Shown piece after piece: positions 1-44,909 of a DNA stretch of 44,909 nucleotides. A model generated the notes under the pieces. It did not search any database and had not been told where the DNA came from. It was given only the letters and a program-made list of their open reading frames with translations. A program made the position numbers and the translations under genes. The stretch comes from Candidatus Peribacteria bacterium (GTDB lineage: Bacteria; Patescibacteriota; Gracilibacteria; Peribacterales; Peribacteraceae), in contig SICN01000008.1 of NCBI GenBank assembly GCA_009691405.1, positions 1 through 44,909 of the forward strand, written 5' to 3'. Within the stretch, counting starts at the first letter, position 1, and each line of letters opens with the position of its first letter.

Positions 1-255
1 GATCCAGAGTTTATCGAGACAGAGGAGATCGGGGTGGATGAGTCTCTCCACTTGGTCTTTGATGTGTTCCAATTCTTCCGGAGGTTTCCCGTCGGCGAGA
101 ATGCGGAGGGCGAACCAGCGTGCGACCGTGAATTTGCCAAGGTGCTTCGGCCCCGTGAACAAGTATGCGTGGCTGACATTGTCATGCGCGATGTCCGCCA
201 GAAGTTCACCGCATATTTTTTCGTGGCCGATGATCCGGTCGGGGAGAGAGGGCAT
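1..255 (-). CDS. holB: DNA polymerase III subunit delta' (HolB), N-terminal fragment
   Basis: Cut by the window edge; the first 85 residues are present. HolB is an AAA+-fold subunit of the clamp loader that places the sliding clamp on DNA for the replicative polymerase. The visible part has the family order: IIGHEK near residues 8-13, then SHAYLFTGP (28-36) running into a P-loop-like GPKHLGKF (35-42) in which the usual Ser/Thr after GK is Phe. Delta' subunits often have a defunct P-loop, which fits delta' better than tau/gamma. The start is ATG at 255, 11 nt after the stop of the upstream glycosyltransferase, so the two are probably co-transcribed. An ATG at 265 opens another frame that ends quickly. 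Confidence 0.8.
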   Translation of the reverse strand, partial: MPSLPDRIIGHEKICGELLADIAHDNVSHAYLFTGPKHLGKFTVARWFALRILADGKPPEELEHIKDQVERLIHPDLLCLDKLWI

Positions 256-266
256 GGTCTGCCATC

Positions 267-1178
267 TTACCTCTTTTCAGAGAGACCCGACAGGAATGCT
301 TTTCTATGTTTCCCGGCAAGCGTCGGGAGAAGAGCAAGTAATCGATAGGTAAAAAGTTTCCATCCCTTCGGCACGCGATCAAACTCCGGAACTTTTTTCT
401 GTATCTCAACTGCCGAATGGCCAAGTGTTTCCATCCGCCTGAGAGATTCTTCGAGTGTCATCCGGTGATGGTGCAGTGCCTTCGCGTCGGGTGCATACAA
501 CAGACGTACACCACTGTCTCTGAGGCGCATACCCCACTCGATATCTTCCCATCCGTAGAGGTGGATGTCTGTGCGGAAGAGTTTTTTTTTGGCTATAGAA
601 AGCGGTAAACTGATGTGACTGGTGTAGGTGTACCGATGCTGGAAATTTCTCGGGATGAACGAATCGCAGTCGATTCTGCGCATCTTGTCGAGTGCTTGGT
701 ATCCGAACTGCCACCCGCTCTTCTCGAGCCACTTCATCACCGGAGTGATGCCGACCGCTGGGTCCCAGGTGGTGAAACCAAGAACAGCTTTGAGCTTTGA
801 GCTTTGAGCTTTGAGTGGAGCCTGTTTCTCATAGCTCACAGCTGATAGCTCACAGCTCTCATGTGTCTTGAGATGCTTCTCGCACGCATCGGGTTCCAGA
901 AAAATATCATCGCCGATGAAGAGGACATACATTCCCTCCGCATGTCGCAGCCCCTCGTTTCGCGCCGAACCTTGCTGGCTTTTCTCAATCTCGAAAAACT
1001 TGACGGGAATGCGCCAAGAGGAAAGTTCAAAAAGTGCCGCAGTGCTCCGGTCTTTCCCATCACTTACGACGATCACTTCAAGATCGGACGCGGCAGTCTG
1101 CTTTTCGAGATGCTCCAAGCACCGACGCAGGATGTCCGCTCGCCTGTACGTTGGAATGATGACGGAAAGTTTCGGCAC
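267..1178 (-). CDS. family 2 glycosyltransferase (GT-A fold)
   Basis: About 303 residues. A GT2 transferase that moves a sugar from a nucleotide-sugar donor, probably onto an envelope glycan; the substrate cannot be read from sequence. The N-terminus has the nucleotide-binding strand LSVIIPTYRR, followed by SARNEGL and the metal-binding FIGDDIF. A later GWEDIEWG matches the catalytic-base region of GT2 enzymes. I chose GTG at 1178 because it directly precedes the first conserved strand and has AGGAGT 12 nt upstream, one of the very few Shine-Dalgarno-like motifs in the window. The frame is open further up, but that would overlap the divergent tsaB start. It contains an in-frame 7-nt tandem repeat (786-815). 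It lies upstream of holB on the same strand. Confidence 0.85.
   Translation of the reverse strand: MPKLSVIIPTYRRADILRRCLEHLEKQTAASDLEVIVVSDGKDRSTAALFELSSWRIPVKFFEIEKSQQGSARNEGLRHAEGMYVLFIGDDIFLEPDACEKHLKTHESCELSAVSYEKQAPLKAQSSKLKAVLGFTTWDPAVGITPVMKWLEKSGWQFGYQALDKMRRIDCDSFIPRNFQHRYTYTSHISLPLSIAKKKLFRTDIHLYGWEDIEWGMRLRDSGVRLLYAPDAKALHHHRMTLEESLRRMETLGHSAVEIQKKVPEFDRVPKGWKLFTYRLLALLPTLAGKHRKAFLSGLSEKR
786..858. repeat. short tandem words inside the GT2 gene
   Basis: Positions 786-815 hold just over four copies of the 7-mer AGCTTTG. Positions 831-858 hold two copies of a 14-mer, ATAGCTCACAGCTG, the second differing at its last base. In the sense strand of the gene the first block reads CAAAGCT repeated and encodes a QSSKLKA stretch. 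The same word and the same peptide appear in the SecA tail at 4868-4897. The block is in frame and does not break the gene. Confidence 0.8.
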
Positions 1179-1202
1179 ACGATGTACGATACTCCTGTCT
1201 CT

Positions 1203-1856
1203 ATGTCTTCTCTCACTCTTTTCATCGATCTCTGCAGCCACCGGAAGATCATCGCATGCGTCGATCAAGGAAAAACCTTGGCGCTTGCGGAGATTTCGGA
1301 TCACACGGACGAAGCGGATTTGATGCCGGCGATTGAGCGTTTATTATCATCCATCCCTGTCCATAATCGCAGCGGAAGATCCATATCTTCCGCTATCGAT
1401 CGCATTGCAGCGATTTCCGGTCCCGGAGGATTCATGAGCCAGCGCGTGGAAATGAGCCTCGGGAATGCACTCAGTTGGGGTTTACGAATTCCGATCGCCG
1501 GCATTCATCTCTCGGATGTTTGGGCGGCAAGAGTATCCAAATCCCTAACCCCCATCCCCACCCCTGAGTCCTTTCTCTGGTTACATTCCACACAGAAAAC
1601 ATCTCTTTTCATCCGCGGGTTTGGAACATGCAAGACAGAGTGGCCGGAGCCGACGCTCATTTCTTTGGATGATGCACGAAAGAGGATCCCTCCAGACACG
1701 ATCATGATCGGCGAACTGATTCCAGAACATTGTTTGCATTTCACATTGCTCCCCGCAGACAAGATGAAGCCCATCGAGGACGTATTGCAAGAACTTTGCG
1801 AGAGAGCGACGTATGGGAATCCTCCGATGTTGCCGTGGTATGGGAGAGGAATATAG
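1203..1856 (+). CDS. tsaB: TsaB-like t6A biosynthesis protein
   Basis: 217 residues, ASKHA fold. TsaB is the partner of TsaD in making threonylcarbamoyladenosine at position 37 of tRNAs that read ANN codons. The N-terminal strand LTLFIDLCSHRK replaces the usual LAIDTS, and ISGPGGFMSQRVEMSLG near the middle matches the family's GPGSFTGLRIG region, though degenerate. That, with the following GIPIAGI-like strand, is the basis for the call. TsaD and TsaE are not in the window. ATG 1203 is the first start after the divergent glycosyltransferase start (24 nt between them); no Shine-Dalgarno is seen. The family diverges fast, so the assignment rests on one motif and length. Confidence 0.65.
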   Translation: MSSLTLFIDLCSHRKIIACVDQGKTLALAEISDHTDEADLMPAIERLLSSIPVHNRSGRSISSAIDRIAAISGPGGFMSQRVEMSLGNALSWGLRIPIAGIHLSDVWAARVSKSLTPIPTPESFLWLHSTQKTSLFIRGFGTCKTEWPEPTLISLDDARKRIPPDTIMIGELIPEHCLHFTLLPADKMKPIEDVLQELCERATYGNPPMLPWYGRGI

Positions 1857-1928
1857 GTGACGTTGCATCAGTAAATCATTGTTTGTTTTCGTCGATTTCT
1901 TTACGATTTTCATACTTTCCCCTTCCAC

Positions 1929-2231
1929 ATGTTCCAGAAGAAGAAGCCCGCGCACAAAGTTCGTCTCGAGATCGATTTCCAGCCGAAGATTTCCCGCTGG
2001 TTCATCTTTCGTTTTCTCTGGATCATCCCTGTGATCATCCCGCTTGCGATCTATGCCGCATGGTTCTGGCTTCTCAGCTTTGTTCATTTCTTCTACATGC
2101 TTCTCCTCGGAGAGAGGAGCGAATCTATTTTCCGGAAGCAACTGGCGTTCATCAACTTCGGATTCCGGTGGCAAGCGTATCTGAAGTACTACACCAACGA
2201 GCGCCCCGTGATTCTGCCATGGCACGTGTAG
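1929..2231 (+). CDS. DUF4389-like small membrane protein
   Basis: 100 residues. The pattern is that of DUF4389 proteins: an N-terminal strand KVRLEIDFQPKISRW, two closely spaced hydrophobic segments (about residues 26-45 and 48-62), then FRKQLAFINFGFRWQAYL, which corresponds to the family's aromatic amphipathic block ending with Y and a loop. Function is unknown for the family; it is an integral membrane protein. It lies 72 nt after tsaB and 64 nt before secA on the same strand. CATACT stands 12 nt before the ATG. Confidence 0.6.
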   Translation: MFQKKKPAHKVRLEIDFQPKISRWFIFRFLWIIPVIIPLAIYAAWFWLLSFVHFFYMLLLGERSESIFRKQLAFINFGFRWQAYLKYYTNERPVILPWHV

Positions 2232-2281
2232 AGAGAGAGGAATGCCGTGGGGAGCCCCGTGGTTTAGGCGGTCTTTTCTGC

Positions 2282-2287
2282 TACACT
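2282..2287 (+). promoter_or_regulatory. -10 hexamer of secA
   Basis: TACACT is 8 nt before the secA ATG at 2296. No Shine-Dalgarno lies between. A start point about 7 nt after the hexamer would give an mRNA with a leader of about one base. The -35 is not recognisable. Confidence 0.5.
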
Positions 2288-2295
2288 CCGCATCC

Positions 2296-4980
2296 ATGAC
2301 CATTATCGACACTCTCAATAAGCTGCTCGGCGATCCGAATAAGAAAGAACTGAAAAAGCTTCAACCTGTCGTTGCTTTGGTGCGTGCGATGGGGCAGAAA
2401 CCCGAGGTTCGCGCACTGACACTTGAACATCTTCCTCAAAAAACACAGTCACTGCGAGATCGCCATGCTGCGGGGGAAAGTCTCGATCAACTTCTCCCCG
2501 AAGTGTTTGCGGTTGCCATCCGAGCGTGCGAACTTCTGGTTGGGAAGCAGATGGCCATCGGTACCCAGACTCTTATATGGGACATGGTGCCTTTCGATGT
2601 GCAGATCATCGGTGCAGCCGCTCTCCATAGAGGAGCGATCGCCGAGATGCGCACGGGAGAAGGAAAAACACTTGTCTGCACCATGCCCGCGTACCTCAAT
2701 GCCATCACGGGGAAGGGTGTGCATGTCGTCACGGTGAACGACTACCTCGCGAGACGCGACAGCGCATGGATGGGCATGCTCTACTCCGCACTCGGATTGA
2801 GCGTGGGCGTGATCGTGCATGGGCTCGATCACAACGAGAGAAAAAAAGCGTACGAAGCCGACATCACGTACGGCACCAACAACGAATTCGGATTCGATTA
2901 TCTCCGCGACAACATGGCGCCGTCCGTGGAGAGGCAAGTGCAACGGGGACTTCACTATGCCATCGTCGATGAAGTGGACTCGATCCTCATCGACGAGGCG
3001 AGGACGCCGCTCATCATCAGCCAACCTGCCGAAGAGTCGACCCTCAAGTACCAGCTCTATGCGAAGTACAGCATGGAACTTCAAGAACAGGTTCATTTTG
3101 TGAAAGATGAGAAGCAGAAAGCGGCGTCTCTCACCGAAGCGGGGATCAAGAAGATGGAAGAATTGATGGGTGTTGAGAATATTTATACCGAGAAAGGTTT
3201 TGAGGAAGTGCACCACATCGAGCAGGCGCTCCGTGCACACGCGATGTACCAGCGTGACGTCGATTACGTCGTGAAAGACAACGAGGTGATCATCGTCGAC
3301 GAATTCACAGGTCGACTGATGCCGGGCCGACGGTACAGTCATGGTTTGCATCAGGCGATCGAGGCGAAGGAAGGTGTCACCGTGCAGCGCGAGAGCAAAA
3401 CGCTTGCGACGATCACGTTCCAGAATTATTTCCGTATTTTCGAGAAGCTCTCGGGCATGACCGGAACCGCGAAGACGGAAGAGGAAGAGTTTCAATCGAT
3501 TTACACATTGCCGGTCATCACGATTCCGACGCATCAGCCGATGGTCAGAAATGACAGGCCGGATGCCGTCTACGCAAGCGTTGCCGCCAAGTTCAAGGCC
3601 GTTGCGAAGATTGCGAAAGAGAAACATGCGAAGGGACAGCCGGTGCTGATCGGCACGACATCGATTGAGAAGTCCGAAGCGATGAGCATGCTCCTCACCG
3701 AAATGGAGATTCCTCATACCGTGCTCAATGCCAAGCATCACGAGAAGGAAGCGGAGATTGTTGCGAAAGCCGGACAGTACGGTGCCGTGACGATCGCCAC
3801 GAATATGGCCGGTCGCGGTACGGACATCAAGCTGGGCGTTGGAGTGAAGGTCGTTGGCGGTCTTGCGATTCTCGGAACCGAACGCCATGAAGCTCGTAGA
3901 ATCGACAATCAGCTCCGAGGTCGAGCCGGTCGCCAAGGCGACCCGGGAGAGAGCCAGTTCTTCGTGTCGATGGAAGACGAACTGATGCGTCTCTTCGGTG
4001 GCGATCGCTTGAAGTCCATGATGCAACGTCTCAATGTCCCGGAGGATGTGCCGCTTGAGAATGGCATGGTCAGTCGCAGCATCGAGAGTGCGCAGAAGAA
4101 AGTGGAGGGCAGGAACTTCGATATTCGTCGTCACGTCGTGCAGTACGACGATGTCATGAACAAACATCGTGAGATCATGTACAAGCGTCGCCAGAAATTG
4201 CTTCGGAAAATCGCCGATCGTGACGGCGTGCAGACGCTGGACACGAAGAATTCACTGCATGAAGAAGTCTTGGGGATGCTTCGACGCGAAGTATCGGCGC
4301 TTGCGAAAGAGCACCTGACTGGCATCGATCCTGAGAATTGGACGATCAAGGAATTGCGCGCCGCCCTCGGCGCCATGCACCCGGAACTCGAGCGAGGTAT
4401 CGGAGAGACGGATCTCACGTCGCAGGCGGACAGCGAGGAAGCGGTTGAACTCGTGGAATCTCTTACACTCTCGTTCTATGAAAAGAAATGTGTGCACTTC
4501 GGCTTCGATCTCTCGAGGCGCGCGGAACAGATCGTCGTGCTGCAGGCGATCGACACGCATTGGATGGATCATATCGATGCGATGGCGCACCTTCGCGAGC
4601 AAGTTGCCTTCTCCGGATACGCGCAGAGAGATCCTCTAATCGAATATCAGGATCAGAGTTTCCGGATGTTTCAGCGTTTGCTTTCCACGATCGCACAGAC
4701 GACGATTCGCACGTTGATGCAGATCGACTTCGCGCAGTTTGGTGTGCAACAGCCGTCGATGCAGAACGAACCGGAGAACCTGCAGACGAATGAATCGGAG
4801 ATCGAAGGACAACTTACGGCCGGCTCTGCGAATATCAACTTAAACGAACTGGGAAGAAAAGCAGGGTCTCAAAGCTCAAAGCTCAAAGCTCAAAGCCCCA
4901 GTGCTTCGCGTGTGGGTCGCAACGACCCTTGTCCGTGTGGAAGTGGGAAAAAATATAAAAAGTGTCATGGAAAAGATTAG
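2296..4980 (+). CDS. secA: preprotein translocase ATPase SecA
   Basis: 894 residues, full length. SecA drives post-translational protein export through SecYEG. Seen in order: Walker A in MRTGEGKTL, helicase motif II-like VDEVDSILIDEARTPLI, the preprotein crosslinking domain, motor domain 2 with NMAGRGTDIKL and LRGRAGRQGDPG, the helical scaffold and wing domains, and a C-terminal zinc tail CPCGSGKKYKKCHG that binds SecB or ribosomes. Start is ATG 2296, giving MTIIDTLNKLLGD; the open frame reaches back to 2242 but those codons lack similarity. The linker just before the zinc tail carries the CAAAGCT tandem repeat. -10 hexamer TACACT lies 8 nt upstream. It is followed by its own stop and then the nusA promoter. 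Confidence 0.98.
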   Translation: MTIIDTLNKLLGDPNKKELKKLQPVVALVRAMGQKPEVRALTLEHLPQKTQSLRDRHAAGESLDQLLPEVFAVAIRACELLVGKQMAIGTQTLIWDMVPFDVQIIGAAALHRGAIAEMRTGEGKTLVCTMPAYLNAITGKGVHVVTVNDYLARRDSAWMGMLYSALGLSVGVIVHGLDHNERKKAYEADITYGTNNEFGFDYLRDNMAPSVERQVQRGLHYAIVDEVDSILIDEARTPLIISQPAEESTLKYQLYAKYSMELQEQVHFVKDEKQKAASLTEAGIKKMEELMGVENIYTEKGFEEVHHIEQALRAHAMYQRDVDYVVKDNEVIIVDEFTGRLMPGRRYSHGLHQAIEAKEGVTVQRESKTLATITFQNYFRIFEKLSGMTGTAKTEEEEFQSIYTLPVITIPTHQPMVRNDRPDAVYASVAAKFKAVAKIAKEKHAKGQPVLIGTTSIEKSEAMSMLLTEMEIPHTVLNAKHHEKEAEIVAKAGQYGAVTIATNMAGRGTDIKLGVGVKVVGGLAILGTERHEARRIDNQLRGRAGRQGDPGESQFFVSMEDELMRLFGGDRLKSMMQRLNVPEDVPLENGMVSRSIESAQKKVEGRNFDIRRHVVQYDDVMNKHREIMYKRRQKLLRKIADRDGVQTLDTKNSLHEEVLGMLRREVSALAKEHLTGIDPENWTIKELRAALGAMHPELERGIGETDLTSQADSEEAVELVESLTLSFYEKKCVHFGFDLSRRAEQIVVLQAIDTHWMDHIDAMAHLREQVAFSGYAQRDPLIEYQDQSFRMFQRLLSTIAQTTIRTLMQIDFAQFGVQQPSMQNEPENLQTNESEIEGQLTAGSANINLNELGRKAGSQSSKLKAQSPSASRVGRNDPCPCGSGKKYKKCHGKD
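4868..4897 (+). repeat. CAAAGCT tandem repeat in the secA linker
   Basis: Just over four copies of the 7-mer CAAAGCT, in frame, encoding SSKLKAQS between the wing domain and the zinc tail. The word is identical to that in the GT2 gene at 786-815 when both are read on their coding strands. Confidence 0.85.
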
Positions 4981-5009
4981 TATTAAAATATAATATTATC
5001 TTATGTCAA

Positions 5010-5039
5010 TTGTCATGAACCCACTTTCCGTGGTATGAT
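5010..5039 (+). promoter_or_regulatory. promoter of nusA
   Basis: TTGTCA, an 18-nt spacer, then TATGAT, with TGG just before it as an extended -10. The start point would be near 5046, giving a leader of about 104 nt that includes the hairpin at 5066-5100. Confidence 0.7.
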
Positions 5040-5065
5040 GACGTAACAGAATCTACTTCTAGTTT

Positions 5066-5100
5066 GACTATCTCATTTTCATTGAGATGGTCGCTTTTTT
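5066..5100 (+). terminator. terminator-like hairpin in the nusA leader
   Basis: A 10-bp stem (5066-5075 with 5083-5092, one G-T pair) with a 7-nt loop is followed by GC and six T residues. It lies between the nusA promoter and the nusA start, so it cannot be the end of the secA unit alone. A second hairpin, GCAGGC/GCCTGC, sits at about 5112-5128. This layout is that of a transcription attenuator. Confidence 0.6.
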
Positions 5101-5149
5101 GGATCTTCCTCGCAGGCAGAAAGCCTGCTCCCGTATTTCCCCCTTCCCT

Positions 5150-6349
5150 ATGCGCGCATCATTCATCGCAGCCATTAACCAGCTCTGTTCCGAAAGAAGT
5201 GTGAAAGCCGATGATGTACTCGAAGCCGTGAGGCAGGCGATTGCAACGGCGTACCGCAAAGATTTCGGCAACAAGGAACAGGAGATCAGAGTCGTGCTTC
5301 GGGAGGATCAGGATATGCCGTCGGTGCTTCTGATTAAGGAGGTGGTCGAGGAAGTGCTGAATGAAAACTTCGAAATCAGCTTGAAAGATGCGCAACGAGT
5401 GAAACCGGACAGCGAAGTCGGTGACGAAATAGAAATCGACGCGACGCCCGTCGGTTACGGTCGCATCGCAGCGCAGGCGGCGAAGCAGGTCATCATCCAG
5501 AAACTGCAGGAATCCGAGAAACAGAGTTTGTTCGCCATGTTCAAAGACCGCGAGAACGAACTTCTCTCCGTGACGGTGACCAAGGTCGAGCCGAACTGGG
5601 TGACGCTCGAAGTCGAGGGCATGGCTGTCTCGCTCCCATGGAAGGAGCAGATCCCGGGCGAGCACTACTACACGGGAAAGCGCATCCGTGTGTACCTCGA
5701 CAAAGTGGAGCTCACCGGCAAGGGTCCGCAACTCCGGATCTCTCGCACGCATCCGAGCCTTGTGAAGAAACTTCTCGAACTCGAGATCCCCGAAATCAGA
5801 AACGGCGACGTGCAGATTATGGCGATTGCCCGCGATGCCGGCATGCGAAGCAAAGTTGCGGTGAAGAGCACGGATCCGAGAATCGATCCGATCGGTGCGT
5901 GCGTCGGTCAGAAAGGTGTGCGCATTCAATCCGTGATGGAGGAGATCAACGGCGAAAGAGTCGATATGATCGAATGGTCGGAGGATCCGATCCGCTTGAT
6001 TTCGACTGCGTTGCAGCCAGCATCGATTTCAGCCGTGATCATCGTGAACGGTGAGCAGCACCTCGATGAGGAGGGTCGCATCGTGAAGAAGCGCGCAGCC
6101 GTGTTCGTCGAGGAAGCACAGCGCCCGATGGCGATTGGCAAGAAGGGCCAGAACATCCGTCTTGCGACTCAGCTCACGAATTTCGAGCTCGACATGTACA
6201 ACTACGAAGAACTTCCCGCCTTCAAAGCAAAACTCGCGGAGTTGAAGGGCGAAGAGGTCGAGGTGGTGATGCTTGCACCCGCTGTGGAAGGCGAGGAAGC
6301 TGCTCCTGCATCAGTGGAAGTTGCACAGGAAGAGAAGAAGGCGGAGTAG
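5150..6349 (+). CDS. nusA: transcription elongation/termination factor NusA
   Basis: 399 residues. NusA binds RNA polymerase and RNA, modulating pausing, intrinsic termination and antitermination. Domain order fits the family: N-terminal polymerase-binding domain beginning MRASFIAAINQLC, an S1 domain (about residues 130-200), then two KH domains with GACVGQKGVRIQ and AIGKKGQNIRLA (both GxxG-type loops). A short acidic/alanine-rich tail follows; the E. coli acidic repeats are absent, as in most bacteria. Start ATG 5150 gives the usual N-terminus; an upstream ATG at 5087 lies in the leader hairpin. No Shine-Dalgarno. RimP, usually upstream of nusA, is absent here. Confidence 0.97.
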   Translation: MRASFIAAINQLCSERSVKADDVLEAVRQAIATAYRKDFGNKEQEIRVVLREDQDMPSVLLIKEVVEEVLNENFEISLKDAQRVKPDSEVGDEIEIDATPVGYGRIAAQAAKQVIIQKLQESEKQSLFAMFKDRENELLSVTVTKVEPNWVTLEVEGMAVSLPWKEQIPGEHYYTGKRIRVYLDKVELTGKGPQLRISRTHPSLVKKLLELEIPEIRNGDVQIMAIARDAGMRSKVAVKSTDPRIDPIGACVGQKGVRIQSVMEEINGERVDMIEWSEDPIRLISTALQPASISAVIIVNGEQHLDEEGRIVKKRAAVFVEEAQRPMAIGKKGQNIRLATQLTNFELDMYNYEELPAFKAKLAELKGEEVEVVMLAPAVEGEEAAPASVEVAQEEKKAE

Positions 6350-6374
6350 GAAACACCTCAATTATTGTTTGTAG

Positions 6375-6399
6375 AGACGTCCCGTGTGGGGCGTCTTTT
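6375..6399 (+). terminator. intrinsic terminator after nusA
   Basis: A 9-bp stem, AGACGTCCC with GGGGCGTCT (one T-G pair), has a GTGT loop and is followed by TTTT. It begins 26 nt after the nusA stop. Confidence 0.8.
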
Positions 6400-6439
6400 A
6401 TGCGACCCTTGCTTCAAATTTTCCTGTATCGTGTCTTCA

Positions 6440-8704
6440 ATGAAACTTCCGAACCTCCCTTTCCTCATCCTCGACACGGAAACCACCGGTTTTGTCCCAA
6501 AGACACACCGTGTGATGGAGTATGCGTGCGTGGCATTGAAGAACGGGAAGATTGAGATGGAGTACGAACAGCTGCTGTCACTGCCGGAAGGTCATGAAAT
6601 CCCGGGGGTCGTACAGGTGCTCACACAGATTCGTCAGAAGGATCTTCTGGGAAAGCCGACATTCCAGGAGATGCTGCCCACCATCAAAGCGATGCTCACC
6701 CCCGAGACGATCGTCGTCGGGCAGAACGTGAAGTTCGATATCGGTATGCTCAAGGGAGAAGGATGGGACATAAGCGAGCACCCGTGGATCGACACCGCGA
6801 TGCTGGCATCGATCGTGTATCCGGAACTGAAGAGTTATTCGCTCGGGTACATGAGCGAAGCTCTTCATCTCATGCATACGCCGAAACATCGAGCGCTTGG
6901 TGATGTGCGCGCAACGTATCAACTCCTTGAATTGTGTGTCGAGAGACTCCAGAGTTTGCCCGGAAGCGATCTCGATGTCCTCAAAGCTCTCGCCGAGAGA
7001 GGCCCCGAGAGTTACCGAAGACTTTTTGCTTCTCTCACGTCTGTAGCGAAGAAAAAACGTCCGGCATGGCTCTCTCTCAGTAAGCATAGGAGCCCTGATG
7101 CAAGCGACAAATCGATCCCTGCGACAATGTTGAAGGGTCTTACGAAGAATGCGATTGAATTGATGCAAGAATCGCTCTGTCCTTCGACGCTGGAATCGAT
7201 TCTTGCAGGTGCGAAGAAGGGAAGTATGATCGCCGTCAAAAATCTCGATGCCGCCGTGCGCCGAGTCGAGATCCCGGCATCGGTTGTCGTTCTTCCGGAG
7301 CCACAGATGCTGCTTTCGGGCGAGGCAGCGGAGAAATTTCTGGAGCAGAAGAGTTTTACGGCCGATGAAATGACGCTTGCGATGAAGCTGGTTCTTTACA
7401 GTCCGAAACTCAAGATCGATTTGCCGATTCACGGAGAAGAAACCGCCATCTGGAACGCGAAAATCGCCGCAAGCGCAGAAAGCCCAGAGTATCTGGCGCG
7501 CAGAAAAGCACTGAAGAAAGATGTCGTACTCCTTGGGCACCACGAGCTCATTTCAATTGCGAACGGAGAAGAATCCGCGATCCTGAAAGGCGCTCGCATC
7601 GTGATCGATGACGCGTCAATGCTTGAGGATACGGCAACCGGCGCTCTTGGCTGGACATGCTTCGTGCCGACGTTGCGGGCTGCCGCAGCATGTAATGCTG
7701 CGCTGACGAAATGTACGGATCTCATCGAACTCTGGGTCGAGAAGCTCAGAAACGGGATGGATCTCCGGTACATCGCTCCGTCCGATCTCGGCGCACCCGA
7801 GATCGAGCATCTGACGGTGATGATCGAAGGTTTGCTCAAGACCGAACTCCCGCATGCGGCGGAGAAAGCCCTTTCGGATTTGCTCCTGATTTTTCAAGAG
7901 AGGAATCTGGACGGTCGGATCACATGGGTCGAGTCATTCCTCGACGGTAATAAAGCGATCAAATCCGTGCCGGAAAAAATAAACGAAGTGCTCGGACGTA
8001 TTCTCTACGATCAATCTGAGGTCACACTACTGATCCCGCAGGCGGCATGGAAAGAGTGCGGTTCGGTTCTTCCGCTCATGATGAAAACCGTCGACGGTCC
8101 CGTGCCGATGCTTCCGATTCCGGATTTCTCGGTTCTCCTCCCGATCGGGGTCGCTCTCGATGCGTCGATTGTCGAAGCCAAAGGAAAAACGGTCTTGCTG
8201 CTCTCGAGCAAGCGTGCTATCGAGGAGCTCTATCTCAAGCACGCCGAAAAATGCGAGGCGGCAGGGACGACGTTTCTCTGTCAGGGCTTCAGCGGAGGAC
8301 AGAGCCGGATGCAAGCGGAATTTGTTCTCGCGAAAGAGCCTGCAATTCTCGTCACGACTCCGTGGACGTATGAAACCATGGAGTTGCCGAGAGGCACGAT
8401 TGGCAGGCTCGTGCTCCAAACATTGCCGTTCGATCATCCGTCGCACGCGATCTTCAGCCGCAGAGCACTTCGCTATGGCGATCCGTTCTCGGAATATTCG
8501 CTCCCTCGCCTCAAGCATCGCCTCTTCCGGTTGATCCGCACGTTCGTTCGGCACATGAAAGCCGGAAGTTCGTTCATGATTCTCGACGATCGCCTGCGCA
8601 CGAAGCCCTACGGAAAGCGCGTTTCGGAGTATTTGCAGAATCTGGCACCTGCACCAACAGTGCGGCCATCCTTGGCCGCGACGGGGCAGATGAAGCTTCT
8701 CTAA
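6440..8704 (+). CDS. DnaQ-family 3'-5' exonuclease fused to a degenerate DinG-type helicase
   Basis: 754 residues. The N-terminal 170 residues form a DEDDh exonuclease with all catalytic residues visible: D12 and E14 (LDTETTG), D100 (NVKFD), H150 and D155 (HRALGD). The rest matches DinG-type XPD-like helicases of the DnaQ-DinG arrangement, best at the C-terminus (LQTLPFDHPSH, RRALRYGDPF, DDRLRTKPYGKR). The helicase core is eroded: no GxGKT Walker A is found between residues 175 and 390, the DEAH box is IDDAS (389-393), and motif VI keeps RLIR but lost the preceding Q and G. The likely product is an exonuclease with a structural, ATP-inactive helicase part. TATCGT lies 7 nt before the ATG. Confidence 0.85.
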   Translation: MKLPNLPFLILDTETTGFVPKTHRVMEYACVALKNGKIEMEYEQLLSLPEGHEIPGVVQVLTQIRQKDLLGKPTFQEMLPTIKAMLTPETIVVGQNVKFDIGMLKGEGWDISEHPWIDTAMLASIVYPELKSYSLGYMSEALHLMHTPKHRALGDVRATYQLLELCVERLQSLPGSDLDVLKALAERGPESYRRLFASLTSVAKKKRPAWLSLSKHRSPDASDKSIPATMLKGLTKNAIELMQESLCPSTLESILAGAKKGSMIAVKNLDAAVRRVEIPASVVVLPEPQMLLSGEAAEKFLEQKSFTADEMTLAMKLVLYSPKLKIDLPIHGEETAIWNAKIAASAESPEYLARRKALKKDVVLLGHHELISIANGEESAILKGARIVIDDASMLEDTATGALGWTCFVPTLRAAAACNAALTKCTDLIELWVEKLRNGMDLRYIAPSDLGAPEIEHLTVMIEGLLKTELPHAAEKALSDLLLIFQERNLDGRITWVESFLDGNKAIKSVPEKINEVLGRILYDQSEVTLLIPQAAWKECGSVLPLMMKTVDGPVPMLPIPDFSVLLPIGVALDASIVEAKGKTVLLLSSKRAIEELYLKHAEKCEAAGTTFLCQGFSGGQSRMQAEFVLAKEPAILVTTPWTYETMELPRGTIGRLVLQTLPFDHPSHAIFSRRALRYGDPFSEYSLPRLKHRLFRLIRTFVRHMKAGSSFMILDDRLRTKPYGKRVSEYLQNLAPAPTVRPSLAATGQMKLL

Positions 8705-10095
8705 TCCGCTCCTCTCCCGAAAAGCACAACAAAAAAAGTCCTCCACAAAATCCACAGATCGAGCGTGAGCGACCAATCTTCGATGTACCGCATATCGAGC
8801 GTCACTTCTTCATTAAACGGCAAATTGGATCTGCCGGAAATTTGCGCGAGCCCCGTAATACCCGGGCGTACCGTGAAGACGCGACGCTGCGACTGCGTGT
8901 ACTTGGCGACCTCTTCAGTGAGATGCGGTCTCGGACCGACAAGCGAAAGGTGACCGGCAATCACATTAAGGAGTTGTGGGAGTTCGTCGATGCTGAAACG
9001 CCTAAGGATTCTTCCAAGGGACGTGACGCGCGGATCGTGCTTGATTTTGAAGAGTGGCCCATCGCTTCGGTGGCTGAGATGTATCAGATACTTCTTCTTT
9101 TCGTCGGCATCTTTGCACATCGTTCGAAACTTGAGGAGAGGGATCGTCGTCCGTCCGTGCTGCGAGACACGGGTGCTGACATAGAGGACCGGGAAGCCGC
9201 ACGTGAGTGCAATCAAAAGCGCGACGAGGAGCAGGAGAGGGCTCAGGATGATGATCAGGAACATGCCGAAGATCAGATCGAGGAGGCGCTTGATCACGCG
9301 CCCCCAACCATCCAATGGCGTCGGTTCGAAGCGCAGGATCGGCACGAGCCCCAGGTGTCCGATCGAGAGTTGATGCGGCACATCGGTAAAGACCGGTGGA
9401 ACGAACGCATAGCCGATTTGATGGCTGCGGCAGTAATCAATGAGTTCAATGGTGGACACGCTTGTAGGATTTGGGTCGGAGTGCAGCACGAGATCGATGT
9501 GTTCACTGCAGTGCTTCGCAGCCACTCCTGTGTTTGCCGTTTCATGACCGAGGTATCGATATCGCACGTCATGCTCGAGTTCGGCAATCATCGACATCGG
9601 GAGTTCTCTGCTGCCGCAGGAGACGACCGTGCGTATTCCGATACCGCGGCGCAGCAGATGACGCTGGAGTAGAAACACGCAGCTTCGGAGGACAAGAGCG
9701 AACATCGTGACGAAGATCGTCGCGTGCACCAGGAGGATTCGGGAGAAGAACAATTGTTTTTGCACGAGGAAGTACCACGCCATGATGAGCACGACCCAGA
9801 GTGCCGATACCATAATGATGCGATTCATTTCCCGCCATGGTCCAAGCGTCGTTTTGAGTGCGTAGAGTCGGAGTGCAGCGGCGACAAGAACGTATGCGAG
9901 CGTTGCCGGGAGAGCGAAATGCAGAAGGTAATATTCTGGTGTCGGCAGATTGCTCTGGAGTGGCAGCAATTGCAGATTCGGAATGAGATCGATGTTTGCC
10001 GCACGCAGGGTGTACGCCAGCAGGAGTGCGGCGAATGCCGACAGTCCATCCAGCGGTATTCTGATGATGCCGAAGAGGATCTCAGAGCGTTTCAT
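8701..10095 (-). CDS. polyprenyl-phosphate sugar-1-phosphate transferase (WbaP/CpsE type)
   Basis: 464 residues. These enzymes start assembly of a surface glycan by moving a sugar-1-phosphate from a nucleotide sugar to undecaprenyl phosphate at the membrane. The N-terminal half has four to five membrane segments and a CoA-binding-like region. The C-terminal catalytic domain shows KRLLDLIFG before a re-entrant hydrophobic helix, PLLKFRTM, and RRFSIDELPQLLNV with LVGPRPHL, all hallmarks of the family. ATG 10095 gives MKRSEILFG; the frame extends upstream without support. TATACT lies 9 nt upstream. Its stop overlaps that of the converging exonuclease gene by 4 nt. Confidence 0.92.
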   Translation of the reverse strand: MKRSEILFGIIRIPLDGLSAFAALLLAYTLRAANIDLIPNLQLLPLQSNLPTPEYYLLHFALPATLAYVLVAAALRLYALKTTLGPWREMNRIIMVSALWVVLIMAWYFLVQKQLFFSRILLVHATIFVTMFALVLRSCVFLLQRHLLRRGIGIRTVVSCGSRELPMSMIAELEHDVRYRYLGHETANTGVAAKHCSEHIDLVLHSDPNPTSVSTIELIDYCRSHQIGYAFVPPVFTDVPHQLSIGHLGLVPILRFEPTPLDGWGRVIKRLLDLIFGMFLIIILSPLLLLVALLIALTCGFPVLYVSTRVSQHGRTTIPLLKFRTMCKDADEKKKYLIHLSHRSDGPLFKIKHDPRVTSLGRILRRFSIDELPQLLNVIAGHLSLVGPRPHLTEEVAKYTQSQRRVFTVRPGITGLAQISGRSNLPFNEEVTLDMRYIEDWSLTLDLWILWRTFFVVLFGRGAD

Positions 10096-10130
10096 GACAG
10101 AGGGAGTATAGCGGAAACAGTCCTCACTCC

Positions 10131-10226
10131 GGCTCTGCGGAGCCACCTCTCTCCAAATGTTGGAGAGAGGAAGCCTGTAGTTAGGGAAAATGCGGGCTCC
10201 CCCTTCTCCGGATTCCGGAGAAGGGG
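10131..10226. repeat. cluster of REP-like palindromes
   Basis: Three palindromes in a row: GGCTC/GAGCC at 10131-10144, a perfect 11-bp stem (10146-10156 with 10160-10170, loop ATG) and a perfect 12-bp stem (10200-10211 with 10215-10226). No T run follows in either direction. Together with 10227-10247 they fill the spacer between the sugar transferase start and the rnpB terminator. Confidence 0.7.
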
Positions 10227-10247
10227 TCAGGGGATGAGGGCTTTACG

Positions 10248-10270
10248 AAAAAGACCGACATTGTCGGTCT
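10248..10270 (-). terminator. intrinsic terminator of rnpB
   Basis: On the minus strand AGACCGAC and GTCGGTCT form an 8-bp stem with a 3-nt loop followed by TTTTT. It comes directly after the 3' strand of the rnpB P1 helix and has no T run on the plus strand. Confidence 0.85.
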
Positions 10271-10271
10271 G

Positions 10272-10674
10272 CTTCGTTTCCCGCTCCCATACGCCGGATT
10301 TTGTCGAGGACGATCATCTATCTTGGTCACCGATTGCTCGGTGACTCTACCCCACTTCGCTCTTGCGAGCTTCGCGGGGAGTAGCGGAGGGGTCATCGGC
10401 ACGATGGAACCGTCATGAACTCCGACAACCCAATTCCTCCTTGCAGCACCCAGAGTTTACCGTGATACCCCCGGTTGCCGGGGGCCAACCCCGCGAAGCG
10501 GGGACGTTTCACTCTTCGCATTCCCTGAGGAGTACGAAGCATCGTCACTGTGGCACTGTTCCGCATGCAGTCTTACCGGATATGCACTGCACGGGTGGGC
10601 GTTACCCACTGGGCGTTCCGGTGCTGTCCGGACGTTCCTCCCCGCGAAGCGGGGCGATCGTCAAAGAGCGGGAA
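10272..10674 (-). ncRNA. rnpB: RNase P RNA, bacterial type A
   Basis: The catalytic RNA that trims 5' leaders from pre-tRNAs. Conserved blocks appear in order on the minus strand: GAGGAACGTCC (10640-10630, the universal GAGGAAAGUCC box with one change), GGGTAACGCCC, CCACAG, GTGAAACG, CGGTAAACTC, and ACAAAATCCGGC (about 10304-10293). P4 forms between the first and last blocks. P1 closes the molecule: 10676-10666 pairs with 10286-10275 with one bulge. A promoter lies just upstream and a terminator just downstream. An extra hairpin at 10350-10379 lies before P18. The short frames through this region are not genes. Confidence 0.93.
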
Positions 10675-10679
10675 CGACG

Positions 10680-10708
10680 ATTGTCGCTTGTTTGAGCATC
10701 AGGCGCAA
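10680..10708 (-). promoter_or_regulatory. promoter of rnpB
   Basis: TTGCGC (10708-10703), a 17-nt spacer and GACAAT (10685-10680). The predicted start near 10673 coincides with the 5' side of helix P1. Confidence 0.75.
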
Positions 10709-10746
10709 GGAAAGAAGTGCGAATTTTCATTCCACTCGTCAACCTC

Positions 10747-10752
10747 TATACT
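10747..10752 (+). promoter_or_regulatory. -10 hexamer upstream of the tRNA-Thr locus
   Basis: TATACT with TTTTCA 18 nt upstream as a possible -35. It points at the broken tRNA copy first and at the intact tRNA-Thr about 100 nt further on, so the precursor would carry both. Confidence 0.5.
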
Positions 10753-10765
10753 CATCCTGCATCCG

Positions 10766-10832
10766 ATGCCGCTTTAGCTCCCACCTACGCCCTTCGACAA
10801 GCTCAGGGCTTCGGCGGGCAGGCAGTGGTAGA
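10766..10832 (+). repeat. broken copy of the tRNA-Thr 5' half with a 43-nt insertion
   Basis: ATGCCGCTTTAGCTC (10766-10780) is identical to 10852-10866, the start of the tRNA-Thr gene. AGTGGTAGA (10824-10832) is identical to 10867-10875, its direct continuation. Between the two parts of the copy sit 43 nt (10781-10823) with a palindromic core CCTTCGACAAGCTCAGG and the end TTCGGCGGGCAGG. The insertion therefore splits the D-arm of a duplicated tRNA fragment. The sequence after 10832 no longer matches the tRNA. Confidence 0.8.
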
Positions 10833-10853
10833 CTGCATTCTTCGCACATCAAT

Positions 10854-10928
10854 GCCGCTTTAGCTCAGTGGTAGAGCAACTCACTTGTAATGAGTAGGTC
10901 CGGGGTTCAAATCCCCGAAGCGGCTCCA
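10854..10928 (+). tRNA. tRNA-Thr (anticodon UGU)
   Basis: Complete cloverleaf of 75 nt. Acceptor GCCGCTT pairs with AAGCGGC. The anticodon stem ACTCA/TGAGT holds loop CTTGTAA with anticodon TGT, reading ACA and other Thr codons. T-arm CGGGG-TTCAAAT-CCCCG. Discriminator T and an encoded CCA are present. Confidence 0.97.
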
Positions 10929-11068
10929 CGTAGTACACGTCGCTTCGCTCCGTGACTACATGGCACAGCCACTTACTCCGAAGGAATCGTTTTCGACGTG
11001 TACGAAGTGCCCTGTAGCGATGCGTTGTTTTTTCATAACATCTACTTCGGGAGCATCTGCTACTGGGG

Positions 11069-11074
11069 CATACT
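11069..11074 (+). promoter_or_regulatory. -10 hexamer of the GIY-YIG gene
   Basis: CATACT exactly 6 nt before the ATG at 11081; no Shine-Dalgarno. Predicts a leaderless mRNA. Confidence 0.5.
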
Positions 11075-11080
11075 GCAATC

Positions 11081-11332
11081 ATGTTTGTTGTCTATGTCAT
11101 TCGCAGCACCTTGAATCGGCAACTGTATGTAGGATTTACCGAAGATTTCAAACAGCGTCTTGAAACACACAATGCAGGCAAAGTAATTTCAACAAAAGCC
11201 TATCGTCCATGGAAGCCAATTTTTCTCGAATGCTATAGCAGCAAGGGTGATGCCTTACGACGAGAGTTGTATCTCAAAACAACATCAGGCAAACGTGCAT
11301 TAAAACTCATGCTGCGTGAAACGTTAGATTAA
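11081..11332 (+). CDS. small GIY-YIG domain protein
   Basis: 83 residues, a single GIY-YIG nuclease domain of the kind seen in UvrC, Slx1 and stand-alone mini-proteins. The start MFVVYVIRS matches the GIY strand, and LYVGFTEDFKQRLETHN contains the YIG-equivalent YVG and the catalytic Arg (KQR). EL in RRELYLKT fits the metal-binding Glu. It probably cuts branched or damaged DNA, but small family members are poorly characterised. It sits just downstream of tRNA-Thr and is richer in A and T than its neighbours, which hints at recent acquisition. It converges with the pilin gene, 4 nt apart. Confidence 0.85.
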   Translation: MFVVYVIRSTLNRQLYVGFTEDFKQRLETHNAGKVISTKAYRPWKPIFLECYSSKGDALRRELYLKTTSGKRALKLMLRETLD

Positions 11333-11336
11333 TTTC

Positions 11337-11777
11337 CTAATGTTTCACCGAGATCGTCAAACCTGCTTCCGCATCTGGAGCGGCGACCGTGATGCTCTTT
11401 CCGTCTTTCGAGATCACGTACTTGGTGCTTGTCTCTGTTCCGGTCTCCGGATCGTTCGGGAGCGCCAAAATATAGGAACCGGTCAGGACGTTCAGATTGA
11501 TGAGCCCCATGCAGTCAATGTTGACTCCGCTTCTGCAGATTTCGGTAGCGGTTGTCGTGATCGTTTCCGGAAGCATACCCGTGTGATCGATGGAGTACTG
11601 GGTGACGGCATTCAGAATCGTATTCACATCTGCTCTCCTCTGTGCGTTGCGAGCGTCACTCAGCTGTTTCGTCGGGTTGATCGCAACGATGACAATGGCT
11701 GCAAGAATCGCGATGATTCCAATGACGAGTAAGAGCTCAATGAGGGTGAAGCCTCGCTGCATCGAACGGAGATTCAT
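11337..11777 (-). CDS. type IV pilin-like protein (prepilin)
   Basis: 146 residues. A class III signal, QRGFTLIELLLVIGII, is cleaved by prepilin peptidase between G and F. Residue E5 of the mature protein and the long hydrophobic helix are present, followed by NPTKQLSDARNAQRRADV, as in PilA/PulG-like pilins. The C-terminal half is a short globular domain with two Cys (CRSGVNIDC) that could form a disulfide. It would be part of a pilus or pseudopilus used for attachment, motility or DNA uptake. No other pilus assembly genes are nearby. Upstream on the minus strand is the palindrome CGATACAGTATCG (11799-11811). Confidence 0.92.
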   Translation of the reverse strand: MNLRSMQRGFTLIELLLVIGIIAILAAIVIVAINPTKQLSDARNAQRRADVNTILNAVTQYSIDHTGMLPETITTTATEICRSGVNIDCMGLINLNVLTGSYILALPNDPETGTETSTKYVISKDGKSITVAAPDAEAGLTISVKH

Positions 11778-11919
11778 TGGGAAAGAGGGGAAGGACGACG
11801 ATACTGTATCGAATCGGTGTTTTCTCCGCTACTCGATTCACGCTGTTCACTTCGTTTGCAGGACTCGCTCATGGTCTTCGGCCAGCTTCCACCGAATCGG
11901 GTGCCCAGAGCGAGGTGCA

Positions 11920-11948
11920 TTCACAAGAGGGGCTCAGCCTGTTAGAAT
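11920..11948 (+). promoter_or_regulatory. promoter of purH
   Basis: TTCACA, a 17-nt spacer and TAGAAT. The hexamer ends 26 nt before the purH ATG, so purH has a short leader and is not leaderless. Confidence 0.65.
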
Positions 11949-11974
11949 CTTTTCCGGTTTTCCCTCCAGTCCTC

Positions 11975-13495
11975 ATGACCAAGAAACGCGCACTTCTTTC
12001 CGTCTCCGATAAAACGGGATTGGTTCAATTTGCACGCATTCTTTCCGAAGCGGGGTATGAAATCATTTCAACAGGAGGAACGTTCAGGGAACTGGAGAAG
12101 GAGAAGATCACAGTGATTTCAGCTGAAGAGGTTACCGGATTTCCCGAGTGCTTCGGCGGTCGCGTGAAGACGATGCATCCTCTCATTATGGGAGGCATTC
12201 TCTTCAATCGCGATATCCAGGAACACAGGGAACAGGCGGAAAAGCTGAAGATTCAACCGATCGATCTCGTCGTCGTGAACCTGTATCCGTTCGCCGATAC
12301 CGTCACAAAACTCGGTGCGTCATCCGAAATCTCTCCCGAAGCCATCGAACAGATTGACATCGGAGGACCGACATTGCTTCGGAGCGCGGCAAAAAATCAT
12401 GCTGCTGTCACGGTGGTGTGCGATACGGCTGATTACGTAGAAGTCGCCACTCAGATTCAAAAAAACGGCACGACAACTCCGGAGCTTCGCGCAAAGCTTG
12501 CCGCAAAAGTATTCGCCCATACGGCAGTGTACGATGGAATGATCGCGGAGTACCTCTCTCACGGAGAGAATCTTTCGATTGCTCTCACGAATGGACGCAA
12601 GCTTCGTTATGGCGAGAATCCTCACCAGTGGGGGAAGTTTTTTATGATCGGAGACAAGAGCATCGCCTGGAAACAACTGCAGGGCAAAGAACTGAGTTAC
12701 CTCAATATTCTCGATGCCGATGCGTGCTGGCGCATGGTTTCAGAATTCGATGCACCGACATGCGTGATGGTGAAGCATGCGAACCCGAGCGGCATTGCTT
12801 CGGCTACGATCATTGAAGACGCTTTTCAGAGCGCGTACGACAGTGACCGCCTCTCGGCATTCGGCGTGATCATCAGCTTGAACCGACCGTGTAGCGAAGA
12901 GATTGCGAAGAAAATCCTCGATCAGAAGATTTTCGTCGAAGTCATTCTTGCACCGGAGTACGAAGCGGGTGCGCTCGGGATACTCAAGAGTAAGCCGAAT
13001 ATCAGACTTCTTTCTATGGGCTCAGTTCGCTTCTCTGACAACATTCTCTATCGCAGTGCTTTCGGAGGTGTGCTTTCGCAGAATGATGATACAAAAGAAA
13101 TCACAGAAGCCGATCTCACATGCGTGACGAAGGTGAAGCCGACGAAGCAGCAGGTCAGAGATCTGCTCTTTGCATGGAAAGTCGTGAAGCACGCGAAATC
13201 GAATGCGATTGTCCTCGCAAAGGATTCGACGACCGTGGGTATCGGTTGCGGTCAAACCAGTCGCGTGGATTCAACGTGGATCGCACTCAAACGTGCCGGA
13301 GACAAAGCGAAAGAATCAGTGCTTGCAAGCGATGCGTTCTTTCCGTTCCCGGATTCCATCGAAGAGGCGGCAAAGCATGGGATTGTCGCCGTCATCCAGC
13401 CGGGAGGGTCGATCAAAGACAGTGAAGTATTTGCAAAGGCTGATGAGCTCGGGATTGCGATGGTGACCACTGGGGTGCGCGCATTCAGGCATTAA
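11975..13495 (+). CDS. purH: bifunctional AICAR formyltransferase / IMP cyclohydrolase
   Basis: 506 residues, full length. It carries out the last two steps of purine synthesis, AICAR to FAICAR to IMP. The N-terminal MGS-like cyclohydrolase domain begins KRALLSVSDKTGL with STGGT and GGRVKTMHP. The formyltransferase domain follows with LRYGENPHQ, MVKHANPSG (catalytic Lys-His pair) and a C-terminal IQPGGSIKD. ATG 11975 gives the canonical start; the frame is open upstream to 11777 but lacks similarity there. No other pur genes are in the window. A terminator follows directly. Confidence 0.97.
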   Translation: MTKKRALLSVSDKTGLVQFARILSEAGYEIISTGGTFRELEKEKITVISAEEVTGFPECFGGRVKTMHPLIMGGILFNRDIQEHREQAEKLKIQPIDLVVVNLYPFADTVTKLGASSEISPEAIEQIDIGGPTLLRSAAKNHAAVTVVCDTADYVEVATQIQKNGTTTPELRAKLAAKVFAHTAVYDGMIAEYLSHGENLSIALTNGRKLRYGENPHQWGKFFMIGDKSIAWKQLQGKELSYLNILDADACWRMVSEFDAPTCVMVKHANPSGIASATIIEDAFQSAYDSDRLSAFGVIISLNRPCSEEIAKKILDQKIFVEVILAPEYEAGALGILKSKPNIRLLSMGSVRFSDNILYRSAFGGVLSQNDDTKEITEADLTCVTKVKPTKQQVRDLLFAWKVVKHAKSNAIVLAKDSTTVGIGCGQTSRVDSTWIALKRAGDKAKESVLASDAFFPFPDSIEEAAKHGIVAVIQPGGSIKDSEVFAKADELGIAMVTTGVRAFRH

Positions 13496-13519
13496 AAAAA
13501 CCTCCCCGAGGGGAGGTTT
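13494..13519. terminator. bidirectional terminator between purH and the small minus-strand gene
   Basis: AACCTCCCC (13499-13507) and GGGGAGGTT (13510-13518) form a strong stem. Seven A residues lie on the left, giving a T run for the minus strand, and TTTCCCTTTT lies on the right for the plus strand. It serves the converging purH and 13541-13702 genes. Confidence 0.85.
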
Positions 13520-13540
13520 CCCTTTTCCTACAATTTCGTA

Positions 13541-13702
13541 TTATTGTGCGATCGTCGTGTCAGGGGTCGAAACTTTCTTGAGGTTCTTTGCGATCATCGC
13601 AGCCTCGGAGTCAGTCTGCTCGTCGATCGGGTTTGCAGCTTCGACTGGAGCAGCCGGAGCCTTGTCGAACTTGTTGTCGAGGATTTCGAATTGGTTGGAC
13701 AT
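13541..13702 (-). CDS. small acidic hypothetical protein
   Basis: 53 residues beginning MSNQFEILDNK. I do not recognise it. It is rich in Ala, Asp and Glu with a short basic patch KNLKK and no hydrophobic segment, so it is probably soluble and partly disordered. Support for a real gene comes from its context: a promoter with a perfect TTGACA lies upstream (13733-13760), and a strong terminator begins 22 nt downstream. An upstream in-frame start at 13741 would overlap that promoter. It diverges from the nuclease gene at 13808. Confidence 0.6.
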   Translation of the reverse strand: MSNQFEILDNKFDKAPAAPVEAANPIDEQTDSEAAMIAKNLKKVSTPDTTIAQ

Positions 13703-13732
13703 AAAAGTTTGGGTGAAAAAGTAATTGACATC

Positions 13733-13760
13733 AATATCCACTTTCGTGCAACCCTGTCAA
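13733..13760 (-). promoter_or_regulatory. promoter of the small acidic gene
   Basis: TTGACA (13760-13755), a 16-nt spacer and GATATT (13738-13733). It has the only perfect -35 consensus among the promoters I identified. The start point is near 13726, leaving a leader of about 25 nt. Confidence 0.65.
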
Positions 13761-13807
13761 GAAAATACCTTTCTTTCCGAGCACAAACACGCTTGCATAG
13801 TGTGCGT

Positions 13808-14350
13808 ATGAGCAAAAACAGGCGAGCGATCCTCGGCGTCCTTCTCTTCGCGCTTCTCGCGATCGGCATCATTTTTCTTTTGCGGTCTTCTCGTTCGACA
13901 TCGGAGCGCATGCCCGGCTCTTTTGTATCTGGTTCGGGTTCCGAGCAGATCTTGTACCCGGTCGATCGTGTGATCGACGGAGACACAATCGACGTATCGA
14001 TCGATGGAAAAACAGAACGCATTCGTTTCATCGGCATCGATACCCCGGAAACAGTCGACGATCGAAAGAAGATTCAGTGTTACGGTCCCGAATCGAGTGC
14101 CCGTATGAAAGCATTGCTGACCGGAGCATCCGTATCACTGGAACAAAAGCCAGATGAAGACAGAGATGACTACGGACGCTTGCTTCGGTACGTGTTTCTC
14201 GAGGGCAGAGACATCGGTGCCATGCTTCTCTACGAAGGATATGCGCGCAGTCTCTGTTTTGCATTTCCGCACCCGAAGTGCAGCGAGTACGACAGGCTCG
14301 AACGAATTGCGCGCGACGGGAGGCGCGGACGGTGGGGAGTGTGCAAATAA
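13808..14350 (+). CDS. membrane-anchored or secreted thermonuclease-like protein (SNase)
   Basis: 180 residues. A basic N-terminus and one hydrophobic helix (about 7-25) form a signal anchor or signal peptide. The rest is a staphylococcal-nuclease domain. Catalytic residues are visible: RVIDGDT with the metal Asp (D58), RFIGIDTPE with R73, D78 and E81, and DDYGRLLRYV with R124. It likely degrades extracellular DNA or RNA, giving nucleotides to an organism that probably scavenges them. ATG 13808 is chosen because it starts right before the signal anchor; CATAGT lies 6 nt upstream. No Shine-Dalgarno. Confidence 0.93.
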   Translation: MSKNRRAILGVLLFALLAIGIIFLLRSSRSTSERMPGSFVSGSGSEQILYPVDRVIDGDTIDVSIDGKTERIRFIGIDTPETVDDRKKIQCYGPESSARMKALLTGASVSLEQKPDEDRDDYGRLLRYVFLEGRDIGAMLLYEGYARSLCFAFPHPKCSEYDRLERIARDGRRGRWGVCK

Positions 14351-14364
14351 GGGTCGGGCATGAG

Positions 14365-14393
14365 GGCTATTTCCGACATCTGCTAAAATAGCC
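14365..14393 (+). promoter_or_regulatory. -10 region of sufB flanked by an inverted repeat
   Basis: GGCTATTT (14365-14372) and AAATAGCC (14386-14393) form a perfect 8-bp inverted repeat separated by 13 nt. The right arm overlaps the -10 hexamer TAAAAT (14384-14389), which is 11 nt before the sufB ATG. A dimeric repressor bound here would block the promoter; which protein does so is unknown. Confidence 0.5.
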
Positions 14394-14400
14394 TTCGATT

Positions 14401-15801
14401 ATGCCTAAGCCAATCTTTGCCGGCCTTGATCGTGATGTCTTCGACTCCCACAACCCTTCGCCATACACCGATAACGTAAAGAAAGGCGTGTCGGAGGCGC
14501 TTGTGCGTCAGATCAGTAAAGACAAGAACGAGCCCGAGTGGATGCTCGAATCGAGATTGCAGTCGTTGAAGATTTTCAAGGAGAAGCCGATGCCGACGTG
14601 GGGTGCGGATTTAAGCAAACTAGATCTCGACAATATCATTTACTACGCGCGTCACGGTGCAGCAGAGACGGATAACTGGGAAGAGGTGCCGGATGAGATC
14701 AGAAAAGTCTACGATCGACTCGGTATCCCCGAGGCGGAGAGGAAAATGCTTGCGGGGGTCGGTGCGCAGTACGAGAGCGAGATGATTTATCACCGTCTGA
14801 AAGAAGAGTGGAGTGCGCTTGGAGTGATTTTCCTTGATATGGACAATGCCGTGCAGGAGTACCCGGAGCTTGTACGCGAATACTTTATGAAGTGCGTGCC
14901 GGCAACCGATCATAAGTTTGCAGCTCTGCATGGGGCTGTCTGGAGTGGGGGGACGTTTTTGTATGTTCCGAAGGGCGTAACCGTACGCGAGCCTTTGCAG
15001 GCATACTTCCGCATGAATGCCAAAAACATGGGACAGTTCGAGCACACGCTGATCATTATTGAAGACGGTGCCGAGGCGCACTACATCGAAGGATGCAGTG
15101 CGCCGAAGTACGGATCGCAGGGACTCCATGCGGGACTTGTCGAAATTTTTGTGAAGGACGGTGCCAAGTGTCGTTACTCATCGGTCGAGAACTGGAGTCG
15201 TGATACGTATAACTTGAATACGAAACGCGCGATTGTGCAGAAAGACGGAGTCATGGAATGGATTGGCGGCAATATGGGTAGCGGCGTGACGATGCTGTAC
15301 CCGTGCAGCGTGCTCGTCGGTGAGGGTGCGCACTGCGATCATATGGCGCTTGCATTTGCGAATACGAAGCAGTGGCAGGACACGGGTGCCAAAGTGCTGC
15401 ATTTGGCTCCGCATACGAGTAGCAACGTTGTGAGCAAGTCCGTGAGCAAAGACGGCGGCTGCTGCGTGTATCGAGGTTTACTAAAGATCGCGCCGCATGC
15501 ACACGATTGCACGAGCAGCATCGAATGTGATGCGCTTCTCCTCGATGAGGCAAGCAGAACCGATACGATTCCGGATATTCAGGTGCGCAATAACGACGTG
15601 ACGATTGCGCACGAGGCAACGGTCGGAAAACTTTCCGAGGAAGATGTGTTTTACCTAATGTCTCGGGGGATCACCGAAGAAGCAGCGAAGGCGATGATCG
15701 TTTCCGGATTCATCGAACCGATTGTGCGGCTCCTGCCGCTTGAATATGCGGTCGAGATGAATCGGTTGATTGAGATGGAAATGGAAGGTTCTGTTGGATG
15801 A
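14401..15801 (+). CDS. sufB: Fe-S cluster scaffold protein SufB
   Basis: 466 residues, full length. SufB forms the SufBC2D complex on which sulfur and iron are assembled into Fe-S clusters. The family core is clear: KMLAGVGAQYESEMIYH, the beta-helix with EGCSAPKYGSQGLHAG, SVENWSRDTYNLNTKR, and the C-terminal HDCTSSIECDALLLD carrying the conserved Cys and RNNDVTIAHEATVGKL. Start ATG 14401 gives a normal N-terminus. SufD is 588 nt downstream on the same strand with an opposing gene in between; sufC, sufS and sufU are not in the window. Confidence 0.97.
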   Translation: MPKPIFAGLDRDVFDSHNPSPYTDNVKKGVSEALVRQISKDKNEPEWMLESRLQSLKIFKEKPMPTWGADLSKLDLDNIIYYARHGAAETDNWEEVPDEIRKVYDRLGIPEAERKMLAGVGAQYESEMIYHRLKEEWSALGVIFLDMDNAVQEYPELVREYFMKCVPATDHKFAALHGAVWSGGTFLYVPKGVTVREPLQAYFRMNAKNMGQFEHTLIIIEDGAEAHYIEGCSAPKYGSQGLHAGLVEIFVKDGAKCRYSSVENWSRDTYNLNTKRAIVQKDGVMEWIGGNMGSGVTMLYPCSVLVGEGAHCDHMALAFANTKQWQDTGAKVLHLAPHTSSNVVSKSVSKDGGCCVYRGLLKIAPHAHDCTSSIECDALLLDEASRTDTIPDIQVRNNDVTIAHEATVGKLSEEDVFYLMSRGITEEAAKAMIVSGFIEPIVRLLPLEYAVEMNRLIEMEMEGSVG

Positions 15802-15852
15802 GATGGCTTGCCGACCATAGCAGAAGGATTCTGTGTATTTTGTACAATGATC

Positions 15853-15903
15853 ACCTTCGTTGAAGCTACGGCGGGTAACCTTCTGCGAAGGTTGGAGGGC
15901 TCC
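15853..15903. repeat. intergenic repeat related to the tRNA-Thr insertion
   Basis: The spacer after sufB holds CCTTCGTTGAAGCTACGGCGGG followed by a palindrome AACCTTCTGCGAAGGTT and GGAGGGCTCC. The piece GCTACGGCGGG resembles GCTTCGGCGGG at the end of the 43-nt insertion at 10781-10823, so the two may belong to one family of mobile or REP-like repeats. Confidence 0.5.
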
Positions 15904-15930
15904 GTTGGGTAAAATGGCACGTTTCGTCTT

Positions 15931-16344
15931 TTATCCAACCTGATCGACGCGTTTCGGTACGGGTTTCTCCGCTGTCGACGAGTTCGTACTATCCCCCTGC
16001 AGAATACTTATCATTTTCGTCTGTGCTTCCCAAAGCATATTCCAGCGATCATGCATTCTTTCTATTTCACTGTGGTCTCGCTCGTCGAATTGCGTGTCGC
16101 TACGAAGCAATGTGAACTCCTCTTCGGTCCTCGCAAGCAATCGATCACGCGAATCCCGAACGGTCGTCGTCGTGTACACGTAGTCGCCGATGATCGCGCG
16201 GAACAATTCCCTGTTTCGGACGCGCATCAACTCTTCATCTGTTGGCGTAGGGGGTTTCTGTCTATCGGGCTTACGATCCGATGATCGTGCGATGCGTGCG
16301 ATTGGCGCCATTGCCCATGATGCGATTCTCGATAGTAAATGCAT
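15931..16344 (-). CDS. hypothetical protein between sufB and sufD
   Basis: 137 residues, not recognised. It starts MHLLSRIASWAMAPIAR, an amphipathic or weakly hydrophobic helix, followed by a basic, proline-rich stretch. A charged helical region rich in Arg and Glu follows (about 40-115), which could form a coiled coil. The frame is open to 16479, but an extended -10 (TGG-TATACT) lies exactly 6 nt before ATG 16344, so I prefer that start; ATGs at 16380 and 16386 are alternatives. It is on the strand opposite to sufB and sufD and its start region faces the sufD start. A role in Fe-S metabolism would be a guess from position only. Confidence 0.65.
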   Translation of the reverse strand: MHLLSRIASWAMAPIARIARSSDRKPDRQKPPTPTDEELMRVRNRELFRAIIGDYVYTTTTVRDSRDRLLARTEEEFTLLRSDTQFDERDHSEIERMHDRWNMLWEAQTKMISILQGDSTNSSTAEKPVPKRVDQVG

Positions 16345-16350
16345 TGGATC

Positions 16351-16359
16351 AGTATACCA
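16351..16359 (-). promoter_or_regulatory. extended -10 of the gene between sufB and sufD
   Basis: TATACT (16356-16351) preceded by TGG, 6 nt before ATG 16344 on the minus strand. Predicts a leaderless mRNA. Confidence 0.55.
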
Positions 16360-16377
16360 TTTTTTGACGATTTCTTC

Positions 16378-16383
16378 CATACT
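16378..16383 (+). promoter_or_regulatory. -10 hexamer of sufD
   Basis: CATACT exactly 6 nt before the sufD ATG (16390). It is 22 nt from the opposing extended -10 at 16351-16359, so the two promoters are divergent and close. Confidence 0.5.
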
Positions 16384-16389
16384 CATTCC

Positions 16390-17193
16390 ATGACGAAGTC
16401 CCTGAAAGCGCGGCAGATTGTCATCGAAGCCGGACGGCAAGGAGCCGAATATCTGGAGATCATCGAGAGCGGCAAACAATCCTCCGTCGAGATTGTGGTC
16501 GAGCGCGGTGCGAAAGCGACGATCTTCGATTGCAGCACATCAGCTGCACATTCTGTGAAGGTTACTTTGGCAGCCGAGAGCACGCTTACGTACGTTTCTC
16601 TCAGCAATGCTTCCGCTCGAAAGCTCACGTCGACCGTCGGTCAGGGTGCGAAGATTCATTGGCACTGCACGACGATTGGCGGGAGTGGTGACTCTCATGA
16701 GCTGATCTCGACGTGTATCGGCCCGAAAGCCGAAAGCACGGTCGATTGGATTTTCTCTGCAACAGGAAAGCAGAAACAGTCGGTTTCAGTCCGGAATATT
16801 TTTGATGCTCCGGAAGGAAAAGGTGAAATCACACTGAAGGGCATTGCAGAAGAAAAAGCATTCGTGACCTGCAACGGGATGATTGAAATTACAGAGCAGG
16901 GGAGAGGGACAAATACCTATCTTACGGAAGACGTCCTGATGCTCGATGCGACAGCCCATGTCGAGGCCATTCCAGCGCTAGAAATACGCACAAACGATGT
17001 GAAAGCGAGTCACAGTGCAACGGTCTCGCGTGTCACGGCCGAGAATCTCTTCTATCTGCAGTCACGCGGAATAAACGAAACGAAGGCAAGGCAGATGTTC
17101 GTGGAAGGATTTCTCGGAGCGCTCACGGAGAGGATTGCGGACAGAGAGATACGGGCAAAAGTTGCCGAGGCGATTATTCGGCAACAGCGGTGA
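16390..17193 (+). CDS. sufD: SufD-like Fe-S assembly protein
   Basis: 267 residues, shorter than typical SufD (about 420). It consists mainly of the beta-helix core and the C-terminal helical part shared by SufB and SufD, ending with EIRTNDVKASHSATVSRV and ENLFYLQSRGI, which are diagnostic. The N-terminal helical domain of larger SufD proteins is missing. The His in KASHSATV corresponds to the conserved SufD His used with SufB for cluster assembly. Together with SufB it would form the scaffold. ATG 16390 follows a CATACT hexamer by 6 nt. The tail overlaps a hairpin (17161-17185) and a 14-nt palindrome CGGTGACGTCACCG (17188-17201). Confidence 0.88.
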   Translation: MTKSLKARQIVIEAGRQGAEYLEIIESGKQSSVEIVVERGAKATIFDCSTSAAHSVKVTLAAESTLTYVSLSNASARKLTSTVGQGAKIHWHCTTIGGSGDSHELISTCIGPKAESTVDWIFSATGKQKQSVSVRNIFDAPEGKGEITLKGIAEEKAFVTCNGMIEITEQGRGTNTYLTEDVLMLDATAHVEAIPALEIRTNDVKASHSATVSRVTAENLFYLQSRGINETKARQMFVEGFLGALTERIADREIRAKVAEAIIRQQR

Positions 17194-17212
17194 CGTCACC
17201 GAATTACCAGCC

Positions 17213-17581
17213 TCACTCCCGTCCGCGGGCTTTACACTCGAGATTTTTCTCTCTTCGACGTGCGCGTTTCTTTTTTGCAAGTACACGATCTTCATGTTGT
17301 ATCTCGCTACTGCCATTGCTTTTTATGAAGAGCTCAAGAAGTCGTTCTCGTTGACGCTGATGGATCTTTTCTTTGTCTTCCATGTTTATTTTTTTCTGCA
17401 TTTCATTTTCTTCCCATGCGCGGTTCGTTGTGGCGTTCATAAAACGTTGACTGACTTTCCTCCAAGTATCTCCTTGGAGTGTTCTTGTTTTTAATAGAGG
17501 CTGTTCAAAAGAGACGCGTGGAAGCCATTGGCTTCCAGTGCTTGCTGAGGATTCAAAGCCCAAATAATTAAAATCGATCAT
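17213..17581 (-). CDS. possible basic hypothetical protein (doubtful)
   Basis: An open frame of 122 codons in the AT-rich stretch between sufD and the 16S gene. The product would be basic, ending in a Lys/Arg-rich segment (KKKRARRREK) after a charged helical region. No family is recognised. Against it: low complexity, hairpins inside the frame (17520-17536 and CTCCAAG/CTTGGAG near 17460-17477) and no clear start signal. The rest of 17202-17640 contains nothing else I can support; the second hairpin is followed by a T-rich run and may be a plus-strand terminator. Confidence 0.3.
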   Translation of the reverse strand: MIDFNYLGFESSASTGSQWLPRVSFEQPLLKTRTLQGDTWRKVSQRFMNATTNRAWEENEMQKKINMEDKEKIHQRQRERLLELFIKSNGSSEIQHEDRVLAKKKRARRREKNLECKARGRE

Positions 17582-17651
17582 AGAGAGTATTTATTACTTT
17601 TTTGAAATTTTGTCCATTATTTCTTGTTCATGAAAAAAGCAAAATTCACCC

Positions 17652-17674
17652 CATCGTGTAGTAGAGAAGAGAAG
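17652..17674 (-). ncRNA. 3' arm of the 16S precursor processing stem
   Basis: This arm pairs with the 5' arm at 19446-19469: 17 contiguous base pairs, then a nearly paired extension on both sides. The stem encloses the whole 16S gene, as RNase III stems do. A run of six T residues on the minus strand (17638-17633) follows within about 20 nt and may end the transcript. The spacer 17675-17858 holds smaller hairpins but no tRNA or 23S start. Confidence 0.8.
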
Positions 17675-17858
17675 ATCCTTCCGAGCCTCGCACGCTTCGC
17701 AGTTTCCAGCATCCTAGACCAGCCGTCGCTCCAAAAGGAGCTATGGCCGGCAGGGAGGCTGAAGACTGAAAGCGAGGAGGGTGTCCTCGGACAATTGGCA
17801 TAAATGAATGATGGCACTCGACACTGGCCAGAGCATTCGCCAAGGATTAACTCCCTGG

Positions 17859-19327
<1,469 letters not shown>

Positions 19328-19445
19328 GAGATTTGCTCCGATACGTCCACGAATGAACGTATCGAAATAGCTCTTAATAACTAGCGCATCGATTTTTTTT
19401 AGAGGGCGATGCATCCTCTTTATTTTCAAAGAAAATAGTTGTGGA

Positions 19446-19469
19446 CTTCTTTTTCTCTACTACACGATG
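19446..19469 (-). ncRNA. 5' arm of the 16S precursor processing stem
   Basis: Complementary to 17652-17674 over 17 uninterrupted base pairs (CATCGTGTAGTAGAGAA in this arm). Between this arm and the mature 5' end lies another perfect 8-bp hairpin, CGATACGT/ACGTATCG (about 19338-19363). Confidence 0.8.
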
Positions 19470-19567
19470 CTGTGAAGGAGCTGACGCGTGTGAGCGGTCC
19501 GAGCTCCTCTTTCGAAGAGACGTCCTTCAAGCCATTACGAATACATTGGCTTAGTCACAGCCGAGCC

Positions 19568-19596
19568 ATCTTAGGAGTGGCGAAAGGGGGCGTCAA
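19568..19596 (-). promoter_or_regulatory. promoter of the 16S gene
   Basis: TTGACG (19596-19591), a 17-nt spacer and TAAGAT (19573-19568) on the minus strand. The start near 19561 gives a leader of about 235 nt that includes the 5' processing arm. It is only 25 nt from the start of the divergent gene at 19622. Confidence 0.75.
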
Positions 19597-19621
19597 GAGG
19601 GTTCTCTCACTTTCTGTTACC

Positions 19622-21163
19622 ATGTATTTCGTGCCCTCCGAATTGACATTTTTCAAGCGTGCTCTCCCGCATATCGTCGGAGCGCTTTCCCTGTGCCTGA
19701 TCGCGATTCTTCTTTTCAGTCTCCAAAATCCCGTCTCACTCGACGATGGGCTTCGGCACTTCGCAATGGCGAGGCTCATGAGTGAGCAGGGAATTGCAGC
19801 TGCCGATTGGAGCCGTTTCTTTTCACACGGATACTTCGCACATCACACCGTCGATCCGTGGTTCCTCTCGAACGTTGCATTCATACCTTTTCTTCCGCTT
19901 GGTCCGATTCTGGGCTTAAAACTTTTCGCACTGTTTTTAATTCTCCTCCTTCTCGTTGTGTTTCTGTATGCATGCTTCGTCTTTCGTACGCCACCGATCG
20001 TCTCTGCAGTCTCTGTCGGTCTGCTTCTGTTTTTTGATCCATCGTTTTTCTACCGGCTGCTGCTCGGGAGACCGTACGAGCTCATCACCCCTCTTGCGGT
20101 GCTCATCATCATCGCGGCGATTTCGAAGCGACCGTTTCTGATCGGGCTTTCTCTCATGCTTTGCGTTCTTCTGTCTCAGATTTTTATTTTTCCTCTTCTC
20201 ATCGCTTTCACTGCGGTGCTGTGGCGTTTGAGTCTCTGTGAGTGGAAAGAAGCAAGGATGCTTCTCACCTGGGTTTTCCTCGGACTCTTCGCCGGGTTTT
20301 TTCTGCACCCCGATTCCCTGCAGTATGCATTCTATATTCGGGACACATTTCTCAGAATTCCTCTGCTTCCGGGCATCGAGCTCGGGCTTGAAATGCAGTC
20401 GGGATTCCGGCTCGGTTCCCGCCTCCTCGTGATCGTCGGCATCGTGACTCTCCTTCACAGTGTTCTCTTTAAAGAAGGCATCACACTCCGACAGTACGGC
20501 GAATGCGGACTCTCTTTTCTTATATTTCTTACGCTTCTTTTCATTACATTCTTTCTTCTCTGGGCGCGCGCCGTCGATTTTCTTTGGCCGACTCTGATCC
20601 TCCTCCTTACGCTGCTCCTATCTGTGTCTCCGGGGATTTTTTCGAGAACGATGATTGCAATTCTGCCGAAGAAATTGTCCGGGAATCGGCGGATGGGTTT
20701 TTACATCTTACTGCTACTTCTCGCTTCCGTCGTGTTCTCGATGCATCGCACGCTTCGAGCCAGCGACGGAGATCGATCGCTTGAAACATATACGCAGGCA
20801 CTGCGATTTGTCCCCCAGGGTGCCATGGTGCTGAATGTCGATTGGCACTTCTTTATGCCTGCGGTTCTCGTTCGACCAGATCTGAGGTACGCGACCGGCA
20901 TTGATCCTTCCTATACCTATCTCGATTCTCCGAAAGCACTTGGACTTTTCGCCTCACTCACTACGCCGAAGTTTCAGTCGTCTCCAACCGAAGAGGAAGT
21001 GCGTGCGTGGCTCAAAGAAATTCTTGCGCTGTATCCTTCGGACTACCTGGTGTTTTTTCGAGGACGACATGAGACGATCATCACAAAGCTCGAGAAGGAC
21101 TTAAAGATGATCGATGTTTCAGGGAGCAGGGAGGTGGCTGTCTTCAGAGCAAAAGAAACTTGA
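19622..21163 (+). CDS. polytopic membrane protein, GT-C-type glycosyltransferase-like
   Basis: 513 residues. One N-terminal helix is followed by a loop with LDDGLRHFAMARLM, which resembles the first periplasmic loop of GT-C glycosyltransferases, where a DD or DE motif coordinates the polyprenyl-sugar donor. About ten membrane helices fill residues 10-390. A soluble C-terminal domain of about 110 residues (from RASDGDRSLE) follows. Such proteins add sugars from lipid carriers on the outer face of the membrane. Acceptor and sugar cannot be told. ATG 19622 precedes the first helix; codons upstream lie in the 16S promoter region. Its stop codon is part of the rpsF -35 box. Confidence 0.55.
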   Translation: MYFVPSELTFFKRALPHIVGALSLCLIAILLFSLQNPVSLDDGLRHFAMARLMSEQGIAAADWSRFFSHGYFAHHTVDPWFLSNVAFIPFLPLGPILGLKLFALFLILLLLVVFLYACFVFRTPPIVSAVSVGLLLFFDPSFFYRLLLGRPYELITPLAVLIIIAAISKRPFLIGLSLMLCVLLSQIFIFPLLIAFTAVLWRLSLCEWKEARMLLTWVFLGLFAGFFLHPDSLQYAFYIRDTFLRIPLLPGIELGLEMQSGFRLGSRLLVIVGIVTLLHSVLFKEGITLRQYGECGLSFLIFLTLLFITFFLLWARAVDFLWPTLILLLTLLLSVSPGIFSRTMIAILPKKLSGNRRMGFYILLLLLASVVFSMHRTLRASDGDRSLETYTQALRFVPQGAMVLNVDWHFFMPAVLVRPDLRYATGIDPSYTYLDSPKALGLFASLTTPKFQSSPTEEEVRAWLKEILALYPSDYLVFFRGRHETIITKLEKDLKMIDVSGSREVAVFRAKET

Positions 21164-21189
21164 CGAGTTCTCCTCTCCTCACGTACAGT
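21160..21189 (+). promoter_or_regulatory. promoter of rpsF-rpsR
   Basis: TTGACG, an 18-nt spacer and TACAGT. The -35 overlaps the stop codon of the preceding gene. The leader to rpsF is about 50 nt and includes a CGCG/CGCG hairpin. Confidence 0.7.
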
Positions 21190-21245
21190 CCGCCAGCTGA
21201 TTCCCTCCCCCGCGTTCGCGAGGCAGGTTTTACCCACGAATCTCC

Positions 21246-21803
21246 ATGCCTACTCTTGTTCCAAGCAACGAAGACGTCCGTGTCTACGAATTTGCTGTGA
21301 TGTATAAGCCTGATCTCGACCAGAAAGCCGAGTCGACTCTCCTCAGTGAGATCGAAGGTCACTTCGCCGAGGCGCAGGGAAAGCTCCTCTTCAAGGATCC
21401 ATGGAGCCGCCGCGGTCTTGCGTACAGAATCGCAGGGCACGATGAGGCGAAGTTTGTCATCTACTACTACGAACTTCCTCCCGCATCCATTCGCGAGCTC
21501 GATCGTCAGCTCCGTCTCCAGAAGGGAGTACTCAGGCACCTCATGCTGATTCCGCCGAAAGGATACGAGGCGGTGAGTTTTGAGGCGAAGTATCAGGACT
21601 GGCTTAAAAATCGCGAAACGATCGAAGACGTCAGAGCCCGAAAGCGCGAGGAGAAGACGCAAAAAACGGTTGTCGACCAGGCAAAACGAGCCACGAAGCG
21701 TCTCGAGACGAAGGCCAAGGACATCGCGAAGCCGGTCCTCAAGATGCAGGACTTAGACTCGCAGCTCGACAAACTGATTGCAGATAGCGACTTGAAACTT
21801 TAA
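21246..21803 (+). CDS. rpsF: 30S ribosomal protein bS6, C-terminally extended
   Basis: 185 residues; ordinary bS6 is 95-135. bS6 pairs with bS18 on the platform of the small subunit. The ferredoxin-like core is seen in VYEFAVMYKPDLD, DPWSRRGLAYRIAGH, AKFVIYYYELPP and REIDRQ-like RELDRQLRLQKGVLRHLML. After residue 110 comes a charged, Lys- and Glu-rich helical tail of about 75 residues that most bS6 proteins lack. ATG 21246 is about 50 nt from the predicted transcript start. It forms a unit with rpsR, separated by a 69-nt spacer that holds a hairpin element. Confidence 0.93.
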   Translation: MPTLVPSNEDVRVYEFAVMYKPDLDQKAESTLLSEIEGHFAEAQGKLLFKDPWSRRGLAYRIAGHDEAKFVIYYYELPPASIRELDRQLRLQKGVLRHLMLIPPKGYEAVSFEAKYQDWLKNRETIEDVRARKREEKTQKTVVDQAKRATKRLETKAKDIAKPVLKMQDLDSQLDKLIADSDLKL

Positions 21804-21820
21804 TTTACTTTTCACTTCTT

Positions 21821-21866
21821 TGCCCCGCGTAGCTCCATCAGGAGCGGAGTGGGGTCCACTTCCCCC
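21821..21866 (+). promoter_or_regulatory. hairpin element upstream of rpsR
   Basis: CCCC (21823-21826) can pair with GGGG (21851-21854), with an inner stem GCTCC/GGAGC around the loop ATCA. The same GGGG can instead pair with a second CCCC (21862-21865) just before the rpsR start. A related sequence with the same two options precedes ndk at 35412-35459. It may control access to the rpsR start, or be a REP-like repeat. Confidence 0.55.
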
Positions 21867-21872
21867 TCGCAT

Positions 21873-22103
21873 ATGGCCGTACAACAGAAGACCAAGCACG
21901 ACATCAAGAAAGGCTGCGTATTCGATCGAGACGGTGTCGCATATTTCGATTACAAAGATTATCCGACATTGAAGCAGTACATCGATTATTTCGGGAACAT
22001 CCGGAACCGTTACTACACGGGTGTGTGTCTCAAGCACCAGAAGATGCTCAAGAACGCGATCGAGAGGGCGAGGTTTCTCGGGATGCTTTCGTACAGGAAG
22101 TAA
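21873..22103 (+). CDS. rpsR: 30S ribosomal protein bS18
   Basis: 76 residues. The family block is clear: FDYKDYPTLKQYIDYFGNI followed by RNRYYTGVCLKHQKMLKNAIERARFLGMLSY, the latter matching the TGT-KHQ-AIKRAR-LAL motif of bS18. It binds bS6 and 16S RNA. It lies downstream of rpsF in the usual S6-S18 order; ssb, often between them, is absent. ATG 21873; the in-frame ATG at 21849 falls inside the hairpin element and is unlikely. Confidence 0.97.
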   Translation: MAVQQKTKHDIKKGCVFDRDGVAYFDYKDYPTLKQYIDYFGNIRNRYYTGVCLKHQKMLKNAIERARFLGMLSYRK

Positions 22104-22205
22104 AGGAAGCAAAGGAATGAAAAGAATCAAAGGATGTGACGTTTTTCATGTCTTCAAATATAATCGCCGTACTCTTTTGAATCCTTTATTTCTTTTGTTT
22201 CCTTT
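22102..22205. repeat. long imperfect inverted repeat between rpsR and yebC
   Basis: The left arm 22102-22133 (purine-rich AAAGGA words) and the right arm 22174-22205 (pyrimidine-rich) match at about 25 of 32 positions. The 40-nt loop contains the yebC promoter. The arms are themselves made of degenerate 7-10 nt words. Confidence 0.7.
22136..22164 (+). promoter_or_regulatory. promoter of yebC
   Basis: GTGACG, a 17-nt spacer and a perfect TATAAT. Start near 22171; the leader is almost exactly the pyrimidine-rich right arm of the inverted repeat. Confidence 0.65.
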
Positions 22206-22210
22206 CACTC

Positions 22211-22942
22211 ATGTCGGGACACTCCAAATGGCATAACATCAAGGGAAAGAAGATGGCGACCGATGCCAAGAGAGGAAAGACGTACACGAAGTACGCGCGC
22301 TTGATCGAGATCGCCGCACACGAGGGAGGTGGGGATCCGTCGAGCAACGTGCGACTTCGCACACTCATCGATTCGGCAAAAACTGAGAGCGTGCCGAATG
22401 TGAATATCGATCGCGCGATCCAGAAGGGTACTGGTGCGCTCAAGGGAGATGCGATGGAGGAGGTGACGTACGAAGCGTACGGTCCGAGTGGCAGTGCCTT
22501 TATCATCGAGTGCCTCACGGACAATAAGAACAGGACGCTCAGTAACGTGAAAGAAATTCTCAGCAAGAACGCGGGTCGATTTGCAGGAAGCGGTTCGGTG
22601 ATGTGGATGTTTGAAAGGAAAGGTGTCGTTCTTGCAAAACTTTCAGATGGTACGAGCGGGCTTCCCAAAGAACTCGAACTTCTCCTCATCGACGCAGGTG
22701 CCGATGACATTCGGGAAAGCGAAGGACATATCAGGGTTCTGAGCGACGGCACCAAGTGGAGTGCCGTGCGTGATGTGCTCACCGCAAAAGGTGCCGTAGT
22801 CGAATCTGCAGGGCTTGAGTACATCGCAAAGCAGACAGCTCCGGTCGACTCCGATGCCATGACGAAAGTCGAGACGCTCATCGAAGCTCTGGAAGGGGAT
22901 GACGATGTGTCTGAAGTGCACACGAATGCGGTTTCGCAGTAG
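22211..22942 (+). CDS. yebC: YebC/PmpR family translation factor
   Basis: 243 residues, full length. YebC proteins bind ribosomes and relieve stalling at proline-rich stretches; the family was earlier annotated as transcriptional regulators. The hallmark start MSGHSKWHNIKGKK is present, followed by RGKTYTKYARLIEIAA, the NIDRAIQKGTG motif and YEAYGPSGSAFIIE. ATG 22211 is the family start. It has its own promoter inside the upstream inverted repeat. Confidence 0.97.
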   Translation: MSGHSKWHNIKGKKMATDAKRGKTYTKYARLIEIAAHEGGGDPSSNVRLRTLIDSAKTESVPNVNIDRAIQKGTGALKGDAMEEVTYEAYGPSGSAFIIECLTDNKNRTLSNVKEILSKNAGRFAGSGSVMWMFERKGVVLAKLSDGTSGLPKELELLLIDAGADDIRESEGHIRVLSDGTKWSAVRDVLTAKGAVVESAGLEYIAKQTAPVDSDAMTKVETLIEALEGDDDVSEVHTNAVSQ

Positions 22943-22963
22943 ATGATGCAGGTACACGGTTAC

Positions 22964-22991
22964 TTGCAATTCTATATAAATAATATATAAT
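22964..22991 (+). promoter_or_regulatory. promoter of the gene at 23003
   Basis: TTGCAA, a 16-nt AT-only-rich spacer and a perfect TATAAT, 11 nt before the ATG. Confidence 0.65.
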
Positions 22992-23002
22992 AATAGAAGA
23001 CA

Positions 23003-23509
23003 ATGAAGCATGAATCTATACTCTCGGGTCGAAGCGAACATCTGCAGGGCAAACACCCTCTACCCCCTTCCAGACACAGCGATATGAGCCAAGATTTTCT
23101 CCCCATCGATGAAAATGCATGGCAGGCTGATTTTCAGCCGGAGTTTCACGAATCGGCGGAATCTGTGACGGGTGCGGCTGATGCGAAAACGAGCACGGTA
23201 GAAGCCGAAACCAAGCTTTTTCGCAGGCGGAATCAATTTTTGCTTGAACTTTCGTCTCCGAATGAGATGCTGAAGTTTCCGAAATACCTTGCGGTCAGCA
23301 GAGCCGATGCGGAGAGAGGGTATACGTTGCAATTTCGAGATGTTCATCCCGCCGATGAAGAAGGAGGAATTGCAGAGAACGCGCAACTTTTCAGAAACCG
23401 GGAGGTTCTCACGAACATGCGCAGAGCGGAGTCACCGCAGGAGGCACTCTCTGTCTTGCGAAAGTTTTTCAGAGAAAAAGGGATAGAACTCACGCGCATC
23501 AACAGCTGA
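23003..23509 (+). CDS. hypothetical protein
   Basis: 168 residues, not recognised. The N-terminal 65 residues are polar and acidic, probably disordered. From about residue 70 on there is a compact part with FLLELSSPNEMLKFPKYLAVSR, a Tyr/Phe-containing strand and a C-terminal helix SVLRKFFREKGIELTRI. No signal peptide or membrane segment. ATG 23003 fits the strong promoter upstream (TATAAT 11 nt before). An alternative start is ATG 23084, giving 141 residues. It lies between yebC and the ABC exporter with its own promoter. Confidence 0.7.
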   Translation: MKHESILSGRSEHLQGKHPLPPSRHSDMSQDFLPIDENAWQADFQPEFHESAESVTGAADAKTSTVEAETKLFRRRNQFLLELSSPNEMLKFPKYLAVSRADAERGYTLQFRDVHPADEEGGIAENAQLFRNREVLTNMRRAESPQEALSVLRKFFREKGIELTRINS

Positions 23510-23574
23510 ACGCCGGATTTTGTTGTCGTAACTCTGGACGGATCATTTCCTCCGCGTCTACACTGACTTTTCTC

Positions 23575-25293
23575 ATGCGTGCTTTTCAAGCCCTCCTCTC
23601 GGCTCTGTGGCGATACGCCGATGGTAACCGGAAGGTTGTCATTCTGTACATCGTGCTCTTCGCGTGCGGGAACACCGTATGGCTTTTTGAACCCTATGTC
23701 ATCGGAAAAATTTTGAACGCGGTGCAAGAGTCCGGGGAAAATCCGAGCGCGGTGTCTTCGATTCTTCGGTCGCTTGCGATGCTCGTGAGTCTCTCCGCGG
23801 GTTTCTGGCTTTTTCACGGGCCTGCGCGCATTCTGGAGCGCACCAATGCTTTTCTCGTGCGCAGAGCGTTCAAGCAGCATCTGTTTTCGGTGATCACGGA
23901 TCTGCCGCTGCAGTGGCACAAGAATCATCATTCCGGACAGACCATCAACAGAATTTCTAAGGCGACGAGCGCTCTCTTCAATTTTACACAGGACGGTTAT
24001 CAGCTGATCGAAATGATCGTGCGACCGCTCGGTGCGCTCGTTGCGCTTACGATTCTCTTTCCTGTCGCTGCGTTCGTCGCGATCGTTTCGATGTCGGCGG
24101 CGTGCGGGATCGTGTTCTTTTTCGATCGCATTCTCTTGCCGCTCTATGACCGACTCAATGAGAAAGATCACTTCGTGGCGTCGGCGCTGCACGATTACAT
24201 CACGAACATCACCACCGTCATTACGCTGCGTCTCGAGAAGCTCACGCAATCGGAATTGTATAAACGCATGACGAATTATTTTCCGGTGTACCGACGTGAG
24301 TGTCGCTTGAACGAAGGGAAATGGTTCATCGCGACGATGGCGATTTCCATCACGACCGCGTTGATTCTCGGCGGTTACGCGGTCACGCAACTGAAAGCGG
24401 GTGCGGTGCCGCTTGTGGGCACGTTCTTCATGCTCTACGAATATTTGCAGCGCATCGGTGGTGCGTTCTACATGTTCGCCTGGAAGTACAGCCAGGTTGT
24501 AGCGCAGTATGCCGACCTCAAATCCGTCGATCCGATTCTTGAGGCGGACCAAGCAGAAAAGCATCTGCATTGTTCGATCGATCCCGAGTGGGAAACGATC
24601 GAGATCAAGAATCTCAGCTTCACGTACAAAGATGAAGAGCGTCCTCTGCATCATCTGAAAAACATTTCGGTGACCTTGCAGAGAGGGAAGAGAATTGCGT
24701 TCGTCGGTGAGAGCGGGAGCGGAAAATCGACGTTGATGTCTTTGATTCGCGGTTTGCACGAGGCGGACTCGGGAGAGATCGTATGCGACGGGAAAATTTT
24801 GGCGCACGGTCTTAAAGACGTCGGCTCCACCGTCACGCTGATTCCGCAGGAGCCGGAAATTTTTGAGAATACGATCGAGTACAACATCACGCTCGACACC
24901 GATCAGGAGGCGAGCGAGCTTCTGGAGGACGTCGAGCTCTCGCGATTCGCCTCGGTGGTTGCGAGGCTTCCGCAAGGACTCAAGACCAACACCGCCGAGA
25001 AAGGCGTGAACTTGAGCGGCGGCGAAAAGCAGAGGTTGGCTCTCGCCCGCGGATTCTTCGCGGCGAAACGGAGTTCGATCATTCTTCTCGACGAACCGAC
25101 GAGCTCCGTCGACCCCGTGAATGAGCGTCACATCTACGAAAACATGATTCGACGATTCTCCGATCGCTGCATCGTTTCTGCACTGCATAAACGCTATCTC
25201 CTTCCGCTCTTCGATTACGTGTATGTCTTCGAATCGGGGACAATTGTCGATCAGGGAACACCGACGGAGGTGGGACCGCGGTTGAGGAAATAA
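23575..25293 (+). CDS. ABC exporter half-transporter (membrane plus ATPase domains)
   Basis: 572 residues. Type IV ABC exporter: about six membrane helices in residues 18-320, then a nucleotide-binding domain. Walker A GESGSGKST is near 378-386, the Q-loop in TLIPQEPEIF, the signature LSGGEKQR near 479-486, and Walker B IILLDEP near 502-508 with a conserved H-loop (SALHKR). It should act as a dimer exporting a lipid, peptide or drug; the substrate cannot be inferred. ATG 23575; TACACT lies 10 nt upstream. It converges with the PBP gene, 4 nt between stops. Confidence 0.92.
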   Translation: MRAFQALLSALWRYADGNRKVVILYIVLFACGNTVWLFEPYVIGKILNAVQESGENPSAVSSILRSLAMLVSLSAGFWLFHGPARILERTNAFLVRRAFKQHLFSVITDLPLQWHKNHHSGQTINRISKATSALFNFTQDGYQLIEMIVRPLGALVALTILFPVAAFVAIVSMSAACGIVFFFDRILLPLYDRLNEKDHFVASALHDYITNITTVITLRLEKLTQSELYKRMTNYFPVYRRECRLNEGKWFIATMAISITTALILGGYAVTQLKAGAVPLVGTFFMLYEYLQRIGGAFYMFAWKYSQVVAQYADLKSVDPILEADQAEKHLHCSIDPEWETIEIKNLSFTYKDEERPLHHLKNISVTLQRGKRIAFVGESGSGKSTLMSLIRGLHEADSGEIVCDGKILAHGLKDVGSTVTLIPQEPEIFENTIEYNITLDTDQEASELLEDVELSRFASVVARLPQGLKTNTAEKGVNLSGGEKQRLALARGFFAAKRSSIILLDEPTSSVDPVNERHIYENMIRRFSDRCIVSALHKRYLLPLFDYVYVFESGTIVDQGTPTEVGPRLRK

Positions 25294-25297
25294 AATT

Positions 25298-28171
25298 TCA
25301 TTCAAAAGTAAATGTTACACTGGCTTCCGCCGTGTTGAAGTATGTATCAGTGACGATAGCCTTGAATGTGTGCGTTCCTACGCGTTCGATCGCACGTGGT
25401 ACACGTACGCTCCCTTCGTACGGTGGGGCGTCAAAACTCCGGAGCGGCTTATCATCGACGTAAAACTGCACCGATGTCACGGGACTTGCGGAGCGTACGG
25501 AGACAACAGGGAGAAATGCAGGGTACGTCACGACTCCGCCGTTGCTCGGCGAAGAGATTTCGATGGAAGGCTTCTCTCCGCGTCCCGGTGTGAGAGCTGG
25601 GTCGCATTCTGTTGTTGGTGCAAGTGGCAGAGGGAGAAGAGATCCCGAGTGATCGGGACGCGCATTCCAGAGTTCCATCTGTTTCGTCGTCCAGTTCTGG
25701 AGATCCGTTTCCCATGTCGGCCAACGAGTCGGCAATTCACTCTTCGGAAGGAAGAAGGAACGTTCTTCGATCGCATCCTGCGGACACGCAGGAGAACTCA
25801 GAAGCCCTGTCACCTTGTCGACCTTCAGGACGACGCACGCGGGATCTTGCTCGGAGGGAGTTTGTTCTGCGAGAAAGAGATCGGAACCCTGGAGCTCAGG
25901 CGGAGTGCAGGCGGATGCGAGTTTGCCGGAGAGTCTCGAGAGAAGCGGATTCGTCAGGTTCTCGGGCAGAACAAAACTTGTCTTTGTATTCTCAAGTTTC
26001 CGATGCGCCTCCACCATGAAGTCATGCCAGATCGGTGCCGCCGTCGTTAAGCCATCCGCTTTCTCGAAGAGCGATTGGCTCGTGGCATTGCCGACCCACA
26101 CGCCGGTGATCAGATTTGGCGTGTAACCGATTGTCCATGTGCTCTCCGGACGCCGAAGCGTGCATGTCTTCTTCGTATCACGCTCGAGACATTTGTTGCT
26201 GGTGCCGGTTTTCGCGGCAGCGGAGTAACCCGGTACCGAGAGGATGCTCTGCCAGTACTCGTTCGGTCTTGCAGATACGTCACTGATGATCGAGGTGACC
26301 TCGGCGGTCAGGCGAGCATCGACAACCTGACGCGATAACTCCTGCTTCGGAAGGTACAAAATATTCCCATCCTTATCCGTGATCTTGAGGAGCGCATTCA
26401 TCGGACGAAACACTCCACCGTCTGCGATCGTCGCATATCCTTGGACCATCTCCGTAAGCGGCACCTCGGCGGCACCGATTGAGAGCGGCCATCCGTAGTC
26501 GTAGTTCGGGTTTCCTGCTCTCGTCACGCTCTTTTGGTTTGCAGGTGTCGGCATTCCCATACGGCTTGCGAGACCGAGGAGCGGCTCTTCGCCACCTCCA
26601 AGAAAAAACGCTTTGATCGCCGGAATATTTCTTGATCCTCCGAGCGCTTTTCTCATGGTCGTGAGCCCCCAGAACGTACCGTCGAAGTTACTCGGCTCGT
26701 CGCCTCCGAATTTTGTGGGGATGTCCCAGATGACCGAACCCGGACCGAATCCGGCTGCGAACGCATTCAGATAGGTGAACACTTTAAAGCTCGATCCCGG
26801 TTGTCTTGGCGATGCGGCCATATCGATTTTTCCTTCATGGTCTTCATCGGAGTAATCCGTGTTCCCCACGTACGACAGGATTTCGCGAGTCACAGGCGAC
26901 AACGAGACAAGCGCAATGTTATTGGCGCCGAAACGTTTTCGAATATCGTCTCGATGAGCAGCGACGACTTTCTCGGCTGCTTGCTGGAGCTTCCAATCGA
27001 TGGTGGTGGTGATTCGAAGTCCTCCCTGCTCCAAGATGCGGTCGTCGATGCCAAGGAGTTCCTGGACTTGTTTCTGGATTCCGAGGACGAAGTGTGCGGC
27101 GCGTATGTTCTGACGGTCGGGCGAAAACGTCATCGTCTTGATGTCACTGAAGGCTTTGTTGAATTCATCCAAGCCGATCATTTTCTGATCCATCATATTC
27201 CGAAGCACCTGATCCGTTCTTCCTCCGATGTAGACTTTTACGGTTCCGCTGCCGACTGCTCGACCGAGGAGACCGATTTTCACTTGAGAGTCTTGGATCT
27301 GCGTTGCCGACGTGATGTCGCCGATATCTATTTTCCTTCTGATTTCGGGAGTTACCTCGGTGAAGCGATGCGAACCGTAAGGATTGAAATAACTCGGTCT
27401 CTGCAGCAAGCCTGCAAGCACCGCCGACTGCGCTAGGCTTAGGTCTTTTGCCCCGATGCCGAAGTAGTTGCGGGCTGCCTGCTCGATGCCGTACGCATTA
27501 TGACCGAATGGGATCCAGTTCAAGTACAGCTCCAGAAGCTGATCTTTGTTGTACCTCTGTTCCAGCTGGCATGCGAGCATGAGCTCTCTCATTTTTCGAA
27601 GGATACTGCGCTGACGACCGACCAGTGCATTTTTGGCAAATTGCTGCGTGAGCGTAGAGCCGCCTGAACGTATGAAGAAACCGGGAGCGATCTGGCTCAT
27701 GGCGGCGCGAACGAATCCCACGACATCGAGACATCCGCTCCTCGAGAAAAATCTTTCATCTTCGATGGCGATCGCAGCTTTCTTTGCCATGGGGTTGATC
27801 TGATCACCCTGCACGTACGTTCGGTCTTGCTCGGAAAAGAGCCTGTAAAGTTCGACGCCGTTTCTGTCCAGGATGACCGTGCTCTGCGATGGAAACATTG
27901 TCGCAGGATCGTCGATATTGGGGAGCGTGAACCAAAGGATGACGAGCGTGAGGATGCCGACGCCGAGAAGTCCTCCGAATGCCTTGAGTGCAACCATTCT
28001 CCACTCTTGCTTCCGTCTCGGTGTTCGTATCCATACCTTCATTGTTGCGAACATGGTTCGAAGGCGCTTTCGGATCCCCAAGACATTCGGCATGACTGCC
28101 TTCCATTGCTTTCTTCGCTCCTTCCCCCCTCCTTCGCCAATGGATCGTTTCGAAAATCCTAGGTCATTCAT
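25298..28171 (-). CDS. class A penicillin-binding protein (transglycosylase/transpeptidase)
   Basis: 957 residues. It polymerises and crosslinks peptidoglycan. After a basic cytoplasmic stretch of about 70 residues comes one membrane helix, then a GT51 domain with IEDERFFSRSG (catalytic Glu), GGSTLTQQFAKN and RKMRELMLACQLE. The transpeptidase domain shows PGSSFKVF (SxxK), GGSRNIPA (SxN) and AAKTGTSN (KTG). An Ig-like C-terminal domain starting IEISSPSNGG resembles the BiPBP_C domain of PBP1C. ATG 28171 is preferred over GTG 28177 because TACAAT lies 8 nt upstream; internal Met codons up to the membrane helix remain possible. Diverges from the VirB2-like gene. Confidence 0.95.
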   Translation of the reverse strand: MNDLGFSKRSIGEGGGKERRKQWKAVMPNVLGIRKRLRTMFATMKVWIRTPRRKQEWRMVALKAFGGLLGVGILTLVILWFTLPNIDDPATMFPSQSTVILDRNGVELYRLFSEQDRTYVQGDQINPMAKKAAIAIEDERFFSRSGCLDVVGFVRAAMSQIAPGFFIRSGGSTLTQQFAKNALVGRQRSILRKMRELMLACQLEQRYNKDQLLELYLNWIPFGHNAYGIEQAARNYFGIGAKDLSLAQSAVLAGLLQRPSYFNPYGSHRFTEVTPEIRRKIDIGDITSATQIQDSQVKIGLLGRAVGSGTVKVYIGGRTDQVLRNMMDQKMIGLDEFNKAFSDIKTMTFSPDRQNIRAAHFVLGIQKQVQELLGIDDRILEQGGLRITTTIDWKLQQAAEKVVAAHRDDIRKRFGANNIALVSLSPVTREILSYVGNTDYSDEDHEGKIDMAASPRQPGSSFKVFTYLNAFAAGFGPGSVIWDIPTKFGGDEPSNFDGTFWGLTTMRKALGGSRNIPAIKAFFLGGGEEPLLGLASRMGMPTPANQKSVTRAGNPNYDYGWPLSIGAAEVPLTEMVQGYATIADGGVFRPMNALLKITDKDGNILYLPKQELSRQVVDARLTAEVTSIISDVSARPNEYWQSILSVPGYSAAAKTGTSNKCLERDTKKTCTLRRPESTWTIGYTPNLITGVWVGNATSQSLFEKADGLTTAAPIWHDFMVEAHRKLENTKTSFVLPENLTNPLLSRLSGKLASACTPPELQGSDLFLAEQTPSEQDPACVVLKVDKVTGLLSSPACPQDAIEERSFFLPKSELPTRWPTWETDLQNWTTKQMELWNARPDHSGSLLPLPLAPTTECDPALTPGRGEKPSIEISSPSNGGVVTYPAFLPVVSVRSASPVTSVQFYVDDKPLRSFDAPPYEGSVRVPRAIERVGTHTFKAIVTDTYFNTAEASVTFTFE

Positions 28172-28179
28172 GAGCACGT

Positions 28180-28213
28180 ATTGTAGACGATTTCCACTGA
28201 TGTATGCTATACT
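28180..28213. promoter_or_regulatory. divergent promoters of the PBP and VirB2-like genes
   Basis: Minus strand: TACAAT (28185-28180), 8 nt before ATG 28171. Plus strand: TATACT (28208-28213), 6 nt before ATG 28220. The whole space between the two start codons is 48 nt, so the polymerases would compete. Confidence 0.55.
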
Positions 28214-28219
28214 GCATCG

Positions 28220-28540
28220 ATGCGTACACGCCTGCTTTCCATTGCAGTTCTCGTCCTCTTCCCATTCTTTACTGAGGCAGCACCGCTCGTTGTCAATACA
28301 GGGGTGGATAGCAGCGTTCCCACGATTCTCCAGGGCATCGTGAATGTTCTCTTAAGCTGGAGTGGTCTTGCCGCAACGGGTCTTTTCTTACTTGGGAGTA
28401 TTCTCATGGTCGGGTCAGGAGGTGAGGAGGCATTCCTCTCCGCCGGAAAGAAGATCATGAAGGCTGCGCTCATCGGCTTCGCGCTGATTCTCGCTTCATG
28501 GTTGCTCTTAAGCACGGTGATCTACTTCATTTCACTCTGA
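28220..28540 (+). CDS. VirB2/TrbC-like pilin-type membrane protein
   Basis: 106 residues. A signal peptide (about 1-20, ending TEAA) is followed by two hydrophobic helices (about 38-66 and 82-105) joined by a short polar loop, GSGGEEAFLSAGKK. This is the pattern of VirB2/TrbC pilins and of the many VirB2-like proteins annotated in CPR genomes. In those genomes they occur without a full type IV secretion system, and none is seen here. TATACT lies 6 nt before the ATG, predicting a leaderless mRNA. The TPR gene starts 2 nt after its stop, so both are likely one unit. Confidence 0.75.
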   Translation: MRTRLLSIAVLVLFPFFTEAAPLVVNTGVDSSVPTILQGIVNVLLSWSGLAATGLFLLGSILMVGSGGEEAFLSAGKKIMKAALIGFALILASWLLLSTVIYFISL

Positions 28541-28542
28541 AC

Positions 28543-29133
28543 ATGTCCTTGCCTTCTCACGATTCCATCGAGCAGATGCTCACCAAGGCTGAGCAGCTCA
28601 AGTTTGATGGGAAGTACGCAGAAGCACTCGCGCTTCTCGAGGAACTCTTGGTGATGGACCCCGATAATGTCACCGCTCTCGAGGAACTTGCCGACAATGA
28701 ACTGAGTCTCGGTCGTTACGAGAGAGCCAAGCTTGCAGCCCTCCATGCATTGCGTCTCGATCATGACAGTTACACCGCGCACTACATTCTTGGGTTCATC
28801 GCATCACATGCAGAGGATTGGCCGACTTCGATTACGGAACTGAAGATCGCGAATTCCCTCGAACAAAACAACCCGGAGATTCTTCGCTGTCTCGGTTGGT
28901 CGTTGTTTTCTTCGGGAAAGAAAATCGAAGGCATGGTGACACTCGAGCGCGCGCTGAATCTTGAGGAGCAAAACCCCCTCATTCTTTGCGATCTCGGAGT
29001 TGCCTGTCTGCGATCGAATGAATTCGGAAAGTCGAAGGCGCTCCTCAGTCGCGCGCTCGACATCGATCCGGCGAACAGTCGCGTGAAGGAATGTCTCGAG
29101 ATGGTTCGACGCATCGAGAAACACGTCGCATAG
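28543..29133 (+). CDS. TPR-repeat protein
   Basis: 196 residues with about five tetratricopeptide repeats. Examples of the TPR pattern are GKYAEALALLEELLVMDPDN and GRYERAKLAALHALRLDHD, then DWPTSITELKIANSLEQNN, KKIEGMVTLERALNLEEQN and EFGKSKALLSRALDIDPAN. No signal peptide or membrane helix, so cytoplasmic; TPR domains bind other proteins. Start ATG 28543 is 2 nt after the VirB2-like gene's stop, which implies translational coupling and a shared role, perhaps as a chaperone or assembly partner (inference). Confidence 0.85.
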   Translation: MSLPSHDSIEQMLTKAEQLKFDGKYAEALALLEELLVMDPDNVTALEELADNELSLGRYERAKLAALHALRLDHDSYTAHYILGFIASHAEDWPTSITELKIANSLEQNNPEILRCLGWSLFSSGKKIEGMVTLERALNLEEQNPLILCDLGVACLRSNEFGKSKALLSRALDIDPANSRVKECLEMVRRIEKHVA

Positions 29134-29231
29134 TCATGGTTCGAGACGCTCTGCGGAGCTCCTCACCATGATACTGCTTGAGTTTGTCATACTGAGGAGC
29201 GTTCGCATCAGCGAATGCGTCTCGAAGTATG
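29134..29231. repeat. two inverted copies of a REP-like hairpin
   Basis: Copy 1 (29134-29171) is TCATGGT, then TCGAGACGC ... GCTCCTC, then ACCATGA. Copy 2 (29187-29231) is TCATACT, then GAGGAGCG ... GCGTCTCGA, then AGTATG. The inner part of copy 2 is the reverse complement of that of copy 1, and each copy has its own matching ends. The right end of copy 2 runs into the ftsX -10 region. Confidence 0.75.
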
Positions 29232-29245
29232 CTATGCTTTCATCC

Positions 29246-30217
29246 ATGCCGACCAGCATGAAGTTACCACTTTTTCTGCGCAGGGGAATCGCTCGGGGGA
29301 CGAAGAATATTGTGCGTGAGCATGGGTGGGGGACATCTCTCGCATCTCTCTTCGGCGTGCTCTTCCTCGGACAAATTCTTCTGTTGCTCGTGTTCGGTGT
29401 TCAGGGAGGACTTCGGCTTCTGGAAGCGCAGACGGATCTTCGACTTCAAATTCTCGAGACGGCAAGCGACAGCCAGATTCAGGATTTATTTCAAAATATA
29501 CGGCAACTTCCGATTGTCTCAGAGGTTGTCTATATCACGCGTGAACAGGCGTACGAGCGTCAGAAGGCGCGTGACCCCGAGCTCATCACTTTCCTTGAGA
29601 AATTCGGCATAGAGAATCCCTTCCCGGAAACCATCGGCGTGCGGCTCGGTCATCTCACCGATTACGGAGCATTCGTTCAGTTCCTGCGTCAGCCGGTGTT
29701 CACCAAGGTCGTGAATCCGGAATTTTTGTCTCAGACCACCGATCAACAACAGCAGGTGTATCGATTGATCGAAGCGGTACGGAGCGGACAGTATGTTCTC
29801 CTCTTCGTTGTGGCACTGCTTCTCGTTGCGATGCTCTTTGTGGTCACCGAACTCGTACGGAGGCGCGTACTCTGCAAACGTGAAGAGCTCTTCGTGGAAC
29901 AACTCGTTGGTGCGGACAGAACAACAATCATGATTCCCTTCTGCACCGAAATTGTTTGCTTACTCGGGGTTGCGCTTCTCCTCTCGGCATTTCTTACAGC
30001 AGTGGTGGTGTGGCTTCTGCCTTTTTTTCTGCCTGTGCTCGGGAGTGGCGGCCTCTTCAGCGTGTGGTCCACCGCGACGATGAGCGAACTTCTCTCATCG
30101 CTTGTGTGGTTATTGCCACTCGAACTCGCAGGCGTTTTCATTCTTGCGATCATTGGTACGATTCTTGCGCTCCGCACTGAGACGTCGATGCAGCTACTAC
30201 CCCTTCTTCCGTCGTAA
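29246..30217 (+). CDS. ftsX: FtsX-like cell-division permease
   Basis: 323 residues. FtsX with the ATPase FtsE controls peptidoglycan hydrolases at the division site. Topology fits: a basic N-terminus, first helix at about 32-58, a large extracellular loop of about 130 residues with the usual ITREQAYERQKARDPELI-like region, then three helices (about 185-210, 235-265, 290-318). ATG 29246; TATGCT lies 7 nt upstream. FtsE is not adjacent, unlike in most genomes. recO starts 3 nt after the stop. Confidence 0.85.
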   Translation: MPTSMKLPLFLRRGIARGTKNIVREHGWGTSLASLFGVLFLGQILLLLVFGVQGGLRLLEAQTDLRLQILETASDSQIQDLFQNIRQLPIVSEVVYITREQAYERQKARDPELITFLEKFGIENPFPETIGVRLGHLTDYGAFVQFLRQPVFTKVVNPEFLSQTTDQQQQVYRLIEAVRSGQYVLLFVVALLLVAMLFVVTELVRRRVLCKREELFVEQLVGADRTTIMIPFCTEIVCLLGVALLLSAFLTAVVVWLLPFFLPVLGSGGLFSVWSTATMSELLSSLVWLLPLELAGVFILAIIGTILALRTETSMQLLPLLPS

Positions 30218-30220
30218 GCC

Positions 30221-30970
30221 GTGCCGAAATCCTGGACAGATGAGGCGATCGTACTGCGCACCTACAATGTCGGGGAAACAGATCGTTTCTGTCTATTGTT
30301 GACGGAGAAATACGGACGCATTGCCGCTCGTGCTAATGGGGTTCGTCGGCTCCTCAGTCGCAGGGGAAGCGGACTGCTTCCGTTGCATCGTGTGGCGGTC
30401 GTGTGTGAATTGCATTCGTTCGGTTGCACGGCTGTCTCCGCATCGTGTCTCGATGCACATACGCAAATCTGGAAAAATCCGGCTGCGTTTGCCTGCGCCG
30501 AGCAGGGCATTGAACTCATCCTGCAACTGACGGAAGAAGGTCCGCCGATGCCGAACGTCTACCGACTGACATCGGATTTCCTCACCGCATGTTCGTTCGC
30601 GCAGGTGCAATCTTTTCCACCCATCTTCACACTGAAACTGCTCTCCATCCTTGGGCTCTGCCCGTCTCTCACGCACTCTTCGGCGGATCACAGACCGTTC
30701 AGTCCTCACGAACAGATTGTGCTTTCCAGGAGGTTCGGGGGGCTGACAACCCTTGGCGATGATCCGACAGGCATTCGTCTATCAATGCCTCTCGCTCATG
30801 TGTTACGGCATTGCGCAGAGCTTCCTTTTGTCGATATTCCTGCATTCTCCGACATCTTTCTTGATGAACTTCTCCGCTTTGTTCAGGGCTTGCTTGGGAG
30901 CCAGCTCGGAGTATCGCTGAAGGTTCCTTGCGTGCGGCGCTCCATGTCCTCGGCTGTGACTCCTATCTGA
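30221..30970 (+). CDS. recO: DNA repair protein RecO
   Basis: 249 residues. RecO loads RecA onto gapped DNA together with RecR. The N-terminal OB fold is clear: DEAIVLRTYNVGETDRF, LTEKYGRIAARANGVRR and GSGLLPLHRV. The helical C-terminal domain ends FVQGLLGSQLGVSLK, matching the usual end region. The Cys4 zinc motif of some RecO proteins is absent. The start is GTG 30221, 3 nt after ftsX, suggesting one transcript. Its last 88 nt overlap the converging VanW gene. Confidence 0.9.
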   Translation: MPKSWTDEAIVLRTYNVGETDRFCLLLTEKYGRIAARANGVRRLLSRRGSGLLPLHRVAVVCELHSFGCTAVSASCLDAHTQIWKNPAAFACAEQGIELILQLTEEGPPMPNVYRLTSDFLTACSFAQVQSFPPIFTLKLLSILGLCPSLTHSSADHRPFSPHEQIVLSRRFGGLTTLGDDPTGIRLSMPLAHVLRHCAELPFVDIPAFSDIFLDELLRFVQGLLGSQLGVSLKVPCVRRSMSSAVTPI

Positions 30971-32181
30971 AAGGTGATCGGCCTCGCCTCGTAGAACGAG
31001 TAGAAGTACTGCAAGACGGTGCCAGACCCCTGTGTGCTTATTTCGCGGTACCACATCGCTTTCATTCCGTCGTGCTTTTCGCCTGCTTTTCGCTTTTCCC
31101 CGACAGGAATTTCTGTCGTATAGGAGATGAATTCGTTCGTGGGTGCACTGACCCTGTCCGTGACATATGGACCGACGATGTTCGTTTTTCGGTTATCCCG
31201 TGTGCCGTAATAGATGAAGAATGCACGATCATGCTTGTCGGTCAGCGTCTGAATGAGGAGCGCCCCCGGCGTGTCGTTTTTGAATTTCATGTCGACGTTC
31301 GGCGGGTAGATTGTCGCATCGGTTCCTTGCGGACTGTAGTAGCTTACCGCGTAGCTGTGGTTTTTCCTCTGGACGATCGGCATACCGTATTCCCACGGAC
31401 CGCGGTAAGCGGTTGTGCTCACCTGGCAGAGTCCTCCACCGTAATCAGGGATTGTTGCATCTCCTTGAATCACGAGTTCTTTCCAGTATCCGGTTCGGTC
31501 ACTCACAGGTCCTAAGATTTGGTTGAAGGAGAAGACCGATCCTTTCGGGATCAGATGACCCTTGAATTTCGAAACGCCGACCGCGATATTGTGGCGTCTG
31601 TTGACCGGGGATTTCGCAAAGACCGACTCGCCGATCGTCACCACTTCTTTGATGCCGAGATTTTTCAGCTCAGGATCGTTCACTGTAATTGCAGGTTGCG
31701 TTTCGATGACAGGCAACTCGACGAAAGCAATATCCTGTTCCAGTGCTGTTTTTGTGAGTGAAGCGGCAAGCGGAAGATCGATGTCTCTGCCCGTGAGTCC
31801 GACACCTTGGAACAGTATCTCCCCCGAGGCGGACCTGTCGATCGTCACGGAACCCGCTTCACGGCTGAGGACGGATCCGATGGTGCGATCGATCGTTCGC
31901 TGAATGTTCCCCGTGTTCCATTCGACGGATAACTCTTTCCTCCAGTCGTTTTCGATCGGCACCTCTTTCCCGCAACTTCGAAAACGCGCGGGAGGAGTCG
32001 CTTCGAGACCTCTGTAGAACCAGCGTTCACTTGGAGTACGCCACTCGGGATGCGCACTCACGGATATCGTGAACAGATGATGACCGTACGTGAAGGTGAT
32101 TGCGGATGGAGCAGCGTGTACGGCGACGGGCATTGTCGCGACAATGCTTGCCGTGAAGAGGATGAACCCCAATCTGCGCAT
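30883..32181 (-). CDS. VanW family exported protein
   Basis: 432 residues. A signal peptide (about 1-23, ending VHAA) precedes a peptidoglycan-binding-like N-terminal region and a VanW domain with PKGSVFSFNQILGP, GGGLCQVSTTAYR and RKNHSYAVSYYSPQGTDATI. The family's role is unknown; it was named from vancomycin-resistance clusters, and it is common in Gram-positive and CPR genomes. ATG 32181 follows TACACT by 6 nt, and that promoter lies in the 3' end of the RNase H gene. The C-terminus overlaps recO by 88 nt on the other strand. Confidence 0.9.
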   Translation of the reverse strand: MRRLGFILFTASIVATMPVAVHAAPSAITFTYGHHLFTISVSAHPEWRTPSERWFYRGLEATPPARFRSCGKEVPIENDWRKELSVEWNTGNIQRTIDRTIGSVLSREAGSVTIDRSASGEILFQGVGLTGRDIDLPLAASLTKTALEQDIAFVELPVIETQPAITVNDPELKNLGIKEVVTIGESVFAKSPVNRRHNIAVGVSKFKGHLIPKGSVFSFNQILGPVSDRTGYWKELVIQGDATIPDYGGGLCQVSTTAYRGPWEYGMPIVQRKNHSYAVSYYSPQGTDATIYPPNVDMKFKNDTPGALLIQTLTDKHDRAFFIYYGTRDNRKTNIVGPYVTDRVSAPTNEFISYTTEIPVGEKRKAGEKHDGMKAMWYREISTQGSGTVLQYFYSFYEARPITFQIGVTAEDMERRTQGTFSDTPSWLPSKP

Positions 32182-32187
32182 GCGTGA

Positions 32188-32193
32188 AGTGTA
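32188..32193 (-). promoter_or_regulatory. -10 hexamer of the VanW gene
   Basis: TACACT exactly 6 nt before ATG 32181 on the minus strand, just upstream of (and partly behind) the RNase H stop codon. No Shine-Dalgarno. Confidence 0.5.
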
Positions 32194-32195
32194 CT

Positions 32196-32762
32196 TTAAT
32201 TCCTTCGCACACCCAGCATTTCATCGAGTGCCCTGTTCACGAGGAGATCGGCTCGCGTGTTCTTCTCCCTGGGAACATACACGAACGACACGTGAGGGAA
32301 CCCGCTCTTGAGAGCATTGATTTCCTGAATGAGCGGAGTGAACGTCGCCATCTTCACCCGGTATTCGCCGTTCAGCTGCTTCACGACCAGCTCGGAATCG
32401 AGGTGACAGATGAGATGATTGGGATGAAATTCCGATGCGATTTTGAGCCCCGTGATTAGTGCGCTGTATTCGGCGATATTATTTGTTTCAACGCCGATGC
32501 ATTCGCCGTACTCGCGGATCACTTCATTCTTGAGCGGGTCATACAGCACGCATCCAACCGCTGCTTGTCCAGGATTTCCGCGGGAACCGCCGTCGGTGAA
32601 GAGGTGCAATGTGCCGCCGATTGCCGATGGCTGCGCCGTATCGCTTGGCACATGTGTATCGAGTGCCTTCTTCACCGCTTCCGCGACAAATTCTGCCTGC
32701 TCGTGCGTGTCCGGGAAGACCGCCGCGAGTTTTTTCTGGAGAGAGAGAGGGAGGCGAACCAT
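32196..32762 (-). CDS. rnhA: ribonuclease HI family protein
   Basis: 188 residues. It cuts RNA in RNA-DNA hybrids. All four catalytic acids are seen: D57 in LFTDGGSRGNPG, E98 in NNIAEYSAL, D122 in HLDSELVVKQL and D172 in TRADLLVNRA. The first 48 residues are an extra N-terminal helix pair (LQKKLAAVFPDTHEQAEFV), not the usual hybrid-binding domain. ATG 32762 is preceded by TATACT at exactly 6 nt, which is why I prefer it to an upstream in-frame start at 32831. It follows the DUF1858 fusion gene by 14 nt. Confidence 0.92.
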   Translation of the reverse strand: MVRLPLSLQKKLAAVFPDTHEQAEFVAEAVKKALDTHVPSDTAQPSAIGGTLHLFTDGGSRGNPGQAAVGCVLYDPLKNEVIREYGECIGVETNNIAEYSALITGLKIASEFHPNHLICHLDSELVVKQLNGEYRVKMATFTPLIQEINALKSGFPHVSFVYVPREKNTRADLLVNRALDEMLGVRRN

Positions 32763-32768
32763 GGTGGA

Positions 32769-32774
32769 AGTATA
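32769..32774 (-). promoter_or_regulatory. -10 hexamer of the RNase HI gene
   Basis: TATACT exactly 6 nt before ATG 32762 on the minus strand, within the gap after the preceding gene. Predicts leaderless mRNA. Confidence 0.55.
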
Positions 32775-32776
32775 GC

Positions 32777-33367
32777 CTAAGAAGCGTTTGGTGATTCTTC
32801 GCACGTACACCCCTTCCCCACACACCCACACTCTTCTTCAACATCTAATTTAAACTTTCCTTCCCTGAAATCCACCGTCGATCCTCCGATTCTCCAGAGC
32901 ATGTCCGGAGAGGCGATAAGGGAAACCCCTCCCGCCCCCTTGCAGCGGAACACTCGGTCGCTGCTCATCGGTTTTCCTGTAAATTCCAGACAAAAACCGC
33001 CGCTGCTGTCCGTCGTCACACGCAGGCAGGCCGTCTTCTGTCTCTCTCTTTTTGCAATCGATTGAAGTGCTTTCGCCGCCGCCTTCGTGAGCGTCAGCGT
33101 TTCCGTGCGAGCGGGCGTTGCATCGATCAATTCTTGGATGTCGACAACGAGATTTTCGACGTCGACGTCCGAGAGTCCGTGGCTTTTCGCTCCCGAGCGG
33201 AGAGTGTCCATCGTATTGAACGCGCATTGGAAGCAGTGGAGCCCATAGGCAGCCAGAATATCCGCTGCTTTCGGGTGCAGTGCGATGACGTCCATCACAT
33301 TCATATCCTGATCCACTCTCGGACGAAAAGACTTGGCAGCGTCCTTCGATTGTCGTGTGCGTGGCAT
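32777..33367 (-). CDS. DUF1858 domain fused to an A-type (IscA/HesB-like) Fe-S carrier domain
   Basis: 196 residues in two parts. Residues ~22-82 match DUF1858: MDVIALHPKAADILAAYGLHC with the redox pair CFQC (C45, C48). Residues ~89-189 resemble the HesB/IscA fold, which carries Fe-S clusters to target enzymes: LTLTKAAAKAL at the start, SGGFCLEF in place of GGCSG (C126), and CGCVGKGC at the end (C180, C182, C187) where A-type proteins have CGCG. Two extra C-terminal Cys are present. I infer a redox-coupled Fe-S carrier. ATG 33367 has TATAGA 8 nt upstream; ATG 33304 is an alternative. The suf genes are about 16 kb away. Confidence 0.75.
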   Translation of the reverse strand: MPRTRQSKDAAKSFRPRVDQDMNVMDVIALHPKAADILAAYGLHCFQCAFNTMDTLRSGAKSHGLSDVDVENLVVDIQELIDATPARTETLTLTKAAAKALQSIAKRERQKTACLRVTTDSSGGFCLEFTGKPMSSDRVFRCKGAGGVSLIASPDMLWRIGGSTVDFREGKFKLDVEEECGCVGKGCTCEESPNAS

Positions 33368-33375
33368 GGGTTCAG

Positions 33376-33383
33376 TCTATACT
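33376..33383. promoter_or_regulatory. overlapping divergent -10 boxes
   Basis: The octamer TCTATACT holds TATACT for the plus strand (33378-33383) and TATAGA for the minus strand (33381-33376). Each box is exactly 8 nt from its start codon (33392 plus, 33367 minus). Confidence 0.55.
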
Positions 33384-33391
33384 GGTGTGCC

Positions 33392-34678
33392 ATGAAAATC
33401 TTGCGCACCCCCCCTCTCATTTTTCTGCCGCTGATCGCACTCGCGCTCGGGTGGCATCTTGGTGCAAGTTACCAAATGAAGCACCTCACCGGTGAGCAGC
33501 AGAGGATTGTTGAATTATTCAGCATCTCGAGCGGGAGCGGACAGACTGTGAAGACGGATCCGGAGAAAGAGGTGGATATCACGCTTTTTTGGAGCGTATG
33601 GAGACTGCTTTCGAAGCATTACATCGAACCTGAGAAACTCGAAACGAAATCGATGGTCTTCGGTGCGGTCAGCGGGATGGTGTCCGCTATCGGCGATCCG
33701 TACACGCTTTTTATGACGCCGCAGGACACGAAGATTTTCGAAAGTGCTTTGAGCGGCACACTCGAAGGGATCGGCGCACAGCTCGATCTGAAGGATAGGC
33801 AGGTGCTCGTTGTCGCTCCGATCAAGGGTTCTCCTGCGGAGAAAGCGGGACTCCAACCGAAGGATTTGATTGTCAGCGTGGATGGAAAATCCGTTGAAGG
33901 AATGGCACTCGAGAATGTCGTGAGTATGATTCGTGGTCCCAAAGGCACCTTCGTCACTCTCGAGGTGAAGCGAGCATCGACTGTAGCGATGATCACAATC
34001 ACCGTCGTGCGCGATGCCATTCATATTCCGAGTGTGGAATCGAAGGTGATTGCGACCGCGACCGGATCCATCGGATACGTTGCACTCAATCAATTTGGCG
34101 ATGATTCTGTCGCGGAACTGAAGAAGGCGATATCAAGTTTTCCGAAAGAAGGTCTGAAAGGAGTCGTACTCGACCTACGGTTCAATGGTGGCGGGTATCT
34201 TGAGGGGGCGGTTGATCTTGTGTCGATGTTTCTGGAAGTGGGGGATGTCGTCACCGTCGAACACAGGGAGAACGAACCCGAAATTCATCGGGTGACCGGG
34301 TCGTCGATTCTGCCTGACATGCCTCTGGTTGTTCTTATCAACGGCGGATCTGCAAGCGCTTCAGAGATTGCAGCGGGAGCGCTCCAAGACCACAAGCGAG
34401 CGAAGATTATCGGCACCCAGAGCTTCGGGAAAGGCACAGTGCAGGAGATCATCGAACTTCCGGGTGGCAGCAGTCTTCGCGTGACCGTTGCTCATTGGCT
34501 CACTCCTGCCGGGCAGGATCTCGGGAAGAAAGGCGTGACACCGGATATCGTCGTCGACCGCACGGTTGAGCAGTATCAGTCGGGGTACGACCCTCAGCTT
34601 CTTGCCGCAGAGGTGTGGCTCACCGAACATGAAGATGTGTCGGGAGGTAAAAAAACGGCTACGGGGAGCGTGAAGTAA
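33392..34678 (+). CDS. ctpA: S41 family C-terminal processing protease
   Basis: 428 residues. An N-terminal signal anchor (about 7-24) puts it on the outer face of the membrane. Next come a helical region with IGDPYTLFMTP, a PDZ domain (AGLQPKDLIVSVDGKSV) and the S41 core: LRFNGGGYLEGAVD, the catalytic Ser in NGGSASASE (about 320) and the Lys in SFGKGTVQE (about 346). It trims C-termini of envelope proteins. ATG 33392 directly precedes the anchor and has TATACT 8 nt upstream. Confidence 0.95.
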   Translation: MKILRTPPLIFLPLIALALGWHLGASYQMKHLTGEQQRIVELFSISSGSGQTVKTDPEKEVDITLFWSVWRLLSKHYIEPEKLETKSMVFGAVSGMVSAIGDPYTLFMTPQDTKIFESALSGTLEGIGAQLDLKDRQVLVVAPIKGSPAEKAGLQPKDLIVSVDGKSVEGMALENVVSMIRGPKGTFVTLEVKRASTVAMITITVVRDAIHIPSVESKVIATATGSIGYVALNQFGDDSVAELKKAISSFPKEGLKGVVLDLRFNGGGYLEGAVDLVSMFLEVGDVVTVEHRENEPEIHRVTGSSILPDMPLVVLINGGSASASEIAAGALQDHKRAKIIGTQSFGKGTVQEIIELPGGSSLRVTVAHWLTPAGQDLGKKGVTPDIVVDRTVEQYQSGYDPQLLAAEVWLTEHEDVSGGKKTATGSVK

Positions 34679-34698
34679 GATCGGGGCAATCCGCGGAC

Positions 34699-34726
34699 TT
34701 GCATGAGTGTGATTTGTCGCTAGAAT
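34699..34726 (+). promoter_or_regulatory. promoter of the small gene at 34738
   Basis: TTGCAT, a 16-nt spacer and TAGAAT, 11 nt before the ATG. Confidence 0.65.
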
Positions 34727-34737
34727 TTCTCTCCTTT

Positions 34738-34995
34738 ATGGAAAAAGACTCTTTGATGATCGAATTACCAGTTCTCTCTGAAAGAGAAAGATGGGGGCTT
34801 GATTATGCCGATGCTGTTACGAAACAATGTCGTTTAGGGAGAGTCCCAGCCGATATAGAAGCTGGTTTGCGCAGATATGCATTCAAATTTCTTTCAGGCA
34901 CACAACTTGTTCCTGAAGATGAAGAGAATATTTTAAAGTACATTCAACAGGTAATTGATGACGGAGGTTTCCCAGGGGGTATAGGTAAGGATTAG
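34738..34995 (+). CDS. small hypothetical protein
   Basis: 85 residues, not recognised. Soluble and mostly helical: RWGLDYADAVTKQCRLGRVP, then IEAGLRRYAFKFLSG and EDEENILKYIQQVID. One Cys, no signal peptide. The gene is clearly richer in A and T than its neighbours, which suggests a different origin. It has its own promoter with a good -35 and -10. An upstream in-frame ATG at 34699 would fall on the promoter. Its stop overlaps that of ndk by 3 nt. Confidence 0.7.
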   Translation: MEKDSLMIELPVLSERERWGLDYADAVTKQCRLGRVPADIEAGLRRYAFKFLSGTQLVPEDEENILKYIQQVIDDGGFPGGIGKD

Positions 34996-35411
34996 TACTT
35001 GAACAACTCTTCATTTTTGAAGAATCTTTTCACTTCAACCTCCGCAGTCTCTTTACTATCACTCGCGTGTGCGACATTGATCATTACGTCTTTCCCGAAG
35101 GTTGCCCGGAGTGTGCCTGGGGCAGCTTTGCGACTATCGGTGACACCGAGCATATCCCGCATCACGTTCACGATGTCGTCGCCTTCGAGGACGAGCGCGA
35201 TCACCGGGATCGAGCTCATGAATTTCTCGATTTCGGGGTAAAACGGCTTATCGGCAACGTGTGCATAGTGCTCTCTGAGGATTGCGTTGGTGAGTTGCAT
35301 CATCTTGCATCCTCTGATCGTGAATCCGGCTTCTTCGAAGCGAGAAATCACTTTGCCGCAGAATTTACCGGAGACAGCGTCGGGTTTTAAGAGGATAAGA
35401 GTACGTTCCAT
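34992..35411 (-). CDS. ndk: nucleoside diphosphate kinase
   Basis: 139 residues. It balances nucleoside triphosphates by phosphate transfer through a His intermediate. The start MERTLILLKPDAV is canonical, with RGCKMMQLT, ATFGKDVM and the active-site His H115 in NVAHASDS. The usual GNMPGNAIHGSDS end region is altered to KDVMINVAHASDS, but the His and SDS are intact. ATG 35411 was chosen from the conserved N-terminus. The leader of about 55 nt contains a hairpin also seen upstream of rpsR. Confidence 0.95.
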   Translation of the reverse strand: MERTLILLKPDAVSGKFCGKVISRFEEAGFTIRGCKMMQLTNAILREHYAHVADKPFYPEIEKFMSSIPVIALVLEGDDIVNVMRDMLGVTDSRKAAPGTLRATFGKDVMINVAHASDSKETAEVEVKRFFKNEELFKY

Positions 35412-35459
35412 AAGGGGTGGTGGACCCCAATTCACTCCTGAGGGAGCTACAAGGGGCAA
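35412..35459 (-). promoter_or_regulatory. hairpin element in the ndk leader
   Basis: On the minus strand: GCCCC, GTAGCTCC, loop CTCA, GGAG, then GGGGTCCAC and CCCC directly before the ATG. Compared with 21821-21866 upstream of rpsR, the shared words are GCCCC, GTAGCTCC, TCAGGAG and GGGGTCCAC in the same order and spacing. GGGG can pair with the 5' CCCC or with the 3' CCCC next to the start codon. Confidence 0.65.
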
Positions 35460-35473
35460 GAAAGGTTGGATAC

Positions 35474-35502
35474 AGTTAACACGAGTGAAGAGGTTTTGAC
35501 AA
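35474..35502 (-). promoter_or_regulatory. promoter of ndk
   Basis: TTGTCA (35502-35497), a 17-nt spacer and TTAACT (35479-35474) on the minus strand. The transcript would begin just upstream of the hairpin element. Confidence 0.65.
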
Positions 35503-35508
35503 CTCTAT

Positions 35509-35543
35509 GACGCTTGCGTCCGCGGAAGAGATGGATCTTCCGC
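35509..35543. repeat. two adjacent palindromes between ndk and the M16 gene
   Basis: GACGC/GCGTC at 35509-35520 and a perfect 8-bp stem GCGGAAGA/TCTTCCGC at about 35522-35543. They lie just downstream of the M16 stop on the minus strand. No T run follows, so a terminator role is unproven. Confidence 0.5.
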
Positions 35544-35553
35544 TGCGACCGAA

Positions 35554-36813
35554 TTACGAAATCAACTCCTCCAGTTTCCTCTCGTCTTTCTCCTTCCCAA
35601 TGACGACGAGACGCAGGCGGTCGGTTTGCAGCAGGTTCTTGCCGAGTTTGTTCACCTGATCCAGAGTCACGTTCTCGATTTCTTCAAAATATTCCGGAAG
35701 ATCCCTGGTATGCGGGTAGAGAAGTTGCTGCTTCCCGAAGAAATGCGCGCGTTCCTCACTGTCTTCCATCGAGAGCGTGATCTTTCCCTTCAGAAAATCT
35801 TTTGCGCGGCGCAATTCTTCTTTCGTGATGCCGTCTTTTGCACACACATCATATTCATGTCGAATCGCCGAGATCGCTTCATGCAGTCTCGACTGATCTA
35901 CTCCCGCGCGTGTTGAGAGGAGACCTGTATCGAGATAATTGTCGGTAGAGGTCGAGATGTAGTAGCAGAGTCCTCTTGCTTCGCGGATATTCAGGAACAT
36001 GCGGGAGCTCATCGAACCGCCGAGGATCACGGAGAGAAGTTTGAGTGCGAAGTGATCACTATCGAGAGAGGAGACAGCTTCTACCCCGAGTACGAGGTGT
36101 GCTTGCTCCGTCTGCTTGTTTGTCAGCGCAATGCGCTTCCCTGCATGCGGTGTCACTGCGACAAAATCCTGCTTCTTCTTGCCGCCGATCGCACCGAAAT
36201 ATTCCTGTCCGAGTTGCATTGCCTTCTTCTCATCAATATTCCCGGAAAATGTTGCAACAAGATTATCCGGTGTATAGAGCTCATCTTTGTGTTTCTGGAA
36301 ATCCGCCTGTTTTACGGATCGGATCAGCTCTTCCGTTCCGATCGTGTCCCATCCGAGAGGCTGGTCGCCGTACACAAGTGTTTCAAAATCCCAACCCGCT
36401 TGGTACATCGGAGTGTCTTGGTACATTCGGTACTCCTCGATAATCACCCCACGCTCCTTTTCGATTTCTTCCTCCGGGAATCGTGCATGCAGGAGCATAT
36501 CCGAGAGTACCGAGCAGGCGAGCTCTACTTTCGGAGCTGCGATCTTCACGTAGTAGCCCGCGTACTCTTTTCCCGTGAATGCGTTGAAGCTGCCTCCGAC
36601 GGCATCGATCGCCATACTGACTTCTGCCGCCGTCTTATACTTCTTTCCGCCCTTAAAGAACATGTGCTCGAGAAAGTGGCTGATGCCCCTGGTTTTTTGC
36701 ACTTCGTACCGGGAGCCCGCTCCGGCAAAGACGAGGACGGTGACACTATCTGTACCGCTTGTGGGCGCTGTGAGCACAGGAAGACCCGAGCCGAGACGGG
36801 AGAGAGAGAACAT
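35554..36813 (-). CDS. M16 family zinc peptidase
   Basis: 419 residues, the usual size for a bacterial two-domain M16B (processing-peptidase-like) protein. The inverted zinc motif HFLEH (residues 46-50) is present, with the distal Glu in ERGVIIEEY, and RGLCYYIS in the second domain as in active members. It should cleave small peptides or presequences; the target is unknown. No signal peptide, so probably cytoplasmic. ATG 36813 has TACACT 10 nt upstream. Diverges from rpmH. Confidence 0.93.
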   Translation of the reverse strand: MFSLSRLGSGLPVLTAPTSGTDSVTVLVFAGAGSRYEVQKTRGISHFLEHMFFKGGKKYKTAAEVSMAIDAVGGSFNAFTGKEYAGYYVKIAAPKVELACSVLSDMLLHARFPEEEIEKERGVIIEEYRMYQDTPMYQAGWDFETLVYGDQPLGWDTIGTEELIRSVKQADFQKHKDELYTPDNLVATFSGNIDEKKAMQLGQEYFGAIGGKKKQDFVAVTPHAGKRIALTNKQTEQAHLVLGVEAVSSLDSDHFALKLLSVILGGSMSSRMFLNIREARGLCYYISTSTDNYLDTGLLSTRAGVDQSRLHEAISAIRHEYDVCAKDGITKEELRRAKDFLKGKITLSMEDSEERAHFFGKQQLLYPHTRDLPEYFEEIENVTLDQVNKLGKNLLQTDRLRLVVIGKEKDERKLEELIS

Positions 36814-36855
36814 TGCGGAGGGGAGTGTAGGGGAAAGAGGGAGGGGGGAATAGCC

Positions 36856-36885
36856 TTGACGCTTACAGGGAGTGTTCTGTACCCT
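36856..36885 (+). promoter_or_regulatory. promoter of rpmH
   Basis: TTGACG, an 18-nt spacer and TACCCT, ending 11 nt before the rpmH ATG. Confidence 0.65.
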
Positions 36886-36896
36886 CTCTTGGCTTT

Positions 36897-37040
36897 ATGC
36901 TTGGTAAGTTACGTTGGCGTCGGCGTCTCAGAGTGCACGGGTACCTCAAACGTTCTGCAACAAAGAACGGTCGCAGAGTGCTCAGAAAGCGTCGTGCTCA
37001 GGGACGAAAGAGGATTTCGGTGCAGAAAAAGCTTAAATAG
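36897..37040 (+). CDS. rpmH: 50S ribosomal protein bL34
   Basis: 47 residues. The bL34 signature is seen in RRLRVHGYLKRSATKNGR followed by RVLRKRRAQGRKRISV. Very basic, no acidic residues in the core. In most bacteria rpmH stands next to dnaA, rnpA and yidC; here none is adjacent, and rpmH has its own promoter opposite the M16 gene. The start MLGKLRWRR lacks the common MKRTYQPS beginning; no better start exists. Confidence 0.93.
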   Translation: MLGKLRWRRRLRVHGYLKRSATKNGRRVLRKRRAQGRKRISVQKKLK

Positions 37041-37089
37041 AGTTACGGTTTTGTGAGTTACTGGTTCTTTTGATGTGAATCAAGAAGCA

Positions 37090-37156
37090 AGAATCAGGAA
37101 TCAAGGAATGCGGGTTTCTGTGTAGCAGATTTTCCTGATTCTTAATTCCTGATTCC
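37090..37156. repeat. inverted repeat of AATCAGGAA words after rpmH
   Basis: The left arm (37090-37109) carries GAATCAGGAATCAAG and the right arm (37138-37156) its near-exact reverse complement. A further TTCCTGATTC lies at 37132-37141. The loop is about 28 nt. It may also act as the end of the rpmH transcript. Confidence 0.65.
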
Positions 37157-37181
37157 TCTCCGATCCAATCATCACTTCCTG

Positions 37182-37187
37182 TATACT
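37182..37187 (+). promoter_or_regulatory. -10 hexamer of the gene at 37194
   Basis: TATACT exactly 6 nt before the GTG start codon. No Shine-Dalgarno. Confidence 0.5.
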
Positions 37188-37193
37188 CCGTTT

Positions 37194-37490
37194 GTGGTTT
37201 CCCTCAGAAAAGCTTCGGCTGCAATCTTCTATCTTCTCGGAGCGCTGACGATCGTTGCGATTGTGCTGGTAAACCGCGGAATGTTTGTGAGTCCGCTCGG
37301 GGTCTTTCTGAACATCGTCGACCTGCCGCTTCTCTTTGCGGGCATGCTCTTCGGAGGAAGCACGCTTGTTTCAAGCCTCAGCCGCGAGAAAACATCGGTG
37401 CCTCTCGCACTTGTTGTTTTCACTCCGCTTCTCATCGCATTCGTATTCTTCGCATGGATCAACTTCGCGATGCCGTTTGCGGCGGTGTGA
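37194..37490 (+). CDS. small membrane protein, hypothetical
   Basis: 98 residues with three membrane helices (about 7-27, 33-56 and 70-96) and short loops; SLSREKTS is the only strongly polar stretch. Not recognised. Start GTG 37194 is supported by TATACT 6 nt upstream. It ends 3 nt from the converging adenosyltransferase gene. Confidence 0.7.
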   Translation: MVSLRKASAAIFYLLGALTIVAIVLVNRGMFVSPLGVFLNIVDLPLLFAGMLFGGSTLVSSLSREKTSVPLALVVFTPLLIAFVFFAWINFAMPFAAV

Positions 37491-37493
37491 TCT

Positions 37494-38045
37494 TCACCCC
37501 CTCGGTATCTCCACTCCTTTTTCTTCCGCACTCAACTTCTTATTCGCGTACCTCGCAGCGACGAAGAGATAGTCGCTCAAGCGGTTGATGATGACGATGA
37601 TCGTTTTCGTAATCTTCTCTTTTTCATCCAATTCGACGATCAATCGTTCTGCACGGCGGCAGATCGTTCGTGCGAAGTGCAGCTCCGCTCCGGCTCTGCT
37701 TCCTCCCGGGAGAATGAATCTTGTGAGGGGAGACAGTGAGAGTTCCATTTCATCGATCCACTGTTCCATCTGCATCGCGGGTGCTTCGGTCATACGCAGA
37801 ATGTTCGCCGAACTCTCGAGAGGAGTGGCAAGGTCGGCGCCGATCTGAAACAGAAGCGACTGAATCTCTTCGATTTGCTTCGAGAGAGGTTTCGGAAGAT
37901 TGTCCTCGCTCGTGACCACACCGAGACAGGCATTCAGTTCGTCGAGAGAGCCGTAGGCATGCAGTCTGAGAGCAGATTTCGGCACGCGTTGTCCCCCAAA
38001 GAGCCCAGTCTTCCCCTTATCGCCGGTGCGAGTGTAGATTTTCAT
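37494..38045 (-). CDS. ATP:cob(I)alamin adenosyltransferase (PduO type)
   Basis: 183 residues. It makes adenosylcobalamin, the cofactor of class II ribonucleotide reductase and some mutases. The family's ATP-binding start YTRTGDKGKTGLF is present, with FILPGGS, ARTICRRAER and INRLSDYLFVAARY. No cobalamin biosynthesis genes are in the window, so salvaged cobalamin is a reasonable inference. ATG 38045 is canonical. It lies 21 nt after pheT on the same strand and may be co-transcribed. Confidence 0.95.
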   Translation of the reverse strand: MKIYTRTGDKGKTGLFGGQRVPKSALRLHAYGSLDELNACLGVVTSEDNLPKPLSKQIEEIQSLLFQIGADLATPLESSANILRMTEAPAMQMEQWIDEMELSLSPLTRFILPGGSRAGAELHFARTICRRAERLIVELDEKEKITKTIIVIINRLSDYLFVAARYANKKLSAEEKGVEIPRG

Positions 38046-38066
38046 AAAAAAGAATTCAGAGAGGCT

Positions 38067-40442
38067 CTACTGAGCCGCGGTGTTCAATTCAGTAACAACC
38101 TTTCCATGGATCTTCTCCACCTCTTCTTGCGTGAGCGTTCTTTCAGGCGACCTATACGTGAAACGCAGCGTCAGAGTTTTCAGCGTATCTTTTTCGTAGA
38201 GGTGCACGGTCTCGATCTTGACGAGAAGGGGGTCAAGAGTCTTGAGCGCCTTCACAATCGCTTCGTAACTGCGCTTCCCTGAGAGAGGCATCGTCTCGTC
38301 GAAGACGATCGCCGGGAAGACGGGGATCGGTTTTGCGATCGTGACACTTGCCGGGAGTGGGAAGAGGCGATGCAAGCCGAGTGTGACGGCGGCGGTTCTC
38401 TCGGGGAGTCCCAGAGCACTGATAAGCAGCGGATGCAGTTCGAAGAGGTGACCCACAAGCGTACTACAAACCACAATCTCCGCACTCCGCCCGCTGTGTG
38501 CGATTCCACTCATCGGTACTGATCCTTTGCGCACCGTCGCAGTGTATCCGGCATCGGCGAGGGCACGCAGAATATCCGCTTTCGCAATGAGGAGGGGAGA
38601 ATCTTGTATTGTTGTCTTGCCTCGGGAAAGGACGGCGAATGTCAGTCCTGCATGTTCATCATTCCTTCGGAATACCGAACCGGTTTCATAGACCTTAAGG
38701 AGCGTCGCGCCACTCTTTCTGAGTTCACCCGCAGCAGTTTCGATAAGTGAAGGGATAAGGCTTGTTCGCATCAGCGAGAGTTCCTCACCGATCGGATTCT
38801 CCACTCTCACCGCTTCCCCTGGATCTAAATTCCATTTCTTCATTTGTGCGGGACTGGTGAATGCGAGATGCAACATCTCTATTGCTCCGGCTTCGGAGAG
38901 AGAATCGCGGATTGTATGGAGCCTGGTGCTACGAACCGGCGGCTCGATCGAGGCTTCCGGCATAACGGGTTTGATATTGGCGTATCCGTAGACGCGCGCC
39001 ACTTCCTCCGCGATGTCTTGGACGTGCATCAGATCCCTGCGCCAGACAGGAGTGGTGACGGCAAGAGAGTCTTTTGCGGATTTTTTCACTGTGCAGCCGA
39101 GATTCGTAAGAATCATTTTCATCTTTGCTGCAGGAATATCGGTACCGATGAATTCCTGCAGTTTCTTCATGTTGACCTTCATCGTCTTGGGTTTTTCCTG
39201 CTTCCCCCAACTGACAAGCTTCGAGCTCACGCACGATCCCTCGGAAAGTTCGAGGAACAATTCAACCGCACGTCGTAGACCTCTGTCGGCGGTGCATGGC
39301 ATCACACCTTTCTCGTAGACGGTCGCGGCATCAGTTCTGTGTCCCATGGCAATCACGGTTTTTCGCACGGATACCGGATCGATGATGCCAGCCTGCACGA
39401 AGATGCTGCGCGTCGTATTCTTCGTCGATGTCCTGAGTCCCCCCATGACGCCGAAGAGATCGAAAATCCCTGCGTCGTCGCTGATGACCACGGTTCCCTC
39501 GGGGAGAGCCCTCTCGGCTTTGTCGAGAGTTGTCATTCTTTCCCCTTTCTTACTCGTTCTGATTCGCAGTGTTCCTTTGAAATCCTCCGCATCGAACGCA
39601 TGCAGCGGCATACCGGTCTCGAGGAGAACGTAATTCGTGATGTCGACGACGAGATTGATCGGTCTCCAGCCACATGCGACCAGTCTCTTCTTCATCCACT
39701 CGGGCGATGGTCCGATGGCTTTCAGAGTCATGAGACAACCGTTGTAGTACGGGATCAAGTCTCCCACATCGTTTTTCAGCGTGAAGGGAGCTTCCGTTTT
39801 CGGGAATGTGCATTTCGGCATCGTGGGTTCTTTCTTCCATCTCGCGAGCCCCATAGCGACAAGTTCTCTTGCGACACCGATCACGGAGAAAAGATCCGGA
39901 CGATTGGTGATTGCATGATTATCGATATGAAAAATGACATCGGTGAGCCCGAGCGCCTCACGGAGCGGCGTGCCGACCTTATATTCGCCTTTCGAGAGAT
40001 CGGCGATCGGTCTGCTCCCTTCTTCGGGTTTCGAAGGGAACAACGCCTCGATTTCCACTTCTTCTGCGGCGCAGATCATGCCTTCGCTTTCTTCGCCGCG
40101 GATCTTCACTTTCTGCAGTGTTACAAGTTCTTTCCCGCCGGCTTTGACGGTTGCGTCGACATGTGCGAAAGCAATGAGCATTCCCTGCCGTAGATTTGTT
40201 CCTCCGCAGACGACGTGTTTCACTCCTTGATCGGTTTCAAGCGTGCACACGGAGAGCTTGTCGGCGTTCGGGTGCTTCCCAAGTGTCAGAATTTTTGCCA
40301 CGACGCATCGTTCCATCAGGGCTCCTTGTTCACTCACCTCATCCACTTCGCCCATGCTGCATGTCATGCGATCCGCGATCACCAGAGGATCCGTTTCGAT
40401 CCAGTCGATGAAGTCGCCTAACCAGTTGCGGGAGATTTTCAT
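38067..40442 (-). CDS. pheT: phenylalanyl-tRNA synthetase beta subunit
   Basis: 791 residues, full length. The heterotetramer charges tRNA-Phe. Domains in order: N-terminal MKISRNWLGDFIDW, an EMAP-type tRNA-binding domain (VVAKILTLGKHPNADKL), the B3/B4 editing region, the B5 DNA-binding-like domain (RDLMHVQDIAEEVARVYGY), the catalytic-like core and a C-terminal anticodon-binding FDX-ACB domain (MPLSGKRSYEAIVKAL). pheS, usually directly upstream, is absent; upstream are a hairpin and an unrelated gene. TACTCT lies 6 nt before the ATG. Confidence 0.97.
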   Translation of the reverse strand: MKISRNWLGDFIDWIETDPLVIADRMTCSMGEVDEVSEQGALMERCVVAKILTLGKHPNADKLSVCTLETDQGVKHVVCGGTNLRQGMLIAFAHVDATVKAGGKELVTLQKVKIRGEESEGMICAAEEVEIEALFPSKPEEGSRPIADLSKGEYKVGTPLREALGLTDVIFHIDNHAITNRPDLFSVIGVARELVAMGLARWKKEPTMPKCTFPKTEAPFTLKNDVGDLIPYYNGCLMTLKAIGPSPEWMKKRLVACGWRPINLVVDITNYVLLETGMPLHAFDAEDFKGTLRIRTSKKGERMTTLDKAERALPEGTVVISDDAGIFDLFGVMGGLRTSTKNTTRSIFVQAGIIDPVSVRKTVIAMGHRTDAATVYEKGVMPCTADRGLRRAVELFLELSEGSCVSSKLVSWGKQEKPKTMKVNMKKLQEFIGTDIPAAKMKMILTNLGCTVKKSAKDSLAVTTPVWRRDLMHVQDIAEEVARVYGYANIKPVMPEASIEPPVRSTRLHTIRDSLSEAGAIEMLHLAFTSPAQMKKWNLDPGEAVRVENPIGEELSLMRTSLIPSLIETAAGELRKSGATLLKVYETGSVFRRNDEHAGLTFAVLSRGKTTIQDSPLLIAKADILRALADAGYTATVRKGSVPMSGIAHSGRSAEIVVCSTLVGHLFELHPLLISALGLPERTAAVTLGLHRLFPLPASVTIAKPIPVFPAIVFDETMPLSGKRSYEAIVKALKTLDPLLVKIETVHLYEKDTLKTLTLRFTYRSPERTLTQEEVEKIHGKVVTELNTAAQ

Positions 40443-40482
40443 ATGAATAGAGTACTCACGAGACGGCAGAAAAGCGAGAAAA

Positions 40483-40525
40483 GGCAGAAAGGGCAGGAAT
40501 GTAAAACGTTTCTGTCCTTTCTGCC
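40483..40525. repeat. inverted repeat of GGCAGAAAGG words
   Basis: GGCAGAAAGGGCAG (40483-40496) pairs with CTGTCCTTTCTGCC (40512-40525) with one mismatch across a 15-nt loop. Further copies of the word lie on both sides (from about 40465 to 40540). It fills the space between pheT and the gene at 40589. Confidence 0.7.
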
Positions 40526-40588
40526 ATTCCTGCCTTTCTAGACCTCTGTTACACTATCTTCCACTTACTTCTTTTCTCTCCTCGTTCT

Positions 40589-40861
40589 ATGGCTATTCTC
40601 AGTAAGAAGCATGCGGGATGTTCCACGGGCTGCAGCGCCTCCAAGTGGGTCGTGTGTCTGCTCCTTCTTTTCGTTGCTCTCGCAGCGCTCGTCGGCGTGT
40701 ACCAGACGCATGTGATCGTCGGCACCGATCCGGCACGATTTGCCATTCAGTTCGGCTCCACATCGGGATCGCTCTCGATCATCGCCTTTGTCGTTGCGGT
40801 CATGGCATGGGGCAAGAAGATGTCTTGCTGCATGAGCGGCAGCTGTGAGGTGTGCAAATAA
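40589..40861 (+). CDS. Cys-rich small membrane protein, hypothetical
   Basis: 90 residues. Two membrane helices (about 20-42 and 58-75) link a short N-terminus with CSTGC and a C-terminus with CCMSGSCEVC. With both ends on the same side of the membrane, the clusters could bind a metal together (inference). Not recognised. ATG 40589 has no Shine-Dalgarno; TTACACT about 34 nt upstream may be its -10 region. Confidence 0.7.
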   Translation: MAILSKKHAGCSTGCSASKWVVCLLLLFVALAALVGVYQTHVIVGTDPARFAIQFGSTSGSLSIIAFVVAVMAWGKKMSCCMSGSCEVCK

Positions 40862-40883
40862 AGAACAGTTGACTATTGATCGT

Positions 40884-40918
40884 GGACAATTGACACTGGG
40901 TCTCCGTGTCGACTGTCC
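40884..40918. repeat. inverted repeat of TTGAC words before tRNA-Ser
   Basis: GGACAATTGACAC (40884-40896) pairs with GTGTCGACTGTCC (40906-40918) at 11 of 13 positions. Additional TTGACTATTGA words lie just upstream (from 40869). Confidence 0.6.
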
Positions 40919-40945
40919 ATTGGTCGTACACGAAAATTTCTTTAA

Positions 40946-41035
40946 GGAGAGGTCGCATAGTGGCCTAGTGCGCTCGCTTGGAAAGCGAGTAGACCTGAAA
41001 GGGTCTCGGGAGTTCGAATCTCCCCCTCTCCGCCA
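40946..41035 (+). tRNA. tRNA-Ser (anticodon GGA)
   Basis: 90 nt, class II tRNA. Acceptor GGAGAGG pairs with CCTCTCC. The anticodon stem CTCGC/GCGAG holds TTGGAAA with anticodon GGA, reading UCC and UCU. The long variable arm AGACCTGAAAGGGTCT is typical of tRNA-Ser. T-arm with GTTCGAATC. CCA is encoded. Confidence 0.97.
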
Positions 41036-41044
41036 CACAAAAGA

Positions 41045-41060
41045 AAAATAGAACTATTTT
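41045..41060. terminator. weak AT-rich hairpin after tRNA-Ser and the GT-C gene
   Basis: AAAATAG/CTATTTT, a 7-bp stem with a 2-nt gap, overlaps the stop of the minus-strand gene. On the minus strand it continues with TCTTTTG. It may end both converging transcripts, but it is weak. Confidence 0.35.
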
Positions 41061-42427
41061 CTGAGTGAAAACCTCACCATGAATTGCCGGATTCTTCCGA
41101 TCTTCGACGGAGCGGCTGGAGCGGTAAGAAGATCTTTTTTTATTTGCCACCCGAGTCCCGCGTATAGGAAGAAGAAAATTACAATGCCGGATGCAATGAA
41201 GACATCAAGCATCGGGAATTGGTCGAAGATCGCGCGGTCGATCCATCCCGCGTGGAACCATCCGAGGAAATTGAAGTACACGAAGGAGGAAATCAGCACG
41301 TAGAGTCTTGCCGATCGTGCGTTGAAGAAAGCAACAACGAAGCCGAGCGGGAGAAGTGCGAAGTCATAACGTTCGTGCATCTGCGTGTTCCAGAGAAAAA
41401 ATCCATAAATGCTGAACGCAGCAGTGAAGAAGATCGCCGGCAGCGTTTCTCTCGTTTTCGGTGAGGGCTTCAGGAAGCGCCAGAAGAGAATAATTCCGTA
41501 GATACAGCTGAGGAGCCACAAGTTCAAACCGATCGTTCGGTAGGATCCAAGACCAAAAAGTATGTCGGTGTCGTGCATGTTCCCTGCAGCATCTCCGTAC
41601 ATCGACCACCAAAAATTGTACGCAGCACTCGAGACGCTGTTATAGAACCCCACGCTTGTCGCATAGATGTTGAAGATGTCTTTTAACGTTCCTTGCCACC
41701 AGAACGGAATCAGGACCAGCACGGTGGCTATGCATCCTCCGAGAAAAATTTTCAAGGCGTTTCTCCAGCCGTTCTTGAGCGCGAGGATGACGAAGAGCGG
41801 AAGACAGGCGGCAGCCTGGAGCTTTGTGAGGAGGGCGAGAGCCATGCTGAAACCGGAGAGCATCGGGAAACCGTATGCAAATGCACCAAAGGCACCGACG
41901 AGAAACATCGAATAGATGCTGTCGGTTTGTCCCCAGTGTGCGCTCAAGTGAAACGTTGCAGGATGCAGTGCGTAGAGGGCGCCCGCGGTGATCCCCCACC
42001 AGAGATTTCTTTTCCAGGCTCCGATCAGCACTCCAAGAAGGAGAGCAGTCAGGAGATCCGCGATGATCGCAGGCAACTTGATGATCGTTTGGAAGATCGG
42101 CGCTTCGATATCGAGTGACGGCGAGAGCGTGTGCTGATAGATCCATCCGGCTCCGTAGAATGAGAGGATGCCGACCGGCGGATAGTTCGGGAGCATGCTA
42201 CCTTTCAGTTGTTGCGTGTAGGATTTTCCGGGTCCGAGGAGCACGGCACTGTAGGACCATCCTTTATTCGTTCCGACGTCGAAGCCATATCCCTCACTTG
42301 GAGAGATCCAAAGTCTCACTCCCATCGCCACAAAGGCGATGACGGAGACTACGAGAACAGCCCACCATCCTCCCTGATGTTCCTGAGAACTCATGCGCAG
42401 TGTTTTTTGTATCGGAAGAATCGGCAT
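41054..42427 (-). CDS. GT-C family membrane glycosyltransferase
   Basis: About 457 residues with ten or more membrane helices. It resembles bacterial mannosyltransferases of the GT-C superfamily that use polyprenyl-phosphate sugars. The first loop carries GYGFDVGTNKGWSYS with an acidic residue, followed by NYPPVGILSFYGAGWIY, and a later YALHPATFHLSAHWGQTDSIYSM, close to the HP...WGQxD block of such enzymes; LWNTQMHERYDFALLP occurs near the end. ATG 42427 (TACACT 11 nt upstream) or 42394 are possible starts. The adjacent upstream GT2 gene probably makes its polyprenyl-phosphate sugar donor. Confidence 0.85.
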   Translation of the reverse strand: MPILPIQKTLRMSSQEHQGGWWAVLVVSVIAFVAMGVRLWISPSEGYGFDVGTNKGWSYSAVLLGPGKSYTQQLKGSMLPNYPPVGILSFYGAGWIYQHTLSPSLDIEAPIFQTIIKLPAIIADLLTALLLGVLIGAWKRNLWWGITAGALYALHPATFHLSAHWGQTDSIYSMFLVGAFGAFAYGFPMLSGFSMALALLTKLQAAACLPLFVILALKNGWRNALKIFLGGCIATVLVLIPFWWQGTLKDIFNIYATSVGFYNSVSSAAYNFWWSMYGDAAGNMHDTDILFGLGSYRTIGLNLWLLSCIYGIILFWRFLKPSPKTRETLPAIFFTAAFSIYGFFLWNTQMHERYDFALLPLGFVVAFFNARSARLYVLISSFVYFNFLGWFHAGWIDRAIFDQFPMLDVFIASGIVIFFFLYAGLGWQIKKDLLTAPAAPSKIGRIRQFMVRFSLRK

Positions 42428-42452
42428 GAACGTTCTGCAGTGTACATGGTTT

Positions 42453-43133
42453 CTATTGTACATTCTTGAGCGCCCACAGTTCCCGAAACATTCGGAGAAT
42501 CACACCGAGATTTGCACCCGTCTGCGTTCCGAATTCTCTCTTCGCATGCGGAACATCGACAACGATCCAAGGAATACCGGCTTTCTGTGCTCTGGTGAAC
42601 ATTTCGGCATTGATGAGAGCGCCTGTGGAATGCGTCGGGCGGGTCTGCTTCCAAACCTCTTTCGTGAAGACCTTCATTGCACAGTTGATGTCTCTCACCC
42701 AAATTCCAAGGACCACCCAGCTGAGAAGTCCGAACAGTTTTGCGTTCAATTTCCGAATGAATGGATCGGCGCGCTTTCGCCTGCGACCCGTGATAAACGA
42801 CGCTTCGGAAAGTTTCGGGAGCAGCAGATCGAAATCTTTCGCCTTGAATTGTCCGTCGCTATCCATGTATCCGATAACGTCTCCTTTTGCAGCATCGCAG
42901 CCCGAGCCAACGGCCGCGCCATACCCCCTGTTTTTTTCGTGCGTGACGATGTTGAGTTCTGGAATTTCTCGAGCAAGTGTTTCAAGGACGCCGCCCGTTC
43001 CATCCCTCGAACCGTCATTGACGACGACGATTTCCCATGGCTCCTTCTTCGTTTCAAGCCATGCCTTCGTCTCACGCACCGTGCGTTCGATATTCAGTTC
43101 TTCGTTGAAAGCGGGCATGACGATAGAAAGCAT
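42453..43133 (-). CDS. polyprenyl-phosphate glycosyltransferase, DPM1/GT2 type
   Basis: 226 residues without C-terminal membrane helices. It likely transfers a hexose from a nucleotide sugar to polyprenyl phosphate on the inner face of the membrane. Family signs: LSIVMPAFNEELNIERTV, EIVVVNDGSRDGT, ARNRGYG-like KNRGYGAAVGSG, and YMDSDGQF with the DxD metal site. ITGRRRKRADPFIRK follows as in GtrB-like proteins. ATG 43133 has TAAACT 8 nt upstream. Its stop lies 25 nt before the GT-C gene's start, so the pair probably works together. Confidence 0.93.
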   Translation of the reverse strand: MLSIVMPAFNEELNIERTVRETKAWLETKKEPWEIVVVNDGSRDGTGGVLETLAREIPELNIVTHEKNRGYGAAVGSGCDAAKGDVIGYMDSDGQFKAKDFDLLLPKLSEASFITGRRRKRADPFIRKLNAKLFGLLSWVVLGIWVRDINCAMKVFTKEVWKQTRPTHSTGALINAEMFTRAQKAGIPWIVVDVPHAKREFGTQTGANLGVILRMFRELWALKNVQ

Positions 43134-43189
43134 CGAGCTGCAGTTTACATGGACATTGTTTCGTAGCGGAAGATCCCTATCTTCTGTTT

Positions 43190-43222
43190 AAAAACCCCGA
43201 GCACAGCATGCGCGGGGTTTTT
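43190..43222. terminator. intrinsic terminator of the DUF4383 gene
   Basis: AAAAACCCCG (43190-43199) and CGGGGTTTTT (43213-43222) form a 10-bp stem with a 13-nt loop. It lies 16 nt after the DUF4383 stop on the minus strand, with T residues in the distal arm and TTT beyond. Confidence 0.8.
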
Positions 43223-43238
43223 GTAGTCGCGGAGTGAT

Positions 43239-43589
43239 CTATTTTCCGCTTCCCAGTCCTACAAGGAGACAGAGAGCCGAGATCGCGAGGTGCAAGTAAT
43301 TGTCTGCAACGTTCGCATGGAAGAGACCGAGAATGTCTCCACCCATCATGAAGCCGAGAACTGTCACGGCTCCGTAGACGAGTCCAAAAATAATCAGGAA
43401 TGTTCGGGAAGCAGATTGGCTCGAATTGAATGCAAAGAGTCCAATCAGACCCGTCGCAAGGTGGACGATGTTATGGACCGTATTCACCTCAAACATCAGA
43501 AGCATGCCGGGGACGAAAAATCCGGCGATACCCACGAGGGTGAGGACCAAGCCTAAGATACCGGTGAGGGGTTTCACGAGAAGGTTCAT
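43239..43589 (-). CDS. DUF4383 membrane protein
   Basis: 116 residues with four membrane helices. DUF4383 pattern: LVGIAGFFVPG, the conserved MFEVNTVHNIVHLATGLIGL, then SRTFLIIFGLVYGAVTVLGF and ANVADNYLHLAISALCLLVG. Both NxxHNxxH-like and NxADNxLH motifs are intact. Function unknown. It has its own promoter and terminator, so it is a single-gene unit. Confidence 0.88.
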   Translation of the reverse strand: MNLLVKPLTGILGLVLTLVGIAGFFVPGMLLMFEVNTVHNIVHLATGLIGLFAFNSSQSASRTFLIIFGLVYGAVTVLGFMMGGDILGLFHANVADNYLHLAISALCLLVGLGSGK

Positions 43590-43623
43590 AGAAAGTGAGG
43601 AGGAAGAGATAGATTAAACGGCA

Positions 43624-43632
43624 TTCTACCAT
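43624..43632 (-). promoter_or_regulatory. extended -10 of the DUF4383 gene
   Basis: TAGAAT (43629-43624) preceded by TGG, with TTTGCA 16 nt further upstream. The leader is about 28 nt. Confidence 0.5.
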
Positions 43633-43682
43633 AGGTGAAAGCAATGCAAACACAGAATGCATCCTCGTGGCATTCGATGCGC

Positions 43683-43883
43683 TTAGGCGGCTTGTAACTG
43701 TTTGGCGAGCGTTCGAAGATACGCAGTCGAAACTTTCATCGTCACGTACTTGCCGGTCTTTCGATCGAGAATGCGCTTCTTCTGAATGTTCGCGCGATAC
43801 GTGCGGCGCGTTGCACGCTTCGAGTGGCTTCGGTTATTACCCGTAGAGCCTTTCTTGCCAGTCATGGAACACATTCTGGACAT
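43683..43883 (-). CDS. rpmB: 50S ribosomal protein bL28
   Basis: 66 residues. The family start MSRMCSMTGKKGSTGNNRSHS is nearly canonical ([20 protein letters not shown] in typical bL28). It is followed by a basic strand region RRTYRANIQKKRILD and KYVTMKVSTAYLRTL. ATG 43883 chosen from this N-terminus; the frame is open to 43922. A consensus-like promoter lies upstream. Diverges from the M50 gene, 59 nt between start codons. Confidence 0.95.
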   Translation of the reverse strand: MSRMCSMTGKKGSTGNNRSHSKRATRRTYRANIQKKRILDRKTGKYVTMKVSTAYLRTLAKQLQAA

Positions 43884-43893
43884 GAGCCAAAGG

Positions 43894-43922
43894 ACTTTAC
43901 AAGGAGCTCGAGCTGTCGTCAA
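43894..43922 (-). promoter_or_regulatory. promoter of rpmB
   Basis: TTGACG (43922-43917), a 17-nt spacer and TAAAGT (43899-43894), ending 10 nt before the ATG. Confidence 0.7.
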
Positions 43923-43930
43923 TGCTTCGG

Positions 43931-43936
43931 TACACT
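43931..43936 (+). promoter_or_regulatory. -10 hexamer of the M50 gene
   Basis: TACACT exactly 6 nt before ATG 43943. It supports 43943 over the in-frame ATG at 43922. Confidence 0.5.
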
Positions 43937-43942
43937 GTTTCC

Positions 43943-44614
43943 ATGCAGGAGATCCTCAACCCGCCGTTCATCATTTCCATTCTGATCGCACTCACGGTGC
44001 ACGAGTGGGCGCATGCGTTTGTTGCCGATCGGCTCGGGGATCACACAGCGCGGGATATGGGACGCCTTACCCTCAATCCGATCGCGCACCTAGATCCGCT
44101 CGGGACACTGATGTTCTTCCTCGTGCATTTCGGCTGGGGCAAACCGGTGCCGGTTGATCCGAGGAATTTCAGGAATATTCGTCGTGATAGCGCTCTCGTC
44201 TCTCTTGCAGGCCCTCTCTCAAATTTGATTCTTACAATCATCGCATTCGTTCTGCTTCTTCTCATCGCGCCGCAGATCATGCACGTTGCCGCGAGTGAGG
44301 AACTCCTGATGACGCATGGAGTGGGGGAGAGACTGCAGGCGTTTTTCACCCAGCTGCTCACGAATTCTCTCTTCATCAATCTCGGACTCATGGCATTCAA
44401 CTTGCTGCCGATCGCTCCTCTCGATGGATCAAAAATTCTCGAAGCGTTTATTCCGTATCAGTATGCAGAGGCGTATGACACCTTTATGGATCGCGGTCCG
44501 ATGATTCTGATCGGACTCCTGGTTCTTGAACGCGCACTTGGGATACCGATTCTCATCACTTGGATTTCGTTCATCATGGATTTTGTTCTTGGGGTGATGA
44601 TGGCTTTTACATGA
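43943..44614 (+). CDS. M50 family (site-2 protease-like) membrane metallopeptidase
   Basis: 223 residues. The short form of the S2P family. The zinc motif HEWAH (residues 20-24) lies in the first helix, and the third zinc ligand is the Asp of LLPIAPLDGSKIL in a later helix. Between them is LVSLAGPLSNLIL, also conserved. It cuts transmembrane substrates, for example anti-sigma factors, but the target is unknown. No PDZ domain. ATG 43943 is chosen from the promoter hexamer and family start. It ends 1 nt from the converging gene. Confidence 0.93.
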   Translation: MQEILNPPFIISILIALTVHEWAHAFVADRLGDHTARDMGRLTLNPIAHLDPLGTLMFFLVHFGWGKPVPVDPRNFRNIRRDSALVSLAGPLSNLILTIIAFVLLLLIAPQIMHVAASEELLMTHGVGERLQAFFTQLLTNSLFINLGLMAFNLLPIAPLDGSKILEAFIPYQYAEAYDTFMDRGPMILIGLLVLERALGIPILITWISFIMDFVLGVMMAFT

Positions 44615-44615
44615 T

Positions 44616-44909
44616 TTACTTGGCAACGAAGGCAGTGGCGCCTAACCAAGCTAAGTCGAACACCGCCTTCATCGTCCTCGCAAAGGTCGGGCTTTCGACG
44701 ATGAGTCCGAGCAGTTCATCGGTATTCAGTGACACAATGCCGACCGAATTTCCGAAGATCAGCACTTCGTTCTCGAAGAGGAACTGATTCTTGTTCACGA
44801 GCAGGATCTCGATGAGGTTCGCGTCGTACTTCGGCGGGAGGAAGGCATCGAGCACGTGTACGGTTTCAACCGTGGTAGGGGAGAGGTAACGCGTCTTGAT
44901 GTTTTTCTT
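44616..44909 (-). CDS. C-terminal part of a TrmB-like regulator (partial)
   Basis: 98 codons open to the window edge; the N-terminus lies outside. The fragment has ILLVNKNQFLFENEVLIFGNSVGIVSLNTDELLGLIVESP, then RTMKAVFDLAWLGA at the end. This strand pattern and the final FDLAW helix resemble the C-terminal effector domain of TrmB-type transcription regulators, which are common in CPR. The DNA-binding part is not visible, so the call is tentative. Confidence 0.5.
   Translation of the reverse strand, partial: KKNIKTRYLSPTTVETVHVLDAFLPPKYDANLIEILLVNKNQFLFENEVLIFGNSVGIVSLNTDELLGLIVESPTFARTMKAVFDLAWLGATAFVAK

Follow-up and report, generated by a model that had tools for sequence, protein, structure and literature searches.

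What does the helicase half of a nuclease–helicase fusion do once its motor motifs are gone and its nuclease remains complete? The question is raised by a gene in a 44,909-nt stretch of a Candidatus Peribacteria genome (GenBank contig SICN01000008.1, positions 1 to 44,909; here called the window), a 1.01-Mb draft in 45 contigs with a completeness of 93.7%. A prior, sequence-only reading had placed this gene at 6440-8704, and it is indeed one open frame on the plus strand, encoding 754 amino acids; the start codon is ATG, with an in-frame TTG upstream at 6365. Pfam matches RNase_T at residues 9-163 and Helicase_C_2 at residues 580-734 of the window protein (E-values in Table 1), and the N-terminal helicase domain, i.e., the first RecA domain, gives no Pfam match in it. 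Besides the fusion, the same genome encodes an RNase_T (DnaQ-like) exonuclease of about 204 aa that stands alone, and no second Helicase_C_2 protein. Elsewhere in the window, a 574-aa open frame (19439-21163) has no Pfam match at 1e-4.

The five residues of the DEDDh centre reported before (D12, E14, D100, H150 and D155) are all present, and all five are kept in 88 of the 88 fusion proteins that we aligned. Residue 95 (window 6722-6724) is a Gln (VGQN) that is invariant in the family; S. aureus DinG has at this place His90, which helps strand threading.

The helicase half was said to lack GxGKT, to have IDDAS for the DEAH box and to miss the Q and G of motif VI, each of which we could confirm. 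GxGK[ST] is absent from the P-loop site of the window protein; at motif II, the family consensus is the near-invariant IDDASMLEDTAT. At the motif VI site, ungapped alignment to S. aureus DinG gives R-L-I-R-T-F-V-R as compared to QGxGRLIR in relatives with intact ATPase motifs (which we call live), the Q and both Gs being gone; the family consensus there is PRLxHRLFRLLRTF. The Walker A lysine, the DEAH glutamate and the glutamine and glycines of motif VI are all missing. A profile–profile comparison (hhalign) between live DinG and the helicase half in the family aligns 427 columns with 99.8% probability, which implies that the FeS segment, the Arch-like part and the second RecA-like domain (MD2) persist. 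The FeS segment aligns by profile as a possible short vestige without the cysteine set, and the P-loop end of the first domain (MD1) cannot be aligned to live DinG at all. The former P-loop zone (residues 181-300) is the least conserved inner part of the protein (mean top-residue frequency of 0.49) and has the highest dN/dS among the inner segments. Judged by these motifs, the helicase half of the window protein is dead; we infer that ATP is neither bound nor hydrolysed there any more and that the enzyme would work without it. A GSGK[ST] occurs in two proteins of one genus (L008 and L215) in the linker just past the exonuclease; it is off-site, probably there by chance, and we did not accept it as a P-loop.

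Table 1. Features of the fusion gene and its upstream flank in the window (residue numbers are those of the 754-aa protein).
Feature	Position	Strand	Remarks
nusA, upstream neighbour, same strand	5087..6349	+	Pfam NusA_N and KH_5
Terminator-like hairpin followed by a short T run, between nusA and the exonuclease gene	6373..6398	+	missed by a stricter terminator scan
Predicted helicase-dead ExoDinG fusion gene	6440..8704	+	754 aa, single uninterrupted ORF
DEDDh 3'-5' exonuclease domain	6440..6979	+	residues 1-180; PF00929 9.2e-26
D12	6473-6475	+	DEDDh catalytic residue
E14	6479-6481	+	DEDDh catalytic residue
D100	6737-6739	+	DEDDh catalytic residue
H150	6887-6889	+	DEDDh catalytic residue
D155	6902-6904	+	DEDDh catalytic residue
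Linker and former P-loop zone	6980..7339	+	residues 181-300; without Walker A
Possible FeS-domain vestige, HGEETAIW..ESPEYLARR	7430..7504	+	residues 331-355; cysteine-free; profile-profile alignment to live relatives, sequence pattern
Degenerate motif II, IDDAS for DEAH	7604..7618	+	residues 389-393
Shortened Arch-like region	7670..8119	+	residues 411-560; hhalign to live DinG
MD2 (second RecA-like domain)	8120..8644	+	residues 561-735; PF13307 5.4e-8, above cut-off; live-DinG MD2 profile E 9e-25
F664, F804 equivalent (ssDNA base stacking)	8429..8431	+	aromatic in 76/76 alignable non-live proteins
F683, F823 equivalent (ssDNA stacking)	8486..8488	+	aromatic in 78/78 alignable non-live proteins
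Former motif VI, now Arg-rich	8528..8551	+	residues 697-704; Arg-rich segment HRLFRLIRTF at 693-702
R718, R858 equivalent (polar ssDNA contact)	8591..8593	+	R or K in 69/69 alignable non-live proteins
Y724, Y864 equivalent (ssDNA stacking)	8609..8611	+	aromatic in 67/67 alignable non-live proteins

The loss is shared by the close relatives of the window protein; a conserved P-loop at this place in relatives was what the sequence-only reading had named as refuting it. A protein search in 58 related genomes found the full-length protein throughout the window's family, and none of the 51 readable family proteins (32 full-length and 19 further ones, from more than 35 genera) has a P-loop at its site. 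Of the 57 family genomes, 56 have Helicase_C_2, 55 of them in single copy; in the remaining one (G304), the second match lies in an ORF of different sequence with its own P-loop and DEAH box. The dN/dS of the helicase half, likewise proposed as a check, is about 0.08 and matches the value for the exonuclease half: when the window's genome was compared to two congeners, it ranged between 0.068 and 0.089 for the exonuclease and between 0.078 and 0.086 for the helicase half, rough values since dS is high. The helicase half is under purifying selection and not in decay. In one family member (L032, in genome G016), a single TGA stop, which may be an error or real, leaves frames of 501 and 296 aa. 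In-frame TGA codons in homologues from some relatives of the class, together with genome size and gene content, point to a Gracilibacteria-like class of the Patescibacteria.

What selection maintains is suggested by MD2. In the crystal of S. aureus DinG with ssDNA, MD2 grips seven bases of the strand and the exonuclease domain another four; in MD2, K801, F804, F823, R858 and Y864 hold the DNA, and alanine at any of these five abolishes unwinding (PMC12345164). In the window protein, their counterparts by ungapped alignment are T661, F664, F683, R718 and Y724. Out of 81 non-live proteins, an MD2 profile that we built from live proteins recovers 79; the non-live proteins were aligned to the profile's own columns. 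At four of the five contacts, the residue class is retained in every alignable non-live protein (counts in Table 1), the profile alignment being weak for some distant members. The window's family has lost the K801 contact and mostly carries S, A or T there, although the position is K or R in 30 of 37 other dead proteins. Retention among the non-live proteins is only 10-41% for the equivalents of Q837, G840, R841, G786 and D788 and 10-53% for the motif V/VI residues overall, where E785 and R844 stay at about half owing to the window's family, which keeps both. In the dead set outside the family, contact and ATPase columns, picked from the literature, are fully separated (exact p 0.003 for 4 against 7 columns); F823 was left out of this test because live proteins carry W or F there.

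Going by these alignments, the motif losses are selective: the single-strand contacts are kept across families while motifs V and VI are scrambled. The earlier statement that the C-terminal helicase motifs are well conserved, accordingly, holds for the nucleic acid contact residues but not for motifs V and VI, which are degenerate in the window protein. The argument for structural selection rather than decay stands as to selection, given the dN/dS of about 0.08, but “structural” is too vague a term, since the retained positions are single-strand contacts. The retained aromatics could also partly serve the protein core.

The loss extends far beyond the window's family. We searched TIGR01407 over 240 genomes of the phylum, retrieved the matching regions and aligned 88 fusion proteins; one (L108) is a fragment, leaving 87 usable proteins from about 30 families. 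Seven of the 87 (L035, L036 and L054-L058) keep the ATPase motifs, i.e., P-loop, DEAH and, in proteins whose end is not missing, QGxGRLIR; seven others (L040, L059-L063 and L111) are, by our own classing, graded intermediates; and in 73, the ATPase motifs are lost. Some intermediates carry partly eroded motifs, such as GPGVGR with DEAQ (L059 and L060) or GFDKS with DDFE, which are useful for the order of loss. An independent scan of genome contigs gave matches in other phyla only, among them eight Coriobacteria ExoDinGs, which are all live; viral contigs gave none. On a tree of the exonuclease and MD2, from which the motif V and VI columns were excluded, live and not-live states require three changes, at least two of them forced by well-supported branches; several losses of the P-loop are likely because its regain is implausible. 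The ATPase was, thus, likely lost several times, on a tree with poorly resolved deep branches. As these sequences have it, the loss arose inside the phylum to which the window belongs and which still has ATPase-intact versions. The sequence-only reading had seen the window protein as a plausible further step on a staphylococcal path, S. aureus DinG being an exonuclease without helicase activity; this does not hold, as S. aureus DinG keeps its DEAH box and, contradicting an older report, unwinds DNA (PMC12345164).

Amongst known systems, the closest is ExoDinG (Bacillales, Coriobacteria and others; S. aureus, L. monocytogenes and B. subtilis DinG), which is the same fusion of an N-terminal DEDDh exonuclease with a DinG helicase and shares the MD2 fold and the strand-contact residues; the Bacillales members have no complete FeS cluster (PMC11981726, PMC12345164), as is probably true of the window protein. 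Known ExoDinGs are of about 880-950 aa, as compared to 754 aa for the window protein, and keep the ATPase motifs (as in the Coriobacteria examples), none of which the window protein has. We regard the latter as an ExoDinG variant and not a plain member because it has the DEDDh exonuclease domain and MD2 but lacks the Walker A P-loop in MD1, the DEAH box and the QxxGRxxR of motif VI; with ATPase motifs I, II and VI gone, it does not qualify as an SF2 helicase. It scores 154 bits against TIGR01407 dinG_rel (cut-off 547.7) and 160 against PRK08074 DinG (789), reaching neither.

The helicase superfamily and the nuclease fold of AddB differ from those of the window protein. AddB, which recognises Chi, nevertheless joins a nuclease to an inactive helicase domain, as here (PMC5443536); it acts in complex with an active helicase, AddA, while the window's genome has no second DinG. 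Utp25, a pseudohelicase, kept the helicase fold after its ATPase motifs became dispensable (PMC9539457); unlike the window protein, it is of the eukaryotic DEAD-box type, nuclease-free and part of the SSU processome. In pExoDinG, one half of the fusion is also catalytically dead, yet as a mirror image: the exonuclease is dead and the helicase predicted to be live (PMC11981726), whereas the exonuclease centre of the window protein is complete. A 2025 review distinguishes ten DinG-like subgroups, including pExoDinG with its dead exonuclease, and none with a dead helicase (PMC11981726); in the open-licence literature that we searched, we found no account of a DinG clade with a live exonuclease and a dead helicase.

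We consider that the window protein is probably an ATP-independent 3'-5' exonuclease on an ExoDinG scaffold, whose dead helicase would act as a passive clamp on the single strand. The DEDDh domain would remove nucleotides from 3' ends, while the MD2 groove of the former helicase would passively grip the single strand, much as this groove grips ssDNA in crystals of S. aureus DinG, and so feed its 3' end to the exonuclease. A single-sequence AlphaFold model of the window protein (pLDDT 34.7) was unusable for groove geometry. In Listeria DinG, the DEAH mutant E465A retains a prominent 3'-5' exonuclease activity (PMC12774634).

The natural substrate may be RNA (precursor rRNA, R-loops or nascent transcripts) or DNA ends. 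One version of the clamp reading, not exclusive of it and to which we give somewhat less than an even chance, has the protein act mainly on RNA, as an exoribonuclease for quality control of precursor rRNA and transcripts in place of RNase R. Listeria DinG trims unprocessed rRNA (PMC12774634), B. subtilis DinG removes R-loops (PMC12525004), the upstream neighbour is nusA, and an RNB-domain RNase (RNase R/II) occurs in none of the 57 family genomes. As a specific signal of RNase R replacement, however, the latter is weak: RNB is above cut-off in only 12 of the 240 genomes of the phylum, and RNase_PH-domain proteins of PNPase size are found in 52 of the 57 family genomes. A related enzyme acts in crosslink repair (PMC12345164).

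The helicase half could alternatively be a protein–protein scaffold (e.g., for docking to RNA polymerase/NusA, the ribosome or a polymerase), with nucleic acid contacts being secondary, which we deem unlikely. The near-invariant motif II consensus and the Arg-rich helix HRLFRLLRTF at motif VI suggest a new, lineage-specific role, and the fusion gene follows nusA in the same orientation at 31 of 32 family loci. This linkage may, however, be plain synteny and is weak as functional proof: the gap to nusA varies between 0 and 1192 bases among family loci, a downstream sugar transferase is often conserved too, and other families have different neighbours, such as cdaA/ybbR, a TrmB-type regulator or an SLH protein. 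Moreover, it is the strand contacts that are conserved in every family. Two other families have a diadenylate cyclase gene (DAC domain) upstream of the helicase-dead one (L223, 7705-9741; L227, 2667-3497), and in L223, a YbbR protein gene abuts it. The hairpin (GTA)GAGACG...CGTCTC(TAC) recurs after nusA in several family genomes (window 6373-6398; L004-L008), sometimes followed by T runs; it is possibly a terminator or a repeat element.

That a cryptic, relocated nucleotide site still drives a functional motor, hydrolysing ATP or another nucleotide, seems very improbable. The GKT at 582-584, the only G-K-T of the window protein, is nearly invariant in the family, and the R844 and E785 equivalents are kept there; however, this GKT aligns to the GRT with which the motif IV strand of MD2 begins in live DinG and not to the P-loop, for which reason we rejected it as a relocated one, and the key residues of motifs I, II and VI are gone. 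The missing motifs and the draft state of the genome might finally suggest a decaying pseudogene or misassembled DinG, an explanation refuted by 51 proteins of independent genomes that share the loss, with frames open in nearly all, by purifying selection and by near-universal presence in the family.

The clamp reading may apply widely. We put at about even the chances that the non-live fusions form a large, undescribed clade or grade of helicase-dead ExoDinGs in much of the ultra-small Patescibacteria, in which the ATPase was repeatedly lost, the motor was reused as a processivity clamp, and a core, ATP-free 3'-5' exonuclease, possibly of RNA, remains. Live, intermediate and dead versions can be compared inside one phylum. 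Annotation of such genes as “DinG helicase” is misleading. Evolution would here have separated the halves of a nuclease–helicase fusion naturally, deleting the motor and keeping the grip, by which the ATP-free contribution of the helicase fold becomes testable. For a little-studied bacterial family, the window protein identifies a near-universal predicted exonuclease.
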